From Allochromatium tepidum (GTDB lineage Bacteria; Pseudomonadota; Gammaproteobacteria; Chromatiales; Chromatiaceae), in NCBI RefSeq assembly GCF_018409545.1, contig NZ_AP024563.1:1690755-1754754 (forward strand): a DNA stretch of 64,000 nt, given 5' to 3'. The notes beneath the pieces are model-generated. The model worked only from the letters and a program-made list of their open reading frames with translations, was not told the origin of the DNA and made no database searches. The translations under genes were made by a program, and so were the position numbers. Positions 1 to 64,000 of the stretch are shown piece by piece; position 1 is the first letter of the stretch, and each line of letters begins with the position of its first letter.

Positions 1-361
<361 letters not shown>

Positions 362-489
362 TCAAAGCCGCGCGCGCCAATCGCTATCCTTGATCCAGGG
401 TCGCGATCTGGTGAGAATCTCCCCCACCATCGAACGCTCCGCCGCCGTCTCGGCGCGCGATCCACGACAATGACGAGGGGGATTCAACG

Positions 490-780
490 ATGGACGAGCG
501 AGCCGCCGAGCACCGGGTCTGCTATCGCTGTGTGGTCGCCGGGCGTGTCCAGGGTGTCTTCTTCCGCGCCTCGACGCGCGAGCAGGCGATGCGACTGGGC
601 GTGACCGGCTATGCGCGCAACCTGAGCGATGGGCGTGTCGAGGTGCTGGCCTGCGGTGAGGCGGCCGCCGTGGCGCAACTGCGCGACTGGCTGCGAATCG
701 GGCCGGCCATGGCCGAGGTGACGGGCGTGGCCTGCGAGCCTCTGGACTACCAGGGCCGGCCGGGATTCGTCATCGACTGA
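490..780 (+). CDS. acyP: acylphosphatase
   Basis: A 96-residue acylphosphatase, which hydrolyses the carboxyl-phosphate bond of acylphosphates in the cytoplasm. The family signature VAGRVQGVFFR is present with the phosphate-binding Arg at residue 26. The second signature GYARNLSDGRVEV carries the catalytic Asn at residue 44. Length fits the family (about 90-100). A purine-rich stretch (AGGGGGA) lies about 7 nt before the ATG. It stands alone on the plus strand and its stop is only 12 bp from the stop of cpdA on the other strand. Confidence 0.93.
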   Translation: MDERAAEHRVCYRCVVAGRVQGVFFRASTREQAMRLGVTGYARNLSDGRVEVLACGEAAAVAQLRDWLRIGPAMAEVTGVACEPLDYQGRPGFVID

Positions 781-792
781 GCGACGGCCTCG

Positions 793-1581
793 TCAGTATC
801 CGCCCACCAGGTGGAGCGGCATCTCCGCGTACTGTTCGAGCCGCACGACCTGGGTTTCGAGGCGGCCGTCCGGGTAGAGCCTGAGTTCACGATAACCGGG
901 CGGGATCTCGTCGATCGCGAAATCCGGGCTTCCGGGCGTGAATTGAAAACAGGTCGAGGGCGCGCCCAGGAGCAGACAGTCTCTATGCCGTGCCGAAAAG
1001 TCCTGATGGATATGGCCGAAGAGGACGGCCTTGATCTGGGCGTGACGTTCGCAAAGAGTGAGTAGTTCGGCGCCGTTAGCGACCCCGATCCGGTCGATCC
1101 AGGTACTGCCGATGGCCGCCGGATGGTGGTGCAGGGCGATGAGCGCGGGAGCCTGTTCATCGGCCAGCAGCTCGGCGAGTCGGACGAGCTGGGTCTGCGT
1201 CAAGTATCCGCCATCGCTGTCGGGAGTGCTCGAGTCGAGCAGGATCAGGTTCCAGCGCCCGAGCCGACGCAGCGCCACGGAGCCGGGCGCCGCCGAATCC
1301 AGGTGCTCCGTCATCAGGGCCGGGATGTCGTGGTTGCCGCCGATGCAATAGTGCGGAACCCCGATTCTCCTGAGCCGCTCGCGCAGATAACGATAGCCCG
1401 CCGGGGTCTCGTCGTGCACCAGGTCGCCGGTCAGGAGCAGGGCGTCGGGCGGCGGGTTGCCGGACAGCGCCAGCGTCAGGACGGACTCGAAGCTGCGGCG
1501 CGTCGTGATGCCCAGCAGTTGCCCGCCCGGATCGCCGAAGAGGTGGGGGTCGGTCAGTTGCAGAAGACGAAGCGGCATCAT
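793..1581 (-). CDS. cpdA: 3',5'-cyclic-AMP phosphodiesterase CpdA
   Basis: A calcineurin-like metallophosphoesterase of about 262 residues that hydrolyses cAMP in the family. All five metal-binding motifs are visible in order: LTDPHLFGD, LLTGDLVHD, GGNHD, ALHHHP and FGHIHQD. The reading frame is open to 1656, but the start at 1581 (an ATGATG pair) is preferred. It puts the beta-1 strand LRLLQLTDPH near the N-terminus and has GGGGA 5 nt upstream. A related phosphodiesterase with another substrate cannot be excluded; the motif spacing is that of CpdA. Confidence 0.87.
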   Translation of the reverse strand: MMPLRLLQLTDPHLFGDPGGQLLGITTRRSFESVLTLALSGNPPPDALLLTGDLVHDETPAGYRYLRERLRRIGVPHYCIGGNHDIPALMTEHLDSAAPGSVALRRLGRWNLILLDSSTPDSDGGYLTQTQLVRLAELLADEQAPALIALHHHPAAIGSTWIDRIGVANGAELLTLCERHAQIKAVLFGHIHQDFSARHRDCLLLGAPSTCFQFTPGSPDFAIDEIPPGYRELRLYPDGRLETQVVRLEQYAEMPLHLVGGY

Positions 1582-1952
1582 GGATTCCCCGGCCATGGCG
1601 TGGATCTGTCGCGAACGGGATTGACGCACTGAGCGGAAAGGATTGTGTTGCGGCATGTTCGGTTCCGGTCGTGGCTGTCCAATGGCGTTTCATCGAGGCC
1701 GGTCATCCATGCGTGTCTTTTTAACAGTCCACGCGGCTGTTTGTGATGACGCCGTTCACAATACTCGAATGATGCACGATGCCGGTGGGTGAGAATCGTG
1801 AAGCCGTTCACATCTCGATCGCCTGCCGCGCGCGCTCGAACTGGCCCGACGCTTGCTGATCATGGGTGACGAACCGCCTGGGGTCGAATGATCGCTCCGA
1901 TCATCGCGCCCCTGGGCGATCCTGCACCCTCAGCCGTCGGGAGTTTGACAAG
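1582..1952. other. intergenic region between divergent cpdA and the EF-hand gene
   Basis: About 370 bp without a convincing gene. It contains a perfect palindrome TTGTGA-N9-TCACAA (1741-1761) and two direct copies of GCCGTTCACA (about 1751 and 1802). The region is the likely site of both divergent promoters, but I see no confident -35/-10 pair. Confidence 0.5.
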
Positions 1953-2546
1953 ATGAGTATCAGCACGATCACGAGCGGCATTGGCGACATCGGCTCCAAG
2001 CTCTATGGAGCGTCGAGCGCCATCACCCGCGACTACCAAGAGCGAACCCAGACCCTGGAGCGGGTCTTCTCCAGCCTGGACTCCGAGGGCAAGGGCTATC
2101 TCGATGCCGACGACTTCGAGACCGCCTTCGCGGCGCTGGGGCTCGGTGAGTCCGAGGATGAGTCCGACGGAAACTTGACGCTGCCGGGCGTCGAGGACGT
2201 GGTCGCCGCGCTGGACATGGACGGTGACGGCAAGGTCAGTTCGAACGATCTCACCGAGGGCATGCGCTCGCTGACCGACAGTCTCTCGTTCCTGCAAGGG
2301 CGTGCCGAGGTGCTGGGCGCCGAGGCGATGAAGTTTGCGCAGACGTTCAACAGTCAGTTCGCCGACGAGGAGGCCGAGGCACAGCAGGCCACGGATTCGG
2401 CCGCGACAGCCGCGGCCGAATCCGTCAGCCGCGAACAGACCCGGCCCGACCTGTTCGTGATGCGGCGCGTCATGCATCTCATGGACGCCTATGGCTCGTC
2501 CTATCGCTCCAATGAGTCCGGCGATTCGCTGTCACTGGTGGCCTGA
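1953..2546 (+). CDS. EF-hand calcium-binding protein
   Basis: A soluble protein of about 197 residues with two EF-hand loops. The first starts DSEGKGYLDADD and the second DMDGDGKVSSND; both have acidic or oxygen ligands at positions 1, 3, 5, 9 and 12. No signal peptide is seen (N-terminus MSISTITSGIGDIGSK), so it probably acts in the cytoplasm unless exported by another route. The frame is open from a GTG at 1866. The ATG at 1953 is preferred, with GGGAG about 10 nt upstream and family-like composition only from there. Its last 15 bp overlap the end of the convergent SDR gene. Ca2+ buffering or sensing is inferred; the partner is unknown. Confidence 0.75.
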   Translation: MSISTITSGIGDIGSKLYGASSAITRDYQERTQTLERVFSSLDSEGKGYLDADDFETAFAALGLGESEDESDGNLTLPGVEDVVAALDMDGDGKVSSNDLTEGMRSLTDSLSFLQGRAEVLGAEAMKFAQTFNSQFADEEAEAQQATDSAATAAAESVSREQTRPDLFVMRRVMHLMDAYGSSYRSNESGDSLSLVA

Positions 2547-3389
2547 TGCGTCCTGAAGGCCGGTGGCGGCCAGACTCAGCGCCCAGACACGCCGGTTCAT
2601 CTCGGGATCGCGTGCCTGGGGCGGTGCCTGGATCGGTCGTCCATTCCAGAGATAGGCGCCGGCGACCTGCGCCAAGGAGTCGTCGACGGCCAGCCGCAGT
2701 ACGCCCCGCGCGGCGCGCTCGGGCGTGGGCAGCGCCCAGCCGATCAGCCGGTCGACCAGCCGCCAGAACAGCCCCTGAGCGCCATCCGTGCCGCCGAGAT
2801 TGGAGCGGAAGACGCCCGGAAAGACACAGTTGACCCGCACGCCCGTACCCGCGAGCCGTCGCGCCAGCTCGAAGGTGAAATGCAGGTTGCCGAGCTTGGA
2901 CTGACCATAGGCCGCCATCATCCGATAGGGACGCCGCTCCCAGTTCCAGTCGTCGAGATCCATCGCGGTGTTCATGCGCGTGCCGACATTGATGATCTGC
3001 GCCGGCGCGCTGGCGGTCATGCGCTCGAGCAGGAGCTGGGTGAGCAGGAAGGGCGCCAGATGATTGACGGCCAGGGCGCGTTCGATCCCGTCGGGACTCG
3101 GACGCCGCTCGCGGAAGGCGGTGCCGGCGTTGTTGACCAGCAGATGCAGGGCGTCGAAGTGCTCCAACACGGATTCGGCCAGGGCGCGCACCTCGGCCTG
3201 ACTGGCCAGATCGGCGACGAAGAGCTGGAGATGCGGATTGCCGGTGGCGGACCGGATCTCGGCCAGAGCCGCCTCACCGCGCGCGCAATCCCGCGCGACC
3301 AGACCCACGCGCCAGCCGGCGGCGGCTAACCCCTGCGCGATGGCGCGACCCAGACCGGAGTTGGCGCCTGTGACGAGTGCTGTCTTCAT
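2532..3389 (-). CDS. short-chain dehydrogenase/reductase (SDR)
   Basis: A 285-residue classical SDR with an N-terminal Rossmann fold. The cofactor motif TGANSGLG is at residues ~7-14, NNAG (LLVNNAGTAF) at ~87-90, and the catalytic YxxxK in YGQSKLGNLHF. The long substrate loop and lack of GxxxGxG variation resemble retinol-dehydrogenase/WW-oxidoreductase-like SDRs. The substrate cannot be told from sequence. It is the last gene of the minus-strand set grxC-hslR-hypothetical-SDR, starting 6 nt after the previous stop. Confidence 0.88.
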   Translation of the reverse strand: MKTALVTGANSGLGRAIAQGLAAAGWRVGLVARDCARGEAALAEIRSATGNPHLQLFVADLASQAEVRALAESVLEHFDALHLLVNNAGTAFRERRPSPDGIERALAVNHLAPFLLTQLLLERMTASAPAQIINVGTRMNTAMDLDDWNWERRPYRMMAAYGQSKLGNLHFTFELARRLAGTGVRVNCVFPGVFRSNLGGTDGAQGLFWRLVDRLIGWALPTPERAARGVLRLAVDDSLAQVAGAYLWNGRPIQAPPQARDPEMNRRVWALSLAATGLQDASGHQ

Positions 3390-3395
3390 CGAGCT

Positions 3396-3848
3396 TCACC
3401 GCCCCTGACGTTTGCGTGGCTGATAGTGCGCGACCTCGCGCAGGATGAGCGAATAGGGCAGGGCGTCGAGCGTACCGAACTGCCGGATCGACCCCGCCAC
3501 CGTGGCACTGATGTCCTCGATGTAGCTGGGGACGGCGATGTCCGGCTCCAAGACCGCGCACAGTCCGCGCAGACCGCCGACCTGGATGCGCATGGACTTG
3601 TTGTGGGGCAGGGCGCTGTGGGTGTCGGTCGACTTGAGCGCGAAGCGGGCCTGGCGTCTCAGTGCTTCGAGCAGGGCCAGACAGTCGGCCTGCGCCTGGG
3701 CCGAGTCGCACTGCACGCCTTCGCGCTCGGCGATGCAGAACTTACGCGCCAGCGAGCAGCCGCCGCTGCCGGTCAGGATGGTCTTCTCATAGGGACAGAC
3801 ACGCTCGTTGACGGCGCGGTAGGTGTCGCGAAAGGCGTCGTTGTCCAT
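3396..3848 (-). CDS. conserved hypothetical protein with four clustered cysteines
   Basis: A 150-residue protein that I cannot place in a named family. Five cysteines lie at residues 18, 31, 38, 47 and 56; the first four (C-x12-C-x6-C-x8-C) could ligate zinc or an iron-sulfur cluster. No signal peptide or membrane segment is seen. The C-terminus is basic (HYQPRKRQGR). The ATG at 3848 (MDNDAFRDTYRAVNERVCPY) is chosen because upstream residues are low-complexity shadow sequence of hslR. It lies between hslR (22 nt upstream) and the SDR gene (6 nt downstream), which suggests one transcript with the glutaredoxin and a redox or heat-stress link. Confidence 0.75.
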   Translation of the reverse strand: MDNDAFRDTYRAVNERVCPYEKTILTGSGGCSLARKFCIAEREGVQCDSAQAQADCLALLEALRRQARFALKSTDTHSALPHNKSMRIQVGGLRGLCAVLEPDIAVPSYIEDISATVAGSIRQFGTLDALPYSLILREVAHYQPRKRQGR

Positions 3849-3870
3849 GGTGCGACCCGTGCCCCCCAGC

Positions 3871-4279
<409 letters not shown>

Positions 4280-4287
<8 letters not shown>

Positions 4288-4546
4288 CGGTGTCGAGTCC
4301 GAGGCGTTCGTCGAGTTCGCCCTCCATGTCGAGCAGCGCCATGTCGTCATAGCCGCCGACATGGAAGTCGTCGATGAAGATCTGCGGCACCGTGTGGCGG
4401 CCGCTGCGCTCGACCATCTCGGCCATGCGTGCGCGGTCGTGGTCGACCGGGATCTCGGCGAAGTCGACGCCCTTGCGCTTGAGCAGACGCCGCGCGCGGT
4501 CGCAGTAGGGGCAGGTTTGGGTCGTGTAGACAGTGACCTGTGGCAT
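4280..4546 (-). CDS. grxC: glutaredoxin 3
   Basis: An 88-residue dithiol glutaredoxin with the active site CPYC at residues 13-16. The cis-proline TVPQIF and the glutathione-binding GGYDD follow at the expected spacing. It reduces disulfides and glutathione-mixed disulfides with GSH in the cytoplasm. It is first in the operon with hslR and is divergent from pepN. The C-terminus is slightly longer and more acidic than typical GrxC (LDMEGELDERLGLDTDD). Confidence 0.93.
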
Positions 4547-4663
4547 GGTGTCCGAACTATTGCGAAGATTGACCTTGGTGTGCGAGCTTCACCCCTGGCT
4601 TCGCTTCAGTCAAGTCGTGTCGTTCACACTTCCTTACTCAGACTTAGACGCTCAGGTTGCACC

Positions 4664-7300
4664 ATGTATCGTGAAACTCCGCATCCCATCCATCTCAAGG
4701 ACTATCGTCCGCCCGAGTTCCTGATCGATCGGGTGGAGCTACGCTTCGAGCTCGATCCCGAGTGCACGCGCGTCGAATCGCGGCTGGCGCTGCGGCGCAA
4801 TCCGGCGGCGACCCGGGGTGACGGCGATCTGCGTCTGCACGGCGAGCACCTGAAGCTGACGCAGGCGGCCATCGATGGTCATGTCCTGACGCCCGCCGAG
4901 TATCGCGTCGACGGCGAGGGGCTGACCCTGCATCGGGTGCCCGACCGCTTCAGTCTGGAGACTTGGGTCGAGATCCATCCCAGCCTCAACACCGCGCTCG
5001 AAGGGCTCTACCAGTCCGGCGATCTGCTCTGCACCCAGTGCGAGGCCGAGGGTTTCCGGCGCATCACCTATTTCCTCGACCGACCGGACGTGATGGCGCG
5101 CTACACCACCACGCTCATCGCCGACCGGACGCGCTTTCCGGTGCTCCTGTCCAACGGCAACCCGATCGCGCACGCCGAGCTTCCCGACGGTCGTCACAGC
5201 GTCACCTGGGACGATCCCTTCCCGAAGCCGAGCTATCTGTTCGCCCTGGTCGCCGGCGACCTGAGTGTGATCGAGGACGGCTTCGTCACCGCTTCGGGAC
5301 GGGACGTGAAGCTCCGGATCTTCGTCGAGCCGCACAATCTCGACAAGGGCGATCACGCCATGCGTTCGCTCAAGAAGGCGATGCGCTGGGACGAGGAGCG
5401 TTTCGGGCGCGAGTACGATCTGGACATCTACATGATCGTCGCCGTCAGCCACTTCAACATGGGCGCGATGGAGAACAAGGGACTCAACGTCTTCAACGAC
5501 AAGTTCGTGCTCGCCCATCCCGACACCGCGACCGACGTCGATTTCGACGGCATCGAGAGCGTCATCGCGCACGAGTATTTCCACAACTGGACCGGCAACC
5601 GCATCACCTGTCGCGACTGGTTCCAGTTGAGCCTGAAGGAAGGCTTCACCGTCTATCGCGATCAGGAGTTCTCATCCGACGTCGGCTCGCGCGCCGTCAA
5701 GCGCATCCGCGACGTGCGGACGCTGCGCGCCCATCAGTTCCCCGAGGACGCCGGCCCGCTGGCCCATCCGGTACGTCCCGATTCCTATATCGAGATCAAC
5801 AACTTCTACACCAACACCGTCTATGACAAGGGCGCCGAGGTGGTGCGGATGCAGGCCGCGCTGCTCGGTCCCGAGACCTTCAGGCGCGCGACCGATCTCT
5901 ATTTCGAGCGCCACGACGGCCAGGCCGTGACCACCGAGGACTTCGTGCGCTGCATGGAGGACGCGAGCGGTCGCGATCTGACCCGGTTCAGGCGCTGGTA
6001 CGAGCAGGCCGGTACGCCCGAGCTGCACATCCGGGGCGAGTACGACGCGACGGCCGGCACCTACAGCCTGAGCGTGCGCCAGCAGACACCGGCGACACCG
6101 GGGCAGCCGGTCAAACAGCCCTTCCATATTCCGCTGGCCATCGGGCTGCTCGGCGCCGATGGGCACGACCTGCCGGTGTGGCCGGCCGGCGAGTCGGAAC
6201 CTCCGGCACCCGGTACGCGCCTGCTGGAGCTGACCGAACCCGAGCACAGCTTCACCTTCACAGGTCTGAACGAACGCCCGGTGCCCTCGCTGCTGCGCGG
6301 CTTCTCGGCGCCGGTGCGGGTGCATGACGACCTGAGCGACGCCGACCGGATGTTCCTCATGGCCCACGACAGCGACGGCTTCAATCGCTGGGACGCCGCC
6401 CAGACGCTGCACGAGCGTCTGCTGCTGGCGCTGACGGCCGATGCGGCGCATCCCATCCCTGAGGACTACATCGCCGCCTGCCGGCGCGCCCTGCGTGACA
6501 CGACGGCCGATCGGGCGCTGCTCGCCGAGGTGCTGACCCTGCCGAGCGAGACCTATCTGAGCGACCAGATGACGGTGATCGATGTCGACGGGCTCTATCG
6601 TGCCCATCGTCAGCTGACGCGCCGGCTCGGCGAGCGGCTGCGCGCCGATCTGCTCGCCGTCCATCACGACAACGCCGAAACCGGACCCTATGTCTTCAGT
6701 CCCGAAGCGGTCGGTCGGCGCGCGCTCAAGAATCTGGCGCTGGCCTATCTGGTGCGCGCCGGGGACGAGGAGGGGTTGGCGCTCTGTCGCGCCCAGTTCG
6801 AGGCCGCGCACAACATGACCGACGTCATGGCCGCCCTGCGACTGCTGGCCGAACAGGGCGGGGCTGAAGCGGACGCCGCACTCGACACCTTCCATCGACG
6901 CTGGGCGGGCGAGTCGCTGGTGCTCGACAAGTGGTTCTCGGTCCAGGCCTCGGCCCCGCGCCCGGATGCCCTGGAACGGGTGATGATGCTCCTGAAACAT
7001 CCGGATTACAGCGCGCGCAACCCCAACCGCGTGCGCGCCCTGGTCAGCACTTTCAGCAACGTCAATCAGGTCCGCTTCCATGCCGCCGATGGGGCCGGTT
7101 ATCACTTCCTGGTCGACCGGGTGCTGGAACTCGATCCGGTCAATCCGCTGCTGGCCGCACGCCTGCTCAAGCCGCTGGTGCGCTGGCGCCGGTTCGACCC
7201 CGAGCGTCAGACGCTGATGCGGGCCGAGCTGGAGCGCGTGCTGGGCGGGCGTGACCTGTCGTCCGACGTCTTCGAGGTCGTCTCCAAGGCGCTGGCATGA
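4664..7300 (+). CDS. pepN: aminopeptidase N (M1 metallopeptidase)
   Basis: An 878-residue M1 aminopeptidase, close to E. coli PepN (870). The exopeptidase motif GAMEN is at about residues 266-270. The zinc motif is H303-E-Y-F-H307 with E326 as third ligand, an offset of +6 from E. coli numbering. It removes N-terminal residues from peptides in the cytoplasm. The start at 4664 (MYRETPHPIHLKDY) is chosen because it gives the family N-terminus; the open frame upstream overlaps grxC and is a shadow. Its stop overlaps the lptF start (ATGA). Confidence 0.97.
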   Translation: MYRETPHPIHLKDYRPPEFLIDRVELRFELDPECTRVESRLALRRNPAATRGDGDLRLHGEHLKLTQAAIDGHVLTPAEYRVDGEGLTLHRVPDRFSLETWVEIHPSLNTALEGLYQSGDLLCTQCEAEGFRRITYFLDRPDVMARYTTTLIADRTRFPVLLSNGNPIAHAELPDGRHSVTWDDPFPKPSYLFALVAGDLSVIEDGFVTASGRDVKLRIFVEPHNLDKGDHAMRSLKKAMRWDEERFGREYDLDIYMIVAVSHFNMGAMENKGLNVFNDKFVLAHPDTATDVDFDGIESVIAHEYFHNWTGNRITCRDWFQLSLKEGFTVYRDQEFSSDVGSRAVKRIRDVRTLRAHQFPEDAGPLAHPVRPDSYIEINNFYTNTVYDKGAEVVRMQAALLGPETFRRATDLYFERHDGQAVTTEDFVRCMEDASGRDLTRFRRWYEQAGTPELHIRGEYDATAGTYSLSVRQQTPATPGQPVKQPFHIPLAIGLLGADGHDLPVWPAGESEPPAPGTRLLELTEPEHSFTFTGLNERPVPSLLRGFSAPVRVHDDLSDADRMFLMAHDSDGFNRWDAAQTLHERLLLALTADAAHPIPEDYIAACRRALRDTTADRALLAEVLTLPSETYLSDQMTVIDVDGLYRAHRQLTRRLGERLRADLLAVHHDNAETGPYVFSPEAVGRRALKNLALAYLVRAGDEEGLALCRAQFEAAHNMTDVMAALRLLAEQGGAEADAALDTFHRRWAGESLVLDKWFSVQASAPRPDALERVMMLLKHPDYSARNPNRVRALVSTFSNVNQVRFHAADGAGYHFLVDRVLELDPVNPLLAARLLKPLVRWRRFDPERQTLMRAELERVLGGRDLSSDVFEVVSKALA

Positions 7301-8442
7301 TCGGTACCCGAAGCCCCATGCTCGGCCTGATCGATCGCTATCTGTTGCGCGAAGCCGCCAAGGTCTTCTTGGCCATCGTGCTGGTGCTGGTGCTGATCCT
7401 CGCCAGCCTGATGTTCCTGCGCACCCTGGAGGAGGTGAACCTCGGCGGTCTGGGCGTGGACGTGGTCTTTCGCTATCTGAGCCTCCAGATCCAGCGCGAT
7501 GTCTACACCCTGCTACCGCCGGCCTTCTTCCTGGCGATCCTGGTGACACTGGCGCGCCTCTCGCGCGACAGCGAACTGATCGCCATGCAGGCCTGCGGCG
7601 TCGGGCCGCCGCGCCTCTATCGCACCTTTCTGATCCTGGCCGTGCCGGTGGCGCTCCTCACCGGCTGGATCGCGCTCGATCTCAAGCCGCGCGCCGCCGC
7701 CGGCATCCAGGAGATCCGGCTCCAGCAGAAGGAACAGGCGGCCCAGATCGCCGGACTCCAGCCGGGACGTTTCTATGTCGAACAGCGCGGCGAGGTCGTG
7801 GTCTACATCGGCGAGATCGACCGGCGCAAGGCGCTCGGCGACGTCTTCGTCCTCGATCGGCGAGGCGACAGAACGCGCCTGGTGGTGAGCGAGTCGGGCC
7901 GCCATCGGATCGAGGACACGAGCGGAGATCATCTCATCACCCTGAACAAGGGCCATCGCTTCGATGGCCAGGCCGGCTCCGGCGCCTATCTGATCGGCGA
8001 CTTCGAGCAGTACCAGATCCGGCTCGCCGGCGAGGGGCAGACTCGGCGCGCGTCCAGCAAGCGCGCCACCATTCCGACACCGGATCTGATACGCTCGGAC
8101 GACCTGGCCGACCGTGTCGAACTGGAACATCGGCTCGCCGCGCCGCTCTCCATCCTGACCCTGGTGCTGCTGGCCATTCCCCTGGTCGATCCCTCGCCGC
8201 GCCGGCGCGCCACAGGTCGCGTGCTGCTCGCGCTATTGGCCTATTTCAGTTTCTTCAACCTGCAACGGCTTGCCGAAAGCTGGATGGCCACCGGGGTCAC
8301 ACCGGAGTGGATCGGCAGCCTCTGGTATCAGTCGGCGATCCTGGTGTTCGTGCATCTCCTGCTGCTGCCCGAGAGCTTCTGGATCAAGCGGCTGGGGCGG
8401 CGACTGCTGGGCGACCGCGCCGCGCGCGTCGAGCCGTCTTGA
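7297..8442 (+). CDS. lptF: LPS export permease LptF (YjgP/YjgQ family)
   Basis: A 381-residue inner-membrane protein with the LptF/LptG architecture. There are three N-terminal membrane helices (from LGLIDRYLLREAAKVFLAI), a periplasmic beta-jellyroll region (about 135-270), and three C-terminal helices starting LEHRLAAPLSILTLVLLAIPL. With LptG and the LptB ATPase it extracts LPS from the inner membrane. IDRYLLRE at the N-terminus is characteristic of LptF. A second start at 7318 (MLGLIDRYL) is possible. No lptG follows, unlike the usual lptF-lptG pair; purF comes next. Confidence 0.85.
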   Translation: MIGTRSPMLGLIDRYLLREAAKVFLAIVLVLVLILASLMFLRTLEEVNLGGLGVDVVFRYLSLQIQRDVYTLLPPAFFLAILVTLARLSRDSELIAMQACGVGPPRLYRTFLILAVPVALLTGWIALDLKPRAAAGIQEIRLQQKEQAAQIAGLQPGRFYVEQRGEVVVYIGEIDRRKALGDVFVLDRRGDRTRLVVSESGRHRIEDTSGDHLITLNKGHRFDGQAGSGAYLIGDFEQYQIRLAGEGQTRRASSKRATIPTPDLIRSDDLADRVELEHRLAAPLSILTLVLLAIPLVDPSPRRRATGRVLLALLAYFSFFNLQRLAESWMATGVTPEWIGSLWYQSAILVFVHLLLLPESFWIKRLGRRLLGDRAARVEPS

Positions 8443-8526
8443 TGGCGCCGTCCGGCTTCGGTTAATCTGCACTGTCCCCAATCACCCGCGCCGGCTCACC
8501 CCAATGGCGCGGCCGAGGCTTTATTC

Positions 8527-10041
8527 ATGTGTGGAATCGTCGGAATCGTCGGCCAGGCTCCGGTCAACCAATCACTCTATGACGCGCTGCTCGTCCTGCA
8601 GCATCGCGGCCAGGACGCGGCCGGGATCGTCACCTGCGAGGGCGGCAAGCTCCATCTGCGCAAGGACAATGGGCTGGCGCGCGACGTGTTCCAGAACAAG
8701 CACATGCTGCGACTGCGCGGCAACATGGGCGTGGGGCATGTGCGCTATCCGACCGCCGGCGCCTCCAGTTCGGCCGAGGCCCAGCCCTTCTACGTCAACT
8801 CGCCCCACGGCATCGTACTGGCCCACAACGGCAATCTGACCAATGCCGAGGAACTCAAGCGCGATCTGATCGTCGAGGATCTGCGCCATCTCAACACCGA
8901 GTCCGACTCCGAGATCCTGCTCAACATCCTCGCCCACGAGTTGCAGGTCCAGGGCCGGCTACGTATCGACGAGCAGGACATCTTCCGCGCCGTGGCCGGG
9001 GTGCACAGGCGCTGTCGCGGCGGTTATGCGGCCGTGGCCATGATCCCCGGCTTCGGCGTCTTCGCCTTCCGCGATCCCCATGGCATCCGCCCGCTGGTCT
9101 ACGGTCGGCGCGAGACGCCCGAGGGCGCCGAGTACATGATCGCTTCCGAGAGCGTGGCGCTCGACACCAGCGGCTTCGAGCTGGTCGCCGATGTCGCGCC
9201 GGGCGAGACGGTGCTGATCACGCTCGACGGCCGGCTCCACACCCGCCAGTGCGCCGCCAATCCGGTGCTTTCGCCCTGCATCTTCGAGTTCGTCTACTTC
9301 GCCCGTCCCGATTCCATCATCGACAATATCTCGGTGCACAAGGCGCGCTCGCGCATGGGCAAGAAGCTCGCGGCCAAGATCAAGCGCGAGTGGTCCAACC
9401 ACGACATCGACGTGGTGATCCCGATCCCGGACACCAGCCGCACCGCCGCGCTGCAACTGGCCAATCAACTCGGCGTTCACTATGCCGAGGGTTTCATCAA
9501 GAACCGCTATATCGGCCGCACCTTCATCATGCCGGGCCAGAAGGTGCGCAAGCGCTCGGTGCGCCAGAAGCTCAACGCCATCGACCTGGAGTTCCGCAAG
9601 AAGAACGTGCTCCTGGTCGACGACTCCATCGTGCGCGGCACCACCTCGCAGCAGATCATCCAGATGGCGCGCGACGCCGGCGCCCATCGGGTCTATTTCG
9701 CCTCGGCCGCGCCGCCGGTACGCTTCCCCAACGTCTATGGCATCGACATGCCGGCGGCCAGCGAGCTGATCGCCCATGGTCGCACCGAGGACGAGGTGGC
9801 GCGCGAGCTGGGGGCGGACCGGCTGATCTTCCAGGATCTGGAGGATCTCATCGACGCGGTGCAGAAGAAGGGCAAGTCGCATGTCGACCGTTTCGACGCC
9901 TCGGTCTTCGATGGCCAGTACGTGACGGGTGATGTGACGCCCGAGTATCTCCAGGCGCTCGAAGATCGCCGTAACGATGGCGCCAAGGAACAGCGCGCCG
10001 CCTGCAGCGAGAGCATCCTTGACCTCCACAACTCCAACTGA
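8527..10041 (+). CDS. purF: amidophosphoribosyltransferase
   Basis: A 504-residue PurF, which catalyses the first committed step of purine synthesis (PRPP plus glutamine to phosphoribosylamine). The N-terminal nucleophile is Cys2 (MCGIVGIVG) of the class II glutaminase domain, followed by [11 protein letters not shown]. The PRPP-binding loop is [15 protein letters not shown]2-x-G without a propeptide resembles the E. coli form. GAGG lies 8 nt before the ATG. It overlaps or abuts metZ, the same order as in Pseudomonas. Confidence 0.97.
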
Positions 10042-11248
10042 TCCGCTGTTCGACGACGGGGAGGGCGCGGACGCGCCCGGATTCGCCACGCGCGCCATCC
10101 GCGTCGGGCATCGGCGCACCGAGGAAGGCGAGCACAGCGAGCCGATCTTCGCCGCCTCCAGCTTCGTCTTCGCCAGCGCGGCCGAGGCTGCCGCACGCTT
10201 CGGCGGCGAGCAGGCGGGCAACATCTATTCGCGCTTCACCAATCCCACGGTGCGCGCCTTCGAGGAGCGCTTGGCGGCACTGGAGGGCGGTGAGTCCTGT
10301 GTGGCCACGGCCTCGGGCATGGCGGCGATCCTGGCCGTCTGTCTGGGGCTGCTCAAGACGGGCGACCGCATCCTGGCCGCGCGCAGTCTGTTCGGCAGCA
10401 CCACCATGCTGTTCGACAAGTATCTGGCGCGGTTCGGCATCCGGACCGACTATGTGCCGCTGAGCGATCTCTCGGCCTGGGACGCGGCGCTGGAGCGCGA
10501 CGGCGAGCGGCGCACGCGGTTGCTCTTCTGCGAGACGCCGTCCAATCCGCTCACCGAGATGGTCGATCTGCGCGCGCTCGCCGCCATTGCCCATCGGCAT
10601 GGGGCGCTGTTGGCGGTCGACAACTGTTTCTGCACCCCGGCGCTGCAACGCCCGCTCGAACTCGGCGCCGACATCGTGGTGCATTCGGCGACCAAGTATC
10701 TCGACGGTCAGGGGCGCTGTGTCGGCGGGGCCGTGGTGGGGGATCGCAAGCGGGTCGGCGAGGAGGTCTACGGCGTGCTGCGCACCGCCGGCCCGACCCT
10801 GAGTCCTTTCAATGCCTGGGTCTTTCTCAAGGGACTGGAGACGCTGGAACTGCGGATGCTGGCCCAGTCACGCGCGGCGGCAGGGCTGGCCGAGTGGTTG
10901 CAGCAGCAGCCGGCGGTCGAGCGCGTCCATTATCCGGGGCTGGCGAATCATCCGCAGCACCATCTGGTCGGGTCGCAACAACGCACCGGCGGGGCGATCG
11001 TCGCCTTCGAGGTGCACGGCGGTCGCGAGGCGGCTTGGCGGGTGATCGACGCGACGCGGCTGCTGTCGATCACGGCCAATCTGGGCGACGTCAAGACCAC
11101 CATCACCCACCCGGCGACCACCACCCATGGCCGTCTCACGCCCGAGCAGCGGGCCGAGGCCGGGATCGGCGAGGGGCTGATCCGGGTGGCGGTCGGGCTG
11201 GAGGAACCGTCAGACATCCGGGCCGATCTGGCACGCGGACTGGCCTAA
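9977..11248 (+). CDS. metZ: O-succinylhomoserine sulfhydrylase (PLP-dependent)
   Basis: A Cys/Met-metabolism PLP enzyme of up to 423 residues, matching MetZ, which makes homocysteine from O-succinylhomoserine and sulfide. Visible motifs include [20 protein letters not shown], the PLP-ring Asp region [12 protein letters not shown], the PLP lysine in [12 protein letters not shown], and [16 protein letters not shown] near the end. The ATG at 9977 lies 65 nt inside purF. A TTG at 10019 would give a start closer to the usual MetZ length (about 403), so the start is uncertain. The direct sulfhydrylation route suits a sulfide-rich habitat. Confidence 0.92.
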
Positions 11249-11322
11249 TCAATGAAGTCCAGCAGGGCGAACAGCAGGATCGCCGGGATGGGATGACGGA
11301 TCGACCGGGCGGAGACGTTCAT
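11245..11322 (-). pseudogene. remnant of an RND efflux permease N-terminus
   Basis: A 25-codon minus-strand reading frame begins MNVSARSIRHPIPAILLFAL. This is the N-terminal start of AcrB/HAE-type RND permeases (cytoplasmic helix, then TM1). It stops in-frame at TAG 11245-11247, exactly where it meets the 3' end of metZ. Nothing of the remaining ~1000 residues is present. The match is short and was made by eye, so this is a probable rather than certain vestige. Confidence 0.5.
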
Positions 11323-11345
11323 CAGCCGATGCAGGCTCCGCCGAA

Positions 11346-12140
11346 CTAGAGTCCCTGCTCGCGACGATAGTCGCGCATCGCCTGATCGGCCGCATCGAGC
11401 TGAAGGTCATGGCAGTTCGGTCGCGCATCCATACGTCGGCCGTGCCGGTCGTAATAGACGACGCAGTCGTTCCTGAAGACCGCCTCGGCCTCGCCGTTGC
11501 GGCCGATCATGATCTCCGGGGGCGGACCGCCTCTGCCGGGTCCGGGTCGGGCTCCGTATCCGCCGCTGCGCTCGTCACCATACTGATCCCGTCCGCCACG
11601 GCCGTATTCGCCTTCATTGCCGCGTCCGCCACCCTGGCCACGTCCCTGTCCGAGCAAATAGGCGTCGACGGCATCCTCGGCACGGCGGCGATCGTTCGAG
11701 TTGCAGCGGCTGTCACGGGTGATCAGCGCGCCCTCGCGATCGTAGAGCGCGGTGCAGCCGCTCGGTAGCCGCACCTCCAGCTCGCCGGAGCGACGCGGCA
11801 CGACCTCGGGCGTATCGCCGCCACTAGAGTCGCCGCCACGGCGGGGCGGGCGGCGATCGTCGTACTGGATCTCGACGACGCGCCGCCGCTGGATCTCGCA
11901 GGTCCAGGGATACTTGCGTCCGTCGATATTGGTCTTGCCCTCGACCCGGTAGTTCTTGTCGCCCGGCAGTTGGACGACCTGCTCATCGCGCAGATCGATG
12001 AGTCCGTAGTCGCTGCGCAGGCGGGCTTCGCAGTCGCGGATGGCGTCCCTGGTGTCATAGGCGAGGACGGTTCCGGGGACCGCGAGTGTCAGGGCGAGCA
12101 GGAGTCGGGTCGGGTTGGCGCTTCGGGGGTTCTGACGCAT
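11346..12140 (-). CDS. secreted protein with cysteine-flanked YDRxG repeats and a Gly/Arg-rich linker
   Basis: A 264-residue exported protein of unknown function. A signal peptide is clear (RLLLALTLAVPGTVLA, cleavage likely before YD). Residues ~25-80 form a first domain with two cysteines (IRDCEARL...YPWTCEI). Two similar units follow, C-TALYDREG-(8)-C and C-VVYYDRHG-(8)-C, separated by a ~50-residue low-complexity Gly/Arg/Tyr linker. The start at 12140 is chosen for the signal peptide; the frame is open further upstream through unrelated sequence. I know no named family for it. Confidence 0.75.
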   Translation of the reverse strand: MRQNPRSANPTRLLLALTLAVPGTVLAYDTRDAIRDCEARLRSDYGLIDLRDEQVVQLPGDKNYRVEGKTNIDGRKYPWTCEIQRRRVVEIQYDDRRPPRRGGDSSGGDTPEVVPRRSGELEVRLPSGCTALYDREGALITRDSRCNSNDRRRAEDAVDAYLLGQGRGQGGGRGNEGEYGRGGRDQYGDERSGGYGARPGPGRGGPPPEIMIGRNGEAEAVFRNDCVVYYDRHGRRMDARPNCHDLQLDAADQAMRDYRREQGL

Positions 12141-12299
12141 GATCGTTGAATTCCAGGGGTAGGTCGGATCAAACGGAATGGTGCTGCGCATGATAGCGAA
12201 GTCCTTGCCGGAGCGGGTGTCGGAACAGCAGCCGGAGCGGGGTGGCTCGAGGCCGCCGCGTGGAACACGTGTCAGCCGAGGCGATCGGGACTTGACGGT

Positions 12300-12415
12300 A
12301 TTCAGGCGCAGCATCAGCAGCGTCATCGGATGTTGCGGCGATTCCCGAAAGCCGTAGTGTTCATAGAACTGCTTGGCGCGCTCGTTGAGCGCATGGACGA
12401 GCAATTGTCGATACA
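12300..12415 (-). pseudogene. C-terminal remnant of a GNAT acetyltransferase (TacT-like toxin type)
   Basis: The minus strand encodes LLVHALNERAKQFYEHYGF then ESPQHPMTLLMLRL. This is the conserved acetyl-CoA-binding C-terminus of GNAT toxins that pair with DUF1778 antitoxins (usual form xFYxxxGFxxSPxxPMTLxL). No N-terminal half, start codon or antitoxin gene is present. The frame upstream is unrelated. It is best read as a decayed toxin-antitoxin locus. Confidence 0.6.
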
Positions 12416-12469
12416 ACCCGTCATCCCCTTCGCCTTTCGGCCACCACTTGTTTATGAGGATGTCGAACA

Positions 12470-12910
12470 TCACGAATCCGTACCGGCCCGGTGCTCCAAA
12501 ACGGGCAGGCGCCAGGCATCGAGGATGATCAGGAGCCGCACGCCGGACGGTTCCTCGATCCAGGCCAGGGCGCGGACGCCGTTGGCGCACTGACGCGCGG
12601 CCAGCAGGGGTGGGCAGGGCTGGAGCGCACGGACCGGCAGCTCGAAATGGATCACGGGTTCGCCGACGCGCACCAGCCGCCGCCAGTCGGGATGGCGGAT
12701 TTCGAGCAGACGCTGGCGCGGTGGTTCGGGAGACTCCGGCTGCTGGAGCAGATCGGCCAGACTGGGCGCAGTGGGGTCTTCAGTCAGGTCATGCATGGCG
12801 CCGATCTTGGCCGCCTCCAGCGCCAGACACAGACCGGCGCTCTTGCACCGAACCAACGCGATGGATTCCAGCGTCAATGACGGACCGCGTTCGGATTCGC
12901 TCGGACGCAC
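12470..12910 (-). CDS. CheW-like hypothetical protein at the end of the chemosensory operon
   Basis: A 146-residue protein starting with GTG immediately after the cheW stop (TGAGTG), so translation is probably coupled. ALVRCKSAGLCLALEAAKIG near residue 24 resembles the first strands of a CheW domain, and VRALAWIEEPSGVRLLIILD resembles its last strands. The middle lacks the conserved glycine-rich VRG core. It may be a divergent coupling protein or a regulator of this pathway; the function is inferred from position and a weak by-eye match. Confidence 0.6.
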   Translation of the reverse strand: MRPSESERGPSLTLESIALVRCKSAGLCLALEAAKIGAMHDLTEDPTAPSLADLLQQPESPEPPRQRLLEIRHPDWRRLVRVGEPVIHFELPVRALQPCPPLLAARQCANGVRALAWIEEPSGVRLLIILDAWRLPVLEHRAGTDS

Positions 12911-13462
12911 TCAGCCCGCCCCGCTCAGATAGTCCCGGAACAGTGCATCGAGATCCAGCAGGAGCACGCTGCGCTCCTCCAGCTGGAAGACACCGCGCGC
13001 CACGCGCCGCAGCGGTTCGGGCAGGGTGTCGGGCACCGGCTGGAGACTGTCCTCGGCGACATCCAGCACATCGACCACGCGATCGACCCGCAGTCCACTG
13101 CGCATCGGCTCGCCGCCGACCTCGTGTGCCCCCTGGGCCAGCAGGATCGCCCCTTGGCGGCCGGACGCCCCATGCTCGATCCCCAACAGATCCCCCAGAC
13201 GGATGACCGAGGTGATGTCCCCGCGCACGCTGATGACGCCTTCGAGCGCCGGCGGACAGCCGGGGACGAAATGGATGGTCGACGGCGGCAGGATCTCGCT
13301 GACCTGGGATCCCGGCAGCGCCTGGAGCCGCTCGCCGATGGCGAAGACCACCAGCTTGACGGTGGGCGCGTCGACTTCGACCAGGGTCGTCTCGCCACTG
13401 CGGCGACGTTCCAGGATCTCGCCCAGCGGATCCTGATCCGGGTGCATGCTGTCGGAGGCCAT
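12911..13462 (-). CDS. cheW: chemotaxis coupling protein CheW
   Basis: A 183-residue CheW-domain protein with an acidic ~35-residue N-terminal extension. VKLVVFAIGERLQALPGSQVSEIL begins the SH3-like fold. EGVISVRGDITSVIRLGDLLG is the core, and FQLEERSVLLLDLDAL the end. It links receptor tails to CheA at the membrane-associated array. ATG 13462 lies 8 nt after the diguanylate cyclase stop. It is the only clear CheW here besides the divergent downstream protein. Confidence 0.9.
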   Translation of the reverse strand: MASDSMHPDQDPLGEILERRRSGETTLVEVDAPTVKLVVFAIGERLQALPGSQVSEILPPSTIHFVPGCPPALEGVISVRGDITSVIRLGDLLGIEHGASGRQGAILLAQGAHEVGGEPMRSGLRVDRVVDVLDVAEDSLQPVPDTLPEPLRRVARGVFQLEERSVLLLDLDALFRDYLSGAG

Positions 13463-13470
13463 CGCGGTCG

Positions 13471-15150
13471 TCACTGCCGGCTGTTGGTGTGGGCGATCAG
13501 GATGCGATTGCGTCCCGCGCGCTTGGCCTGGTAGAGCGCGGCATCGGCCGCCTCGATCAGCGCCGAGGGATCGTCGTATTCGGGAAAGGCCGCCAGCCCG
13601 CCGCTGAAGGTACAGTGGAACTCGGCTCCATCGGCCATGAAGGTGACGGCTGCGAAGCTCTCGCGCAGTGCGTCCATGATGCCTTTGGCCTGATCGACGT
13701 CCAGACCGGTCATGATGACGGCGAACTCCTCGCCGCCATAGCGCCCGACGATGTCGGATTCGCGCAGACGCAGCCTGAGCGTGCGCCCGAGCGCCATCAG
13801 CACCTGATCGCCGGTCGGGTGGCCGTGGGTGTCGTTGACGGCCTTGAAGTGGTCGACATCGATCATGGCCAGACAGAGCAGGCGCCCGGAGCGCTGACAG
13901 GAGGCCATGGCGACCTTGAGCAGTTGCAGGATGGTGTTGTGGTTGAACAGACCGGTGAGACTGTCGCGGATCATCAGCGAGCGCAGGGTGCGCATGCGCT
14001 CGGCGCGCAGATGGACCTCGGTCACGAGGCGCTCGGGTTCGATCGGCTTGGTGAGGAAGCCGTCGGCCCCGACCTGGAGCGCCTTGAACTGACGCCGCGC
14101 ATCGGTCTCGGAAGAGACATAGATGATCGGCAGCCCCAGATAGCCGGGGATCTGGCGCAGCACACGCGCCAGTTCGGGGCCTGAGCACTTGGGCATGTAG
14201 AGATCCATCAGCACCAGATCGGCGTCGAAGTCCTCCAGGATGCCGGGCACGCGCTCGGGCTCACTCGCGACGCGGATGGTCATCCCGGCCGACTCCAGCA
14301 CCATGGCATAGAACTGGGCCACGTCCGGGTCGTCGTCGACGATCAGGATGTGATAGGGGTCTGGCGCACCGCGACTGGTGAGCTGATCGAGCAACTCGGC
14401 CAGTTCGACGGCCTTGACCGGCTTGCGGCAGTAAGCGTGCCCCCCGGCCTTGACTGCGCGCAGACGGGCCTGGAAGTCGTCGCGCACCGAGATGAACAGA
14501 CAGGGGATGGGCGCTTCCAGCCGGGCATTCAGTTCGGCGATCGTCGCCGGTCCGGCGTCGCCGCCCTCCGGGAACATGACGTCCATGATGATGGCCGCCG
14601 GCGGCCTGTTCAGGACGGCTTCGCGCATCGACTCCAGCGAGTCGTAAGGATCGACCTCGTAACCGAAGCAGCCGAGCTGAGCCGACAGTTCCTGAGCGAG
14701 CAGGGTGTCGTCGTCGCAGAGATAGATGAGACGGTGGTTCGAGCCGGTCTCTTCGGCGCGTTGAGCCGGCAGGGCGAAGCGCGGCTGGCTGTCGGCCGCC
14801 ATGGCGCTGTCGACGCTCAACTTAAGTTCTTCGAGCGTCCGGACATGCCGGCGCAGATCGGTGAGCAGGTGCGGCGAGAGCCGCCGGTCGCCGTCGAGTA
14901 CCTCGCGCAGGATCTGCTCGGCCTCTTTGGCCGAGGCGTTGATGGCGTCGAAGCCGAAGGAGGCGCCCGAGCCCTTGAGTGTATGGAAGATGAGATGGAG
15001 CTGACTGAGCGGCTCGTCCTGACGCTCGCCGGTCGTGAGGGTCGTCAGCAACTCGCGCGCCTGACGCAGACGGTCGGGAAGCTGCTCGATGAAGGACGCG
15101 CGCAGACGGCGCTTGCGTTCCTGGAAGGAGTCCTGGGGGCCGGCCGGCAT
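13471..15150 (-). CDS. Hpt-REC-REC-GGDEF diguanylate cyclase (chemosensory output protein)
   Basis: A 559-residue multidomain output regulator. Hpt domain, residues ~10-120, with phospho-accepting H56 in FHTLKGS. First receiver ~140-255 (acidic pocket CDDD, D190, KP at 243-244). Second receiver ~265-380 (VDDDPD, D316, KP at 368-369). GGDEF ~395-555 with active GGEEF at 472-476. An RESD inhibitory site at 463-466, five residues before the active site, predicts product inhibition by c-di-GMP. The role is GTP to c-di-GMP, probably switched by phosphotransfer from the CheA encoded upstream. Similar role to WspR but with an extra Hpt and receiver. Confidence 0.9.
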   Translation of the reverse strand: MPAGPQDSFQERKRRLRASFIEQLPDRLRQARELLTTLTTGERQDEPLSQLHLIFHTLKGSGASFGFDAINASAKEAEQILREVLDGDRRLSPHLLTDLRRHVRTLEELKLSVDSAMAADSQPRFALPAQRAEETGSNHRLIYLCDDDTLLAQELSAQLGCFGYEVDPYDSLESMREAVLNRPPAAIIMDVMFPEGGDAGPATIAELNARLEAPIPCLFISVRDDFQARLRAVKAGGHAYCRKPVKAVELAELLDQLTSRGAPDPYHILIVDDDPDVAQFYAMVLESAGMTIRVASEPERVPGILEDFDADLVLMDLYMPKCSGPELARVLRQIPGYLGLPIIYVSSETDARRQFKALQVGADGFLTKPIEPERLVTEVHLRAERMRTLRSLMIRDSLTGLFNHNTILQLLKVAMASCQRSGRLLCLAMIDVDHFKAVNDTHGHPTGDQVLMALGRTLRLRLRESDIVGRYGGEEFAVIMTGLDVDQAKGIMDALRESFAAVTFMADGAEFHCTFSGGLAAFPEYDDPSALIEAADAALYQAKRAGRNRILIAHTNSRQ

Positions 15151-15188
15151 GTCGATGGGGCCTCGCTCGTGTCTCCAGTCGTTGCGGT

Positions 15189-15536
15189 TCAGAATCGGTC
15201 GAGCAGTTCGATCAGGTGCTGCTCCAGCGCGCCGTCCTTGGCCAGACAGGCATGGAGTCCGGGCGCACGCTCCAGCAACGGCGCCGGGTCGTCCCCGGTC
15301 AGGAGCACGAAGGGGCGCTCCAGGCCGCGTTCGCGCAGTTCCTGAAACAACTCTAGTCCATCGAGCAGCGGCATGTGCAGGTCCGAGACCACCAGATCGA
15401 AGGTCGCGTCTTCGCTGAGTTGCTCCAGGGCCTCCAGGCCGTGTTCGGCGAGCCGGCAACTGTGTCCGGCCTCTTCGAGGAAGGCCAGGGTCATCTCGCC
15501 GGCCAGCGGGTCATCGTCGACGATCAGTATGCGCAT
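15189..15536 (-). CDS. single-domain response regulator (CheY-like)
   Basis: A 115-residue stand-alone receiver: MRILIVDDDP supplies the acidic pocket, D52 in VSDLHMP is the phosphoacceptor, and LLTGDD carries the conserved Thr. The usual KP near the C-terminus is changed to AKDG, keeping the lysine but not the proline. With no output domain it may be a phosphate sink or a shuttle to the Hpt domain of the next gene. It lies 44 nt after cheA and 38 nt before the diguanylate cyclase gene. Confidence 0.88.
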   Translation of the reverse strand: MRILIVDDDPLAGEMTLAFLEEAGHSCRLAEHGLEALEQLSEDATFDLVVSDLHMPLLDGLELFQELRERGLERPFVLLTGDDPAPLLERAPGLHACLAKDGALEQHLIELLDRF

Positions 15537-15580
15537 GGGGTTCTCGGATCCTCGAATCAGTGGCGGGTGCGCGTCGGGCG

Positions 15581-17878
15581 CTAACCTAACAGATTCATGA
15601 GTGTATCGACCAGACTCGATTGATTGAAATCGCCCTTGACGATATAGGCGTCGGCGCCGACCTGGATGCCGCGCTGCTTGTCTTCCGGCTTCTGGCGCGA
15701 GGTGACGATCACGATGGGCGTCGAGCGGTACTGCTCGTGACCGCGCAGGCGCGTGGTCAGCGAGAAGCCGTCCATGCCCGGCATGTCGACGTCTGTGATC
15801 ACGGCGTCGAAGTGTCCGCCGAGCGCCTTCTGCCAGCCGTCGAGTCCGTCCTCGGCCAGGGTGACGCGGTAGCCGTAGGCCTCCAGGATCTCGCGCTCGA
15901 TCTCGCGCGTGTTGAGCGAGTCGTCGACGACCAGGATACGCTGTCCGCCGGGCGTCTGATGGGGCGCGCGCCGGTCGGCGTTCACCAGGGGCGTCTCGCC
16001 GCGCAGTCGGCGCGCCATCTCCAGCAGCGCCGGCGCCTGGAGGATGCTGACCAGGGCGTTGTCGCCGGTGACGACCATGCCGGCGACCAGCCCGCCGGCG
16101 CGCAGATGGGCCGGTAGCGGCTTGATGACCATGTCGCGCTCGTCGAGCAGCCGGTCGACGACCAGGCCCAGCTTGGTCTGGCGCGACTGGATGACCACGA
16201 CTAACCAGCCGGCTCCGGACGGTTCATCGGCCGTGATCTGGAGCGCGGGCAGGTCGCCGGCCTGGACCAGCGGCAGGAATTCGTTGCGCAGCACCATGGC
16301 CGGGCGGTCGCCGACCAGCAGGGTCTGGTCGCGCGGCACCCGGATCAGCTCGGCGACCTGGCGCGCGGTCAGCCCGAAGGCGCGCCCGCCGGCCTCGAAC
16401 AGCAGCACCCGCATCACGGCGAGCGAGGCCGGGAGCTGGAGACCGAAGCGGGTGCCGCTGCCGGGACGGCTGGAGATCGACAGCGAGCCGCGCAGATCCT
16501 CGACGATGGCGCGCTTGACCACGTCCAGACCGACGCCGCGCCCTGAGATGTCGGTGATGATGGCGCTGGTGCTGAATCCGGGCAGCAAGCAGAGGTTCTC
16601 GACGGCCTCGTCGTCGAGTGCCGGGGCGCGGGCCGGATCGATCAGGCCTTTCTGGATCGCCTTGGCGAGGATGCGCTCGCGGTCGAGTCCGCGACCGTCG
16701 TCCTCGATCTCGATGAGCACGCCGACGCCTTCCTGGCGCGCCGAGAGCCGCAGTCGCCCGAGACGCGGTTTGCCGGCGGCCTGGCGTTCGTCCGGCGATT
16801 CGAGTCCGTGGTCGACGGCGTTGCGCAGCAGATGCACCAGGGCATCGCTCAAGTGATCGATGAGCTGCCGGTCCAGCTCGATCTCGCCGCCGCTGATCTC
16901 GCAGTGGACCTCCTTGCCCAGCTCGCGTCCGAGCTGGCGCGCCAGGGGCGCGATCGGCTCGAAGACGATGGCCAGCGGCAGCATCCGCATCACCAGGGCG
17001 CGATCGTTGAGTTCGGTCGTCAGGCGTTCCTGTTCCTGGACCAGATCGCGCAGGGCGAGCGTGAAGCCGTGCATGGCCTGAGACTGGGCCGTCAGTCGCT
17101 CGCGGTCCGGTTCGGTCTCGGCGGAGGCCAGGGCGGCCAGCGACTTGTCGAGGGTGCGCGCCTCCAGCAGATTCCGCCGTAGCTTGGCCTGGTTGGAGAC
17201 GACCTCGCCCATGAGCTTGATGAGCTCGTCGAGCTTGTCCATGCGCACCCGCACGCTGTCGGGGGCGCGCAGGGCGGTCGGGGCGTCGCGTGCCGGTTCC
17301 TCCGACGGCGGTTCGGTCGGCGTCGGCACGGGTTGGGTCGGCGTGCTCGTCCCGGACGGCGTGGCGGTTGAAGGCGAGGGCGCCGCAATGCGTGTCGGCT
17401 CGGATTCGGTCGCGGATGACGCCGACTCAGCCCCTCTCCCCTCGCGGGAGATGGGTTGGGGAGAGGGGGAAAACGACTCGGCAAGATTCCCTTCAGCCGC
17501 CGCCGCGAGTGCCGCGCAGAGTGCTTCATCAGCGTCCGGGATCTGCCCCGCGTTCGGTTCCACCTGCTCGACCAGCGCACCGATGGCATCCAGAGACCGC
17601 ATCAGCAGCGCGCCGAGTTCGGGGTTCGAGCGTATCCGGCCCTCGCGCAGAGCGCCCAGCACCTCTTCGAGCTGGTGTGCGGTGTCGGCGATGCCCGTCA
17701 GCTTGAGCATCCGCGCCGAGCCCTTGATGGTATGGGCGGCGCGGAAGAGTTCGTTGATCGAATCGCCGTCAAGACCGGCGCCCGACGCCAGCGGCGCCAG
17801 TCCGGCTTCGAGCCGCCCCAGATGGTCGCGGGCCTCGCCGGTGAAACGGGGTAGGAATTTCTTGATGTCCAGGGCCAT
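15581..17878 (-). CDS. cheA: hybrid chemotaxis histidine kinase CheA with C-terminal receiver
   Basis: A 765-residue kinase. Hpt/P1 (residues 1-~105) has phosphorylated H49 in AAHTIKGSARML. A Pro/Ser/Thr-rich linker (~110-205) contains a palindromic DNA repeat. A dimerisation domain follows, then the HATPase (NAVDHGLESPDER N-box, DDGRGLDRERI G1, SGRGVGLDVVK G2), a CheW-like P5 domain, and a receiver (VVDDSLNTRE, Asp in ITDVDMPGMDG). No P2 CheY-docking domain is evident. The CheA-REC fusion is typical of WspE and other non-flagellar arrays. It starts 13 nt after cheR. Confidence 0.93.
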   Translation of the reverse strand: MALDIKKFLPRFTGEARDHLGRLEAGLAPLASGAGLDGDSINELFRAAHTIKGSARMLKLTGIADTAHQLEEVLGALREGRIRSNPELGALLMRSLDAIGALVEQVEPNAGQIPDADEALCAALAAAAEGNLAESFSPSPQPISREGRGAESASSATESEPTRIAAPSPSTATPSGTSTPTQPVPTPTEPPSEEPARDAPTALRAPDSVRVRMDKLDELIKLMGEVVSNQAKLRRNLLEARTLDKSLAALASAETEPDRERLTAQSQAMHGFTLALRDLVQEQERLTTELNDRALVMRMLPLAIVFEPIAPLARQLGRELGKEVHCEISGGEIELDRQLIDHLSDALVHLLRNAVDHGLESPDERQAAGKPRLGRLRLSARQEGVGVLIEIEDDGRGLDRERILAKAIQKGLIDPARAPALDDEAVENLCLLPGFSTSAIITDISGRGVGLDVVKRAIVEDLRGSLSISSRPGSGTRFGLQLPASLAVMRVLLFEAGGRAFGLTARQVAELIRVPRDQTLLVGDRPAMVLRNEFLPLVQAGDLPALQITADEPSGAGWLVVVIQSRQTKLGLVVDRLLDERDMVIKPLPAHLRAGGLVAGMVVTGDNALVSILQAPALLEMARRLRGETPLVNADRRAPHQTPGGQRILVVDDSLNTREIEREILEAYGYRVTLAEDGLDGWQKALGGHFDAVITDVDMPGMDGFSLTTRLRGHEQYRSTPIVIVTSRQKPEDKQRGIQVGADAYIVKGDFNQSSLVDTLMNLLG
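17427..17470 (+). repeat. GC-rich palindromic repeat, copy 1 (inside cheA)
   Basis: Core CCCCTCTCCCCTCGCGGG followed after a short spacer by TTGGGGAGAGGGG, able to form a long imperfect hairpin. It is in frame in cheA and read as SPSPQPISREGRGA in the linker after the Hpt domain (about residues 136-151). Copies 2 and 3 are at 18625 and 57132. Confidence 0.75.
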
Positions 17879-17891
17879 GATGGATACCGGC

Positions 17892-19550
17892 TCAGACGCT
17901 CGCTTCGAGTCGGGTCAGACGCAGCCGGCACAGTCGGTGCAGATCGCCGAGCGCCAGGGCCGGTGCACCGATCAGGATCGTCTGCGGGTCGACGGTCGGC
18001 GTATCGCGATCGAGCTGGCGCAGGACGATGCCGTACTCGCGCCGCGCCAGTTCCGTCTGCCCGCTCTCGCGATAGACCTCGGCGAGCTGGAAGTGAGCCG
18101 GCCAGGCTTCGGGCTGGTGGTAGATGGCGCGACGCAGGAAGGCGACGGCATCCGTCGTCTGCTTCTGGTGCCGGGCGCCGCGTCCCAACAGCAGCAACCC
18201 CTCCAGATTCCAGTGATCGCGCTCCAGCACCTGATGCGCCAGCGCCAGCGCGTCCGCGATCCGCTCCTGCTCGAACAGCAGATATGCCTTGAGCACCAGA
18301 TCCTTCGCCCTTGGCTGGGGACAAGCACAGAGCGGTTCGAGCCGTTCGAGCGCCGCCTGATGACGTTCGGACCGGGCGAGCGCGAGCGCCTCGTCATGGA
18401 TGGCGTCCGCCCCCGCGTCATCGAAAACAGGCGGCTCCGGCGGCCGGGAGCGCGTGACCGGCACCGGAGCCGAGATCGGCGCGCCGCTGTCAGCGTGCAG
18501 AACGGGCGGCGCCGGCCGCATCGCTCGGGCCGGCGACGAGAGCTTGGCGTCAGTCACCACCGACGCCCCATTGGAACGCCGCGTCGAAGTCGCCGAACCA
18601 CGGTTCGCTAAAGACGGCGCCGGCCTAGCCCCGCTCCCCTCGCGGGAGAGGGGTTGGGGAGAGGGGGCAAGACGGTCGACAGCGCCGATGTGCTTTTGCT
18701 TCGCCTCGGACAGCGGACGAGTCACAGACGCCGTCTCCATCCCCGCCGGCTCGTTGACGAACAGAAAGACCCCATCACGCTCCCGCAGCGTCAGGATGCC
18801 GAAATCATTGGCCAGCGTCTCCGAGATGCCGACGATCAGATAGCCGCCGGGCGCCAGCAGCGTCTTGAGCCGCTCCAGCACATGCCGGCGGGTCGGCTCA
18901 TCGAAATAGATCGAGACGTTGCGAAAGAAGACCACGTCCTGACCGGCCAGGGTCGCGGGATAGTCGGCGGCGAGCAGGTTGAGCGGCTGGAAGCACACCC
19001 GTTGACGCAGACTGTCGTCGATTCGGAACTGGTTGGTGTCGATCGGCGTGAAATACCGCTCCTGGAGTTCGGGACTCAGGGCGCGGAACGAGAAGCGCCC
19101 GTAGACCCCGGCACGCGCACGCTCCAGCACCGCGCGATCGACGTCGCCGGCGTTGATCTCGAAGAAGCGCTCGGCCAGCTCCCCATAGCGTTCGCGCAGA
19201 GCGATCAGGATCGAATAGGGCTCCTCGCCGGTCGAGCAGCCGACGGATAGGAGGCGCACGGGCGCCTCGGAGGTCCGGCGCGCCAGCAGTTCGGGACAGA
19301 GCCGCTCGGTCAGCAGGCGCAGATGCTGGGGTTCGCGGTAGAAGTAGGTCTCGTTGATAGTGATGAGACTGGTGAGGGTGTGCAGCTCGGTCTCGTCGTC
19401 GCGCAGCCGCGCCAGATAGTCCTCGGGCGAGCGGGCGCCGACCGTGTCGAGGCGCTTGACGAGCAGTTCGCGCCAGAGATCGTTGCCGTAGGTACCGGCA
19501 TTGAGTCCCAAATATTCGCGGATGAACTGCTGGATGGATTCGAGATTCAT
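17892..19550 (-). CDS. cheR: MCP methyltransferase CheR with C-terminal TPR region
   Basis: A 552-residue CheR. The N-terminal helical domain and SAM-methyltransferase cover about 1-275, with TYFYREPQHLRLL and SVGCSTGEEPYSI (SAM loop), FRNVSIYFD and GGYLIVGISETL as CheR hallmarks. It methylates receptor glutamates. A ~90-residue low-complexity linker containing palindromic repeat copy 2 leads to a C-terminal tetratricopeptide region (about 410-540). CheR-TPR fusions occur in WspC-type systems. ATG 19550 overlaps the cheB stop by 4 nt. Confidence 0.92.
   Translation of the reverse strand: MNLESIQQFIREYLGLNAGTYGNDLWRELLVKRLDTVGARSPEDYLARLRDDETELHTLTSLITINETYFYREPQHLRLLTERLCPELLARRTSEAPVRLLSVGCSTGEEPYSILIALRERYGELAERFFEINAGDVDRAVLERARAGVYGRFSFRALSPELQERYFTPIDTNQFRIDDSLRQRVCFQPLNLLAADYPATLAGQDVVFFRNVSIYFDEPTRRHVLERLKTLLAPGGYLIVGISETLANDFGILTLRERDGVFLFVNEPAGMETASVTRPLSEAKQKHIGAVDRLAPSPQPLSREGSGARPAPSLANRGSATSTRRSNGASVVTDAKLSSPARAMRPAPPVLHADSGAPISAPVPVTRSRPPEPPVFDDAGADAIHDEALALARSERHQAALERLEPLCACPQPRAKDLVLKAYLLFEQERIADALALAHQVLERDHWNLEGLLLLGRGARHQKQTTDAVAFLRRAIYHQPEAWPAHFQLAEVYRESGQTELARREYGIVLRQLDRDTPTVDPQTILIGAPALALGDLHRLCRLRLTRLEASV
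18625..18669 (+). repeat. GC-rich palindromic repeat, copy 2 (inside cheR)
   Basis: Near-identical to the cheA copy: CCCCGCTCCCCTCGCGGGAG then GGGGTTGGGGAGAGGGG. It is in frame and read on the minus strand as APSPQPLSREGSGA, in the linker between the methyltransferase and TPR regions of CheR. Confidence 0.75.
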
Positions 19551-20605
19551 GGTGCGGCGCCCACAAAGCGGCACAGCGCGCCCGCGATCTCGTCCAGCGG
19601 CAGCACGCGCCCGATGGCGCCGGCGAGGATGGCCTCGCGATTCATGCCGAAGATGAGCGAACTGGCCTCGTCCTGGGCCAGGGTCTGACCGCCGGCGGCA
19701 CGCAGGTCGAGCAGCCCGCGCACGCCGTCGCGTCCCATGCCCGTCAAAATCACCCCCAATGCCTGCGACCCGTAACGCTCGGCCACTGAGGACAGCAGCC
19801 GGTCGCAGCTTGGGTGATAGATGTCGCGCTCCTCCGCTTCGACATAGTGCAGACGCCGGTCGGGACTCAGAATCAAATGCCGGGCCGGATCGGCCAGATA
19901 GACGCGCCCGGGTTGCGGTATCTCGCCGGCCTGGGCCACCACGACCTTCAGCGGACAGAGCGCGTCGAGCCAGTCGGCCATGGCCTCGGCGAAGCCGACC
20001 GACAGATGCTGCGCGATCAGGACCGGGGCGGCGAGCGTCGCCGGCAGCTGTGGAAGCAGCGCCGCCAATGCCTGCGGGCCGCCGGTGGACGACGCGATGG
20101 CGATCAGACGCTCGCCCCGGCTGTCCGGACGTTCGCCGACTACGGCAGGCATCGAAAGCGGCTGAAGCGCCGACGCGGCTTGGGGCACGAGCGAAGTACC
20201 GCCCGACTGGCGCCGGATGTGCCGGATCACAGGCACGCCGGCAAGCATCCGCAGCCGCCGCGCCAGCGCGCCGCCATCGTCGATCCCCGGCTTGGCGGCC
20301 GCTTCCAGCGCTCCCCGCGCCACCGCCGCCATGGCATTGTGCGAGTCGGCCAGATCCGAGAGCACCAGGATCGGCGTGGCCCGCACCGCCATGATCTCTT
20401 CGATGGCGGTCAGGCCGTCCATCACCGGCATCTGCAAGTCCAGGGTGATGACGTCGGGCTTGAGCTGGAGCGTCAGCTCCAGCGCCTCACGCCCGTCGGA
20501 CGCCTCGCCGCAGACGCTCAGTCCGGGCTCGGACTCCAGCAGGGCGCGGATGAGCGCCCGCGCCGAGCCGCTGTCGTCGACCACCAGGACGCGGATCGGT
20601 TTCAT
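19547..20605 (-). CDS. cheB: protein-glutamate methylesterase/deamidase CheB
   Basis: A 352-residue CheB. The receiver domain (1-~125) has the acidic pocket VVDDSGSAR and phosphorylated D56 (TLDLQMPVMDG). The esterase domain begins about residue 165 with catalytic Ser in IASSTGGPQA, His in IAQHLSVGFAEAM and Asp in LTGMGRDGVRG. It removes receptor methyl groups when phosphorylated by CheA. It overlaps both neighbours by 4 nt (receptor stop and cheR start), indicating one coupled transcript. Confidence 0.95.
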   Translation of the reverse strand: MKPIRVLVVDDSGSARALIRALLESEPGLSVCGEASDGREALELTLQLKPDVITLDLQMPVMDGLTAIEEIMAVRATPILVLSDLADSHNAMAAVARGALEAAAKPGIDDGGALARRLRMLAGVPVIRHIRRQSGGTSLVPQAASALQPLSMPAVVGERPDSRGERLIAIASSTGGPQALAALLPQLPATLAAPVLIAQHLSVGFAEAMADWLDALCPLKVVVAQAGEIPQPGRVYLADPARHLILSPDRRLHYVEAEERDIYHPSCDRLLSSVAERYGSQALGVILTGMGRDGVRGLLDLRAAGGQTLAQDEASSLIFGMNREAILAGAIGRVLPLDEIAGALCRFVGAAP

Positions 20606-22569
20606 GCGTCGCCCTGGGTCTTCTGAGGCAAGGCCGTCGGCGGCTCGGATTCGGCGGGCCGTTCATCGAGCACGAAGCGGTCGACCTGGCCTTTGAGCGT
20701 CGCCGACAGTTGCGTCATGCTCTGGGCCACCTGCGAGATACGCCGCACCGACTCGGCCGTCTCGGCGCTGGCGGTCACGATCTCCTTGAGCGCGACCACC
20801 ACCTGATTGCTGGCGGTGCGCTGCTGCTGGGTCGACAGGCTGATCTGCTGGGCCGAACTGGTGGTCTCGCTCGCGGTCTGCACCAGCTCGTGCAGGAAGT
20901 CGGCTGTGCGCGCCGAGGCGTCCAGCCCCTGATCGATCCCGACCGAGCCTTTTTCCGACGTGATGACCAGGCGGCCGATGGTCTCCTGGATCTCGCCGAT
21001 CTTGTGCGCGATCTCGGCGGTCGACTCGCTGACCGAGTCGGCCAGACGCCGGATCTCGGCGGCCACAACGCCGAAGCGCTTGCCCGCCTCGCCCGCCGAT
21101 GAGGCCTCGAGCGCGGCGTTGAAGGCGATCAGCTTGGTCTGATCGGCCACGGTGTCGATGATCTCCATGATGCGCGTGATCTCCTTGGACTTGCCGCCCA
21201 GATCGACGATCTCCTTGAGCGAGACCTGATTGTCGTGGCGGATCTCCTCCATCTTGTCGACCAGTTGGCGCATCGCGTCCTCGCCCCGGCGACTGCCCTC
21301 ATAGGTACGGCGCGCGATCTCGACCACCGAACCCGAGTATTCGGCGATCTGGGCCGAGGACGAGGACAGTTCCTCCATGGTCGAGGTGATCTCGGCCACC
21401 GAACTGGACATCTCGCTCGACGTGGCCGCCTGACCTTCGACGGCCTGGGCGATCTGGCGTGCGGCCTCGTGGATCGCGATCGCATTGCGCTCGACCTCGG
21501 CGACCAGATCGCGCAGATGACGGCGCATCCGGTCGGTCGCGCCCGCCAGCCCGGCCAGCTCGTCGCGTCCGTCCAGGGCGACGGCGCGCGCCAGGTCGCC
21601 GCCGGCCACACGATCGACCCCCTGGGTGAGGCGTTCGATGCGCCGGGCCAGCACGCGCGCCGAGACGAGCGCGAACACCAGACCGATCGCCAGCACCAGA
21701 CCTCCGAGCATCCAGGTTCGCTCGATCGCCCGTGCCCGGATCCGGCTGTAGACCTGACGGTCCTTGGCGACCTCGATCACCCCGAGCGGCTGGCCGGCAT
21801 AGTCCCGAACCTGTTCGGCATAGACGGCCATGCTCACGCCGCCGATGGTCAGCTGGGCGTACTGGGGCGTGCCGGCGGCGGCCGCGGCGATGGTCGCCTC
21901 GTCAAGGAGTGGGCGCTCGCCGGCGGTGCTCGCAAAGGTCTCGATCGTACCGTCGCGGGTCAGATGGAGCGCGGCCTCGACGCCGTGGCGGGCCTTGAAG
22001 CCCTCGAAGAAGGCCGGCCCGAACGACATGCCGAACTCGACCGAGCCGAGATGACGCCCCTGATCGAAGACCGGAACCATCCCGCGCGCGCCCAGACCGG
22101 CGACGCCGGATTCCAGACCGCGATGGGGTTGGCGCTCCGTATTGGTATCGACGACCGAATGGCGGAAGCCGGAGAGATCGTCGCCGTATTTCTCGATCTG
22201 GTGCAGGCGCAGGAAGGAGGTCGCGGGCGGGGTGTGGAACTGGAACTGGACGGCGCCATAGTCCTTGCTCAGCACCTCATAGGATGCGAGGAGTTGCTCG
22301 CGCAGCCAGTCGCGATCACCGGCGGCGAAGTGCTGCCGGACCTCGGGGATGTTGGCGACCAGGGCGCTCAGGGCCTCGGCCATGCGGGTCTCGGCCTCGA
22401 CGTCGAGCCGGATGCGTTCGGCATACTGGCGCATCTCGGTGCGCTCCGCCTCCAGGGCCAGGCCGTCCAGGGCACGCAGATTGAAGAAGGACAACACCGA
22501 GACGGCGAGCAGGATCGCGGTCCCGGCGCCGATCATGTAGTTGACCCAGAGACGGAGGTTGGTGAACAT
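20602..22569 (-). CDS. methyl-accepting chemotaxis protein (first gene of the operon)
   Basis: A 655-residue receptor. TM1 spans about residues 12-30. A ~250-residue periplasmic Cache-like sensor follows; FLRLHQIEKYGDDLSGFRH then GVAGLGARGMVPVFDQG is typical of dCache_3 sensors. TM2 is WMLGGLVLAIGLVFALVSA, then HAMP and a cytoplasmic signalling domain with tip sequence DQTKLIAFNAALEASSAGE and the downstream FGVVAAEIRRLADS. It presumably senses a small ligand and controls CheA. No C-terminal CheR-docking pentapeptide is visible. Divergent from the thioesterase gene. Confidence 0.92.
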   Translation of the reverse strand: MFTNLRLWVNYMIGAGTAILLAVSVLSFFNLRALDGLALEAERTEMRQYAERIRLDVEAETRMAEALSALVANIPEVRQHFAAGDRDWLREQLLASYEVLSKDYGAVQFQFHTPPATSFLRLHQIEKYGDDLSGFRHSVVDTNTERQPHRGLESGVAGLGARGMVPVFDQGRHLGSVEFGMSFGPAFFEGFKARHGVEAALHLTRDGTIETFASTAGERPLLDEATIAAAAAGTPQYAQLTIGGVSMAVYAEQVRDYAGQPLGVIEVAKDRQVYSRIRARAIERTWMLGGLVLAIGLVFALVSARVLARRIERLTQGVDRVAGGDLARAVALDGRDELAGLAGATDRMRRHLRDLVAEVERNAIAIHEAARQIAQAVEGQAATSSEMSSSVAEITSTMEELSSSSAQIAEYSGSVVEIARRTYEGSRRGEDAMRQLVDKMEEIRHDNQVSLKEIVDLGGKSKEITRIMEIIDTVADQTKLIAFNAALEASSAGEAGKRFGVVAAEIRRLADSVSESTAEIAHKIGEIQETIGRLVITSEKGSVGIDQGLDASARTADFLHELVQTASETTSSAQQISLSTQQQRTASNQVVVALKEIVTASAETAESVRRISQVAQSMTQLSATLKGQVDRFVLDERPAESEPPTALPQKTQGDA

Positions 22570-22705
22570 CGATCGCTATCTCGTGCAGGCCGCGTCCGGC
22601 GCGGACGTTGAAACCGCGTTTCCGAGCAACGAATGCTAGCCCAAGCCGAGCCGTCAAAGAAGACCTTCCCCCCAAAAGAAGATTCAACCCGCCTCTGGAG
22701 TCGTC

Positions 22706-23080
22706 ATGGAGAGTTACACCGTCGTCCGTCCCGAACATCTCAACCACTATGGCCATCTGTTCGGCGGCTGTCTGCTCAAATGGGTCGACGAGATCGCCTG
22801 GATCGCCGCCAGCCGCGACAATCCGGGCTGTCGCTTCGTCACCATCGGCATGGACCGCGTCGAATTCCATCGCGGGGTCGAGCTGGGCACCGTGCTGCGC
22901 TTCGAGGCCGGCGAGAGCTGTCGGGGACGCACCTCGCTGACCTATGGCGTGAGCGTCTATGCCGACGATCTGGAGACCGGGCGCGAGGAGCCGATCTTCT
23001 CGACCTGCATCACCTTTGTGCGGCTCGACGAGCAGGGGCGGAAGATTGCGCTGCCCAGCGCCGAGCCGACCCTGGTCTGA
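22706..23080 (+). CDS. acyl-CoA thioesterase, hot-dog fold (YciA/BFIT-like)
   Basis: A 124-residue hot-dog protein. NHYGHLFGGCLLKWVDEIAWIAA is the long-chain acyl-CoA thioesterase signature with the catalytic Asp in WVDE. Later VEFHRGVELGTVLRFEAG is the second half of the fold. It hydrolyses acyl-CoAs; chain length cannot be inferred. GGAG lies 5 nt before the ATG. It stands alone, divergent from the chemosensory operon. Confidence 0.85.
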   Translation: MESYTVVRPEHLNHYGHLFGGCLLKWVDEIAWIAASRDNPGCRFVTIGMDRVEFHRGVELGTVLRFEAGESCRGRTSLTYGVSVYADDLETGREEPIFSTCITFVRLDEQGRKIALPSAEPTLV

Positions 23081-23165
23081 CGGCTGTCCGGAACCGTAGA
23101 CCCGTAGGACGGGCAGATAGAAGCGATGTCCATCGAATCCGCTCGAATCAGGCGCAGGACGGCCT

Positions 23166-23576
23166 TCAACAGCCTTCCAGTCCTGCACGCAGCGCCTCCG
23201 GCAGGGCCTCGCCGACATGGACCTCATCCGTCACCAGGACATGGATGGTCCTGGCCGTGGCCATCTCCTCGCCGGCTTCACTCAGAAAGCGATAGCCGAT
23301 CGCAAACGAGCGCCGGCGCAGATCCTCGACCCGGACCTCGACCCGAATCCGGTCGCCGTGGCGCATCGGGCGCCGGTAGTCGGCCTCGGCGTGGATCAGG
23401 GGCAGCAGGATCTCGCCGTCGCGGAGCATGGCATCGATCGGATAGCCGATGTGTTCCATGAAGGCTTCGAGTGCATCCTGCGCGTGCCGGAACAGATGGG
23501 CGAAGAACAGGCGTCCGGCGGCATCCGTGTCGTGCAGCCGGATGCGGTAGTGGTACTGGAACGGGGGTTCCGTCAT
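23166..23576 (-). CDS. thioesterase, 4-hydroxybenzoyl-CoA thioesterase-like
   Basis: A 136-residue hot-dog protein with the 4HBT signature RLHDTDAAGRLFFAHLFRHAQDA, including the catalytic Asp in the DTDAAG motif. The substrate could be an aromatic or short-chain acyl-CoA, or 1,4-dihydroxynaphthoyl-CoA. The ATG at 23576 is chosen for the family N-terminus (MTEPPFQYHYRIRLHDTD); no strong ribosome site precedes it. It is convergent with the neighbouring thioesterase, and the two are different subfamilies rather than duplicates. Confidence 0.8.
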   Translation of the reverse strand: MTEPPFQYHYRIRLHDTDAAGRLFFAHLFRHAQDALEAFMEHIGYPIDAMLRDGEILLPLIHAEADYRRPMRHGDRIRVEVRVEDLRRRSFAIGYRFLSEAGEEMATARTIHVLVTDEVHVGEALPEALRAGLEGC

Positions 23577-23691
23577 GGGCCAAGTCGATGGTTCTCGGCT
23601 GGAGGACTGTACGGGAGGACACATCCCTGTGTCTGGGCGTCCTGTCGGGCGAGTCAGCGCCTGTACGACGACCGGCGCGCCCCATCAGGCT

Positions 23692-24288
23692 TCAGGACGA
23701 GCGCTTGGAAGCCACCGAGCCGCGGGTGCTCAGCAGGAAGAACGCGGCCACCAGGAAGGCGACGATGGCCACGGCGATGACCATGGTCACGGGCTTGCCG
23801 GCCGGGTCGACGACCTTGAAGGGCTCGCCGATCTTGACCAGGATGGCCGAATGGCTCGGATCGGCCAGCAGATAGCCGCAGAAGCCGAGGAAGACGCCAT
23901 AGATGACCATCTTGGTGTCCAGATAGAGGCCGACCAGCAGAGCGACCAGAGCGGTCATCATGACCAGGGTCACGGCGGCCTTCTGCCCGCCGAGGGCGGA
24001 GTCGACGCCCATCTTGTGCAGGATGGTCAGCACCCAGGCCAGGGCGCCCCAGATGATGATCTGCTTGGCCAGATAGAACAGACGCGAGTCGCCCCGCACA
24101 TAGGCATTGCCCCAGGCGGTGACCAGCGAGATGAGTCCGATGATCGGGACGAAGTATCCCCAGTAGAGAGCGATGCCGCCGGCGTTCTCGCGGGTGAGTG
24201 CGAAGAGCGCGACGGTGCCGGCATAGAGGATGATGAGCGGGAACAGGGCGAGCATCAACGAGCCTTGCGATTTTGCGGATGTTGTCAC
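23692..24288 (-). CDS. integral membrane protein of unknown function
   Basis: A 198-residue hydrophobic protein with about six membrane helices: LMLALFPLIILYAGTVALFAL, ALYWGYFVPIIGLISLVTAW, IIIWGALAWVLTIL, AAVTLVMMTALVALLVGLYL, MVIYGVFLGFCGYLLA and VIAVAIVAFLVAAFFLL. The start is a GTG at 24288 preceded by a perfect AGGAGG 7 nt upstream; the ATG at 24396 has no such site. I do not recognise the family. It is divergent from the alpha-2-macroglobulin gene. Confidence 0.8.
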   Translation of the reverse strand: MTTSAKSQGSLMLALFPLIILYAGTVALFALTRENAGGIALYWGYFVPIIGLISLVTAWGNAYVRGDSRLFYLAKQIIIWGALAWVLTILHKMGVDSALGGQKAAVTLVMMTALVALLVGLYLDTKMVIYGVFLGFCGYLLADPSHSAILVKIGEPFKVVDPAGKPVTMVIAVAIVAFLVAAFFLLSTRGSVASKRSS

Positions 24289-24553
24289 GACGAACCCTCC
24301 TGATGTTTTGGGTTGCTGTGGTTGATGAGCCGATAGCCTGTGTGAAACTGCAAGCGAGACCACCGAATCGGTCAAGCCCGCTGATAGTAACCTCACTGAA
24401 ACTGCGTGTTAAGGGTTGAACGCGAACTCGATGGAGTGTCGTCACCCCGCTTTTGGCGAAAAGTGTGCGATCGATGCATGTTGTGCATTGCTCGGACGCC
24501 GCCGGAGGACTAGAGTTCATCCTATCCGGTCCACTGTCGATGGGGTCGTCACC

Positions 24554-27500
24554 ATGTCCGCTTCCGTGCCTGTCTCCCTGCTCGGTCGTCTGTCGCTGCT
24601 GCTCTGTGTGGTGCTCGTCTGGCCGGCCGATCGGGTTCCGGCCGCCGAGCGCGCCATCGAACTCATGCCCGGCATCGATTACTTCGGGCGCGATTACTCG
24701 ACGCTCAAGTCCGTCACGCTGGAAGATTGCCAGACGGCCTGTCTGAACGACAGTCGCTGCCGCGCCTTCACCTACAACACCAAGGCCGAATGGTGTTTCC
24801 TCAAGGAGAATCACGAGGAAGCCCGTCCCTTCGCGGGAGCCGTCTCCGGTCATGTGGTCGAGCGGGCCGGTCAGGTCGCGGGCACGGACGGTAAGGCACA
24901 GCGCCCCGTCTCATCCGGCGCGCGACTGGCCGATCTCGGATTTCTGCCGCCGCGTGAACTCGGCGAAGCTCGCCGACTGGCCGCCAAGCTGGCGAGCGCG
25001 CCCGTGCCTGAGGTCAAGCTCGCGACCCTGACGGCCCAGGCGCGCACGGCGCTGCAATCCGAGCAGCCGGCTCAGGCCGCCGCGCTCCAGTCCCAGGCGC
25101 TGCGTCTGACCCCCGACGACCTGGGACTCTGGACGTCGCTGGCCGAATCCTCGCTCGCGGCCGCTCAGAGTGGCGATTGGGACGAGCGCCAGCGTCATCG
25201 CCGGCAGGCGACGGCCGCCGCCATCAATGCCCATACGCACGCCCAGAACGACGCCGAACGCGCCGCCACCCTGGCGCTCATCGCCCGCACCCTGGCCCAG
25301 CGCAACGAATGGCGCGCCGCGATCAAAGCCAATCGCGCCGCGCTCGCCCTGGTCGAGTCGCCCGAACTGCGCCGGATCCTCGATCAGCAGGTCGCCGAGC
25401 ATGGCTTCCGGGTCAGCGGGCACGAGGTCGACTCGGATGCCGCCGGCCCGCGTATCTGCATCCAGTTCACCGATCCGCTCGATCTGCGCCGGCCCAATCT
25501 CACCGACTTCGTGCGTGTCGTCGCCCGCACCGACCTGCCGATCGAGGCCGAGTCCAAACAGATCTGTATCGACGGTGTGCGCCACGGCGAGCGTTATCAG
25601 GTGCTGGTGCGTCCCGGACTGCCCGCCGCCGACGGCGAGACCCTGAGCAAGGGCTCTGAACTCGACATCTATGTCCGCGACCGTGCGCCCATGGCCCGCT
25701 TCCTCGGTCGTGCCTATGTGCTGCCCAAGGGCGGCGAGGCGGCGATCCCGGTGGTCTCGGTCAATACCGATACCCTGGAGGCCGAGGTCCATCGGCTCGG
25801 TGATCGCGTTCTGACCCAGGCGCTGGAGGAAGGGCTACTGGAGCAGCAGCTCGGGCGCTGGAACCTGGAACGCATCCGGGAACGCACCGGCGAGTCGATC
25901 TGGAAGGGTACGATCGAGGTCAAGCCCGAACTCAACCGCGAGGTGACGACGGCGGTTCCGGTCGGCGCCCTGGTGTCCGAACTCAAGCCCGGCATCCATG
26001 TGCTGACCGTGCGTCCGCGCAATGCGCCCGACGACGGCAGTTCGCTCGCGACCCAGTGGTTCCTGGTCTCGGATCTGGGGCTGACCACGCTCGCCGGTAA
26101 CGACGGACTCCATGCCCTGGTGCGCTCGCTCTCCAGTGCCAAGCCGCTCGGACGGGTCGAGGTGCGGCTGGTCGCGGTCAACAACGAGATCCTGGGCCGC
26201 GCGACCACGGACAACGAGGGGCACGCCCGCTTCGATCCCGGTCTGTTGCGCGGCACCGGCGGCAATGCCCCGGCGCTGCTGGCGGCCGAGTCGTCCGCCG
26301 GGGACTATGCCTTTCTCGACCTGACCCAATCGCCCTTCGATTTGAGCGACCGGGGTGTCGATGGCCGACTGCCGCCCAAGCCGCTCGACGTCTATCTGGT
26401 CAGCGAGCGCGGCGCCTATCGGCCGGGCGAGACCGTGCATCTCACCGCGCTGGTGCGCGACTCGCGCGCGCGGGCGGTGACGGATCTGCCGATCACGCTC
26501 GTCGTCAAGCGTCCTGATGGGATGGAATATCTGCGCACGCTGACCCAGGATCAGGGTCAGGGCGGTCATGCGGCCGATGTGCAACTGACCAGGACCGCGC
26601 CGCGCGGCACCTGGCGCGCGGCCGTCCATGCCGATCCCAAGGGGCCGGCGCTGGCCGAGCTGGCGTTTCTGGTCGAGGACTTCCTGCCTGAGCGCCTGAC
26701 CTTCGAGCTGGATTCGTCCAGTCCGGCCATCGATCCGGCCGATCCGCCGTCGCTCAGGCTCGATGCCCGCTTCCTCTATGGCGCACCGGCCGGCGGGCTG
26801 ACGCTGGAAGGCGAGATCCAGGTGAAACCGACCGAGACCCTGGCCGCCTTCCCCGGTTATCGCTTCGGTCTGGCCAGCGAGGAACTCGAGCCGCTCGGCG
26901 TGCCGCTGTCGGGCGGGCGCACGGATGCCGCCGGTCATGCCGAGGTGACTCTGGATCTGCCCGAGATCCCGCCGACCACCAAGCTGCTGGAGGCCGAGAT
27001 CCAGGTCCGGGTGCTGGAGGAGGGCGGGCGCCCGGTCGAGCGCCAGCTCAAGCGTCCGGTGGCCTCCAAACAGACGCGGATCGGACTCAAGCCGCTGTTC
27101 GAGGATTCGGTGGAGGAGGGCGGCAACGCCCGGTTCGAGGCCATCGCCATCGGCGCGGATGGTCAGCGTCAGTCGCTCACCGGCGTGCGCTGGACGCTGG
27201 CACGGCTCAAGACCAGCTTCCAGTGGTACGCCTCGGACGGCAACTGGAACTATGAGCCCATCACCACCACCGAGCGCGTGGCCGACGGCACCCTGGATCT
27301 GGGCGCGCTCGATGCCGGGCGGATCGAAGCCGCCGTCGATTGGGGCCGCTATCGGCTGACGCTCTCGACATCGGACAGTGCGGTGCTGCCGGTGGATCTG
27401 GAGTTCGAGGCCGGCTGGTACGTCCAGCCCAAGACGCAGGACACGCCCGATCTGCTCAAGGTCTCGCTCGACAAGCCGAGCTATCGGGTCGGCGACAAGG

Positions 27501-30085
27501 CGCGGGTGCGGCTCGAACCGCGTTTCGCCGGTCTGGCGCTGGTGATGGTGGTCGATGATCGGCTCATCAGCATGAAAGCGGTCGAGGTGCCCGAAGACGG
27601 CGCGACCGTCGAGCTGCCCGTGACCGCCGAGTGGGGACCGGGCGCCTATGTCACGGCAGCGCTCTACCGTCCGATGGATCTGGAGGCACGCCGGATGCCG
27701 GGCCGCGCGCTCGGTCTGACCTGGGCCGGTGTCGATCCGGGGGCGCGCAAGCTGGCGCTGACGTTGCCCGAGACGCCCCAGCTCAGCGGCACGGTGCGCC
27801 CGCGCCAAACCCTCGAGATCCCGGTCCGGGTCGAGGGCGCCAGGTCCGGACAGCCGGTCTATGTCACGGTCTCGGCGGTCGATCTCGGGATTCTGAACCT
27901 CACGCGCTATCAGCCGCCCGCGCCGGACGACTGGTATTTCGCCCAGCGCCGGCTGGGGATGGAGATCCGCGATCTCTATGGTCGGCTCATCGACCGGATG
28001 CAGGGCGTTCCGGGCGTGGTGCGCACGGGCGGCGATGGGCTTGGACTGAGCATCGAAGGTCCGCCGCCGACCGAGGAACTGCTCGCCTATCACTCGGGGA
28101 TCGTCAAACTCGACGATCGCGGTCAGGCCGGCGTCTCGGTCGAGATTCCCGACTTCAACGGCACGGTGCGGGTCATGGCGATGGCCTGGAGTGCCGAAGG
28201 CGTGGGCCATGCGGTGCGTGATCTGACGGTGCGCGATCCGATCGTGGTCACGCCGACACTGCCGCGCTTCCTGGCGCCGGGCGACCGTTCGCGCTTGCTG
28301 CTGGGTCTGGACGCAGTCGAGGGGCCGGGCGGTGAGGTCGGACTCTCGGTCGTCGCTGAAGGCGATCAGATCCAGGTCGCGCCCGAGTCGGCGCGCTCCA
28401 GTCTGACCCTGGCCGAGGGTGAGCGCGGACAGACCGGCGTCGCGTTTCAGGCCGAATCGGTCGGCGATGCGCGGTTGAACATCGATCTACTGACCCCGGA
28501 CGGTCGGACCCTGCGCAAGACGCTGCGCGTACCGGTGCGCTCCAATGCGCCGCGCACCAGCCGCACCGAAGTGGTGACGCTCCAGCCGGGCGAGGAACTG
28601 ACGCTGGACGCCGGACGGCTCGCCGACCGTGTGACCGGAACCGGCTCGCTGCTGGTCTCGATCGGCGGTGCCGGGCGGCTGGATGTCGCCGGACTGCTGA
28701 TGGCGCTCGACCGCTATCCATACGGCTGTGTCGAGCAGCTCACCAGCCGCGCCTTGCCGCTGCTCTATCTCAACGACGTGGCTCAGACCGCCGGACTGGC
28801 CGGCGAGGGCGGAGCGAGCGAACGGGTTCGCACGGCCATCGGCGAGATCCTCGCCAAGCAGGACGGCAGCGGCAGCTTCGGGATCTGGGGCAACGATGGC
28901 GGCGGCGACACCTGGCTCGATGCCTATGTCACCGACTTCCTCACCCGTGCGCGCGAGAAGGGCTATGAAGTCCCGGACGCGCCCTTCCAGATGGCGCTCG
29001 ACAACCTGCGCAACAGCCTCAGCTATGCCCCGGACTTCAGCTCGGGCGGCGAGGACATCGCCTATGCGCTCTATGTGCTGGCCCGCAACGGACGCGCCGC
29101 CATCGGCGATCTGCGCTATTACGCCGACACCAAGCTCGACGCCTTCGCCACCCCGCTGGCCGTGTCCCAGCTCGCCGCCGCGCTCGCCATCCAGGGCGAC
29201 CGCCCGCGCGCCGACGGGTTGTTCCGGAGCGCGCTCGGCAAGCTGGCGCAGAGCCATGACGATCGGCGCTGGCGCTCGGACTATGGCTCGCTGTTGCGCG
29301 ATGGAGCCGGACTGCTGACGCTGGCCGCCGAGAGCGAATCCTCGGCGGTGAATCTCCAGTCGCTCGCGCAGCGGCTGCAGGCGCTGTGGGTGGGCGAGTC
29401 CCATACCAGCACCCAGGAACAGGCGTGGCTGCTGCTTGCGGCTCATGCCCTGATGCAGTCGAGCGAACAGCCGGCCTTGAGTGTCGATGGGGCGGCTCAT
29501 GCGGGCGTCTTCCATCGTCGCGTCGATGACGCCCAACTGGCCTTGCGCCCGCTGTCGATCGTCAATCGCGGCACGAGTCCGGTCGAGGCGTTGGTCACGA
29601 TGACGGGCGTGCCGCGCGTGCCTGAGCCGGCGGACGGTCAGGGCTATCGGATCGAGCGTGCCTACTATGACCTGGAGGGACGGCGGGTCCGGTTGGCTGA
29701 GGTCGAGCAGGGGCAGCGTCTGATCGCCGTGCTCACGGTCGAGGCGACCGAGCCGCGTCAGGCGCGTCTGATCCTCGACGATCCGCTACCGGCGGGACTG
29801 GAGATCGACAATCCCAACCTCATCCGCGCCGGCGACGTCTCCGGCATCCCCTGGCTGGGTCTGGAGAACGAGGCCAGGCACACCGAGTTCCGCGCCGATC
29901 GCTTCATCGCCGCCATCGATCGCGATGCCGACGACTCGGCGCAGTTCCAGCTCGCCTATCGGTTGCGCGCGGTCTCGCCCGGCGTCTTCGCGCATCCCGC
30001 CGCGACCGTGGAGGACATGTACCGGCCCAGTCTGCGGGCCTGGACCGAGACAGGTACGGTCGAGGTGCGCGAGCCGGAGCAATGA
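24554..30085 (+). CDS. bacterial alpha-2-macroglobulin with N-terminal PAN/apple domain
   Basis: An 1843-residue exported protein. A signal peptide (LLGRLSLLLCVVLVWPADRVPAAE) leads to a PAN/apple-like module (about 35-100) with four cysteines around DCQTACLNDSRCRAFTYN and WCFLKE. Then come macroglobulin (MG) domains, including YLVSERGAYRPGETVHLTAL. The thioester motif is YGCVEQ with C1392 and is followed by the alpha-helical thioester domain. In family members it traps attacking proteases in the periplasm. The usual partner pbpC (PBP1C) is absent here; a broken methyltransferase follows instead. The start at 24554 is chosen for the signal peptide. Confidence 0.92.
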   Translation: MSASVPVSLLGRLSLLLCVVLVWPADRVPAAERAIELMPGIDYFGRDYSTLKSVTLEDCQTACLNDSRCRAFTYNTKAEWCFLKENHEEARPFAGAVSGHVVERAGQVAGTDGKAQRPVSSGARLADLGFLPPRELGEARRLAAKLASAPVPEVKLATLTAQARTALQSEQPAQAAALQSQALRLTPDDLGLWTSLAESSLAAAQSGDWDERQRHRRQATAAAINAHTHAQNDAERAATLALIARTLAQRNEWRAAIKANRAALALVESPELRRILDQQVAEHGFRVSGHEVDSDAAGPRICIQFTDPLDLRRPNLTDFVRVVARTDLPIEAESKQICIDGVRHGERYQVLVRPGLPAADGETLSKGSELDIYVRDRAPMARFLGRAYVLPKGGEAAIPVVSVNTDTLEAEVHRLGDRVLTQALEEGLLEQQLGRWNLERIRERTGESIWKGTIEVKPELNREVTTAVPVGALVSELKPGIHVLTVRPRNAPDDGSSLATQWFLVSDLGLTTLAGNDGLHALVRSLSSAKPLGRVEVRLVAVNNEILGRATTDNEGHARFDPGLLRGTGGNAPALLAAESSAGDYAFLDLTQSPFDLSDRGVDGRLPPKPLDVYLVSERGAYRPGETVHLTALVRDSRARAVTDLPITLVVKRPDGMEYLRTLTQDQGQGGHAADVQLTRTAPRGTWRAAVHADPKGPALAELAFLVEDFLPERLTFELDSSSPAIDPADPPSLRLDARFLYGAPAGGLTLEGEIQVKPTETLAAFPGYRFGLASEELEPLGVPLSGGRTDAAGHAEVTLDLPEIPPTTKLLEAEIQVRVLEEGGRPVERQLKRPVASKQTRIGLKPLFEDSVEEGGNARFEAIAIGADGQRQSLTGVRWTLARLKTSFQWYASDGNWNYEPITTTERVADGTLDLGALDAGRIEAAVDWGRYRLTLSTSDSAVLPVDLEFEAGWYVQPKTQDTPDLLKVSLDKPSYRVGDKARVRLEPRFAGLALVMVVDDRLISMKAVEVPEDGATVELPVTAEWGPGAYVTAALYRPMDLEARRMPGRALGLTWAGVDPGARKLALTLPETPQLSGTVRPRQTLEIPVRVEGARSGQPVYVTVSAVDLGILNLTRYQPPAPDDWYFAQRRLGMEIRDLYGRLIDRMQGVPGVVRTGGDGLGLSIEGPPPTEELLAYHSGIVKLDDRGQAGVSVEIPDFNGTVRVMAMAWSAEGVGHAVRDLTVRDPIVVTPTLPRFLAPGDRSRLLLGLDAVEGPGGEVGLSVVAEGDQIQVAPESARSSLTLAEGERGQTGVAFQAESVGDARLNIDLLTPDGRTLRKTLRVPVRSNAPRTSRTEVVTLQPGEELTLDAGRLADRVTGTGSLLVSIGGAGRLDVAGLLMALDRYPYGCVEQLTSRALPLLYLNDVAQTAGLAGEGGASERVRTAIGEILAKQDGSGSFGIWGNDGGGDTWLDAYVTDFLTRAREKGYEVPDAPFQMALDNLRNSLSYAPDFSSGGEDIAYALYVLARNGRAAIGDLRYYADTKLDAFATPLAVSQLAAALAIQGDRPRADGLFRSALGKLAQSHDDRRWRSDYGSLLRDGAGLLTLAAESESSAVNLQSLAQRLQALWVGESHTSTQEQAWLLLAAHALMQSSEQPALSVDGAAHAGVFHRRVDDAQLALRPLSIVNRGTSPVEALVTMTGVPRVPEPADGQGYRIERAYYDLEGRRVRLAEVEQGQRLIAVLTVEATEPRQARLILDDPLPAGLEIDNPNLIRAGDVSGIPWLGLENEARHTEFRADRFIAAIDRDADDSAQFQLAYRLRAVSPGVFAHPAATVEDMYRPSLRAWTETGTVEVREPEQ

Positions 30086-30551
30086 GGCGCCCCAATAGCG
30101 AAGTCGTCAAACCTTGGTTCAATGGACTCGACATCACACGACGTCCACGCGATATGTGGATCGTCGATTTTGGAACGGAAGCGGCCCCATCGTTCCGGTT
30201 GTCGCGCCCGAGGTCGCCGACCACGCCCGCGCCATCGCCGAGGCCGCGCACCGGCTCGACACCCTGCGCGAAAACTGGCTCAACCCGCCGGAGTGGATCG
30301 AGCGCATCCCCGAAGTCGTCCCCGGCTATCCCGACCGGATCATCGCCAAGCCTGGACATGAGGGCGACCTGAAGAAACGCACCCTCACCAACCTCTACAA
30401 CCATCCTCCCGCCTGGCTCACCAACGCCCACCGCGCCCTCGATGCCGCCGTCGCCCGCGCCTACGGCTGGGAGGACTACACGCCCGACCTTGCCGACGAC
30501 ACGATCTTGCAGCGCCTCCTGACGCTCAACCTGCAACGTGCGTCCCCATAG
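30082..30551 (+). pseudogene. remnant of a restriction-modification-type DNA methyltransferase C-terminus
   Basis: Two pieces in different frames. The first (30082-~30177) reads PNSEVVKPWFNGLDITRRPR then DMWIVDFG, a conserved stretch of large class I DNA methyltransferases of BREX/MmeI-like type. The second (~30185-30551, frame +2) reads LRENWLNPPEWIERIPEVVPGYPDR and ends LTNLYNHPPAWLTNAHRALD...ILQRLLTLNLQRA, the usual end of the same enzymes. The intervening ~150-200 residues and the whole N-terminal catalytic half (including any NPPF/Y motif) are missing. Its first ATG overlaps the macroglobulin stop. Nonfunctional. Confidence 0.7.
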
Positions 30552-30613
30552 TCCATCACCCAACGTCTGAGCGCACCGGCCGCACGGACGCGGCCCCGAA
30601 CCCGAGACCCCAC

Positions 30614-30889
30614 ATGACCTTCGACGCCCTCAAGTTCGTCCGCCGCCTGGAAAGAGGCGGTTTCTTGCACGAACAAGCCGAGGCGATTGCTTCGGCTGTT
30701 CGAGAGGCTCTACACGACATGAAATCCGCCGACGAGTCGGCGCGCAACACCTCTTCCGATATGGCGCAGTGGTTCGCCTGCCCCTGGTCAACCCGGCTCG
30801 TGAGTCGCCTCACAAGCCCACACCTTCAGGTGGAGATAGTTGACCCGGCTCGCTCTCACAAACTCCGGCCTTCAGGCCGGGGTAGTTGA
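30614..30889 (+). CDS. DUF1640-like small protein, C-terminally truncated
   Basis: The N-terminal ~40 residues, MTFDALKFVRRLERGGFLHE then QAEAIASAVREA, match the start of DUF1640/CCDC90-type coiled-coil proteins. The expected coiled coil and C-terminal membrane helix are missing. From about residue 58 the frame runs through two transposon-end hairpins (30785-30890) and encodes nonsense. It is probably a gene cut by insertion. Function unknown. Confidence 0.5.
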   Translation: MTFDALKFVRRLERGGFLHEQAEAIASAVREALHDMKSADESARNTSSDMAQWFACPWSTRLVSRLTSPHLQVEIVDPARSHKLRPSGRGS

Positions 30890-30890
30890 C
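30785..30890 (+). repeat. two tandem IS200/IS605-type right-end (RE) hairpins without a transposase
   Basis: Two imperfect copies, 30791-30844 and 30843-30890. Each begins ACCCGGCTCG, holds a hairpin with a TTCA loop (ACC-ttca-GGT in copy 1; CCGGCC-ttca-GGCCGG in copy 2) and ends TAGTTGAC. This is the layout of IS200/IS605/TnpB element right ends. No tnpA or tnpB lies nearby, so these are solo ends or a non-autonomous derivative. The right copy ends exactly in the last codons of the adjacent mntA gene. Confidence 0.6.
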
Positions 30891-31190
30891 ATAGCCGCAC
30901 TCGATCTCGCGGTGGAAGGACTCCGGAATCCGCGCCCAATCCACCACATCGACACGAATCGGCAAGTTACTTTCAACGAACGCCTCGCGCAGATCGAACA
31001 GCCTTTCACAGACCTGATGCGGATCGATGGGATGACGGACCACGAGATCGAGGTCACTCGCCTCGAACGCGCCGCCCGTAACACGGCTCCCATAGGCCCA
31101 AACATCATATTCAGGAACATACCGGCACAGGATCTCACGCACCATCTCCAGATAACGATCAGGCAGATCGAGTCCGGCGCCGGCACTCAT
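30810..31190 (-). CDS. mntA: MntA-type minimal nucleotidyltransferase antitoxin (module 1)
   Basis: A 126-residue MNT protein. The GSX10DXD motif is G34-S35 ... D46-L-D48, with the third catalytic Asp at D81 (IRVDVVDW). Such proteins neutralise their HepT partner by oligo-AMPylating a tyrosine near its active site. The C-terminal ~20 residues (after IECGYVNY) are encoded by the IS605-type end repeats, so the native tail was probably replaced by insertion. ATG 31190 overlaps the hepT stop by 4 nt. Confidence 0.87.
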   Translation of the reverse strand: MSAGAGLDLPDRYLEMVREILCRYVPEYDVWAYGSRVTGGAFEASDLDLVVRHPIDPHQVCERLFDLREAFVESNLPIRVDVVDWARIPESFHREIECGYVNYPGLKAGVCESEPGQLSPPEGVGL

Positions 31191-31630
31191 GAGCGACCTC
31201 CGAAATCCGCATTGCCCGCAAGCAGACGCCCTTCCAGTCCACGCGCATCACGGATGAAATCCGGCATGAGCGCCAACGTCTCCTCGGCAAACGCCTCCCC
31301 ATAGTCATGCGCCGTGTCGTTGCGGTTGTCGCGATACGCAAACCAGCGCTCGACTTCTTCCAGTGTCAGCAAACCATGCTGGGCCGCCAGTCGCAGAAGC
31401 TCCTTGACCGGCGTGGCTTCGAGCTTGCGCGCACCATGGCCGAAGTCTTTCAAGCGACGCTTGATGAGCTTGAAGCAGACTTCCTGCGTCAATTCGAACC
31501 CCTTGACGATCGCCATGCGGAAGACCTCCTGGTCCGTGCTCTGATGTTCCATCACCGCTCGCCGATAGAGCGCCACGGCCGATTCCAGCGCTCGCAAGGT
31601 ACGACACAGATGATCCGTATTCAACGTCAT
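31187..31630 (-). CDS. hepT: HepT-type HEPN toxin (module 1)
   Basis: A 147-residue HEPN-fold protein of the nucleotidyltransferase substrate-binding (HI0074-like) family. The RX4HXY ribonuclease motif is complete: R103-NDTA-H108-D-Y110. In the characterised system the HEPN protein is an RNase toxin and the tyrosine is the AMPylation target of MntA. It starts 11 nt after the clpA stop on the same strand, so it may be co-transcribed with clpS-clpA. ATG at 31628-31630. Confidence 0.87.
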   Translation of the reverse strand: MTLNTDHLCRTLRALESAVALYRRAVMEHQSTDQEVFRMAIVKGFELTQEVCFKLIKRRLKDFGHGARKLEATPVKELLRLAAQHGLLTLEEVERWFAYRDNRNDTAHDYGEAFAEETLALMPDFIRDARGLEGRLLAGNADFGGRS

Positions 31631-31640
31631 GCAAGGCCGC

Positions 31641-33911
<2,271 letters not shown>

Positions 33912-33969
33912 CGGCCTGTCCCAAGGGTTGGATTCAAAGATAAAGCGGTCTTTCAGTCGTGGACACGAT

Positions 33970-34293
33970 TCAGGCCTCTTCCATGGTGCACATCAGCGGA
34001 TGCTGATTGCCTCGCGCATAGTCGTTGACTTGCGCCACCTTGGTTTCGGCGATGTCCTTGGTGAAGACTCCGCAGACTCCGACGCCCCGTGTGTGCACAT
34101 GCAACATGATCTGGGTCGCCTTTTCCCGATTCATACCAAAAAAGATCTCCAGAACCAACACCACGAACTCCATCGGGGTGTAGTCGTCGTTCAAGAGCAG
34201 GACCTTATATAGGGGCGGGCGGCGCAATTTGGGACGGGCCTCCTGCACGCTCAGGCCGGATTCGCGCTCCTCGCCGGATCTAGGGTTAGTCAT
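33970..34293 (-). CDS. clpS: ClpS adaptor for ClpAP (N-end rule)
   Basis: A 107-residue ClpS by the start at 34293 ([13 protein letters not shown]), matching E. coli (106). The core [22 protein letters not shown] supplies the N-degron pocket (DDYTPMEFV), and [21 protein letters not shown] the rest of the fold. The frame is open upstream to 34353 and two earlier ATGs exist, so the start is not certain. It delivers N-end-rule substrates to ClpA. Divergent from cspD across ~250 bp. Confidence 0.92.
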
Positions 34294-34319
34294 AGGCTTT
34301 GGGATGTTCGTCGAAGATG

Positions 34320-34342
34320 GGTCAAACAATGCACGTTTGACC
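34320..34342. promoter_or_regulatory. perfect inverted repeat upstream of clpS
   Basis: GGTCAAAC-(7 nt)-GTTTGACC between the divergent clpS and cspD starts, 27 nt upstream of the clpS ATG. A dimeric regulator could bind it, or it could form a hairpin in the clpS leader. No known operator matches it confidently. Confidence 0.4.
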
Positions 34343-34476
34343 ATGGAAATCAAGTCACTATACTACCGAATCAGGGTACCGTTCGTCGGATTCAAGCGCC
34401 GACGGGTCGGTCGGCCCAGGGTGCAAGAGAACCCACCCGACCGGGCGCGTCGCCACTGGCGTGTCCCGTAACAACG

Positions 34477-34500
34477 AAAAGCCGCTCCGAAGCGGCCGGC
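34477..34500 (-). terminator. hairpin with TTCGG loop and T-run, reading towards clpS
   Basis: On the minus strand GCCGCT-tcgg-AGCGGC is followed by TTTTCG. It lies in the cspD leader (antisense) about 50 nt before the cspD ATG. It could stop minus-strand transcription or act as a cspD leader hairpin. Confidence 0.4.
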
Positions 34501-34546
34501 GATCCAGACATTACCCTGAAGTGTGGAGTCTATCGAGGAGATAGTG

Positions 34547-34753
34547 ATGATTACCGGTGTCGTCAAATGGTTCAACAACGCGAAGGGCTATGGCTTCGTG
34601 CAGCCTGAGGGACGTGAGGAGGATGTGTTCGTCCATTTCTCGTCGATCGACATGGACGGCTACAAGACCCTGCGCGAGGGCCAGAAGGTCGAGTTCGAGC
34701 TGAGCGAGGGGCCGAAGGGACTGCACGCGGCCAAAGTGCATCGCGTCACGTGA
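34547..34753 (+). CDS. cspD: cold-shock-domain protein CspD
   Basis: A 68-residue CSD protein with RNP-1 KGYGFVQP and RNP-2 VFVHFSSI. Single-stranded nucleic-acid binding is expected. The name CspD follows from synteny (divergent from clpS-clpA and next to icd, as in E. coli and pseudomonads). In E. coli CspD inhibits replication in stationary phase. The ATG at 34547 follows GAGGAG by 6 nt; the frame is open 8 codons further upstream. Confidence 0.9.
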
Positions 34754-34763
34754 GACGTCTACC

Positions 34764-34800
34764 AGCCCCTCTCCACGTGCGGGAGAGGGGCTTTCCTTTC
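34764..34800. terminator. bidirectional rho-independent terminator between cspD and icd
   Basis: Perfect 10-bp stem GCCCCTCTCC-(7 nt)-GGAGAGGGGC followed by TTTCCTTTC on the plus strand. It lies 11 nt after the cspD stop and just before the convergent icd stop. Part of the stem resembles the palindromic repeat found in cheA and cheR. Confidence 0.7.
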
Positions 34801-34813
34801 CTACAAGTCCGAC

Positions 34814-36070
<1,257 letters not shown>

Positions 36071-36108
36071 GCGTCTGTTCTCTCTGGCCATTGAATCGGC
36101 CTATGCTA

Positions 36109-37695
36109 TCACCCCGATCCGCCCTTGCGCATCGCCCCGGCCCGTTCCTCGGCGATGTCCAGCCGCCGACCGGCGATCCAGACCAGGGCGATCACCGGCA
36201 CCCCGATGAGCGTGGTGAAGACGAAGAAGCCCGGATAGCCGATGCCGTCGACGAGGCTGCCCGAATAGCCGCCGAGCACCTTGGGCAGGAGCGTCATCAG
36301 CGAGCTGAAGATGGCGTACTGCACGGCGGTGAAGGAGACGTTGGTCAGGCTCGACAGAAAGGCGACGAAGGCCGCGCTCGCCAGTCCCGCCGCCAGATTG
36401 TCCGCGCCGACGGCGACATAGAGCAGTACCGCATCGGCTCCGGCATGGGCCAGGACCAAGAAGATCAGATTGGTCGCCGCCGACAGGATCGCGCCCAGCA
36501 TCAGGATGCGCACCACGCCATAGCGGGTCGCCATCAGCCCGCCGAGCACCCCGCCCGCGATGCTGACGAAGACGCCGAAGGTCTTGACCGCCGTGGCGAT
36601 CTGCGGCTTGCTGAAGCCGATGTCCTGATAGAAGACATTGGAGATGACGCTGAGCACGATGTCCGAGATCCGGTACAGCCCGATGAGCGCCAGCAGCAGC
36701 AAGGCCGTCTTGAGTCCGTAGCGGGCGAAGAAGTCGAGCGCCGGCTCGATCCAGACCGCACGCGCCATGGCCCGATCGATTGCGCCCAGCCGCACCAGCG
36801 CCCAGCCGACGAGCGCCGCCACGCCTACGGCCAGGGCGAAATGCAGGGTCTCCAACAGGAAGGCTCCGAGCGCACCGCCGGCGAGCCGGTGCTTGAGATC
36901 GCCGAACAGCGTCCCGCTCAGAAAAAAGCCGCCGACGAAGGCGCCGGCCATGAGCGCGAACACCAGCACCAGGCGCAGATAGTCGAGTGCCGAGTAGTGG
37001 GTGAGCGCCTTGGGCCGATAGGTTTCCGGCTCGCGGATGACGAGCGTGGTGAGCACCCCGACCAGCATCACGGTAGCCATGATCAGATAGGTCGTGCTCC
37101 AGGCGGTGTAACTGTAGGCGCCCGCCTTCGAGCCGAAGGCCGAGGCCAGAACCAGTGCGCCCGCGCCCGAGGCCACCATGGCGATGCGATAGCCCGCGAT
37201 ATAGGTCGAGGACATCAGTGCCTGGAGTCGGGGCGGAGCCGATTCGATGCGATAGGCGTCGATCACGATGTCCTGGGTCGCCGAGGAGAACCCGAGCAGC
37301 ACGGCCGCGAGCGCCATGTGCGTGAGACTGTCGCCGCCGCTCGCCGGATCGATCAGGGCCATGAGTACGATGGCCGTGATGATCGCCAGTTGCGCGACCA
37401 GCAGCCAGGCGCGTCGCCGCCCCAGCCGGCGGGTCAGCCAGGGCAGGGGCAGGGTGTCGATCAGCGGCGCCCAGACGAACTTGAACGAATAGCCGAGCGC
37501 GGCCCAACTGAAGAAGGTGACGGCATTGCGTTCGATCCCCGCCTCGCGCAGCCACAGCGACAGCGAGGAGAAGATCAGGAGCAGCGGCACCCCGGCCGAG
37601 AAGCCGAGCAACAGCATGGCGAGCACGCGCCGGTCGAGCAGTTCGCCGAGCGTCTGGCGCCAGTCGCGCGGCGCCTCTGTGGAAGATTGAGTCAT
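36109..37695 (-). CDS. ampG: AmpG-type muropeptide permease (MFS)
   Basis: A 528-residue major-facilitator protein with 12-14 membrane helices. RVLAMLLLGFSAGVPLLLIF and FSWAALGYSFKFVWAPLID are AmpG hallmarks, as is QDIVIDAYRIE. AmpG imports GlcNAc-anhydromuropeptides for cell-wall recycling. It is 38 nt upstream of icd on the same strand. The C-terminus is longer than the minimal MFS core, as in other AmpGs. Confidence 0.9.
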   Translation of the reverse strand: MTQSSTEAPRDWRQTLGELLDRRVLAMLLLGFSAGVPLLLIFSSLSLWLREAGIERNAVTFFSWAALGYSFKFVWAPLIDTLPLPWLTRRLGRRRAWLLVAQLAIITAIVLMALIDPASGGDSLTHMALAAVLLGFSSATQDIVIDAYRIESAPPRLQALMSSTYIAGYRIAMVASGAGALVLASAFGSKAGAYSYTAWSTTYLIMATVMLVGVLTTLVIREPETYRPKALTHYSALDYLRLVLVFALMAGAFVGGFFLSGTLFGDLKHRLAGGALGAFLLETLHFALAVGVAALVGWALVRLGAIDRAMARAVWIEPALDFFARYGLKTALLLLALIGLYRISDIVLSVISNVFYQDIGFSKPQIATAVKTFGVFVSIAGGVLGGLMATRYGVVRILMLGAILSAATNLIFLVLAHAGADAVLLYVAVGADNLAAGLASAAFVAFLSSLTNVSFTAVQYAIFSSLMTLLPKVLGGYSGSLVDGIGYPGFFVFTTLIGVPVIALVWIAGRRLDIAEERAGAMRKGGSG

Positions 37696-37790
37696 GCCTA
37701 AGAGAAGATCCTGATCTGCGGTGCCTGACGGCGGACGCTCGGCAGTCTAGGTGGCGCTGGGGGACTGGGCAAGCGGTGGTCGATCACGGT

Positions 37791-39056
37791 TCACAGCAGG
37801 ATCGCCACCACGGCCCCGGTCATCAGGGTCGCGAGCGTGCCGGCGAGGATGGATTTGAAGCCGAGCGCGACGATCTCAGGGCGGCGCTCGGGAGCCAGGG
37901 CGCCGAGTCCGCCGATGAGGATGCCGAGACTGCCGAGATTGGCGAAGCCGCACAGCGCATAGGTCAGGATGATGCGACTGCGCTCGCCGAGCGCTTCGGG
38001 CGGCAGCGCGGCGAGCTGGAGATAGGCGACCAGTTCGTTGAGCACAGTCTTGACGCCCATGAGCGCGCCGGCGGTCTGGGCCTCGGACCAGGGGATACCG
38101 ATCAGCCACATGACCGGCGCCATCAGCCGGCCGAGCAGCCGTTGCGCCGTGAGCGGCTCGCCGGCGACCTCGGGCAGCAGACCCAGCGCCTGATTGAACA
38201 GGCTGACCAGGGCGACCATGACGATCAGCATGGCGATGATGTTGAGCCAGAGCGGGATGGCCTCCAGCGTGCCGCGCGTGATGGCGTCCATCGCGCTGTG
38301 GGCGGGGCGCTCGATCCGGGTCTCCAGGATCGGATCGGCGCCGGCCGGCTCGGGGATCAGGAGGCCGGCGATCACCAGTGCCGCCGGGGCGTTGATCAGC
38401 GAGGCGGTGAGGATATGGCCCATGGCGTCCGGCACCACCGGCCCGATGAGACTGGCATAGAGCACCATCACGGTGCCGGCGATGGTGGCCATGCCGCAGG
38501 TCATCACCCCGAACAGCGCCGAGTGCGACAGGCTCGACACATAGGGCCGGATCAGCAACGGTGCTTCGGTCATGCCGACGAAGACATTGGCGGCGGCGGC
38601 GAGTCCGAGCGGCCCGCCGGTGCCCAGGGTGCGGCGCAGCAGCCAGGCGAAACCACGCACGACCAGCGGCAGGATGCGCCAATGAAAGAACAGGGACGAG
38701 AGCGCGCTGATGACCAGGATCAGCGGCAGGGCGCGGAAGGCGAGCACGAAGCTGTTGTGCGGATAGAGCGTCTCGAAGGGCGCGGCGGCCCCGCCGAGAT
38801 AGCCGAACACCAGCTCGGTGCCCGCCTGGGTCGCGGTCTGGATGGACAGCACCAGTTGGTTGAGCAGCAGAAAGCCGTCCTTGACCCCCGGCAGTTTGAG
38901 CAGCACCAGTGCCATGACGAATTGCAGCCCCAGACCGGCGAGCACCAGCCGGGGTCGCACGGCGCGCCGATCCTCGCTCAACAGCCAGGCGAGCGCCGGA
39001 AACGCCGACAGCCCGAGCAGCGGCTGGAGTCGCGTCAAGATGTCCGGATGATCCAT
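37791..39056 (-). CDS. nupC: concentrative nucleoside transporter (NupC/CNT family)
   Basis: A 421-residue CNT permease with about 8-10 helices. Motifs include GFLLLNQLVLSIQTATQAG, LVFGYLGG, the family signature GMTEAPLLIRPYVSSLSHSAL and ALCGFANLGSLGILIGGLGAL. It couples nucleoside uptake to H+ or Na+ entry. It starts 24 nt after hslO on the same strand. Confidence 0.9.
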   Translation of the reverse strand: MDHPDILTRLQPLLGLSAFPALAWLLSEDRRAVRPRLVLAGLGLQFVMALVLLKLPGVKDGFLLLNQLVLSIQTATQAGTELVFGYLGGAAAPFETLYPHNSFVLAFRALPLILVISALSSLFFHWRILPLVVRGFAWLLRRTLGTGGPLGLAAAANVFVGMTEAPLLIRPYVSSLSHSALFGVMTCGMATIAGTVMVLYASLIGPVVPDAMGHILTASLINAPAALVIAGLLIPEPAGADPILETRIERPAHSAMDAITRGTLEAIPLWLNIIAMLIVMVALVSLFNQALGLLPEVAGEPLTAQRLLGRLMAPVMWLIGIPWSEAQTAGALMGVKTVLNELVAYLQLAALPPEALGERSRIILTYALCGFANLGSLGILIGGLGALAPERRPEIVALGFKSILAGTLATLMTGAVVAILL

Positions 39057-39080
39057 GGGGCGGCGACGGGCGTTACCGGA

Positions 39081-39953
39081 TCATTGCTGGGTCGTTGGCG
39101 GCGTGTGGCGGGTGAGGCCGGCGAAGAGCTGGCGTGCGTCGACCGGGTCGAAGTGATAGAGCCGGTTGCAGAACTCGCAGGTGACTTCGACGGCCCCGTG
39201 TTCGTCGAGCAGGCTGTCGATGTCGGACTCGCCGAGCAGCTTGACCATGTCGGCGATGCGCGTGCGCGAGCAGCCGCAGCGGAAGGAGAGCGGTTCCGGC
39301 TCGAACAGGCGCACGGTCTCCTCGTGGAAGAGCCGGTGCAGCAGGGGTTCGGTCGCCAGCCCCAGCAATTCTCTGGGCGTGAGCGTGTCGGCGAGAAGGG
39401 TCACTCGGTTCCAGTCTTCCTCGGTCGCGCCGGCCTCCGGCAGGCGTTGCAGCAACAGGCCGGAGGCGCGTGACGGACCCGCCGCCAGCCACAGTCGGGT
39501 CGGGATCTGCTCGGAGTCGGTGAAATAGCGTTCGATGGCGTCGGTCAGGCGCGCACCGGCCAGTGGGATCACACCCTGATAGGGCTGACCGCGACCCTGG
39601 TCGATGGTGAGCACCAGTTGTCCCGTGCCGAACTGCTCGCTCAGCGACTCGACCGCCGGAACCTCGCCCTCCCAGCGTGCCAGGCCGCGCACGGTGCGTG
39701 CGTGTGTGGCCTGGGCGACCAGGGTGCGGATGGGGCCTGAACCCTGGATCTGGAGGATCAGCGAGCCTTCGAACTTGATGGTCGCCGCCAGTAGCGAGGC
39801 GGCGGCCAGCGCTTCACCCAGCCGGGCGGCCACCGGCTCGGGGTAGGGATGCGCCTCCAGCACGGCGCGCCAGCTCGCGTCCAGATGGACCAGATTGCCG
39901 CGGATGCCGGCCTGTTCGAAGAGAAAGCGTGAGAGTGTATCCGAGTCGTTCAT
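39081..39953 (-). CDS. hslO: redox-regulated chaperone Hsp33
   Basis: A 290-residue Hsp33 (E. coli 292). The zinc switch is complete: C-x-C (FRCGCSRTR) and C-x2-C (CEFCNRLYHFD) near the C-terminus. Oxidation of these cysteines releases zinc and activates the holdase under oxidative stress. The N-terminal domain (RFLFEQAGIRGNLVHLDASW) is typical. Fourth heat/oxidative stress protein in the window, with hslR, clpA and clpS. Confidence 0.95.
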   Translation of the reverse strand: MNDSDTLSRFLFEQAGIRGNLVHLDASWRAVLEAHPYPEPVAARLGEALAAASLLAATIKFEGSLILQIQGSGPIRTLVAQATHARTVRGLARWEGEVPAVESLSEQFGTGQLVLTIDQGRGQPYQGVIPLAGARLTDAIERYFTDSEQIPTRLWLAAGPSRASGLLLQRLPEAGATEEDWNRVTLLADTLTPRELLGLATEPLLHRLFHEETVRLFEPEPLSFRCGCSRTRIADMVKLLGESDIDSLLDEHGAVEVTCEFCNRLYHFDPVDARQLFAGLTRHTPPTTQQ

Positions 39954-40321
39954 AGATGCTGGATCCGAAAATCACTCCACATTGATTGCAATACCGGCAT
40001 TGTGGGCAGTGCATTCAAGGTGCGTCAAGGTGCCTGTCAATGGCGACGAGTCAGCAGAACGATCCGAATCGGCAGCGTTTGGCCCGGACGTCGGCCGGAC
40101 AATCGTTTACCTGATTAGTTACGAATCTCAGCCGAGTCGTCTCTTCCGGCCTACACTCTAAGTAGATGCCACCCATCGGAGACCACAGATGCCTCCGAAC
40201 ACAATTCGGTTCCTGATTATTAACATAGCTCAGCCGGTTTGAGGAGGCGGTGCGGCATTCTCGTCGCACGAGAGCGCGGCGATGAACGGACTGGTCTCGA
40301 CCACGGGCATGCCGCCGATCG
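39954..40321. other. intergenic region upstream of hslO
   Basis: About 370 bp with no convincing gene on either strand. Lower GC than neighbours in places (ATTTCACTCC-like stretches). It probably carries the hslO promoter, but no clear -35/-10 or heat-shock (sigma-32) box was identified. Confidence 0.5.
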
Positions 40322-40693
40322 GAGCGTTTCGAGGCGCTGTCGCGCTTCCTGGACATCGTGACCGACAGTCAGCCCCATCCCATCCTGGTCGTGGATGCCG
40401 AGAACCGCGTCAGCTTCGGCCCGGTGCTCGAGACCCTGGCCCAGATCAACGAGTGTTGCGACGGCAGCGGCCGGCCGCGGGGGCCGGCGGGCGAGGAGAT
40501 CCTGATCACGGCCCAGATCGTGGCGATCGCCAACGCCTTCGTGGCCCCGATCAGTCCGCGCGCCTTCCGCGACGCCCGGAGCTTCGACGAGGCCGCCGCC
40601 ATCCTCATGGCCGAGAGCGGCCGGCGCTTCGACCGGCGCGTCGTCCTGAGTCTGCTCAATCATCTCGACAACAGGGGCGGGCGCGCGTCCTAG
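40322..40693 (+). pseudogene. PAS/HD-GYP phosphodiesterase with internal deletion
   Basis: The start reads ERFEALSRFLDIVTDSQPHP then ILVVDAENRVSFG, the opening of a PAS domain. It is fused directly to LETLAQINECCDGSGRP and TAQIVAIANAFVAPISPRAF, ending in RRVVLSLLNHLDNRGG. This is the end of an HD-GYP phosphohydrolase domain. The rest of PAS, the HD dyad and the GYP core are missing, so catalysis is impossible. An internal deletion of several hundred codons is inferred. A GTG at 40358 could still allow translation of a fragment. Confidence 0.65.
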
Positions 40694-40700
40694 GCCGGGT

Positions 40701-42962
40701 TCAACCCGCCTGCACCACCGCCAGCGCCGTCATGTTGAGCAGCCCGCGCACCGTGGCGCTGGGCGTGACGATGTGCGCCGCCTTGGCCGTGCCGAGCAGC
40801 ATGGGACCGAAGGTCGCCGCATCGTCGAGCGTGCGCAACAGGTTGAAGGCGATGTTGGCCGCGTCCTGGTTGGGCATGATGAGCAGATTGGCACGCCCGT
40901 TCAGTCGCGAGTCCGGGAAGCGCGCCTGACGCCCGACGGCATCGAAGGCGAGATTGGCGTGCATCTCGCCCTCGACCTCCAGCTCGGGTTCCTGTGCGCG
41001 CAGCAGACGCAGGGCCTCGGTCATCTTGGCCGCGCTCGGCGAGTCGTCGCTGCCGAAGTTGGAGTGCGAGACGAAGGCGACCCTGGGTGTGAGACCGAAG
41101 CAGCGGACCTCGGCGGCGCACAGACGGGTGATCTCGGCCAGATCCTCGGCGCTGGGGTCGATCTGGACATAGGTGTCGGCGATGAACAGCGGCCCGGACG
41201 GCAGCACCACGGCATTCATGGCGGTCAGGCGGCGCACGCCGGGCGCCGTGCCGATCGTCTCCTCGACGTGCTTGAGATGGCGCGAATAGCGTCCGACCAG
41301 ACCGCAGAGCAGGGCATCGGCATCGCCGCAGCGCACCAGGGTCGCGGCCAGCACCGTGGGATCGTTGCGGATGTATTCGCGCGCCTCGTCCGGGGCATAG
41401 CCGCGCCGCTTGACCTGATCGTAGAAGGTGCGCCAGTGGGTCTCGATCCGGGGATTGTCGCCGGGGACGACGAGGTCGAAGTCGCGCTCGGGACGCAGAC
41501 GCAGACCCAGGGCCTTGAGCCGCGCACCGATCACCTCGGGGCGACCGATCAGAACCGGACGCGCGATGCCCTCGCTCACCGCCTGCTGCGCGACCTGGAG
41601 CACGCGCTCGTCCTCGCCCTCGGCGAAGACCACGCGCTTGGGCGCGGCGCGCGCCTGATCGAACACCGGCTTCATGGTCAGCCCGGTGCGATAGGCGCGA
41701 TGACGCAGCGACTGACGATAGGCGTCCAGATCGGCGATCGGGCGCGTGGCCACGCCGCTGTCCATGGCCGCACGCGCCACGGCCGGGGCCAGATGCTCCA
41801 TCAGACGCGGATCGAAGGGCTTGGGGATCAGATACTCGGGTCCGAACTGGAGCTGCTGCCCGCCATAGGCCGCGCGCACGATGTCGGACGGTTCGGCCAT
41901 CGCCAGATCCGCGATGGCGCGCACACAGGCGACCTTCATGGCCTCGTTGATCTCGCTGGCGCCGCAGTCGAGCGCGCCGCGGAAGATGAAGGGGAAGCAG
42001 AGGACGTTGTTGACCTGATTCGGGAAATCCGAGCGTCCGGTGGCGATGATGGCGTCCGGACGCGCCGCACGCGCCAGATCCGGCATGATCTCGGGGACCG
42101 GATTGGCGAGCGCCATGATGATCGGCGCCTCGGCCATCTTGGCCAGCCACTCGGGCTTGAGCACGCCGGCGGCCGAGAGTCCCAGGAAGATGTCGGCACC
42201 CGCGATGGCCTGCTCCAGGGTGCGCCGGTCGGTCGCGACGGCATAGCGGCCCTTGTAGGGGTCCATCTCCTCGATGCGGCCCTGATAGACGACGCCGGCG
42301 ATGTCGGTGAGCGTCACGTTCTCCTTCGACAGACCCAGTTCGACCAGCAGATCCACACAGGCCAGAGCGGCGGCGCCCGCGCCGGCCGTCACCAGTCGCA
42401 CCCGGCCGATGTCCTTGCCGACCACGCGCAGGGCATTGAGGATGGCGGCGCTGACCACGATCGCCGTGCCGTGCTGGTCGTCGTGGAAGACCGGGATGCC
42501 CATGCGTTCCTTGAGCGCGCGCTCGATGATGAAGCAGTCAGGCGCCTTGATGTCCTCCAGATTGATGCCGCCGAAGGTCGGCTCCAGCCGTGCCACGGTC
42601 TCGATGAAGGCTTCGGGATCGCGCTCGTCGATCTCGATGTCGAAGACGTCGATGTCGGCGAACTGCTTGAACAGCACCGCCTTACCTTCCATCACCGGCT
42701 TGGAGGCCAGCGCCCCGATCGCGCCCAGACCCAGGACGGCGGTGCCGTTGCTGATGACGGCGACCAGATTGCCGCGCGCGGTGTAGTGCGAGGCGGCGAG
42801 TGCATCCTGTTCGATCTCGCGGCAGGCGGCGGCCACGCCGGGCGAATAGGCGAGCGCCAGATCGCGCTGGTTGGCCAGCGGCTTGGTGGCCTTGATCTCC
42901 AGCTTGCCGGGCTTGGGATAACGGTGATAGTCCAGGGCGCTCTGGTCGCGGTCTTCCGACAT
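40701..42962 (-). CDS. maeB: NADP-dependent malic enzyme with phosphotransacetylase-like domain
   Basis: A 753-residue MaeB (E. coli 759). Residues 1-~425 are the malic enzyme domain: [22 protein letters not shown] and [21 protein letters not shown] are active-site segments. Residues ~430-753 are a phosphate acetyltransferase-like domain with regulatory function in E. coli. It converts malate to pyruvate, CO2 and NADPH. A ribosome site is not obvious. Downstream lies the HD-GYP remnant. Confidence 0.95.
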
Positions 42963-43055
42963 GGGTGTCTCCGATGGTGGGCCTTGGGATGGATCTCCCG
43001 TGACCGGTCATTATGATGCAGCGCAACAGGCCGCGGCAAAGGCTCGCTTCAGGGG

Positions 43056-44363
43056 TCAGCGGCGCCTCTTGCTCGGCGGTGTCGGCACGATCTTGACGGT
43101 CCGCACGCCATTGTCGGCCGTCTGGACGATCTCCAGCGGATGCCCGACGAGCTTGAGGCTGGTGCCGGGTTCGGGGATGGTCTCCATGTACTCCAGGATC
43201 AGCCCGTTGAGCGTCTTGGGTCCGTCGGTCGGCAGTTCCCAGCGCAGGGCGCGGTTGAGGTCGCGCAGACTGATCGAGCCGTCGACGAGCAGACTACCGT
43301 CCTCGGTGCGATGCATCTCAGGCAGGCTGTCGGATGGGTCGGTGGTGAACTCGCCGACGATCTCTTCCAGGAGATCCGTCATGGTGATGAGCCCCATGAA
43401 GTCCCCATATTCATCGACGACCAACCCGACCTGCTGCTTGGCGCGCTGGAAGTTGAGCATCTGCTGATAGAGCGGCGTGCCCTCGGGGACGAAATAGGGC
43501 TCGCGGGCGATTTCGCGCAGCGACGCCTTGTCCAGCCCGTGCTCCAGCATCGCATGCAGGGCATTGCGCGCATGGAGCACGCCGACGACGTTGTCGATGC
43601 TGCCGTCGTAGAGCGGCAGCCGGGTATAGCTGGTGTTGCGGATGGTCTGGAGGATCTCGTCCTCGCTGTCCTGGAGATCTATGCCCTCGACCTCGTTGCG
43701 TGGGATCATGATGTCCTCGACCGTGGCGTTCTCCAGATCCAGGATCGCCAGCAGCATCGTGCGACTGCGCTCCGGGATCATGGCCCCGGCCTCGCTGACC
43801 ACGGTGCGCAGTTCCTCGCGGCTCAGGTCCGCCGGCGGCGCACCCTCGGGGACGATCCCGATCAGTCTCAGGATGCCGTTGGTGAAGAGATTGACGAACC
43901 AGACGACGGGATAGAGCAGCGTCAGCAGGTGGCGGTAGACATGGGCGGCCGGAAAGGCCAGACGCTCGGGGTGAAGGGTCGCATAGGTCTTGGGCGCGAC
44001 CTCGGCGAAGATCAGGATGATGAGCGTCAGCAGACCGGCGGCGATGCCGATGGCCGCCTCGCCGCCGAGACGCAGCGCGATCACGGTCGCCAGCGACGAG
44101 GCCATGATGTTGACGAAGTTGTTGCCGAGCAGGATGAGTCCGATCAGCCGGTCGGGTCGCTCCAGCAGTCGCCGGGCGAGGCGCGCGCCCCTGTGTCCGC
44201 GATCGGCGAGATGTTTCAGCCGGTAGCGGTTCATGGTCAGGAGCGCGGTCTCCGAGCCCGAGAAGAAGCCCGAGAGCGCGATGAGGACGAGGAGTGCGAT
44301 GAAGAGTCCGGGCAGTGAGAGTTCGTTCACAATGTACCGATCGGTGGCCGAGGTTACGGTCAT
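43056..44363 (-). CDS. CorB/YfjD-like membrane protein (DUF21, CBS pair, CorC/HlyC domain)
   Basis: A 435-residue CNNM/CorB-family protein. The DUF21 membrane domain covers about 15-200, including GFFSGSETALLTMNRYRLKH and LGNNFVNIMASSLATVIALR. Two CBS motifs follow (~215-340: IMIPRNEVEGIDLQDSEDEI, LLEEIVGEFTTDP region). The C-terminal CorC/HlyC domain ends near IVPTPPSKRR. CorB proteins transport or regulate Mg2+. Divergent from rdgC. Confidence 0.88.
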   Translation of the reverse strand: MTVTSATDRYIVNELSLPGLFIALLVLIALSGFFSGSETALLTMNRYRLKHLADRGHRGARLARRLLERPDRLIGLILLGNNFVNIMASSLATVIALRLGGEAAIGIAAGLLTLIILIFAEVAPKTYATLHPERLAFPAAHVYRHLLTLLYPVVWFVNLFTNGILRLIGIVPEGAPPADLSREELRTVVSEAGAMIPERSRTMLLAILDLENATVEDIMIPRNEVEGIDLQDSEDEILQTIRNTSYTRLPLYDGSIDNVVGVLHARNALHAMLEHGLDKASLREIAREPYFVPEGTPLYQQMLNFQRAKQQVGLVVDEYGDFMGLITMTDLLEEIVGEFTTDPSDSLPEMHRTEDGSLLVDGSISLRDLNRALRWELPTDGPKTLNGLILEYMETIPEPGTSLKLVGHPLEIVQTADNGVRTVKIVPTPPSKRRR

Positions 44364-44446
44364 TCTAAACCGCTCCCGTATGGCTTGCCCTTTCCGCGTC
44401 GCCCCGAGTCGGGCATACTCCGCGCCTTTTCGTATGGGGACTCGCC

Positions 44447-45394
44447 ATGTTCAAGAATGCACGCTTCTTCCGTCTGGACCAGCCGTTCGAGTTCACGTCC
44501 GCCGAGCTGGAGGAGGCGCTGGGCGGGCGGCGCTTCCGTCCCTGCGGTCCGATCGAGACTTCGACCCTGGGCTGGGCCTCGCCGCTGGGCGAGGAGACCA
44601 GGGCGCTGGTGCAGGCGGTGAGCGGCTGCTATCTGATCTGCGCGCGCCGGCAGGAGCGGCTGCTGCCGGCGGCCGCCGTGGCCGAGGCGCTCGACGAGCG
44701 GGTGAGCGAGCTGGAGGCGGGCGAGGCGCGCGATGTCGGGCGGGCCGAGCGGCGTCGGCTGCGCGAGCAGATCATCAATGAGATGCTGCCGCGTGCCTTC
44801 ACCCGTTCGCGTCGCACCCAGCTCTACATCGACACCGAGAGCGGCTGGCTGGTGGTGGATTCGTCGAGCGAGAAGCAGGCCGAGGACGTGGTGTCGTTGT
44901 TGCGTGAGACGCTGGGCTCGCTGCCGGTCAGGCTGCCGGATCCGGTGCGGCCGGCGGCCAATGTGCTGACGGGCTGGCTGCTGGAGGACAGTGTGCCGAG
45001 CGATTTCGTGCCTGGGGATGCCTGTGAGTTGCGCGATGTCGATGAGAAGGCGGGCGTGGTGCGTTGCAGTCGACAGGATCCGGCGAGCGAGGAGATCCTC
45101 AACCATCTGCGCGCGGGTAAGCAGGTGACTAAGCTGGCGCTGGAGTGGGACGAGCGTCTGAGCTTTACGCTGGCCGACGATCTGTCGCTCAAGCGCTTGC
45201 GGGTGGGGGAGGCGTTGCTGGAGGAGCTGGACGGCGACGACATGGACCCGGCGCAGCGGCTGGACGCGGAGTTCGTGATCCTGGCGTTGCAGTTGCGTCG
45301 GTTGATCGCGCGTCTCGATGAGGTGTTCGGGCTGGCGCCTGTGAGTTCCGGGTCTTCCGGTTCGTCTGCAAGCACGCTGGATGCGCCGTTCTGA
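44447..45394 (+). CDS. rdgC: recombination-associated protein RdgC
   Basis: A 315-residue RdgC (E. coli 303). MFKNARFFRLDQPFEFTSAE, ALGGRRFRPCGP, GWASPLGE and a central LREQIINEMLPRAFTRSR are the family signatures. RdgC forms a ring dimer on DNA and limits RecA-mediated recombination. The C-terminus is a short Ser/Gly tail. It is convergent with rnfC across 120 bp. Confidence 0.95.
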   Translation: MFKNARFFRLDQPFEFTSAELEEALGGRRFRPCGPIETSTLGWASPLGEETRALVQAVSGCYLICARRQERLLPAAAVAEALDERVSELEAGEARDVGRAERRRLREQIINEMLPRAFTRSRRTQLYIDTESGWLVVDSSSEKQAEDVVSLLRETLGSLPVRLPDPVRPAANVLTGWLLEDSVPSDFVPGDACELRDVDEKAGVVRCSRQDPASEEILNHLRAGKQVTKLALEWDERLSFTLADDLSLKRLRVGEALLEELDGDDMDPAQRLDAEFVILALQLRRLIARLDEVFGLAPVSSGSSGSSASTLDAPF

Positions 45395-45514
45395 GGTTGG
45401 GCCGGGATTTGGGCGTTGTGCCGACTTCCGGGTCGGGTGACGGCGGGCGGGGGACAAGGAACCGCCGAGTCGTTTTCGAGCCGTTACTCGGTGCCCCGAG
45501 TGAAGCTCCGGTCT

Positions 45515-47101
45515 TCAGGCCGATCCTGTGTCCGAAGTCCGGCGCGCGGCGGCACGCTCACGCGCCGCCGCGATCAGGGCTTGCTTGGGATCTTCGCCGG
45601 CGTCCGCCGACTTGGGCGCGGCCAGCGCCTCCTTCTGCTTGCGCAACCGGGCCTGTTTCTCCTGCTCCTGACGCTCCAGCCGCGCCTGCTTGGCGGCATG
45701 ACGGGCACGTGCCTGTTCGGACTTGCGCTTCTCCTGCTCGCGCGCCCAGATCTCGGTCTTGGCATAGCGATAGTACTGCACCAGCGGGATGTGGCTGGGG
45801 CAGACCTGGGCGCAGCAGCCGCATTCGATGCAGTCGAACAGGTTGTAGTCCTGCACCCGGTCGAGATCCTTGGCACGCGCGTTCCAGTACAGTTGCTGGG
45901 GCAGCAGCTTGGCCGGGCAGACTTCGGCGCAGCGTCCGCAGCGGATGCAGGCCAGCGCCGGTCCCGGATCGGGCGCTTCCTCGGGCGCGAGTGCGAGCAG
46001 ACAGTTGGTCGCCTTGGTGATGGGCGTGGCCGCTTCGCGCAGCTCGAAGCCCATCATGGGTCCGCCGCAGACGAGCTTGCGCGGAGCCTCGCGATAGCCG
46101 CCGCACTGGGCGATCAGGTGCTCGATCGGGGTGCCGACCGGCACCTCCAGATTGCGCGGCTCGGCGATGGCGCGACCCGTGACCGTCACGACCCGCGCGA
46201 TCAGCGGTTTGCCTTCGAGCACCGCATCGGCGACCGCTGCCGCCGTGCCGACGTTCTGACAGACGATGCCGATCTGGGCCGGGATACCGCTCGTCGGCAC
46301 CTCCTTGCCGGTGAGGATGCGGATGAGCTGCTTCTCGCCGCCGCTCGGATAGAGCGTCGGAATCGGGACGATCTCGGTATAGCCGCCCATATCGGTCGCG
46401 GCCAGGGCCAGTTGCATGGCCGAAATCGCCTCGGGCTTGTTGTCCTCGATGCCGATCAGCACCGTCCGCACCCGCAGCAGATGGTGCATGATGCGCACGC
46501 CTTCGAGGATGTGCGCCGCGCGCTCGCGCATCAGCCGGTCGTCGCAGGTGATATAGGGCTCGCACTCGGCGCCGTTGATGATGAGGGTCTGGATCTCGCG
46601 GTCGGTGCCGGGCGTGAGCTTGACGCTGGTCGGGAAGGACGCGCCGCCCATGCCGACCACGCCGGCCCAGCGGATGCGCTCGCGGATCAGGGCCGGGTCG
46701 AGCTGCGGATAGTCGGCGAGCGGCGGCGGCAGTTCGGCCCAGGTCTCCAGACCATCCGGTTCGATCAGGGCGCAGGGGGCCGACAGTCCGGACGGATGGG
46801 GCACCGGGTGCGGCTCGATCGCGATCACCCGACCCGAGGTCGGGGCATGGACCGGGGCGCTGATGAAGCCGGTCGGCTCGGTGATCATCTGGCCCTTGAG
46901 CACGCGGTCGCCTTCGGCGACCAGCGGCCGTCCCGGCGCGCCGATGTGCTGTTGCAGGGGCACCCAGAGACGCTCGGCCAGGGGCGGGCGCTCGATGGCA
47001 CGCTCGTTCGACAGCGCCTTCTCGTCCGGGATATGGATACCGCCGTGGAAGCGCCACAGACGGCGTTGGCTGTTGGATTTGATCTTGAGTGCGATGGCCA
47101 T
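45515..47101 (-). CDS. rnfC: electron transport complex subunit RnfC
   Basis: A 528-residue RnfC. It has the biotin-like N-terminal part, the NuoF-like NADH/FMN domain (GRVIAIEPHPVPHPSGL, RIRWAGVVGMGGASFPTSVK), the SLBB-like segment and two 4Fe-4S motifs, CIRCGRCAEVC and CIECGCCAQVC with distal P-Cys. The C-terminal tail is Lys/Gln/Arg-rich and shorter than the E. coli repeat tail. RnfC is the peripheral subunit that exchanges electrons with NADH. It is the last Rnf gene here; rdgC follows convergently. Confidence 0.93.
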   Translation of the reverse strand: MAIALKIKSNSQRRLWRFHGGIHIPDEKALSNERAIERPPLAERLWVPLQQHIGAPGRPLVAEGDRVLKGQMITEPTGFISAPVHAPTSGRVIAIEPHPVPHPSGLSAPCALIEPDGLETWAELPPPLADYPQLDPALIRERIRWAGVVGMGGASFPTSVKLTPGTDREIQTLIINGAECEPYITCDDRLMRERAAHILEGVRIMHHLLRVRTVLIGIEDNKPEAISAMQLALAATDMGGYTEIVPIPTLYPSGGEKQLIRILTGKEVPTSGIPAQIGIVCQNVGTAAAVADAVLEGKPLIARVVTVTGRAIAEPRNLEVPVGTPIEHLIAQCGGYREAPRKLVCGGPMMGFELREAATPITKATNCLLALAPEEAPDPGPALACIRCGRCAEVCPAKLLPQQLYWNARAKDLDRVQDYNLFDCIECGCCAQVCPSHIPLVQYYRYAKTEIWAREQEKRKSEQARARHAAKQARLERQEQEKQARLRKQKEALAAPKSADAGEDPKQALIAAARERAAARRTSDTGSA

Positions 47102-47115
47102 GCGCGCGGCGTTCC

Positions 47116-47685
47116 TCAGGCGGCGTCTCGGAGGGGCGCGGCGATGTCGCTCGCGACCGGCTGACGGGCCGGGTAGGGCCAGCGCCAGCGTTGGATGTCC
47201 TCACGGATCGGGCGCATCTCGATGCAGGCGACCGGGCAGGGCTCGACACAGAGCTCGCAGCCGGTGCATTCGCTGTTCAGGACCGCGTGTAACTGCTTGG
47301 CCGCGCCGATGATGGCATCGACCGGACAGGCCTGGATGCAGCGCGTGCAGCCGATGCAGAGTTCGGGGTCGATGAAGGCGACCGAGGGCACCTTCTCCTT
47401 GATGTCCATGGCGACCGGCTCGCGTCCGAGCAGATCGGCGAGCGCCAGCACCAGGGCTTCGCCGCCGGGCAGGCACTTGTTGATCTCCTCCTCGCCCTTG
47501 GCCAGCGCCTCGGCATAGGGACGACAGCCCGGATGACCGCACTGACCGCACTGGGTCTGGGGCAGCAGGGCGTCGATCTGATCGGCGATGGGATCGCCCT
47601 CGACCCGGAAGCGGATCGCCGAATAACCGAGCAGGACACCGAAGAAGGCGGCGAGGGCGGCGAGGGCCAGGATGGCGGCTAGCAT
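47116..47685 (-). CDS. rnfB: electron transport complex subunit RnfB
   Basis: A 189-residue RnfB. An N-terminal membrane anchor ([22 protein letters not shown]) is followed by the four-cysteine cluster motif [15 protein letters not shown] with a distal Cys. A double ferredoxin domain ([22 protein letters not shown]) completes it. It passes electrons between ferredoxin-level donors and the membrane part. rnfA lies 64 nt upstream and rnfC starts 14 nt downstream. Confidence 0.95.
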
Positions 47686-47749
47686 GGCGACGGATGACTC
47701 GATACTGGCGGATGCGATGGACGGGCGCGAGGCATGGGACGATCGAACC

Positions 47750-48331
47750 TCAGTTGGCGACCAGACCGGCGAAGCCCATGAAGGCCAGCGACATCAGCCC
47801 TGCCGTCACCAGCGCGATGGCACTGCCCTGGAACGGCTCGGGCACGTCGGCCACGGCGACCCGCTCGCGGATGGCGGCAAAGAGCGCCAGCACCAGTGAG
47901 AACCCGAGGGCGGCGCCGAAGCCATAGAGCGCGGATTCGACCAGGGTGTGTTCGGCCTGCTGGTTGAGCAGGGCCACGCCCAGCACGGCACAGTTGGTGG
48001 TGATGAGCGGCAGGAAGATGCCCAGCAACTGATAGAGCATGGGACTGGTCTTGCGCATCACCGTCTCGGTGAACTGCACCACGGCCGCGATCACCAGGAT
48101 GAAGGAGATGGTGCGCAGATAGCCGATGTCGAGCGGTTCGAGCACGAACTCGTTGACGACCCAGCTGATGACCGAGGACAGGGTCATGACGAAGGTGGTC
48201 GCCAGCCCCATGCCGGTGGCCGTCTCCAGCTTCTTGGACACGCCCATGAAGGGGCAGAGTCCGAGGAACTTGACCAGCACGAAGTTGTTGACCAGCACGG
48301 TGCCGACCAGAATGAGCGCGTATTCGGTCAT
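47750..48331 (-). CDS. rnfA: electron transport complex subunit RnfA
   Basis: A 193-residue six-helix membrane protein, identical in length to E. coli Rsx[54 protein letters not shown] and the buried cysteines are family hallmarks (membrane 2Fe-2S shared with RnfE in structures). The ATG at 48331 is chosen by the family N-terminus; the open frame upstream is spurious. Together with RnfB and RnfC it makes half of an Rnf complex. Confidence 0.95.
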
Positions 48332-48482
48332 GCGGGCGGATGAGTCGTGGACACGGGCGGATTGACGGGACTGGGTTCGGGTGGACGCCGCTGGAATCCG
48401 GCGGACATGGGCGCGCAAGCATACGCCGCTCGTCGGTTCGCTACAACCGACATTCGCTAGGGTTATACCGGGCGCGTGGTTC

Positions 48483-48935
48483 TCACCAGGTTCGGAGTCC
48501 GGCTTCGTGTTCCTCGGCGATCCGGCGTCCACGGGTCTCGTCGATGCCGCGCGCGACCAGCAGCGCCGGGCCGAACAGCAGGGCGCAGAACAGCATCGCC
48601 TGCTGGAGTCCGAGCCGGGCCTGGAGCAGCCCGATCCCGAGCAGCCCGAAGACGCCGGCCGGCTTCATCGACAGTATGTCGCCGGCGTGCCGGATCGTTT
48701 CGTTCCGCTGGTCTGACCGACACGGCTGAACCCCAGGCGCAGGTAGCCGACTCCCGGCGGCAATGGGCGAGCGGCCGCCGAGCGCGGCCGCCAGCGCCAC
48801 GACCACCATGCCGAACAGATCGAAGCGCTTGCGTCCGGCCTCCAGGACACCGGCGGCCGCCATCATCGCCACAGCGCTCAGGCTGATGCCGTACATCAGG
48901 TGATCGAGCGAGATCGGCAAAAGATCCGGGTTCAT
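48483..48935 (-). pseudogene. chimeric reading frame: TRIC/YadS N-terminus joined to an MFS C-terminus
   Basis: One open frame of 150 codons. Residues 1-~53 (LDHLMYGISLSAVAMMAAAG then VLEAGRKRFDLFGMVVVAL) match the first module of UPF0126/TRIC-type cation channels. Residues ~93-150 ([20 protein letters not shown] then [14 protein letters not shown]) read as the last helices and tail of a different protein, most like an MFS transporter. The middle is non-hydrophobic nonsense. A deletion that fused two broken genes is the best explanation. Its ATG overlaps the stop of the upstream antiporter subunit (ATGA), so it may still be translated. Confidence 0.55.
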
Positions 48936-50617
48936 GGCCACCCCAAGGCCAGGCCCATGAGCAGCAGCAACAGCCCGGCCCAGAGCACCCCCGCGACCGG
49001 CCGGCGAGCCAGCCGACGCTCGACCGTGCCGGCGCGGGTCGCGTGCCAGTGCCGGTCGATCCAGTCGAGCCGGGGATCGAGCAGACGCGCGCGCCGGTCC
49101 GCCCAGCGACGCTTGATCCAACGCTGACTCCAGCGCAACAGCGGCGGCAGTGGACGCAGCGCCTCCAGCAGATCGCCGGGCGGGATACGGTCGAGTAGGC
49201 CGTCGAGCGTGCCGGGTCGCTGGAGCGCGGCCAGCAGCACCGGCAGCCCAAGCGCCAGGGCGATCGCGATGATGTCGAGGTTGGTCGTCCAGCCGAGCTT
49301 GGTGCCCGCGCCGAGCGCCACGGCCGGCGGCAGCACCAGGATCGCCGCGATCAGCAACCCCCAGGCCGTGCCCGCCGGCCGGTAGCCCGACTCGGGATGC
49401 GGCGCGGTCCGCCACATCAGCCACAGAAAGCGCCCCATCAGCAGCGCCGTGACTACGGACGCCAGCCCCAGACACGCACCGAGCCAGCGCCAGTCGAGCA
49501 CCTCCAGCACCGGCTTGAGTCCATCCTTGGCGATGGCCCCGCCGGTGAGCGGCACGCCGATCATGACCAGCACCAGCAGGCTCAGTCCGGCGAGGATCAG
49601 CGGCTGGCGCCCGCTCGTGTGACGCAATCCGACCCCGAGGAAGAGTCCGCCCTTGGTCAGGGCGTGGTGTCCGGCATAGAGCGCGAGCGCCAAAACGCCG
49701 ACCGGAGCCGGCTGAGGCTCGATCAGCAGCAGCCCCAGCGCCAGGGTCATGAAGCCCATCTTGGCCACGCTCGAATAGGCCAGCACCACCTTGGGGTTGG
49801 TCTGGATCAGACCGATCAGCGGGGCCAGGATCGCCGTGATCAGTCCGGCCAGCACCAGCAGCAGCCCCCACTGAGGCAGCGCCAATGCGCCGAGCGGCAG
49901 GAAGCGCAGCCAGCCGAGCAGGGCCGCCTTGATCATGGTTCCGCTCAGGACCGCGCTCGCCGGCACGGGTGCGGCCGGATGCGCCAGCGGCAGCCAGACA
50001 TGCAGCGGCATCAGGCCGGCCTTGACCGCCAGCCCCAGGATCAGCAGTCCGATGGCCAGGTCGTCGAGCGCGGTCAGCGCGGTGGCCGAGGGCGCGAGCG
50101 AGCCGGTCTGGTGCGCGATCAGCACCAGCGCCATGAAGAGCGTGGCCTCGCCGAGCAGGGTCAGGATCAGATAGACCTTGCCGGCACGCAGCGATTCGCG
50201 CCGTCCGTCGTGGATGACCAGACCATAGGAGGCGATCCCCATGAGCGCGAAGCCGGTATAGAAGCTCGCCGGATCGAGCGCGACGATCAGCCACAGATTG
50301 CCCGCCATCGCGAGCAGGAAGAACAGATGGAAGCGCCCGGCGTGCGGCGAATCACGCAGGACGCGGATGGCGTGGACGGCGGCGACCAGCCACAGCAGCG
50401 CCGTGAAGCCGAGAAAGATCCGCCCCGGCGTGTCCAGTCCCAGGGTGGCGCCGACCAGCAGCCAGGGCGGTTCGATCCGGGTGCCGGCCGGAATCCACAG
50501 CGCCGTCGCCAGCGCCGGCAGGGGCGCGAGCGCGACCAGCCGGTGCCGCCGGGGCTGGAGCACCAGCGGCGCGAGTAGCAACGGCCACAGCCAGCTCAGG
50601 ATCAACGGCAGTGTCAT
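48932..50617 (-). CDS. proton-translocating antiporter subunit, NuoL/MrpD-like (fourth copy)
   Basis: A 561-residue polytopic membrane protein of the proton-conducting NuoL/M/N family. The conserved channel segments are AVKAGLMPLHVWLPLAHPAAPVP and VLSGTMIKAALLGWLR (Lys and His of the half-channels), and TNPKVVLAYSSVAKMGF. It lacks a recognisable quinone-binding subunit partner nearby. The ATG at 50617 overlaps the upstream stop by 4 nt. It is clearly a paralogue of the next gene upstream. Confidence 0.88.
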   Translation of the reverse strand: MTLPLILSWLWPLLLAPLVLQPRRHRLVALAPLPALATALWIPAGTRIEPPWLLVGATLGLDTPGRIFLGFTALLWLVAAVHAIRVLRDSPHAGRFHLFFLLAMAGNLWLIVALDPASFYTGFALMGIASYGLVIHDGRRESLRAGKVYLILTLLGEATLFMALVLIAHQTGSLAPSATALTALDDLAIGLLILGLAVKAGLMPLHVWLPLAHPAAPVPASAVLSGTMIKAALLGWLRFLPLGALALPQWGLLLVLAGLITAILAPLIGLIQTNPKVVLAYSSVAKMGFMTLALGLLLIEPQPAPVGVLALALYAGHHALTKGGLFLGVGLRHTSGRQPLILAGLSLLVLVMIGVPLTGGAIAKDGLKPVLEVLDWRWLGACLGLASVVTALLMGRFLWLMWRTAPHPESGYRPAGTAWGLLIAAILVLPPAVALGAGTKLGWTTNLDIIAIALALGLPVLLAALQRPGTLDGLLDRIPPGDLLEALRPLPPLLRWSQRWIKRRWADRRARLLDPRLDWIDRHWHATRAGTVERRLARRPVAGVLWAGLLLLLMGLALGWP

Positions 50618-52347
50618 GGCGCGATCAGGACCAGTAGCAGGAGGAGCACGGTCACGCCCAGCCACAGCCGGCCGGCGGTGGGCCAGGCGCGTAATGTCCG
50701 CTCGGGATCGGGCGGCGGCGAACCGACCCGCTCGCCCAGACCATAGAGATGCGCGCGCGCCGTCTCGACAGTCGCGTTCCAGCGTCCGAACAGCGCGCGC
50801 CCCGCCCAGAACTGGGCGGCCAGGATCGGCTCGGCCGGCACCGCCAGATCACCCAGGCTGCGCCGCCGCGCGGGACGTCCCGAGCCGGGCGCCCGGCGCC
50901 AGATGGCCAGTGCCGGCGGTGCCGCGATCAGCGCGGCGATGAGCATGGCCCCGGTATTGGTCGGCCAGGCCGAGGGCTCGCCGAGCACGAACGGAAAGCC
51001 GGCGACCAGTCCGAGCAGCAGGATCCAGGCCGCGAGACTCCAGATCGGAAAGACGGGCAGGGGACCGATAGGCGTTTGAGGTTCGCTGGATCTGTTGGCT
51101 GCTTGGGATTGAGCGCGCGCGATTTCGACCACGCTCGGTGCCGGCCAGATCAGCCAGACGAAGCGCGCCATCAGTAGTGCGGTTGCCACCGTCGCCAGCA
51201 TCAGCGCCAGATCGAGCCAGATCCAGCCCGGCGAGACGAGCACCGGCTTGAGGACGTACTTGGCCAGTGCACCACTGGTCATAGGCGCTCCCGCCAGCGC
51301 CAGTGCCAGCAGGATCAACCCCGCCCGCACCAAGGGCCGGGCCGGATCCGGATCGCGCAACCCCAACCCCAGAAACAGCCCCGACTTGACCAGCGCATGA
51401 TGCGCGGCATAGAGCGTGAGCGCCCCGACTCCGACCGGCGCAAGCTGAGGTTCGAGCAGCAGCAACCCCAGCAGCAGCACGAACAGCCCCGCCTTGCTGA
51501 TGCTCGAATAGGCCAGCACCCGGCGCGGATCTGTCTGCATCAGCCCCGCGCCCAGCGCCGTCAGCAGACTGACCAGCCCCAGCCACACGAACAGCATCCC
51601 CCACTCGGGCAGCGCGACCTGTCCCAGCGGCAGCAGCCGCAGCCAGCCGAGCAGAGCGACCTTGCTCATGGCCCCGCTCAGCACGGCCGCCGCCGGTGCC
51701 GGTGCCGCGCCATAGGCCAGCGGCAGCCAGGGATGCAGCGGCATGAGTCCGGCCTTGATGCCGAACCCGATCAGCAGCAGCGTGATCACCGCGCCATCGG
51801 GCGTCGGCGTCTCGGGCAGACTCCAGGTCACGCCCTGAGTCCGCGCCATCAGCAACAGCGCCACGAACAGCGCAAGCTCGCCGATCAGGGTCATGGCCAG
51901 ATAGATGCGCCCGGCCCGTCGGCGCGTCAGCCCGCCCGGATGCAGGATCAGCCCATAGGCCGCCAACCCCATGAGGGCGAAGCCGACATAGAATCCGACC
52001 GGCTCGCGCGCCAGGATCAGCCACAGATTGCCGGCGAGCGCGAGCAGGAACAGCAGCCGGAAGCGCCCGGTCCCAGGTTCCGTGCCCAGCCGCTCGACCA
52101 CGGACACGGCCGCCAGCGACCACACCAGCGCCGTGAACAGCAGAAAGACCCGCGTCGTCTCATCGAACCCGAGCGCCGTGCCGAACAGCAGCCAGGGCAG
52201 ATCCAGGGTCGCATCCGGCGGCAGCAACGCCAGACCGGCGAGCGACGGCAGCGGCGCGATCAGCACCAGCCAGCGCAGCGCCGGATGCACGACGAGCGGC
52301 GCGAGCAGCAGCGGCGCCAGCACCATAGCCGGCAGCAGTCCGGTCAT
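50614..52347 (-). CDS. proton-translocating antiporter subunit, NuoL/MrpD-like (third copy)
   Basis: A 577-residue polytopic protein paralogous to the downstream gene. The segment GIKAGLMPLHPWLPLAYGAA then VLSGAMSKVALLGWLRLLPLG aligns closely with the fourth copy, as does TDPRRVLAYSSISKAGLFVL. Tandem duplication is likely. ATG 52347 overlaps the second copy's stop. The extra C-terminal hydrophilic region (~390-520) between helices is variable between copies. Confidence 0.88.
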   Translation of the reverse strand: MTGLLPAMVLAPLLLAPLVVHPALRWLVLIAPLPSLAGLALLPPDATLDLPWLLFGTALGFDETTRVFLLFTALVWSLAAVSVVERLGTEPGTGRFRLLFLLALAGNLWLILAREPVGFYVGFALMGLAAYGLILHPGGLTRRRAGRIYLAMTLIGELALFVALLLMARTQGVTWSLPETPTPDGAVITLLLIGFGIKAGLMPLHPWLPLAYGAAPAPAAAVLSGAMSKVALLGWLRLLPLGQVALPEWGMLFVWLGLVSLLTALGAGLMQTDPRRVLAYSSISKAGLFVLLLGLLLLEPQLAPVGVGALTLYAAHHALVKSGLFLGLGLRDPDPARPLVRAGLILLALALAGAPMTSGALAKYVLKPVLVSPGWIWLDLALMLATVATALLMARFVWLIWPAPSVVEIARAQSQAANRSSEPQTPIGPLPVFPIWSLAAWILLLGLVAGFPFVLGEPSAWPTNTGAMLIAALIAAPPALAIWRRAPGSGRPARRRSLGDLAVPAEPILAAQFWAGRALFGRWNATVETARAHLYGLGERVGSPPPDPERTLRAWPTAGRLWLGVTVLLLLLVLIAP

Positions 52348-53843
52348 CGCCCATACTCCCGCTCAGCGATCAGGGTCGCCCATTCGAGCGGACTGAAGGG
52401 CGCGGCGGCCAGCAGACCCGCCACCAGCGACAGCAGCGCCGTCACCACCGGCGGCCATAGCAGTGACGGTGCCGTCTCCAACCGTTTCGACAGCACATGC
52501 TCCTTCGGCCAGTGCTCCGGCGGCGGGCGGAACCAGGCGCGATAGAGGATCGGCAGGAAATAGGCGGCATTGAGCAGACTGCTGATGAGCAGTACGACGA
52601 TCACCCAGTAGGCCCCGGCCGAGGCCGCGCCCAGTCCCAGATACCACTTGGTGACGAACCCGGCCACCGGCGGAATGCCGATCATGCCGAGCGCACCGAC
52701 CGTGAAGGCGAGCGTGGTCCAGGGCATTCGGCGACCGACGCCGTTCATCTCGCTGACCCTGTGCACGCCGAGCGTTTCGGCATAGTTGCCGGCGCAGAAG
52801 AACAGCGTGATCTTCATGATGCCCTGATGCACCAGATGCACCAACCCGCCGATGGTGGCGATCGGGCCGAGCACCGAGGCGCCGAGCGCGATATAGGACA
52901 CCTGACTGACGGTCGAATAGGCCAGCCGCTTCTTCAGCCCGTCCTGCGACAGCGCCTTGACCGAGCCATAGATGATGGTGGTGGCCGCCAGCACGCCGAG
53001 CACGGTCAGCAGACCCAGCCCGTGGGCGAACTCGACGCCATAGACGTCATAGACCACGCGGATGATGCCGAAGGCGCCGGCCTTGACCACGGCGACGGCG
53101 TGCAGCAGTGCACTGACCGGTGCCGGCGCGACCATCGCCTGCGGCAGCCAGCCGTGCAGGGGCACCAGTGCGGCTTTGACGCCCAACCCGGCCAGCAGCA
53201 GGAAGAAGATGACGATGAACCGGCCGTGCAGCGCCTCGGGCGCCGCGCCGAGCAGACCGCCCTGGGTGAAGGTCAGTTGACCGACCAGGGTCTGGAGCCA
53301 GACCGCGCCGACGAACAGCAGCACGCCGCCGCTCATGGTATAGGCCAGATAGACCTTGGCGCCGTGATCGGCGTCCGGCGTGCCGCGATGGGCGACCAGG
53401 GGATAGGTGGCCAGCGTGAGGATCTCGTAGAAGACCACGAAGGTCATCAGATTCCCCGCGAGCGCGATGCCGACGGTCGCCGAGACGCAGAGGCTGAAGA
53501 AGCCGAAGAAGCGACTGCGGTTCGGCGAATGCTCCAGATAGCCGATGGCATAGATGGTCGTCACCAACCAAAGCACGGTCGACAGCGCGACGAACAGCAC
53601 CGAGAGCGCATCGGCGCTCAGCACCAGCTCCAGACCCGGCATCAGCGTCAGCCGGCTTTCGTAGACATGGCCGTGGAACACGCCCCAGATCATCCAGCCG
53701 ACGAGGACGATCTTCAGCAAGGCGCCGAACATATTGAGCGCGGTCCGCAGCCGGTAGCTGTCCTCGCCCAGGAAGAAGATGAGCACGCCCGGCAGGGCGG
53801 AGCTGAGCACGATGGCCGGCGGCAGATAGGGATCGAGATTCAT
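52344..53843 (-). CDS. antiporter subunit, NuoN/MrpD-like (second copy)
   Basis: A 499-residue NuoM/N/MrpD-like protein with about 14 helices. VFYEILTLATYPLVAHRGT contains the conserved Glu (TM5), GVKAALVPLHGWLPQAMVAPAP the TM7 Lys and HGWLP motif, and KKRLAYSTVSQVSYIALGAS the TM8 Lys region. Closest in feel to MrpD/MbhH. It follows the MntA-HepT pair (13-nt gap) and overlaps the third copy's start by 4 nt. Confidence 0.9.
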   Translation of the reverse strand: MNLDPYLPPAIVLSSALPGVLIFFLGEDSYRLRTALNMFGALLKIVLVGWMIWGVFHGHVYESRLTLMPGLELVLSADALSVLFVALSTVLWLVTTIYAIGYLEHSPNRSRFFGFFSLCVSATVGIALAGNLMTFVVFYEILTLATYPLVAHRGTPDADHGAKVYLAYTMSGGVLLFVGAVWLQTLVGQLTFTQGGLLGAAPEALHGRFIVIFFLLLAGLGVKAALVPLHGWLPQAMVAPAPVSALLHAVAVVKAGAFGIIRVVYDVYGVEFAHGLGLLTVLGVLAATTIIYGSVKALSQDGLKKRLAYSTVSQVSYIALGASVLGPIATIGGLVHLVHQGIMKITLFFCAGNYAETLGVHRVSEMNGVGRRMPWTTLAFTVGALGMIGIPPVAGFVTKWYLGLGAASAGAYWVIVVLLISSLLNAAYFLPILYRAWFRPPPEHWPKEHVLSKRLETAPSLLWPPVVTALLSLVAGLLAAAPFSPLEWATLIAEREYGR

Positions 53844-53856
53844 GAGCTTCCTTCAC

Positions 53857-54333
53857 TCAGGTGAGATCGCGGCGCTCGCCTGCATAGCGCCGGATCAGCG
53901 CCTCGGCATGTGCCTGGACTCTGGGAATGGCCGCGAGCAGCGGAGGCGTCAGGGCCGCGACGGTTCGATAGATCTCCGGCATCTTGTCGCTGGCATATTC
54001 ATGCGCGATCAGGTTTCGCAATTCACGGATACGTATCAGTTGCCCGGGTTCGTCCACCCAGCCACGTTTCTCCGCACGCTGGATGCGATCGAGCAGGCTT
54101 CCCTGTGGTGTCAGCTCCAGGTCATCGATCAGTCGCATGACCCGCTGCACCAACAGGTCGGCGAGTCGCGCGAACCGGCTGGTCAGGGATTCGAGACGCT
54201 CCAGCTCCTCTAGCGACCAGACCGGACGGTCGATCAGCTCACGCGACCGTTCCAGGGAAAAGCTCAAGTGGGAGGCGGCGGCTTCGAGATCGGTCATTTC
54301 ATCGCGCAGCCATTGGAGCTTTTCGTGTTTCAC
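53857..54333 (-). CDS. hepT: HepT-type HEPN toxin (module 2)
   Basis: A 158-residue all-alpha HEPN protein. The RX4HXY motif is complete: R106-NLIA-H111-E-Y113. It belongs to a different HEPN subfamily from module 1; the two share little outside the motif. As in characterised pairs, it is predicted to be an RNase toxin silenced by MntA-catalysed AMPylation of the Tyr. Its ATG overlaps the mntA stop by 4 nt. It sits inside the antiporter operon, 13 nt before the second MrpD-like gene. Confidence 0.87.
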   Translation of the reverse strand: MKHEKLQWLRDEMTDLEAAASHLSFSLERSRELIDRPVWSLEELERLESLTSRFARLADLLVQRVMRLIDDLELTPQGSLLDRIQRAEKRGWVDEPGQLIRIRELRNLIAHEYASDKMPEIYRTVAALTPPLLAAIPRVQAHAEALIRRYAGERRDLT

Positions 54334-54611
54334 AGGCGCACTCCCGAATCGACGGCGATCCTCGCGAATGGACGAGCGAGATCCGGCTCGATCATCAGAT
54401 CGATCCGTTGCTCGCCAAGGGTTTGATGCAGGCGTGCCAGGATATCGAGCTTGGCCATGAGGTCGATGCGTTGCGACAGGACGAGCAGATCGATGTCGCC
54501 ACCTCGCGCCCGATCATCGAGACGCGATCCGAACAGATAGATCTCGGCTTCCGGATCGACCCCAGCAATGGAGGTGCGGATCGTTTCCAATTCGTTCGAT
54601 GTCAGGCGCAT
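54330..54611 (-). CDS. mntA: MntA-type minimal nucleotidyltransferase antitoxin (module 2)
   Basis: A 93-residue minimal nucleotidyltransferase. GS at 28-29 and D39-I-D41 give GSX9DXD, one residue shorter than the classic GSX10DXD, and D71 is the third carboxylate. It precedes hepT, the reverse of module 1 where hepT comes first. It starts 36 nt after the stop of the first MrpD-like gene. Predicted antitoxin by oligo-AMPylation of HepT. Confidence 0.87.
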   Translation of the reverse strand: MRLTSNELETIRTSIAGVDPEAEIYLFGSRLDDRARGGDIDLLVLSQRIDLMAKLDILARLHQTLGEQRIDLMIEPDLARPFARIAVDSGVRL

Positions 54612-54647
54612 GGTGGATACCGATGTTAAGGTAAGCCGTTGAGGCGT

Positions 54648-56084
54648 TCAGACTCCCGCTCCGAGCAGGACGGCGATGGGCTGGGCGGCCAGACCGACGA
54701 CCAGGGCCGAGAGCGCAGCCAGCAGCAGGGCCGGGATCTCGGTGCGCGGATCGGTCAGGAAGCACTTGGGTGTCGGCTCGCGGTTGAAGGCGCGCGCCAG
54801 CACCCGGAACACATAGGCAGCCGCCAGCAGGGTGCCGGCCATCACCACAAGCGCCCACCACCATTGACCCAGGGCGATGGCCTGTCCGACCAGCACCCAC
54901 TTGGCGAAAAAGGTTCCGCTCGGCGGCAGACCGATCAGGGCCACGCCCGCCAGACCCAGGGTGAAGGTCGCCGCCGGCAGACTCTGGGCCGCACCGCCGA
55001 GTTCGCGGATGCGATCATGCCCGGTACTCTTCTGTACCAGCCCGGCGGCAAGGAAGAATCCGGCCTTGGCGAAGCCGTGGGTGAGTGCCAGCAGCACCAG
55101 CGCCGTGAGCAACCGTTCGCGCTCGGCTCCGTCCGGAGTCGCCGTCAGCAGCGGCAGGAACATGAACAGATAGCCGACCTGAGCCACGGTCGAATACGCC
55201 GCCAGCAGCTTGAGCCGCTCAGCGCGCAGCGCACGCCATGAACCCCAGAACACCGCGCCCGCCCCAAGCAGTCCGAGCAACATGGCCGCCGGCAGGGTTA
55301 CGATCCCATCGAACAGATCCAGCCACAACCGCAGCACCAGATAGATCGCCGCCTTGACCACCAGCGCCGAGAGCGCTGCGCTGACCGGTGCCGGTGCATT
55401 GGCATGGGCCGGCGGCAGCCAGAAGTGCATCGGAAACAGCGCCGCCTTGAGCAGCAGTCCGCCGATCATGAGCGCCGGAGCGGTCCAGGCGACCGGGCCG
55501 GGCGTCAGCGACTCGGCGATCAGCTCCAGATCCAGGGCCCCATAGGCCGTGTAGAGCAGCGCCACGCCGAGCAGATAGGTCATGGACCCGAGCAGGCCCA
55601 CCAGCAGATAGCGCAGATTGGCCTCGGCCGCCTCGCGGGTGCCGGTGAGCGCACCGAGCGCGGCGGCCGAGAGTCCCAGCAGCTCCAGCATCACATAGAG
55701 GTTGAACAGATCGGCGGCCAGAAACAGCCCGTTGAGCGCCGTCCACAGCAGCAGCCACAGCGGCCAGAACTTTCGGCTCGACCCGGCCGCGCCGAAATAG
55801 CCGGTGGCATTGATGCTGATGGCCAGTCCGACCAGATTGGCCATGGCCACCAGCGCCGCCGCCGGCCCGTCGGCGCGCAGACCGATGCCGAGCGGCACGC
55901 CCCAACCGCCGAGATCCGAGCGCAGACCTTCGCCGCCCCAGACCGTGACGGTCAGCCAGAGGGCTACGCCGGTGGTCGCCAGCGCCGTGAGCATCCCCAG
56001 GGTGCGCGACCGGCCGGGGAGCATGGTGACGAGCAGCGCCCCGAGCAACGGCAGAGCGACCGCGAGCGCCAATGGATCAAGCAT
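54648..56084 (-). CDS. antiporter subunit MrpD-like (first copy)
   Basis: A 478-residue NuoM/N/MrpD protein. FNLYVMLELLGLSAAALGAL holds the TM5 Glu, LLKAALFPMHFWLPPAHANAP the TM7 Lys/His motif, and RLKLLAAYSTVAQVGYLFMF the TM8 segment. ATG 56084 is chosen by the helix start (MLDPLALAVALPLL). It overlaps the mrpC stop by 8 nt. Of the four copies this is the one in the usual Mrp position after mrpC. Confidence 0.9.
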   Translation of the reverse strand: MLDPLALAVALPLLGALLVTMLPGRSRTLGMLTALATTGVALWLTVTVWGGEGLRSDLGGWGVPLGIGLRADGPAAALVAMANLVGLAISINATGYFGAAGSSRKFWPLWLLLWTALNGLFLAADLFNLYVMLELLGLSAAALGALTGTREAAEANLRYLLVGLLGSMTYLLGVALLYTAYGALDLELIAESLTPGPVAWTAPALMIGGLLLKAALFPMHFWLPPAHANAPAPVSAALSALVVKAAIYLVLRLWLDLFDGIVTLPAAMLLGLLGAGAVFWGSWRALRAERLKLLAAYSTVAQVGYLFMFLPLLTATPDGAERERLLTALVLLALTHGFAKAGFFLAAGLVQKSTGHDRIRELGGAAQSLPAATFTLGLAGVALIGLPPSGTFFAKWVLVGQAIALGQWWWALVVMAGTLLAAAYVFRVLARAFNREPTPKCFLTDPRTEIPALLLAALSALVVGLAAQPIAVLLGAGV

Positions 56085-56424
56085 GGGGTCCGTCCTCCCG
56101 GTCATCGACGCCGTGAACATCAGGCGTCCGTTCACCATCCTCCCGATCCAGACGCCGACCGAAGGCGAGCGCCAGCGCCGTGGCACTGACGGCGACCACG
56201 ATCCCGGTCAGCACCAGGGCGTGCGGCACCGGATCGGGCGGCGCGTCCAGGCCGCGATAGGCGACCGCGACCAGGACATGGAAGACCCCGGCACCCATGA
56301 TGTTGAGCGCGATCAGCTTGCGCCACAGGGGTTCGTGGCTGATGAAGGACCAGACGCCGAGCAGGAAGAAGAGGATACCCGCGCCGCCATAGAGCAGTTG
56401 GGTGAGCAGGATCTCGTGGTTCAT
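56077..56424 (-). CDS. mrpC: antiporter subunit MrpC/MnhC (NuoK-like)
   Basis: A 115-residue three-helix protein related to NuoK. LLYGGAGILFFLLGVWSFI, LIALNIMGAGVFHVLVAVAY and VLTGIVVAVSATALALAFG are the three helices, with the conserved HALVLTGIVVAVSA end of MrpC. The C-terminus is an acidic cytoplasmic tail. It overlaps mrpB by 4 nt and mrpD by 8 nt. Confidence 0.9.
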   Translation of the reverse strand: MNHEILLTQLLYGGAGILFFLLGVWSFISHEPLWRKLIALNIMGAGVFHVLVAVAYRGLDAPPDPVPHALVLTGIVVAVSATALALAFGRRLDREDGERTPDVHGVDDREDGPHA

Positions 56425-57101
56425 GGCTCGGCCGCCCCCGTGGCGCGCGGCCGGCCACCGAGGAAGGCCGCCGCCAGGGTCGCGCCGATGCTCAGGGTGG
56501 CGCCGGTCTCGATGGCCAGGATCAACACCTTGGCCAGCGCCGGCGGATAGGTCAGGAAGCCCAGTCCCAGCCCCATGAGCATCAGGCCGACGAGCACGAA
56601 CACCAGGGTGCCGAGCGCGGCCAGCACGCGCAGCCGGGACTCGCCCGGCAGACCGGCGCTCGGTCGTCCCGAGAGTGCCAGGGCCACGCCGGCCGCGCCG
56701 AGCAGGGCGCCGGCCTGGAAGGCGCCGCCCGGTGCATGGCCGCCGACCCAGAGCAGATAACCGCCGGCGATGATCAGCATGGGCACCACCCAGCCGACCA
56801 GACTGTCGAGCAGCAGCGCCGCCCGCTGATAGGGGACCGCCGCCGGGCCGAGCGACCAGATTCCGAGCAGCGCGGCCAGCAGCACCGCCAGCTCCATCAG
56901 GGTGTCATAGGCGCGGAAGTTGAGCAGCACCGAGGTCACGGGATTGCCGGCGCCCGACTCGGGCACCCGTTCCAGGGCCAGGGTCGCCAGACGCTCGCCC
57001 TCGTAACCTGTGACACCGATCCAGAAGGCCCAGAACAGCAGCGCCCCGATCGCCGTCAGCAGCAGTGGGATCAGGAAGGCATGGGAATTCGATGGTTTCA
57101 T
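56421..57101 (-). CDS. mrpB: antiporter subunit: MbhE-like segment fused to MnhB domain
   Basis: A 226-residue membrane protein. The first ~80 residues (NPVTSVLLNFRAYDTLMELAV) correspond to the far C-terminal tail of MrpA/MbhE, where the sequence is NVILVDFRAFDTLGE. The rest (~100-220) is a MnhB domain with VPMLIIAGGYLLWVGGHAPG then GAFQAGALLGAAG. This shows that parts normally at the end of MrpA have been split off and attached to MrpB. ATG 57101; a 110-bp gap containing a palindromic repeat separates it from the upstream gene. Confidence 0.88.
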   Translation of the reverse strand: MKPSNSHAFLIPLLLTAIGALLFWAFWIGVTGYEGERLATLALERVPESGAGNPVTSVLLNFRAYDTLMELAVLLAALLGIWSLGPAAVPYQRAALLLDSLVGWVVPMLIIAGGYLLWVGGHAPGGAFQAGALLGAAGVALALSGRPSAGLPGESRLRVLAALGTLVFVLVGLMLMGLGLGFLTYPPALAKVLILAIETGATLSIGATLAAAFLGGRPRATGAAEP

Positions 57102-57131
57102 TGAGTAACCGTTCGGTGACGACGGGCCCAT

Positions 57132-57181
57132 CCTAGCCTCTCTTGCCTCGCGGGAGCGCCGTTGGGGAGAGGGGAAGAGGG
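57132..57181 (+). repeat. GC-rich palindromic repeat, copy 3 (degenerate)
   Basis: CCTCTCTTGCCTCGCGGGAG then GTTGGGGAGAGGGGAAG, aligning with the cheA and cheR copies but with several changes. It lies in the 110-bp gap between the DUF4040 and mrpB genes, the largest break in the antiporter operon apart from the MntA-HepT insertion. Confidence 0.65.
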
Positions 57182-57211
57182 ACCGCCATGTTGAATCGTT
57201 CGCACCCTGAG

Positions 57212-57460
57212 CTATCGCCGCCGTACCGCGCGTCGGGCCGCCGACAGCATCAGCGCCCCGGCCAGTCCCGCGCCGATCGCCGCCTCGGCCAGCGCCAGAT
57301 CGGGCGCGCGCAGTCGAGCCCAGACCAGGGCCAGCAGCAGCCCGAAGGCGATGAAGAGGATGACCCCGCGCCTGGGTTCGCGGCTGGTGAGCGCGGCGAG
57401 CGCCAACCCCAGCAGCGTCGTCGAGAGCAGGATGTCGAAGCCGAGCAACAGCGGGTTCAT
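57212..57460 (-). CDS. DUF4040/MbhD-like membrane subunit
   Basis: An 82-residue three-helix protein. FDILLSTTLLGLALAALTSRE, GVILFIAFGLLLALVWARLRAP and LALAEAAIGAGLAGALML match the MbhD module, which in canonical Mrp systems is part of MrpA. Its presence as a separate gene fits the membrane-bound hydrogenase/Mbx style. It overlaps mrpG by 4 nt. Confidence 0.87.
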   Translation of the reverse strand: MNPLLLGFDILLSTTLLGLALAALTSREPRRGVILFIAFGLLLALVWARLRAPDLALAEAAIGAGLAGALMLSAARRAVRRR

Positions 57461-57753
57461 CGTGCGTCCTCCCCATCCCCACGCAGCGCGCGCTTGGCGA
57501 TCAGATGCGCCCCGGTGGCGCTCGCGACCAGCACGAACAGCCAGATGAGCACCAGCTTGATCCCGCTCAGCAGCCCCGGTCCCTCCAGCAGCAGACCGAG
57601 CACCAGCAGCCCAAGCCCGACATTGTCGGCCTTGGTCAGTGCATGCAGTCGGCTGAGCCGATCCGGCAGGCGCATGAGTCCGACCGTACCGGCGACGAAG
57701 AAGAAGAGTCCGGCCAGGATGAAGGCGGTCGCCAGCCAGGACAGCGGCGTCAT
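57457..57753 (-). CDS. mrpG: antiporter subunit MrpG/MnhG
   Basis: A 98-residue, three-helix MnhG protein. FILAGLFFFVAGTVGLMRLP then DRLSRLHALTKADNVG is the family signature, followed by two helices (LLVLGLLLEGP and IKLVLIWLFVLVASATGAHLIA). The C-terminus is charged. It overlaps both mrpF and the DUF4040 gene by 4 nt. Confidence 0.92.
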   Translation of the reverse strand: MTPLSWLATAFILAGLFFFVAGTVGLMRLPDRLSRLHALTKADNVGLGLLVLGLLLEGPGLLSGIKLVLIWLFVLVASATGAHLIAKRALRGDGEDAR

Positions 57754-58016
57754 GCGTCCTCCTGCTCGCGTCGGCGCGTGAAGGCGACGATGGCCACCGC
57801 CGCCAGCAGCGAGAACACCAGCGCCACGTCGATCAGCGCCGGCACCCGGATCACCGGGATCAACACCAGCAGCAGCCCGATCCCGGAGGTTCCGAGCAGT
57901 TGGGCCGCCATCAGGCGGTCGGACGGCGTCGGGCCGATGGCGACCCGGATCAGCCCGATGCTCATGGTCGACAGCAGCAGCAGGGCTACGGCCAGATGGA
58001 TGTCGGAAAGTGACAT
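57750..58016 (-). CDS. mrpF: antiporter subunit MrpF/MnhF
   Basis: An 88-residue three-helix MnhF protein. IRVAIGPTPSDRLMAAQLLG is the MnhF signature after helix 1, followed by IGLLLVLIPVIRVPALIDVALVF. The ATG at 58016 (MSLSDIHLAVALLLL) is chosen by the family start. It begins 43 nt after mrpE and overlaps mrpG by 4 nt. Confidence 0.92.
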   Translation of the reverse strand: MSLSDIHLAVALLLLSTMSIGLIRVAIGPTPSDRLMAAQLLGTSGIGLLLVLIPVIRVPALIDVALVFSLLAAVAIVAFTRRREQEDA

Positions 58017-58059
58017 GCGGATGTCCTCGGCTCGTCGTATTTTTGTCTTGAAAGCGCGA

Positions 58060-58629
58060 TCACGCCTGGGCGGCGTCGGTGTCCTGGCCGGTCGGCACAT
58101 CCGCCCGCTTCGGTTCGGATTCGATGGTAACTGAGGCGCGCCGTTCGCCAAAGAGCGCGCCGATCCGCCGCTCCAGGCGCGCGATGTCGGCGTCGAGCAG
58201 CGCGCCGTCGGCGGCGTCGAGCGCGTGGACGGTCAGGACGTCGCCGCGCAGATCCGCGCTCAGCGTGCCCGGAAGCAGACTGAGGGTGTCGAGCAGCACC
58301 ACCCGGGCCGAGGCATTCGTCAGCCTGAGCGGATAGGTGTGTATGCCCGGCGCGATGTGCATCCGGGGCCGCATCACGCGCCAGGCCACGTCGAATGCGC
58401 CCTTGAGCGACTGCCAGAGAAAGAAGGGCACGAAGGCCAGGGCCGCGAGCAGGCGCGGCGACCCGCCGGCGCGCCGGCTCAGGTGCAGACTGGCCCAAGT
58501 CGCCGCGATCACGGCCGGCACGCCGATGATCCAGGAGGTCGGATCGGTCCCGGCGATCACCAGCCAGGCGCCGGCAAAGAGCACGAGGCGCCGCAGGCCG
58601 GCGCCGAGGGTCGGTTTGGATCGCGTCAT
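58060..58629 (-). CDS. mrpE: antiporter subunit MrpE/MnhE (first gene of the operon)
   Basis: A 189-residue MnhE protein. N-terminal helices (RLVLFAGAWLVIAGTDPTSW then IIGVPAVIAATWASL) are followed by a cytoplasmic domain. LTNASARVVLLDTLSLLPGT then LSADLRGDVLTVHALD is the family signature. A charged tail follows to the end. No promoter was recognised in the 260 bp upstream, which are shared with arsR. Confidence 0.9.
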   Translation of the reverse strand: MTRSKPTLGAGLRRLVLFAGAWLVIAGTDPTSWIIGVPAVIAATWASLHLSRRAGGSPRLLAALAFVPFFLWQSLKGAFDVAWRVMRPRMHIAPGIHTYPLRLTNASARVVLLDTLSLLPGTLSADLRGDVLTVHALDAADGALLDADIARLERRIGALFGERRASVTIESEPKRADVPTGQDTDAAQA

Positions 58630-58858
58630 CTATTCGGAATCTCCAGGCTGCGCGCCACGATTTGAGTCATTCGTGGACAATCTCCGGGATACGAGGTTCC
58701 CAAACTCAGGACAGATGGACCTCGGCTTCCAGAGCGCTCGAACTTTGGCATAACGCTCGGCGACGACCTGAGTCCGTCGAGTCTTGCCGGAGCAGGACCA
58801 GGCTCAGGCCGGCATCGCCGCCGTTGCCGAGCCTGGCGACCTGGTTCAGTACATACAT

Positions 58859-58890
58859 TTGAAAATATATATCGTCGAATGTATATTTTC
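58859..58890 (+). promoter_or_regulatory. arsR promoter overlapping a perfect palindromic operator
   Basis: TTGAAA (58859-58864) and TATATT (58882-58887) are separated by 17 bp, a consensus sigma-70 promoter. A perfect 9-bp inverted repeat GAAAATATA-(12 nt)-TATATTTTC spans 58861-58890, so a bound repressor would cover both boxes. The AT-rich stretch contrasts with the GC-rich surroundings. The expected transcription start falls at or next to ATG 58894, which suggests a leaderless mRNA. Confidence 0.75.
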
Positions 58891-58893
58891 GCC

Positions 58894-59111
58894 ATGCCGA
58901 CGATCACCCCACGCGATCTCTTTACCGCCCTGGCCCAGGATACGCGCCTGCGCTGTCTGCTGCTGCTCGCGACCCAGGGCGAGCTCTGTGTCTGCGAACT
59001 GACCCAAGCCACGGGCGTCGTTCAGCCGCATGTCTCGCGCCATCTGGCGCAATTGCGCGAGCTGGGTCTGGTGCAGGATCGGCGCGATGGGCTCTGGGTG
59101 CACTATCGTCT
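58894..59111 (+). pseudogene. arsR: arsR, 5' part (interrupted by IS607)
   Basis: The first ~73 residues of an ArsR/SmtB repressor. GELCVCELTQATGVVQPHVS holds the helix-3 As(III) site (C-x-C) and the start of the recognition helix, continuing RHLAQLRELGLVQDRRDGL. The frame is cut after WVHYRL; the next natural residues HPDLPDWIRAIL are found 2.08 kb downstream at 61192. The ATG at 58894 is preferred over 58879, which lies inside the operator. As it stands it would encode a truncated protein with a short IS-derived tail, stopping at 59127. Confidence 0.85.
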
Positions 59112-59115
59112 GTTC

Positions 59116-60513
59116 CTAAAAACCTAAACAAAGTTGCTTATGGTGGTTTTTAAGTGATTCGCTCTCCGTTGATAGCGCCCTGGTGGGCGAGCAACTGGAG
59201 TCCGGGTTGAGCAGTCCCAACCGGAGGCGCTCGGTCCGTGCCGGCAAGATCGCCTTGACCCGCTGGAACGGCGTGAACCGCTTGATGTCCGGGTCCGACA
59301 ACCTCGCCGGCACGTTTCGCGCCGCATTCTCGTCAGCCTGCAACACAACCCCGTCGGAACAGTAAAACCGATCCCCTTGCCGCTTGCCGTCGAGACAACC
59401 GGTTCGGGAATCCATTTGCGATGTGTAAGCCGGATTAACGAGAACGACCGTCGAACCTCGACGGCGTGAAACGCTGTCAAGCGCTTCGGCAATGACGCCT
59501 TTCGTCCAGGCGGCGAGCCTGCGATTGACGTTCTTGCCGAAGGACTTGCCGGACATGGGGGCGGTTAAATCTTCTGCGGCGATCACCGCTGCTTTGTCCA
59601 CGATCTTGTGGATCGCCTGAAACACTGTGTCGCGGATGCGCGCCTGGGTCTGGTCCATCTGCCGATCGAGCTTCCGGCGCCCGAGGTTGAAGTGGCGGAT
59701 GTGCTCGCGCTTGCGCGGGTTGCGGGTGCGATTGGCGATGGCGCGCAGTTTGGATCGGCGTTGGTACTTGGCTTTGAGCTTGTCGGAGGCGTCGGTGAGG
59801 AGCGCGCCCAATTCCCGGCCATGGTGCTCGCCATCGGAATCGACCAACACCTCGGAGTAGCCCTTGTCGACGCCAAGGGTGCGCGCGCCACAGTCGTGCT
59901 TGACCTCGGCTTCAATCGTGTAGTGGACTTCGAGACCCGCGTCCTTGAGGATGATCCGCAGGGTGCCGGTCGGCTCGACCGTGGTGTTGAGTGGAATGGC
60001 GATCCGTTGGCCTTTGACCAGGCCGGGGATCTTGATCCAGGTACGCCCGCCGAGCTGAAACGTCGTGTAGCTGTCCGAGCGCACGATGATTTGATTGTGC
60101 ATGTGGTTGTGTCCGCGCTTCCATTCCCGGCGCATGATCCGGCGCAGATAGGGATCGCCGGTCCAGCCCCGGCCCTTGAGGGCGGCGAACAGGCGTTGTT
60201 GTTCGGCCTTATCCTGGGTGTGCCGCCGGATCGAGCGGCGCGCCTTGACCTTAGCCGCTTCCATGTTGGCCGTGATGTCGCCCTTGGCGTCGCGCAGGGT
60301 TTCTTTCCAGGCATTGGCCAAGACCGGGAAGGTACGCCCGTCCCGCAGCCAGGCATCGCGAATCCGGCGATCCGACACGCCCACGCCCTGAAGGGAGCCA
60401 AAGCGCTGCCGGACTTCGGAGCGGATCACGCCCAAACGCCGCGCCTGTTCGCGCAGAGCCGCGAGCTTGCCTGGGTTCGGGCGCTTGGCGTGCAGAATGC
60501 GCGTGACTTTCAT
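59116..60513 (-). CDS. tnpB: IS607-associated TnpB RNA-guided nuclease
   Basis: A 465-residue TnpB, ancestor-type of Cas12. The RuvC triad is intact: D216 in LGVDKGYSE, E314 in AAEDLTAPM and D394 in ADENAARN. The zinc-finger region YTSQMDSRTGCLDG...FYC keeps only two cysteines, a common variant in this group. Family members cut DNA using an RNA made from their own 3' end and the flanking sequence. The stop codon lies only ~4 bp from the element end, so the guide RNA scaffold must overlap the coding region. It overlaps tnpA by 4 nt. Confidence 0.93.
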   Translation of the reverse strand: MKVTRILHAKRPNPGKLAALREQARRLGVIRSEVRQRFGSLQGVGVSDRRIRDAWLRDGRTFPVLANAWKETLRDAKGDITANMEAAKVKARRSIRRHTQDKAEQQRLFAALKGRGWTGDPYLRRIMRREWKRGHNHMHNQIIVRSDSYTTFQLGGRTWIKIPGLVKGQRIAIPLNTTVEPTGTLRIILKDAGLEVHYTIEAEVKHDCGARTLGVDKGYSEVLVDSDGEHHGRELGALLTDASDKLKAKYQRRSKLRAIANRTRNPRKREHIRHFNLGRRKLDRQMDQTQARIRDTVFQAIHKIVDKAAVIAAEDLTAPMSGKSFGKNVNRRLAAWTKGVIAEALDSVSRRRGSTVVLVNPAYTSQMDSRTGCLDGKRQGDRFYCSDGVVLQADENAARNVPARLSDPDIKRFTPFQRVKAILPARTERLRLGLLNPDSSCSPTRALSTESESLKNHHKQLCLGF

Positions 60514-61139
60514 TCACACAGATCCTTTGGCTGATGGAGCGACAGCCCCGCAAAATCCTCCTTGATGGACTGTTTATACTTGCGCATCCCGTGCAGCCGA
60601 CAACTAAAGGTATGGACGATCGCCATCAGGTCTTCGACCATCTCTTGCTCAGGCGAGAGCGATTCCTGGTTGACCACGACGATCTCGCAGCCGTTTTCGG
60701 CGGCGATGTGGGCGAAGAAATCGAAACCAAAGCGCATTAAGCGGTCTTTATGGGCAATCAGCAGTTGGCGTACGTCCCCACGCAGGATGCGATCGACCAG
60801 TGCAAGAAAGCGCTTGCGCTTGAAGTTCATCCCGCCGCCGATCTCTTGGATCCATTCATCGACCGCAATCCCCGCGCCCAGACAGTAAGCCTCCATCGCC
60901 CGCACCTGCGAGGCGAGATCGTCTTTTTGCCCGGCACTCGACACGCGGCAGTAGACCACCACGTCGCGCGTCTTCGGTGCCCCACCCAGCATCAAACGCA
61001 CGTCGGACTCATCGAAATACCGATGCCCCGACGGCAGCCGCTTGGCTTGCAGCTTCCCTTCAGCTTCCCAGCGCCGGATCGTCTGTGGCGACCGCCCAAG
61101 GCGTTTGGCAAACTCGCCAATGCTGTATTGCTTGCTCAT
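60510..61139 (-). CDS. tnpA: IS607 TnpA serine recombinase
   Basis: A 209-residue IS607-type transposase. The N-terminal MerR-like HTH (YSIGEFAKRLGRSPQTIRRW) is followed by the small serine-recombinase domain VVVYCRVSSAGQKDDLASQ, containing the catalytic Ser. Further conserved stretches are LLIAHKDRLMRFGFDF and CEIVVVNQESLSPEQEMVED. It inserts with little target specificity via a dinucleotide core and makes no long target duplication. Appears intact. Confidence 0.94.
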   Translation of the reverse strand: MSKQYSIGEFAKRLGRSPQTIRRWEAEGKLQAKRLPSGHRYFDESDVRLMLGGAPKTRDVVVYCRVSSAGQKDDLASQVRAMEAYCLGAGIAVDEWIQEIGGGMNFKRKRFLALVDRILRGDVRQLLIAHKDRLMRFGFDFFAHIAAENGCEIVVVNQESLSPEQEMVEDLMAIVHTFSCRLHGMRKYKQSIKEDFAGLSLHQPKDLCE

Positions 61140-61191
61140 AGCAAGAAATTATAGATAACTTTGATAACAAATCAAGGAACTGTTTTTTGCT

Positions 61192-61399
61192 CCACCCGGA
61201 CTTGCCGGACTGGATCCGCGCCATCCTGCGCGAGACTGTTGCGGTCGCCCACAGCCGATCACCCTTCATCGAGGACGCGCGCGCCCTGGCGGCGATGTCG
61301 AATCGACCCGCGCGCCCCGACGTTCCGGCGCCACTGTTGTTTGCAATACCCAGCGTTTCGAATCCATCCATCGATCCTGAGTCTCAACGGGAGCCTCCC
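61192..61399 (+). pseudogene. arsR: arsR, 3' part, in frame with arsC
   Basis: Starts with HPDLPDWIRAILRETVAVAH and continues to about ALAAMSNRPARP, the C-terminal dimerisation helix of ArsR. No stop codon follows: the frame runs through a ~30-residue Pro-rich linker directly into the arsC ATG at 61400. Without the IS element arsR and arsC would therefore have formed one continuous reading frame. Confidence 0.75.
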
Positions 61400-61945
61400 A
61401 TGTCCGAGCGTGTCTACAATGTGTTGTTTCTGTGCACCGGCAACTCGGCGCGTAGCATCCTCGCCGAGCGAATCCTCGAGCGCTGGGGCAATCGCCACTT
61501 CCGGGGCTTCAGCGCCGGCAGCCATCCCAAGGGCGCGGTACATCCGCTGGCCATCGAGATCCTGAAGCGCAACAACTATCTGACCGAGGGGCTGCGCAGT
61601 AAGGACTGGGCCGAGTTCGCCCAGCCCGATGCGCCGGTCATGGATTTCGTCTTCACCGTCTGCGATCAGGCCGCCGGCGAGGTCTGTCCGGTCTGGCCCG
61701 GCCAGCCGATGACGGCGCACTGGGGCCTGCCCGATCCGGCGGCGGTCGAGGGTGACGAGGTGGCGCGCATGATGGCCTTCCGTACCGCCTTCCGCGAGCT
61801 GGAGAACCGGATCAAGATCTTCACCGCCTTGCCGCTGGTCTCGATCGACCGGCTGAAGCTGCAACGTGAACTCGATCGGATCGGTCAGGCACATGCACCC
61901 GCGCCGTCCGAGTCCGACGCAAACCACACTGCAACCCACGCTTGA
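61400..61945 (+). CDS. arsC: arsenate reductase ArsC (low-molecular-weight phosphatase type)
   Basis: A 181-residue ArsC. The active-site loop is VLFLCTGNSARSILAE (C-x5-R-S). The second redox region VCDQAAGEVCPVWPGQ carries two further cysteines for the disulfide relay. It reduces arsenate to arsenite using thioredoxin or a similar donor. The ATG follows GGGAG by 6 nt. It is an extended-C-terminus variant. After the IS607 insertion its link to the arsR promoter is broken, so expression now depends on another start. Confidence 0.9.
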   Translation: MSERVYNVLFLCTGNSARSILAERILERWGNRHFRGFSAGSHPKGAVHPLAIEILKRNNYLTEGLRSKDWAEFAQPDAPVMDFVFTVCDQAAGEVCPVWPGQPMTAHWGLPDPAAVEGDEVARMMAFRTAFRELENRIKIFTALPLVSIDRLKLQRELDRIGQAHAPAPSESDANHTATHA

Positions 61946-61988
61946 AGCGAGGACTCATCACGGATCCGGCAGGAGGGATGGACTGACC

Positions 61989-62140
61989 ATGAAACTGCTC
62001 CATACCGCCGACTGGCAACTCGGTAAACCCTTCGCTCGGATCCCGACAAGCGGCGCCGGCTCCAGCAGGCGCGTCCGGACTGTCTGGAACGGCTCGCCGC
62101 GATCGCCCGTCGTGCGGACGCGCGGCTCATTCTGGTTACT
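61989..62140 (+). pseudogene. N-terminal remnant of an SbcD-like DNA repair exonuclease
   Basis: MKLLHTADWQLGKPFARI is the start of the SbcD/Mre11-type phosphoesterase, with the first metal-binding Asp and His. The homology then shifts frame (from ~62039) to DPDKRRRLQQARPDCLERLA then AIARRADARLILV, which is the next helix and strand. The rest of the enzyme, including the GDLFD and GNHD motifs, is missing. A frameshift and a large deletion made it nonfunctional. Confidence 0.7.
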
Positions 62141-62174
62141 TGTCAGAAACGGATTCGCGAACGAGTCACTGCCG

Positions 62175-62627
62175 ATGTGGATCAAACGTCTGCCGCTGTT
62201 CATCCTGCTGTTTTCGCTCTGGCCGGTCGGACTGCTCGCCGCGCCTGAGCCGAGTTCCGAGTTCGATACGCCGCCCCAAGCCATGACCGGCACCGAGGGC
62301 GAGCCGCGCGTCACGCTTCAGCTCTTCTGGTCGCGCAACTGTCCGCACTGTCGCTCGGCGCTCAGCTTCATCGAGACCCTGCGCGAGCGCGAACCCCGGC
62401 TCGACATCCAGACCTTCGATCTGCCCCAGGATCGCGCCAATCTCCAGCGCTATGTCGAGCAGGCGAGCGCACTCGGGGAAGAGGCGACGGCAGTACCGGC
62501 CTTCTTCGTCTGCGGGCGGATGCTGACCGGGTTCGACAGTGCGGAAGGGATCGGGCTGCTGATCGTCGCGCTGCCGGCGACCCGGCTCATTGCGCGTCTG
62601 ACCCGTCCCGGCAGGAATCCGGCATGA
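62175..62627 (+). CDS. periplasmic thioredoxin-fold protein (CPHC)
   Basis: A 150-residue protein with a signal peptide or N-terminal anchor (KRLPLFILLFSLWPVGLLAA) and a thioredoxin-like domain. The active site is NCPHCRSALSF, with cis-Pro in AVPAFFVCG. A third cysteine lies in FFVCGRML, as in some thiol reductases. It may be a DsbA/DsbC-like oxidoreductase or a glutaredoxin-like electron donor. The usual membrane partner is missing. The frame is open upstream through the SbcD remnant; the start at 62175 is chosen by the signal peptide. Its end overlaps the convergent EAL protein by 41 bp. Confidence 0.75.
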   Translation: MWIKRLPLFILLFSLWPVGLLAAPEPSSEFDTPPQAMTGTEGEPRVTLQLFWSRNCPHCRSALSFIETLREREPRLDIQTFDLPQDRANLQRYVEQASALGEEATAVPAFFVCGRMLTGFDSAEGIGLLIVALPATRLIARLTRPGRNPA

Positions 62628-64000
62628 CGTGCGTCGGGCCGTTCGGTTCGTGCCGCAGCACTAGGCCGGAGGCACTCTGCTTGGCGGCATGCTTGAGTTC
62701 GGCGATGGTGCGGCCGAGTTCGTCGCCGTCGCTGTAGTCGTCGCCCGGACGGATCTCCAAGAGCGCCACACTACAGCGCATCAGCGGCATCTCCCGGAGC
62801 TGACCATAGCGGTCCCTGGCCTGGAGATGACCGCGCCGGCGATCCTCGGGGTCATAGAGACTCTGGACATCGATCCGGAACTTCTCCAGCAGCCGTTCGA
62901 GCCGCTCCAGCACAGTGACCAGGGATGCGTCCCGGATGCCCGCGAAGAAGTCGTCCCCGCCGACATGCCCGACGAACCAGCCGTGCTGTTCCAGCTCGGC
63001 GCGCAACAGGTCGGCGAAGAGCCGGATGGCGCGATCCCCGCGCCGAAAGCCGTAGTAATCGTTGAACGCCTTGAAGTTGTCGAAGTCGATGTAGGCCAGA
63101 TGCCAGGTATGATCGCGCTCGCTGATCGCACGCGAGACGAAGCGATGGATGGGATTGTTGCCGGGGAGCTTGGTCAGAGGGTTCTGATCGCGCGCCACGG
63201 CCAGATTCTTCTGCTCGACGAGCTTGAGCAGCGAGGTCGCGGAGATGAACCCCTGATAGCGCCCATCGCGGGTGATGAGGACGCCGGCCGTGTCTGAGGC
63301 CGCCGAATAGGCTTCCAGCAGCCGATCGATGGGATCATGGATATCGACCAGGGGGCAGGGCCGGACGAAGTCGCACACCTGGCGCGCAAAGGCACGATTG
63401 ACGATGAGGTCGCGCCCATAGGCCGAATAGATGAAGTCCTTGATGTCGGACTCATGCACCAATCCCAACGGCCGATCGGCGTCGTCGAGCACCGGGACGA
63501 TGTGATGATTCTTGTCGCGCCGCATCGCCTCGAACAACCGTCCGATGCCCTCGCTGACGCGGATCGGCGGAATGGACTCCAGGAAGGATTCGATCAGCCC
63601 CAGATCGCCGGGCAGTTCGCGCTGGTTGCGTTGGTGGATCTCGGCGACCAGGGTGTAATCGGAGAGTAGGGCGTCCGGATCGAGCTGGGGCCGGGCGATC
63701 AGATACCCCTGAGCCAGATCGCAGCCGATCTCGCGACAGGTCAGGAGTTCGCCCGCGGTCTCGATGCCCTTGGCGATGACCTGGACGTTGAGCTGATGGG
63801 CCAGTTGGACGGCGTTGGCGACGATCGAGCGCTTGCGATGATCGGTGTCGATCCCCTGGACGAGGACGCGATCGAGCTTGATGTGGTCGGGCGGGTACTC
63901 ATAGAGCCGGCGCAGTCCGGAGTGCCCGTCACCGAAGTCGTCGATGGCGACGTGGAGTCGGTGCCGGCGATAGCCGTTGATCATGGGGCCGAGATCGGGA
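62587..64000 (-). CDS. EAL-CBS-GGDEF c-di-GMP signalling protein (partial, runs off the window)
   Basis: The C-terminal ~470 residues of a large c-di-GMP enzyme. The first part is the end of an EAL domain (VAIDDFGDGHSGL, HIKLDRVLVQGID, VIAKGIET). Then come a CBS pair (~135-265) and a GGDEF domain with HVGGDDFFAG as active site. This is the common EAL-CBS-GGDEF layout of hybrid c-di-GMP proteins. The EAL motif itself lies beyond base 64000, so phosphodiesterase activity cannot be checked. The frame is open to the last base. Confidence 0.9.
   Translation of the reverse strand, partial: PDLGPMINGYRRHRLHVAIDDFGDGHSGLRRLYEYPPDHIKLDRVLVQGIDTDHRKRSIVANAVQLAHQLNVQVIAKGIETAGELLTCREIGCDLAQGYLIARPQLDPDALLSDYTLVAEIHQRNQRELPGDLGLIESFLESIPPIRVSEGIGRLFEAMRRDKNHHIVPVLDDADRPLGLVHESDIKDFIYSAYGRDLIVNRAFARQVCDFVRPCPLVDIHDPIDRLLEAYSAASDTAGVLITRDGRYQGFISATSLLKLVEQKNLAVARDQNPLTKLPGNNPIHRFVSRAISERDHTWHLAYIDFDNFKAFNDYYGFRRGDRAIRLFADLLRAELEQHGWFVGHVGGDDFFAGIRDASLVTVLERLERLLEKFRIDVQSLYDPEDRRRGHLQARDRYGQLREMPLMRCSVALLEIRPGDDYSDGDELGRTIAELKHAAKQSASGLVLRHEPNGPTHVMPDSCRDGSDAQ

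Follow-up and report, generated by a model that had tools for sequence, protein, structure and literature searches.

A family of gene-less MITEs with a predicted guide-RNA scaffold, related to an IS607-family element in an arsR-arsC fusion frame of Allochromatium tepidum

The genome of Allochromatium tepidum contains, in addition to an IS607-family element that interrupts an arsR gene, nine gene-less copies of about 330 bp each (L013-L021), and it is this family of MITEs, lying outside positions 59112-61191, rather than the arsR insertion, that is the larger find. The IS607-family element is inserted at a CT dinucleotide and bears a covarying RNA scaffold at its right end, and we consider it likely that the MITEs are passengers consisting of guide RNA only, which use TnpA and TnpB in trans. 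Taken alone, the arsR insertion is ordinary. All positions refer to the window, a stretch of 64,000 nucleotides (contig NZ_AP024563.1, positions 1,690,755 to 1,754,754 of the forward strand), which had previously been interpreted from its letters and open reading frames (below, the sequence-only reading).

The interrupted ArsR-ArsC frame

The features of the region are as follows:

58879..59111, + strand: 5' part of the arsR-arsC fusion, with an ArsR/SmtB HTH and the ELCVCEL motif (HTH_5, E=2.2e-15; NF033788, 90.1 bits)
59090..59109, - strand: predicted 20-nt guide, antisense to arsR (from its position after the scaffold, assuming that the guide begins past the AG core)
59110..59111, no strand given: CT core (AG on the - strand) at the right end (RE) of the element (sequence reading)
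59110..59223, - strand: putative scaffold of the reRNA (omega RNA), which overlaps tnpB at its 3' end (match of covariance model R2 at G000:C1:1749864-1749977)
59112..61191, - strand: IS607-family insertion element (sequence reading, ORFs, DNA search and curated protein model)
59116..60513, - strand: tnpB, predicted RNA-guided RuvC nuclease of 465 aa (ORF, domains and alignment)
60510..61139, - strand: tnpA, MerR-HTH and serine recombinase of 209 aa (ORF, domain search and curated model)
61166..61191, - strand: left-end (LE) tip common to the IS and the MITEs (L023 positions 5055-5082 correspond to window positions 61166-61193)
61190..61193, - strand: CTCC on the + strand, GGAG on the - strand, comprising the core and two host bases, predicted TAM (left-end reading)
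61192..61945, + strand: 3' part of the fusion, with the ArsR C-terminus, a linker and an LMW-PTPase-type arsenate reductase (LMWPc, E=6.9e-16)

Direct reading of the sequence gives an element of 2080 bp at 59112-61191, with its genes on the - strand, and recovers exactly the junctions of the sequence-only reading: the host sequence ...CACTATCGTCT runs up to 59111 and is followed from 59112 by the element, GTTCCTAAAAACC..., which ends in TGTTTTTTGCT at 61191, the host resuming with CCACCCGGAC from 61192. When 59111 is joined to 61192 a single open frame results, with no stop in either half, as that reading had also stated. Its naming of the target as arsR was right in that the insertion lies within the ArsR part, but the interrupted gene, to judge from its relatives, is an ArsR-linker-ArsC fusion frame and not arsR alone. 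The 5' part of arsR was matched in four of eight same-genus genomes, the window's own included, and in the three relatives that hold the locus (G003, G006 and G007) the element is absent and one uninterrupted frame, of 320, 322 and 328 aa between stops and gap-free at the junction, continues through the site into ArsC; it is because of this continuation that the gene is read as a fusion. The differences in linker length in the alignment of these relatives appear, by eye, to be multiples of three. The same three genomes bear on the idea that arsR naturally ends at 59127 and that the element merely adjoins it; the 82-aa ORF does stop there, but with the frame crossing the site in all three relatives the idea is refuted and we accord it practically no credence. 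Of the two observations which the sequence-only reading named as refuting it, neither holds.

The 82-aa remnant retains the HTH and the ELCVCEL motif and has lost the C-terminal part. The ArsC part contains an internal ATG at 61400, from which ArsC might be made alone. A second ArsC of the same kind is encoded elsewhere in the genome, in a 192-aa frame without ArsR (L070). No ArsR-ArsC fusion was recognized among the titles, beginnings of abstracts and passages covered by a search of open-licence papers.

The sequence-only reading had suggested a search for identical copies elsewhere in the genome. Two further full-length copies were found (97% and 95% DNA identity), neither of which is identical to the window copy, along with one truncated copy, one decayed copy and the nine MITEs. 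The full-length copies L009, L010 and L023 differ from one another in patches, with 0-21 differences per 130 bp, as expected for gene conversion between copies. The proposal of a recent and possibly still active insertion remains plausible, in view of the joined halves lacking a stop and of a dN/dS of 0.18-0.22 for tnpB between full copies, which indicates purifying selection; yet the full copies are 3-5% divergent mosaics, and there is therefore no evidence for a very recent burst. The IS found five plasmid records at 60-80% identity, none of them spanning 80% of the query. A further place, L022 (G000:C2:125278), has a CT followed by just 27 bp from the start of the right end and then by unrelated sequence; it is either a remnant or belongs to the end of a different element.

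The TnpA and TnpB proteins

Both genes, which overlap by 4 bases, are intact, as the sequence-only reading held, with ORFs of 209 aa for tnpA and 465 aa for tnpB. The assignment to the IS607 family made there is borne out by TnpA, which contains Resolvase and MerR domains and scores 222.8 bits against the IS607 equivalog NF033518 (cut-off 110). In TnpB the RuvC triad is conserved, with D216 in 77, E314 in 77 and D394 in all of the 78 rows aligned, some of which represent the same place twice, and a Cas12f1-like_TNB domain was found; against NCBIfam guided_TnpB the protein scores 99.5 bits, with a cut-off of 100. The CxxC...CxxC zinc finger of the TNB domain is not present as such: the window TnpB reads YTSQMDSRTGCLDGKRQGDRFYCSDG, with most cysteines missing, and the zinc-finger cysteines are likewise reduced in the related TnpB rows printed. 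A consensus that includes Actinobacteria has more of these cysteines than the window copy; it was built from 22 of 30 proteins, L232 having a stop and L225, L238, L246, L258, L262, L266 and L272 being left out for size. By sequence the best solved relative of TnpB is a Cas12f (9nzq, E=3.7e-7); the TnpB chains among solved structures come after it, with E=0.004 or higher. The structure predicted for TnpB was of insufficient quality for further use: its pTM is 0.39, and its pLDDT is below 50 at 202-226 and 308-406, the stretches that contain the catalytic residues. TnpB is 87% identical in Allochromatium palmeri, and the TnpB of G003 is also 87% identical.

Target core and empty alleles

At arsR and at the six further sites with an empty allele described below, the elements have inserted at a dinucleotide core, of which one copy is kept, and have produced no target duplication. 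The CT dinucleotide noted in the sequence-only reading is present at the insertion and precedes the right end in all 14 scaffold-bearing copies of this genome. The joined flanks of nine other insertions were sought in eight same-genus genomes, alignments that do not span the core being skipped, and for six of the nine (L009, L010, L015, L017, L018 and L020) at least one relative has an empty allele that is gap-free at the core. In these alleles the bases after the core are already present in the host; L014, L016 and L019 yielded no such allele from the eight genomes. The core bases vary in the empty alleles, being AT for L018 in G006 and differing in two of four L017 alleles, and the empty arsR alleles of the three relatives read CTGC, TTGC and CTCT, none of them CTCC. 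L017 (G000:C1:25260) is a MITE within a mazG-like frame, shortly ahead of sequence resembling uvrA (gene names by eye), and relatives hold the empty site for it.

At the left ends CTCC is found in 10 of 11 readable copies of this genome, L009 having CTCT; on the TnpB strand the motif reads GGAG, or AGAG at L009, and AGAG was also seen by eye before the left end in several G073 copies. From these flanks GGAG is predicted to be the TAM. It is close to the AGGAG given as the TAM of IS607 TnpB in 18 of 22 strains in PMC11061315.

The right-end scaffold

The right-end strand folds far better than its shuffles (z=-4.73). In an alignment of 29 distinct versions of the 112-nt scaffold from nine genomes, 91.9% of cells are paired, compared with 33-49% when the partner is slid by 1-3 columns, and 10 pairs show two-sided change; four of five covariation measures were reached by 0 of 500 shuffles, and the fifth, further pair types, by 8 of 500. 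Covariance model R2, among whose building rows is the window copy, matches 91 of 95 tnpB loci given to it, down to Streptomyces and Micromonospora (Actinobacteria), these being 95 of the 97 loci L204-L300 (L215 and L218 omitted), some of which are one place under two names. By eye, from its position relative to the tnpB match, the R2 match lies at the tnpB 3' end; the loci that have none (L228, L268, L292 and L294) are all cut by contig ends. The scaffold stretch is also coding in the window copy, and no tnpB frame leads into the scaffolds of the MITEs. The last helix of the scaffold occurs in several sequence types that are unrelated to one another and yet pair. The types of L012, L021, L086, L099, L108 and L122 stand against those of L009, L010 and L023 behind a conserved core, and this genome holds two last-helix types. 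An Rfam search of window positions 58500-62500 gave no RAGATH-18 match at E<=1 and nothing near the gathering score.

By likeness to published reRNAs, the guide would be the sequence flanking the right end, with a length of 20 nt as in PMC11061315. After excision the sequence matching the guide would come directly behind GGAG, and the window guide would match the empty arsR-arsC allele. The sequence-only reading had proposed that precise excision could restore arsR; this is plausible for a serine recombinase, but the right-end reRNA, whose predicted guide would fit the healed allele, had been overlooked. Since the predicted guide matches the empty allele, excision would tend to be reversed.

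The MITEs and their leader RNA

The MITEs were first seen as nine places at which a DNA search matched only the first 112-139 bases of the element. A typical unit has the same CT and an entire scaffold, followed by a middle region (about 190 bp) absent from the IS and by the left tip TTTTTTGCT; L013 is without the left end and L021 has another right-end type. The match of the LE tip extends over 28 bp, of which the last two are host CC, at 92.9% identity. Exact identity between MITE and IS ends at the foot of scaffold helix 1, element bases 1-112 being matched at 100% in L018; in other MITEs BLAST extends the IS match to 139, with gaps. The units have both IS ends (L013 apart), no transposase gene and several places of insertion, with empty alleles for L015, L017, L018 and L020. 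Searches of plasmids and phages with the MITE gave no match, and neither a MITE bearing a reRNA nor a mobile unit that combines a leader RNA with a complete scaffold was recognized among the titles, beginnings of abstracts and passages covered by searches of open-licence papers.

The middle of the MITE holds a structured RNA domain of about 172 nt, the leader, directly 5' of the scaffold and without counterpart in the IS sequence. Over 14 copies 95.5% of cells are paired, against 36-46% when slid, and 23 of 46 pairs show two-sided changes, with four of five measures reached by 0 of 500 shuffles and further pair types by 51 of 500. This alignment (A2) is a plain MAFFT alignment from 6 genomes, with rows picked by having the scaffold; it was not fitted to the structure, but the structure was derived from it. 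Over 29 distinct rows (A3) the figures are 94.7% paired and 31 of 46 pairs two-sided, with further pair types reached by 313 of 500 shuffles, in an alignment that was fitted to the model and leans towards its structure. The leader-structure model matched all 39 loci given to it. Rfam contains no match for the leader in L016 at up to E=10 or in L087, L088 and L084 at up to E=5, and none to RAGATH-18 in the MITE L016 at E<=10.

A search of 194 genomes of the family with R1, the leader model, gave matches in 12 of them at E<=0.01. Accepted among these are G000, G011, G052, G073, G118, G133, G488 and G546, and G039 has a partial copy. The matches in G003, G080 and G115 of the family and in G460 of the class, all at E>0.001, were taken as chance. 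In the class 4 of 369 genomes are matched, namely G000, G235 (at least 7 copies), G350 (at least 2) and one at chance level, the copy numbers per genome being lower bounds since no more than 7 or 14 candidates were scored in each. G235 and G350 belong to another family, and the leader therefore recurs in two families. Within the R1 loci of relatives (L163-L203), L166 and L188-L190 count as chance and L187 as partial, and L183 and L193 look identical including their flanks and may be one place. Of 14 copies inspected by eye in G235, G350, G488 and G546, 12 have the scaffold after the leader; of the other two, L169 is internally deleted and L179 continues into other sequence.

A consensus scan for promoters found none in the L016 stretch of the window's own genome. 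A TTGAYT-like box precedes the leader in several groups (by eye), and in the L197 stretch the scan gave 9 against 4.0 (sd 2.1) expected, one of which (1465-1493, 9 of 12) lies just before the leader; a promoter in this position is not convincing. An ORF inside the MITE leader was dropped because, by eye on the printed sequences, its frame did not seem to be kept between genera.

Proposed mechanism and alternative explanations

These observations can be brought together in a model in which TnpA, the serine recombinase, would move both the IS and the MITEs through the CT/AG core. TnpB would load the scaffold RNA, with a guide copied from whatever flanks the right end, and would cut element-free alleles next to (R)GAG, upon which repair from a sister copy would reinstate the element (retention or homing). 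For the arsR copy, TnpB is predicted to cut the healed arsR-arsC allele and so to favor re-copying. Each MITE would make an RNA composed of the leader (172 nt), the scaffold (112 nt) and its own guide, and would use TnpA and TnpB in trans both for movement and for its retention. In this RNA the leader may take the place of the 5' part contributed by the tnpB mRNA in the parent element. We regard this function of the MITEs in trans as the most likely reading, one in which we infer expression, cleavage and transposition from sequence.

A simpler account would have a plain IS607 insertion accompanied by ordinary MITEs, in which the 112 bp of the right end were kept as a binding site of TnpA and the leader is inert or a hairpin array acting at the DNA level. 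MITEs generally retain only terminal sequences, the LE tip common to the IS and the MITEs is short (28 bp with the host CC), and the right end may indeed have been kept for TnpA alone. Against this, the retained piece has its boundary at the foot of an RNA helix, the scaffold rows from MITEs also preserve the pairs, and the leader, which has no IS match, covaries as RNA across two families; we consider this account rather unlikely, though it is the strongest of the alternatives. Repurposed TnpB regulators are known, and the guides of the MITEs could match genomic sequences, so that the MITE RNA might be a trans-acting regulator through whose guides TnpB, or a nuclease-dead homologue, binds and does not cut. 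This appears improbable, given that the window TnpB retains its RuvC triad and shows purifying selection and that the obvious perfect match of each guide is its own empty site. Finally, IS elements with group I introns (IStrons) exist, and the leader, as a compact multi-helix RNA, invites comparison with a degenerate IStron intron or with a ribozyme that cleaves itself. The reading as a self-splicing intron was discarded because Rfam yields no match at the thresholds given above, and an origin of either kind seems highly improbable.

Relationship to known systems and implications

The window element resembles ISXfa1 of the IS607 family in its tnpA and tnpB, its dinucleotide core, a reRNA over the right end and a TAM adjoining the core (PMC10711439). 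There the core is GG and the TAM GGG, in contrast to the AG/CT core of the window element, whose TnpB of 465 aa has a reduced zinc finger and whose scaffold overlaps the tnpB stop. The combination of an IS607 TnpB with a right-end RNA is likewise found in ISFba1, the TnpB of which works with a RAGATH-18 reRNA; in PMC11061315, 64% of RAGATH-18 RNAs (10,258 of 16,029) adjoin an IS607 TnpB, the remaining 36% being, by difference, solitary. Unlike in that system, the RNA of the window and the MITEs has no Rfam RAGATH-18 match, and the solitary scaffolds here are whole mobile units with a leader. The MITEs also recall the PATEs of Haloquadratum, transposase-free miniature relatives of IS elements that make no target duplication, but PATEs are archaeal, of IS605 type, and described in the passages of PMC3119063 considered without a guide-RNA scaffold or leader domain. 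With TnpB-mediated retention and homing, and with plasmid gene drive, they share a predicted guide against the element-free allele; the elements treated in the passages considered of PMC8612924 and PMC11870625 carry their own tnpB, whereas the MITEs lack it.

If the MITEs act as read here, RNA-guided retention could be shared in trans, and TnpB would no longer be a private gene-drive device but a public good exploited by gene-less parasites. The MITEs would then provide, ready-made in nature, numerous guides that serve a single TnpB and, in their leader, a structured RNA domain not described before and associated with a Cas12-like nuclease. It also becomes directly testable whether a TnpB encoded at another place protects an element that lacks tnpB from being lost.

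Co-occurrence with TnpB and exchange of scaffolds

Of 11 genomes with MITEs, 10 have a TnpB (E<=1e-20), compared with 2 of 14 others (Fisher p=2e-4); these 14 are near relatives and not a random set, and one of the two positives, G003, has a chance-level R1 match. The exception, G546, has MITEs and no TnpB was found in its assembly, which is 88% complete and 14% contaminated. Scaffolds outnumber the nuclease genes in the window's own genome, where there are 14 of them as against three full tnpB, one over 456 of 465 aa and one decayed; at E<=0.001 the count is 28 scaffolds in G073 and likewise 28 in G235, including some weak matches.

The scaffolds bear signs of exchange between MITEs and resident IS. 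The scaffold of the window IS and of L009 recurs without a difference in six MITEs (L013-L018), which makes 8 sites in all, and that of L019 is 99.1% identical. L020 and L016 are 97.7% identical in the body and 88.6% in the scaffold, and the L020 scaffold is 98.2% identical to that of a G118 MITE (L081), the bodies being only 91.0% identical. In a comparison of 16 MITE scaffolds and 14 IS scaffolds, chosen from those available, one of three MITE scaffolds from G073 is 100% identical to the scaffold of an IS resident there, while the remaining ones reach 82% and 85%; against exchange, in G011, G118, G488 and G052 some other scaffold is closer to that of the MITE than the one of the resident IS compared. 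One possibility, which we put forward tentatively and hold at somewhat less than even, is a class of guide-RNA-only transposons that are built from a left end, which may carry a promoter, a leader and a full scaffold and parasitize TnpA and TnpB, such that one TnpB would serve many mobile guides and scaffolds would be exchanged with resident IS for compatibility.

The element has undergone a large expansion in G011, which has 26 TnpB matches, many of them partial, and 32 scaffolds.
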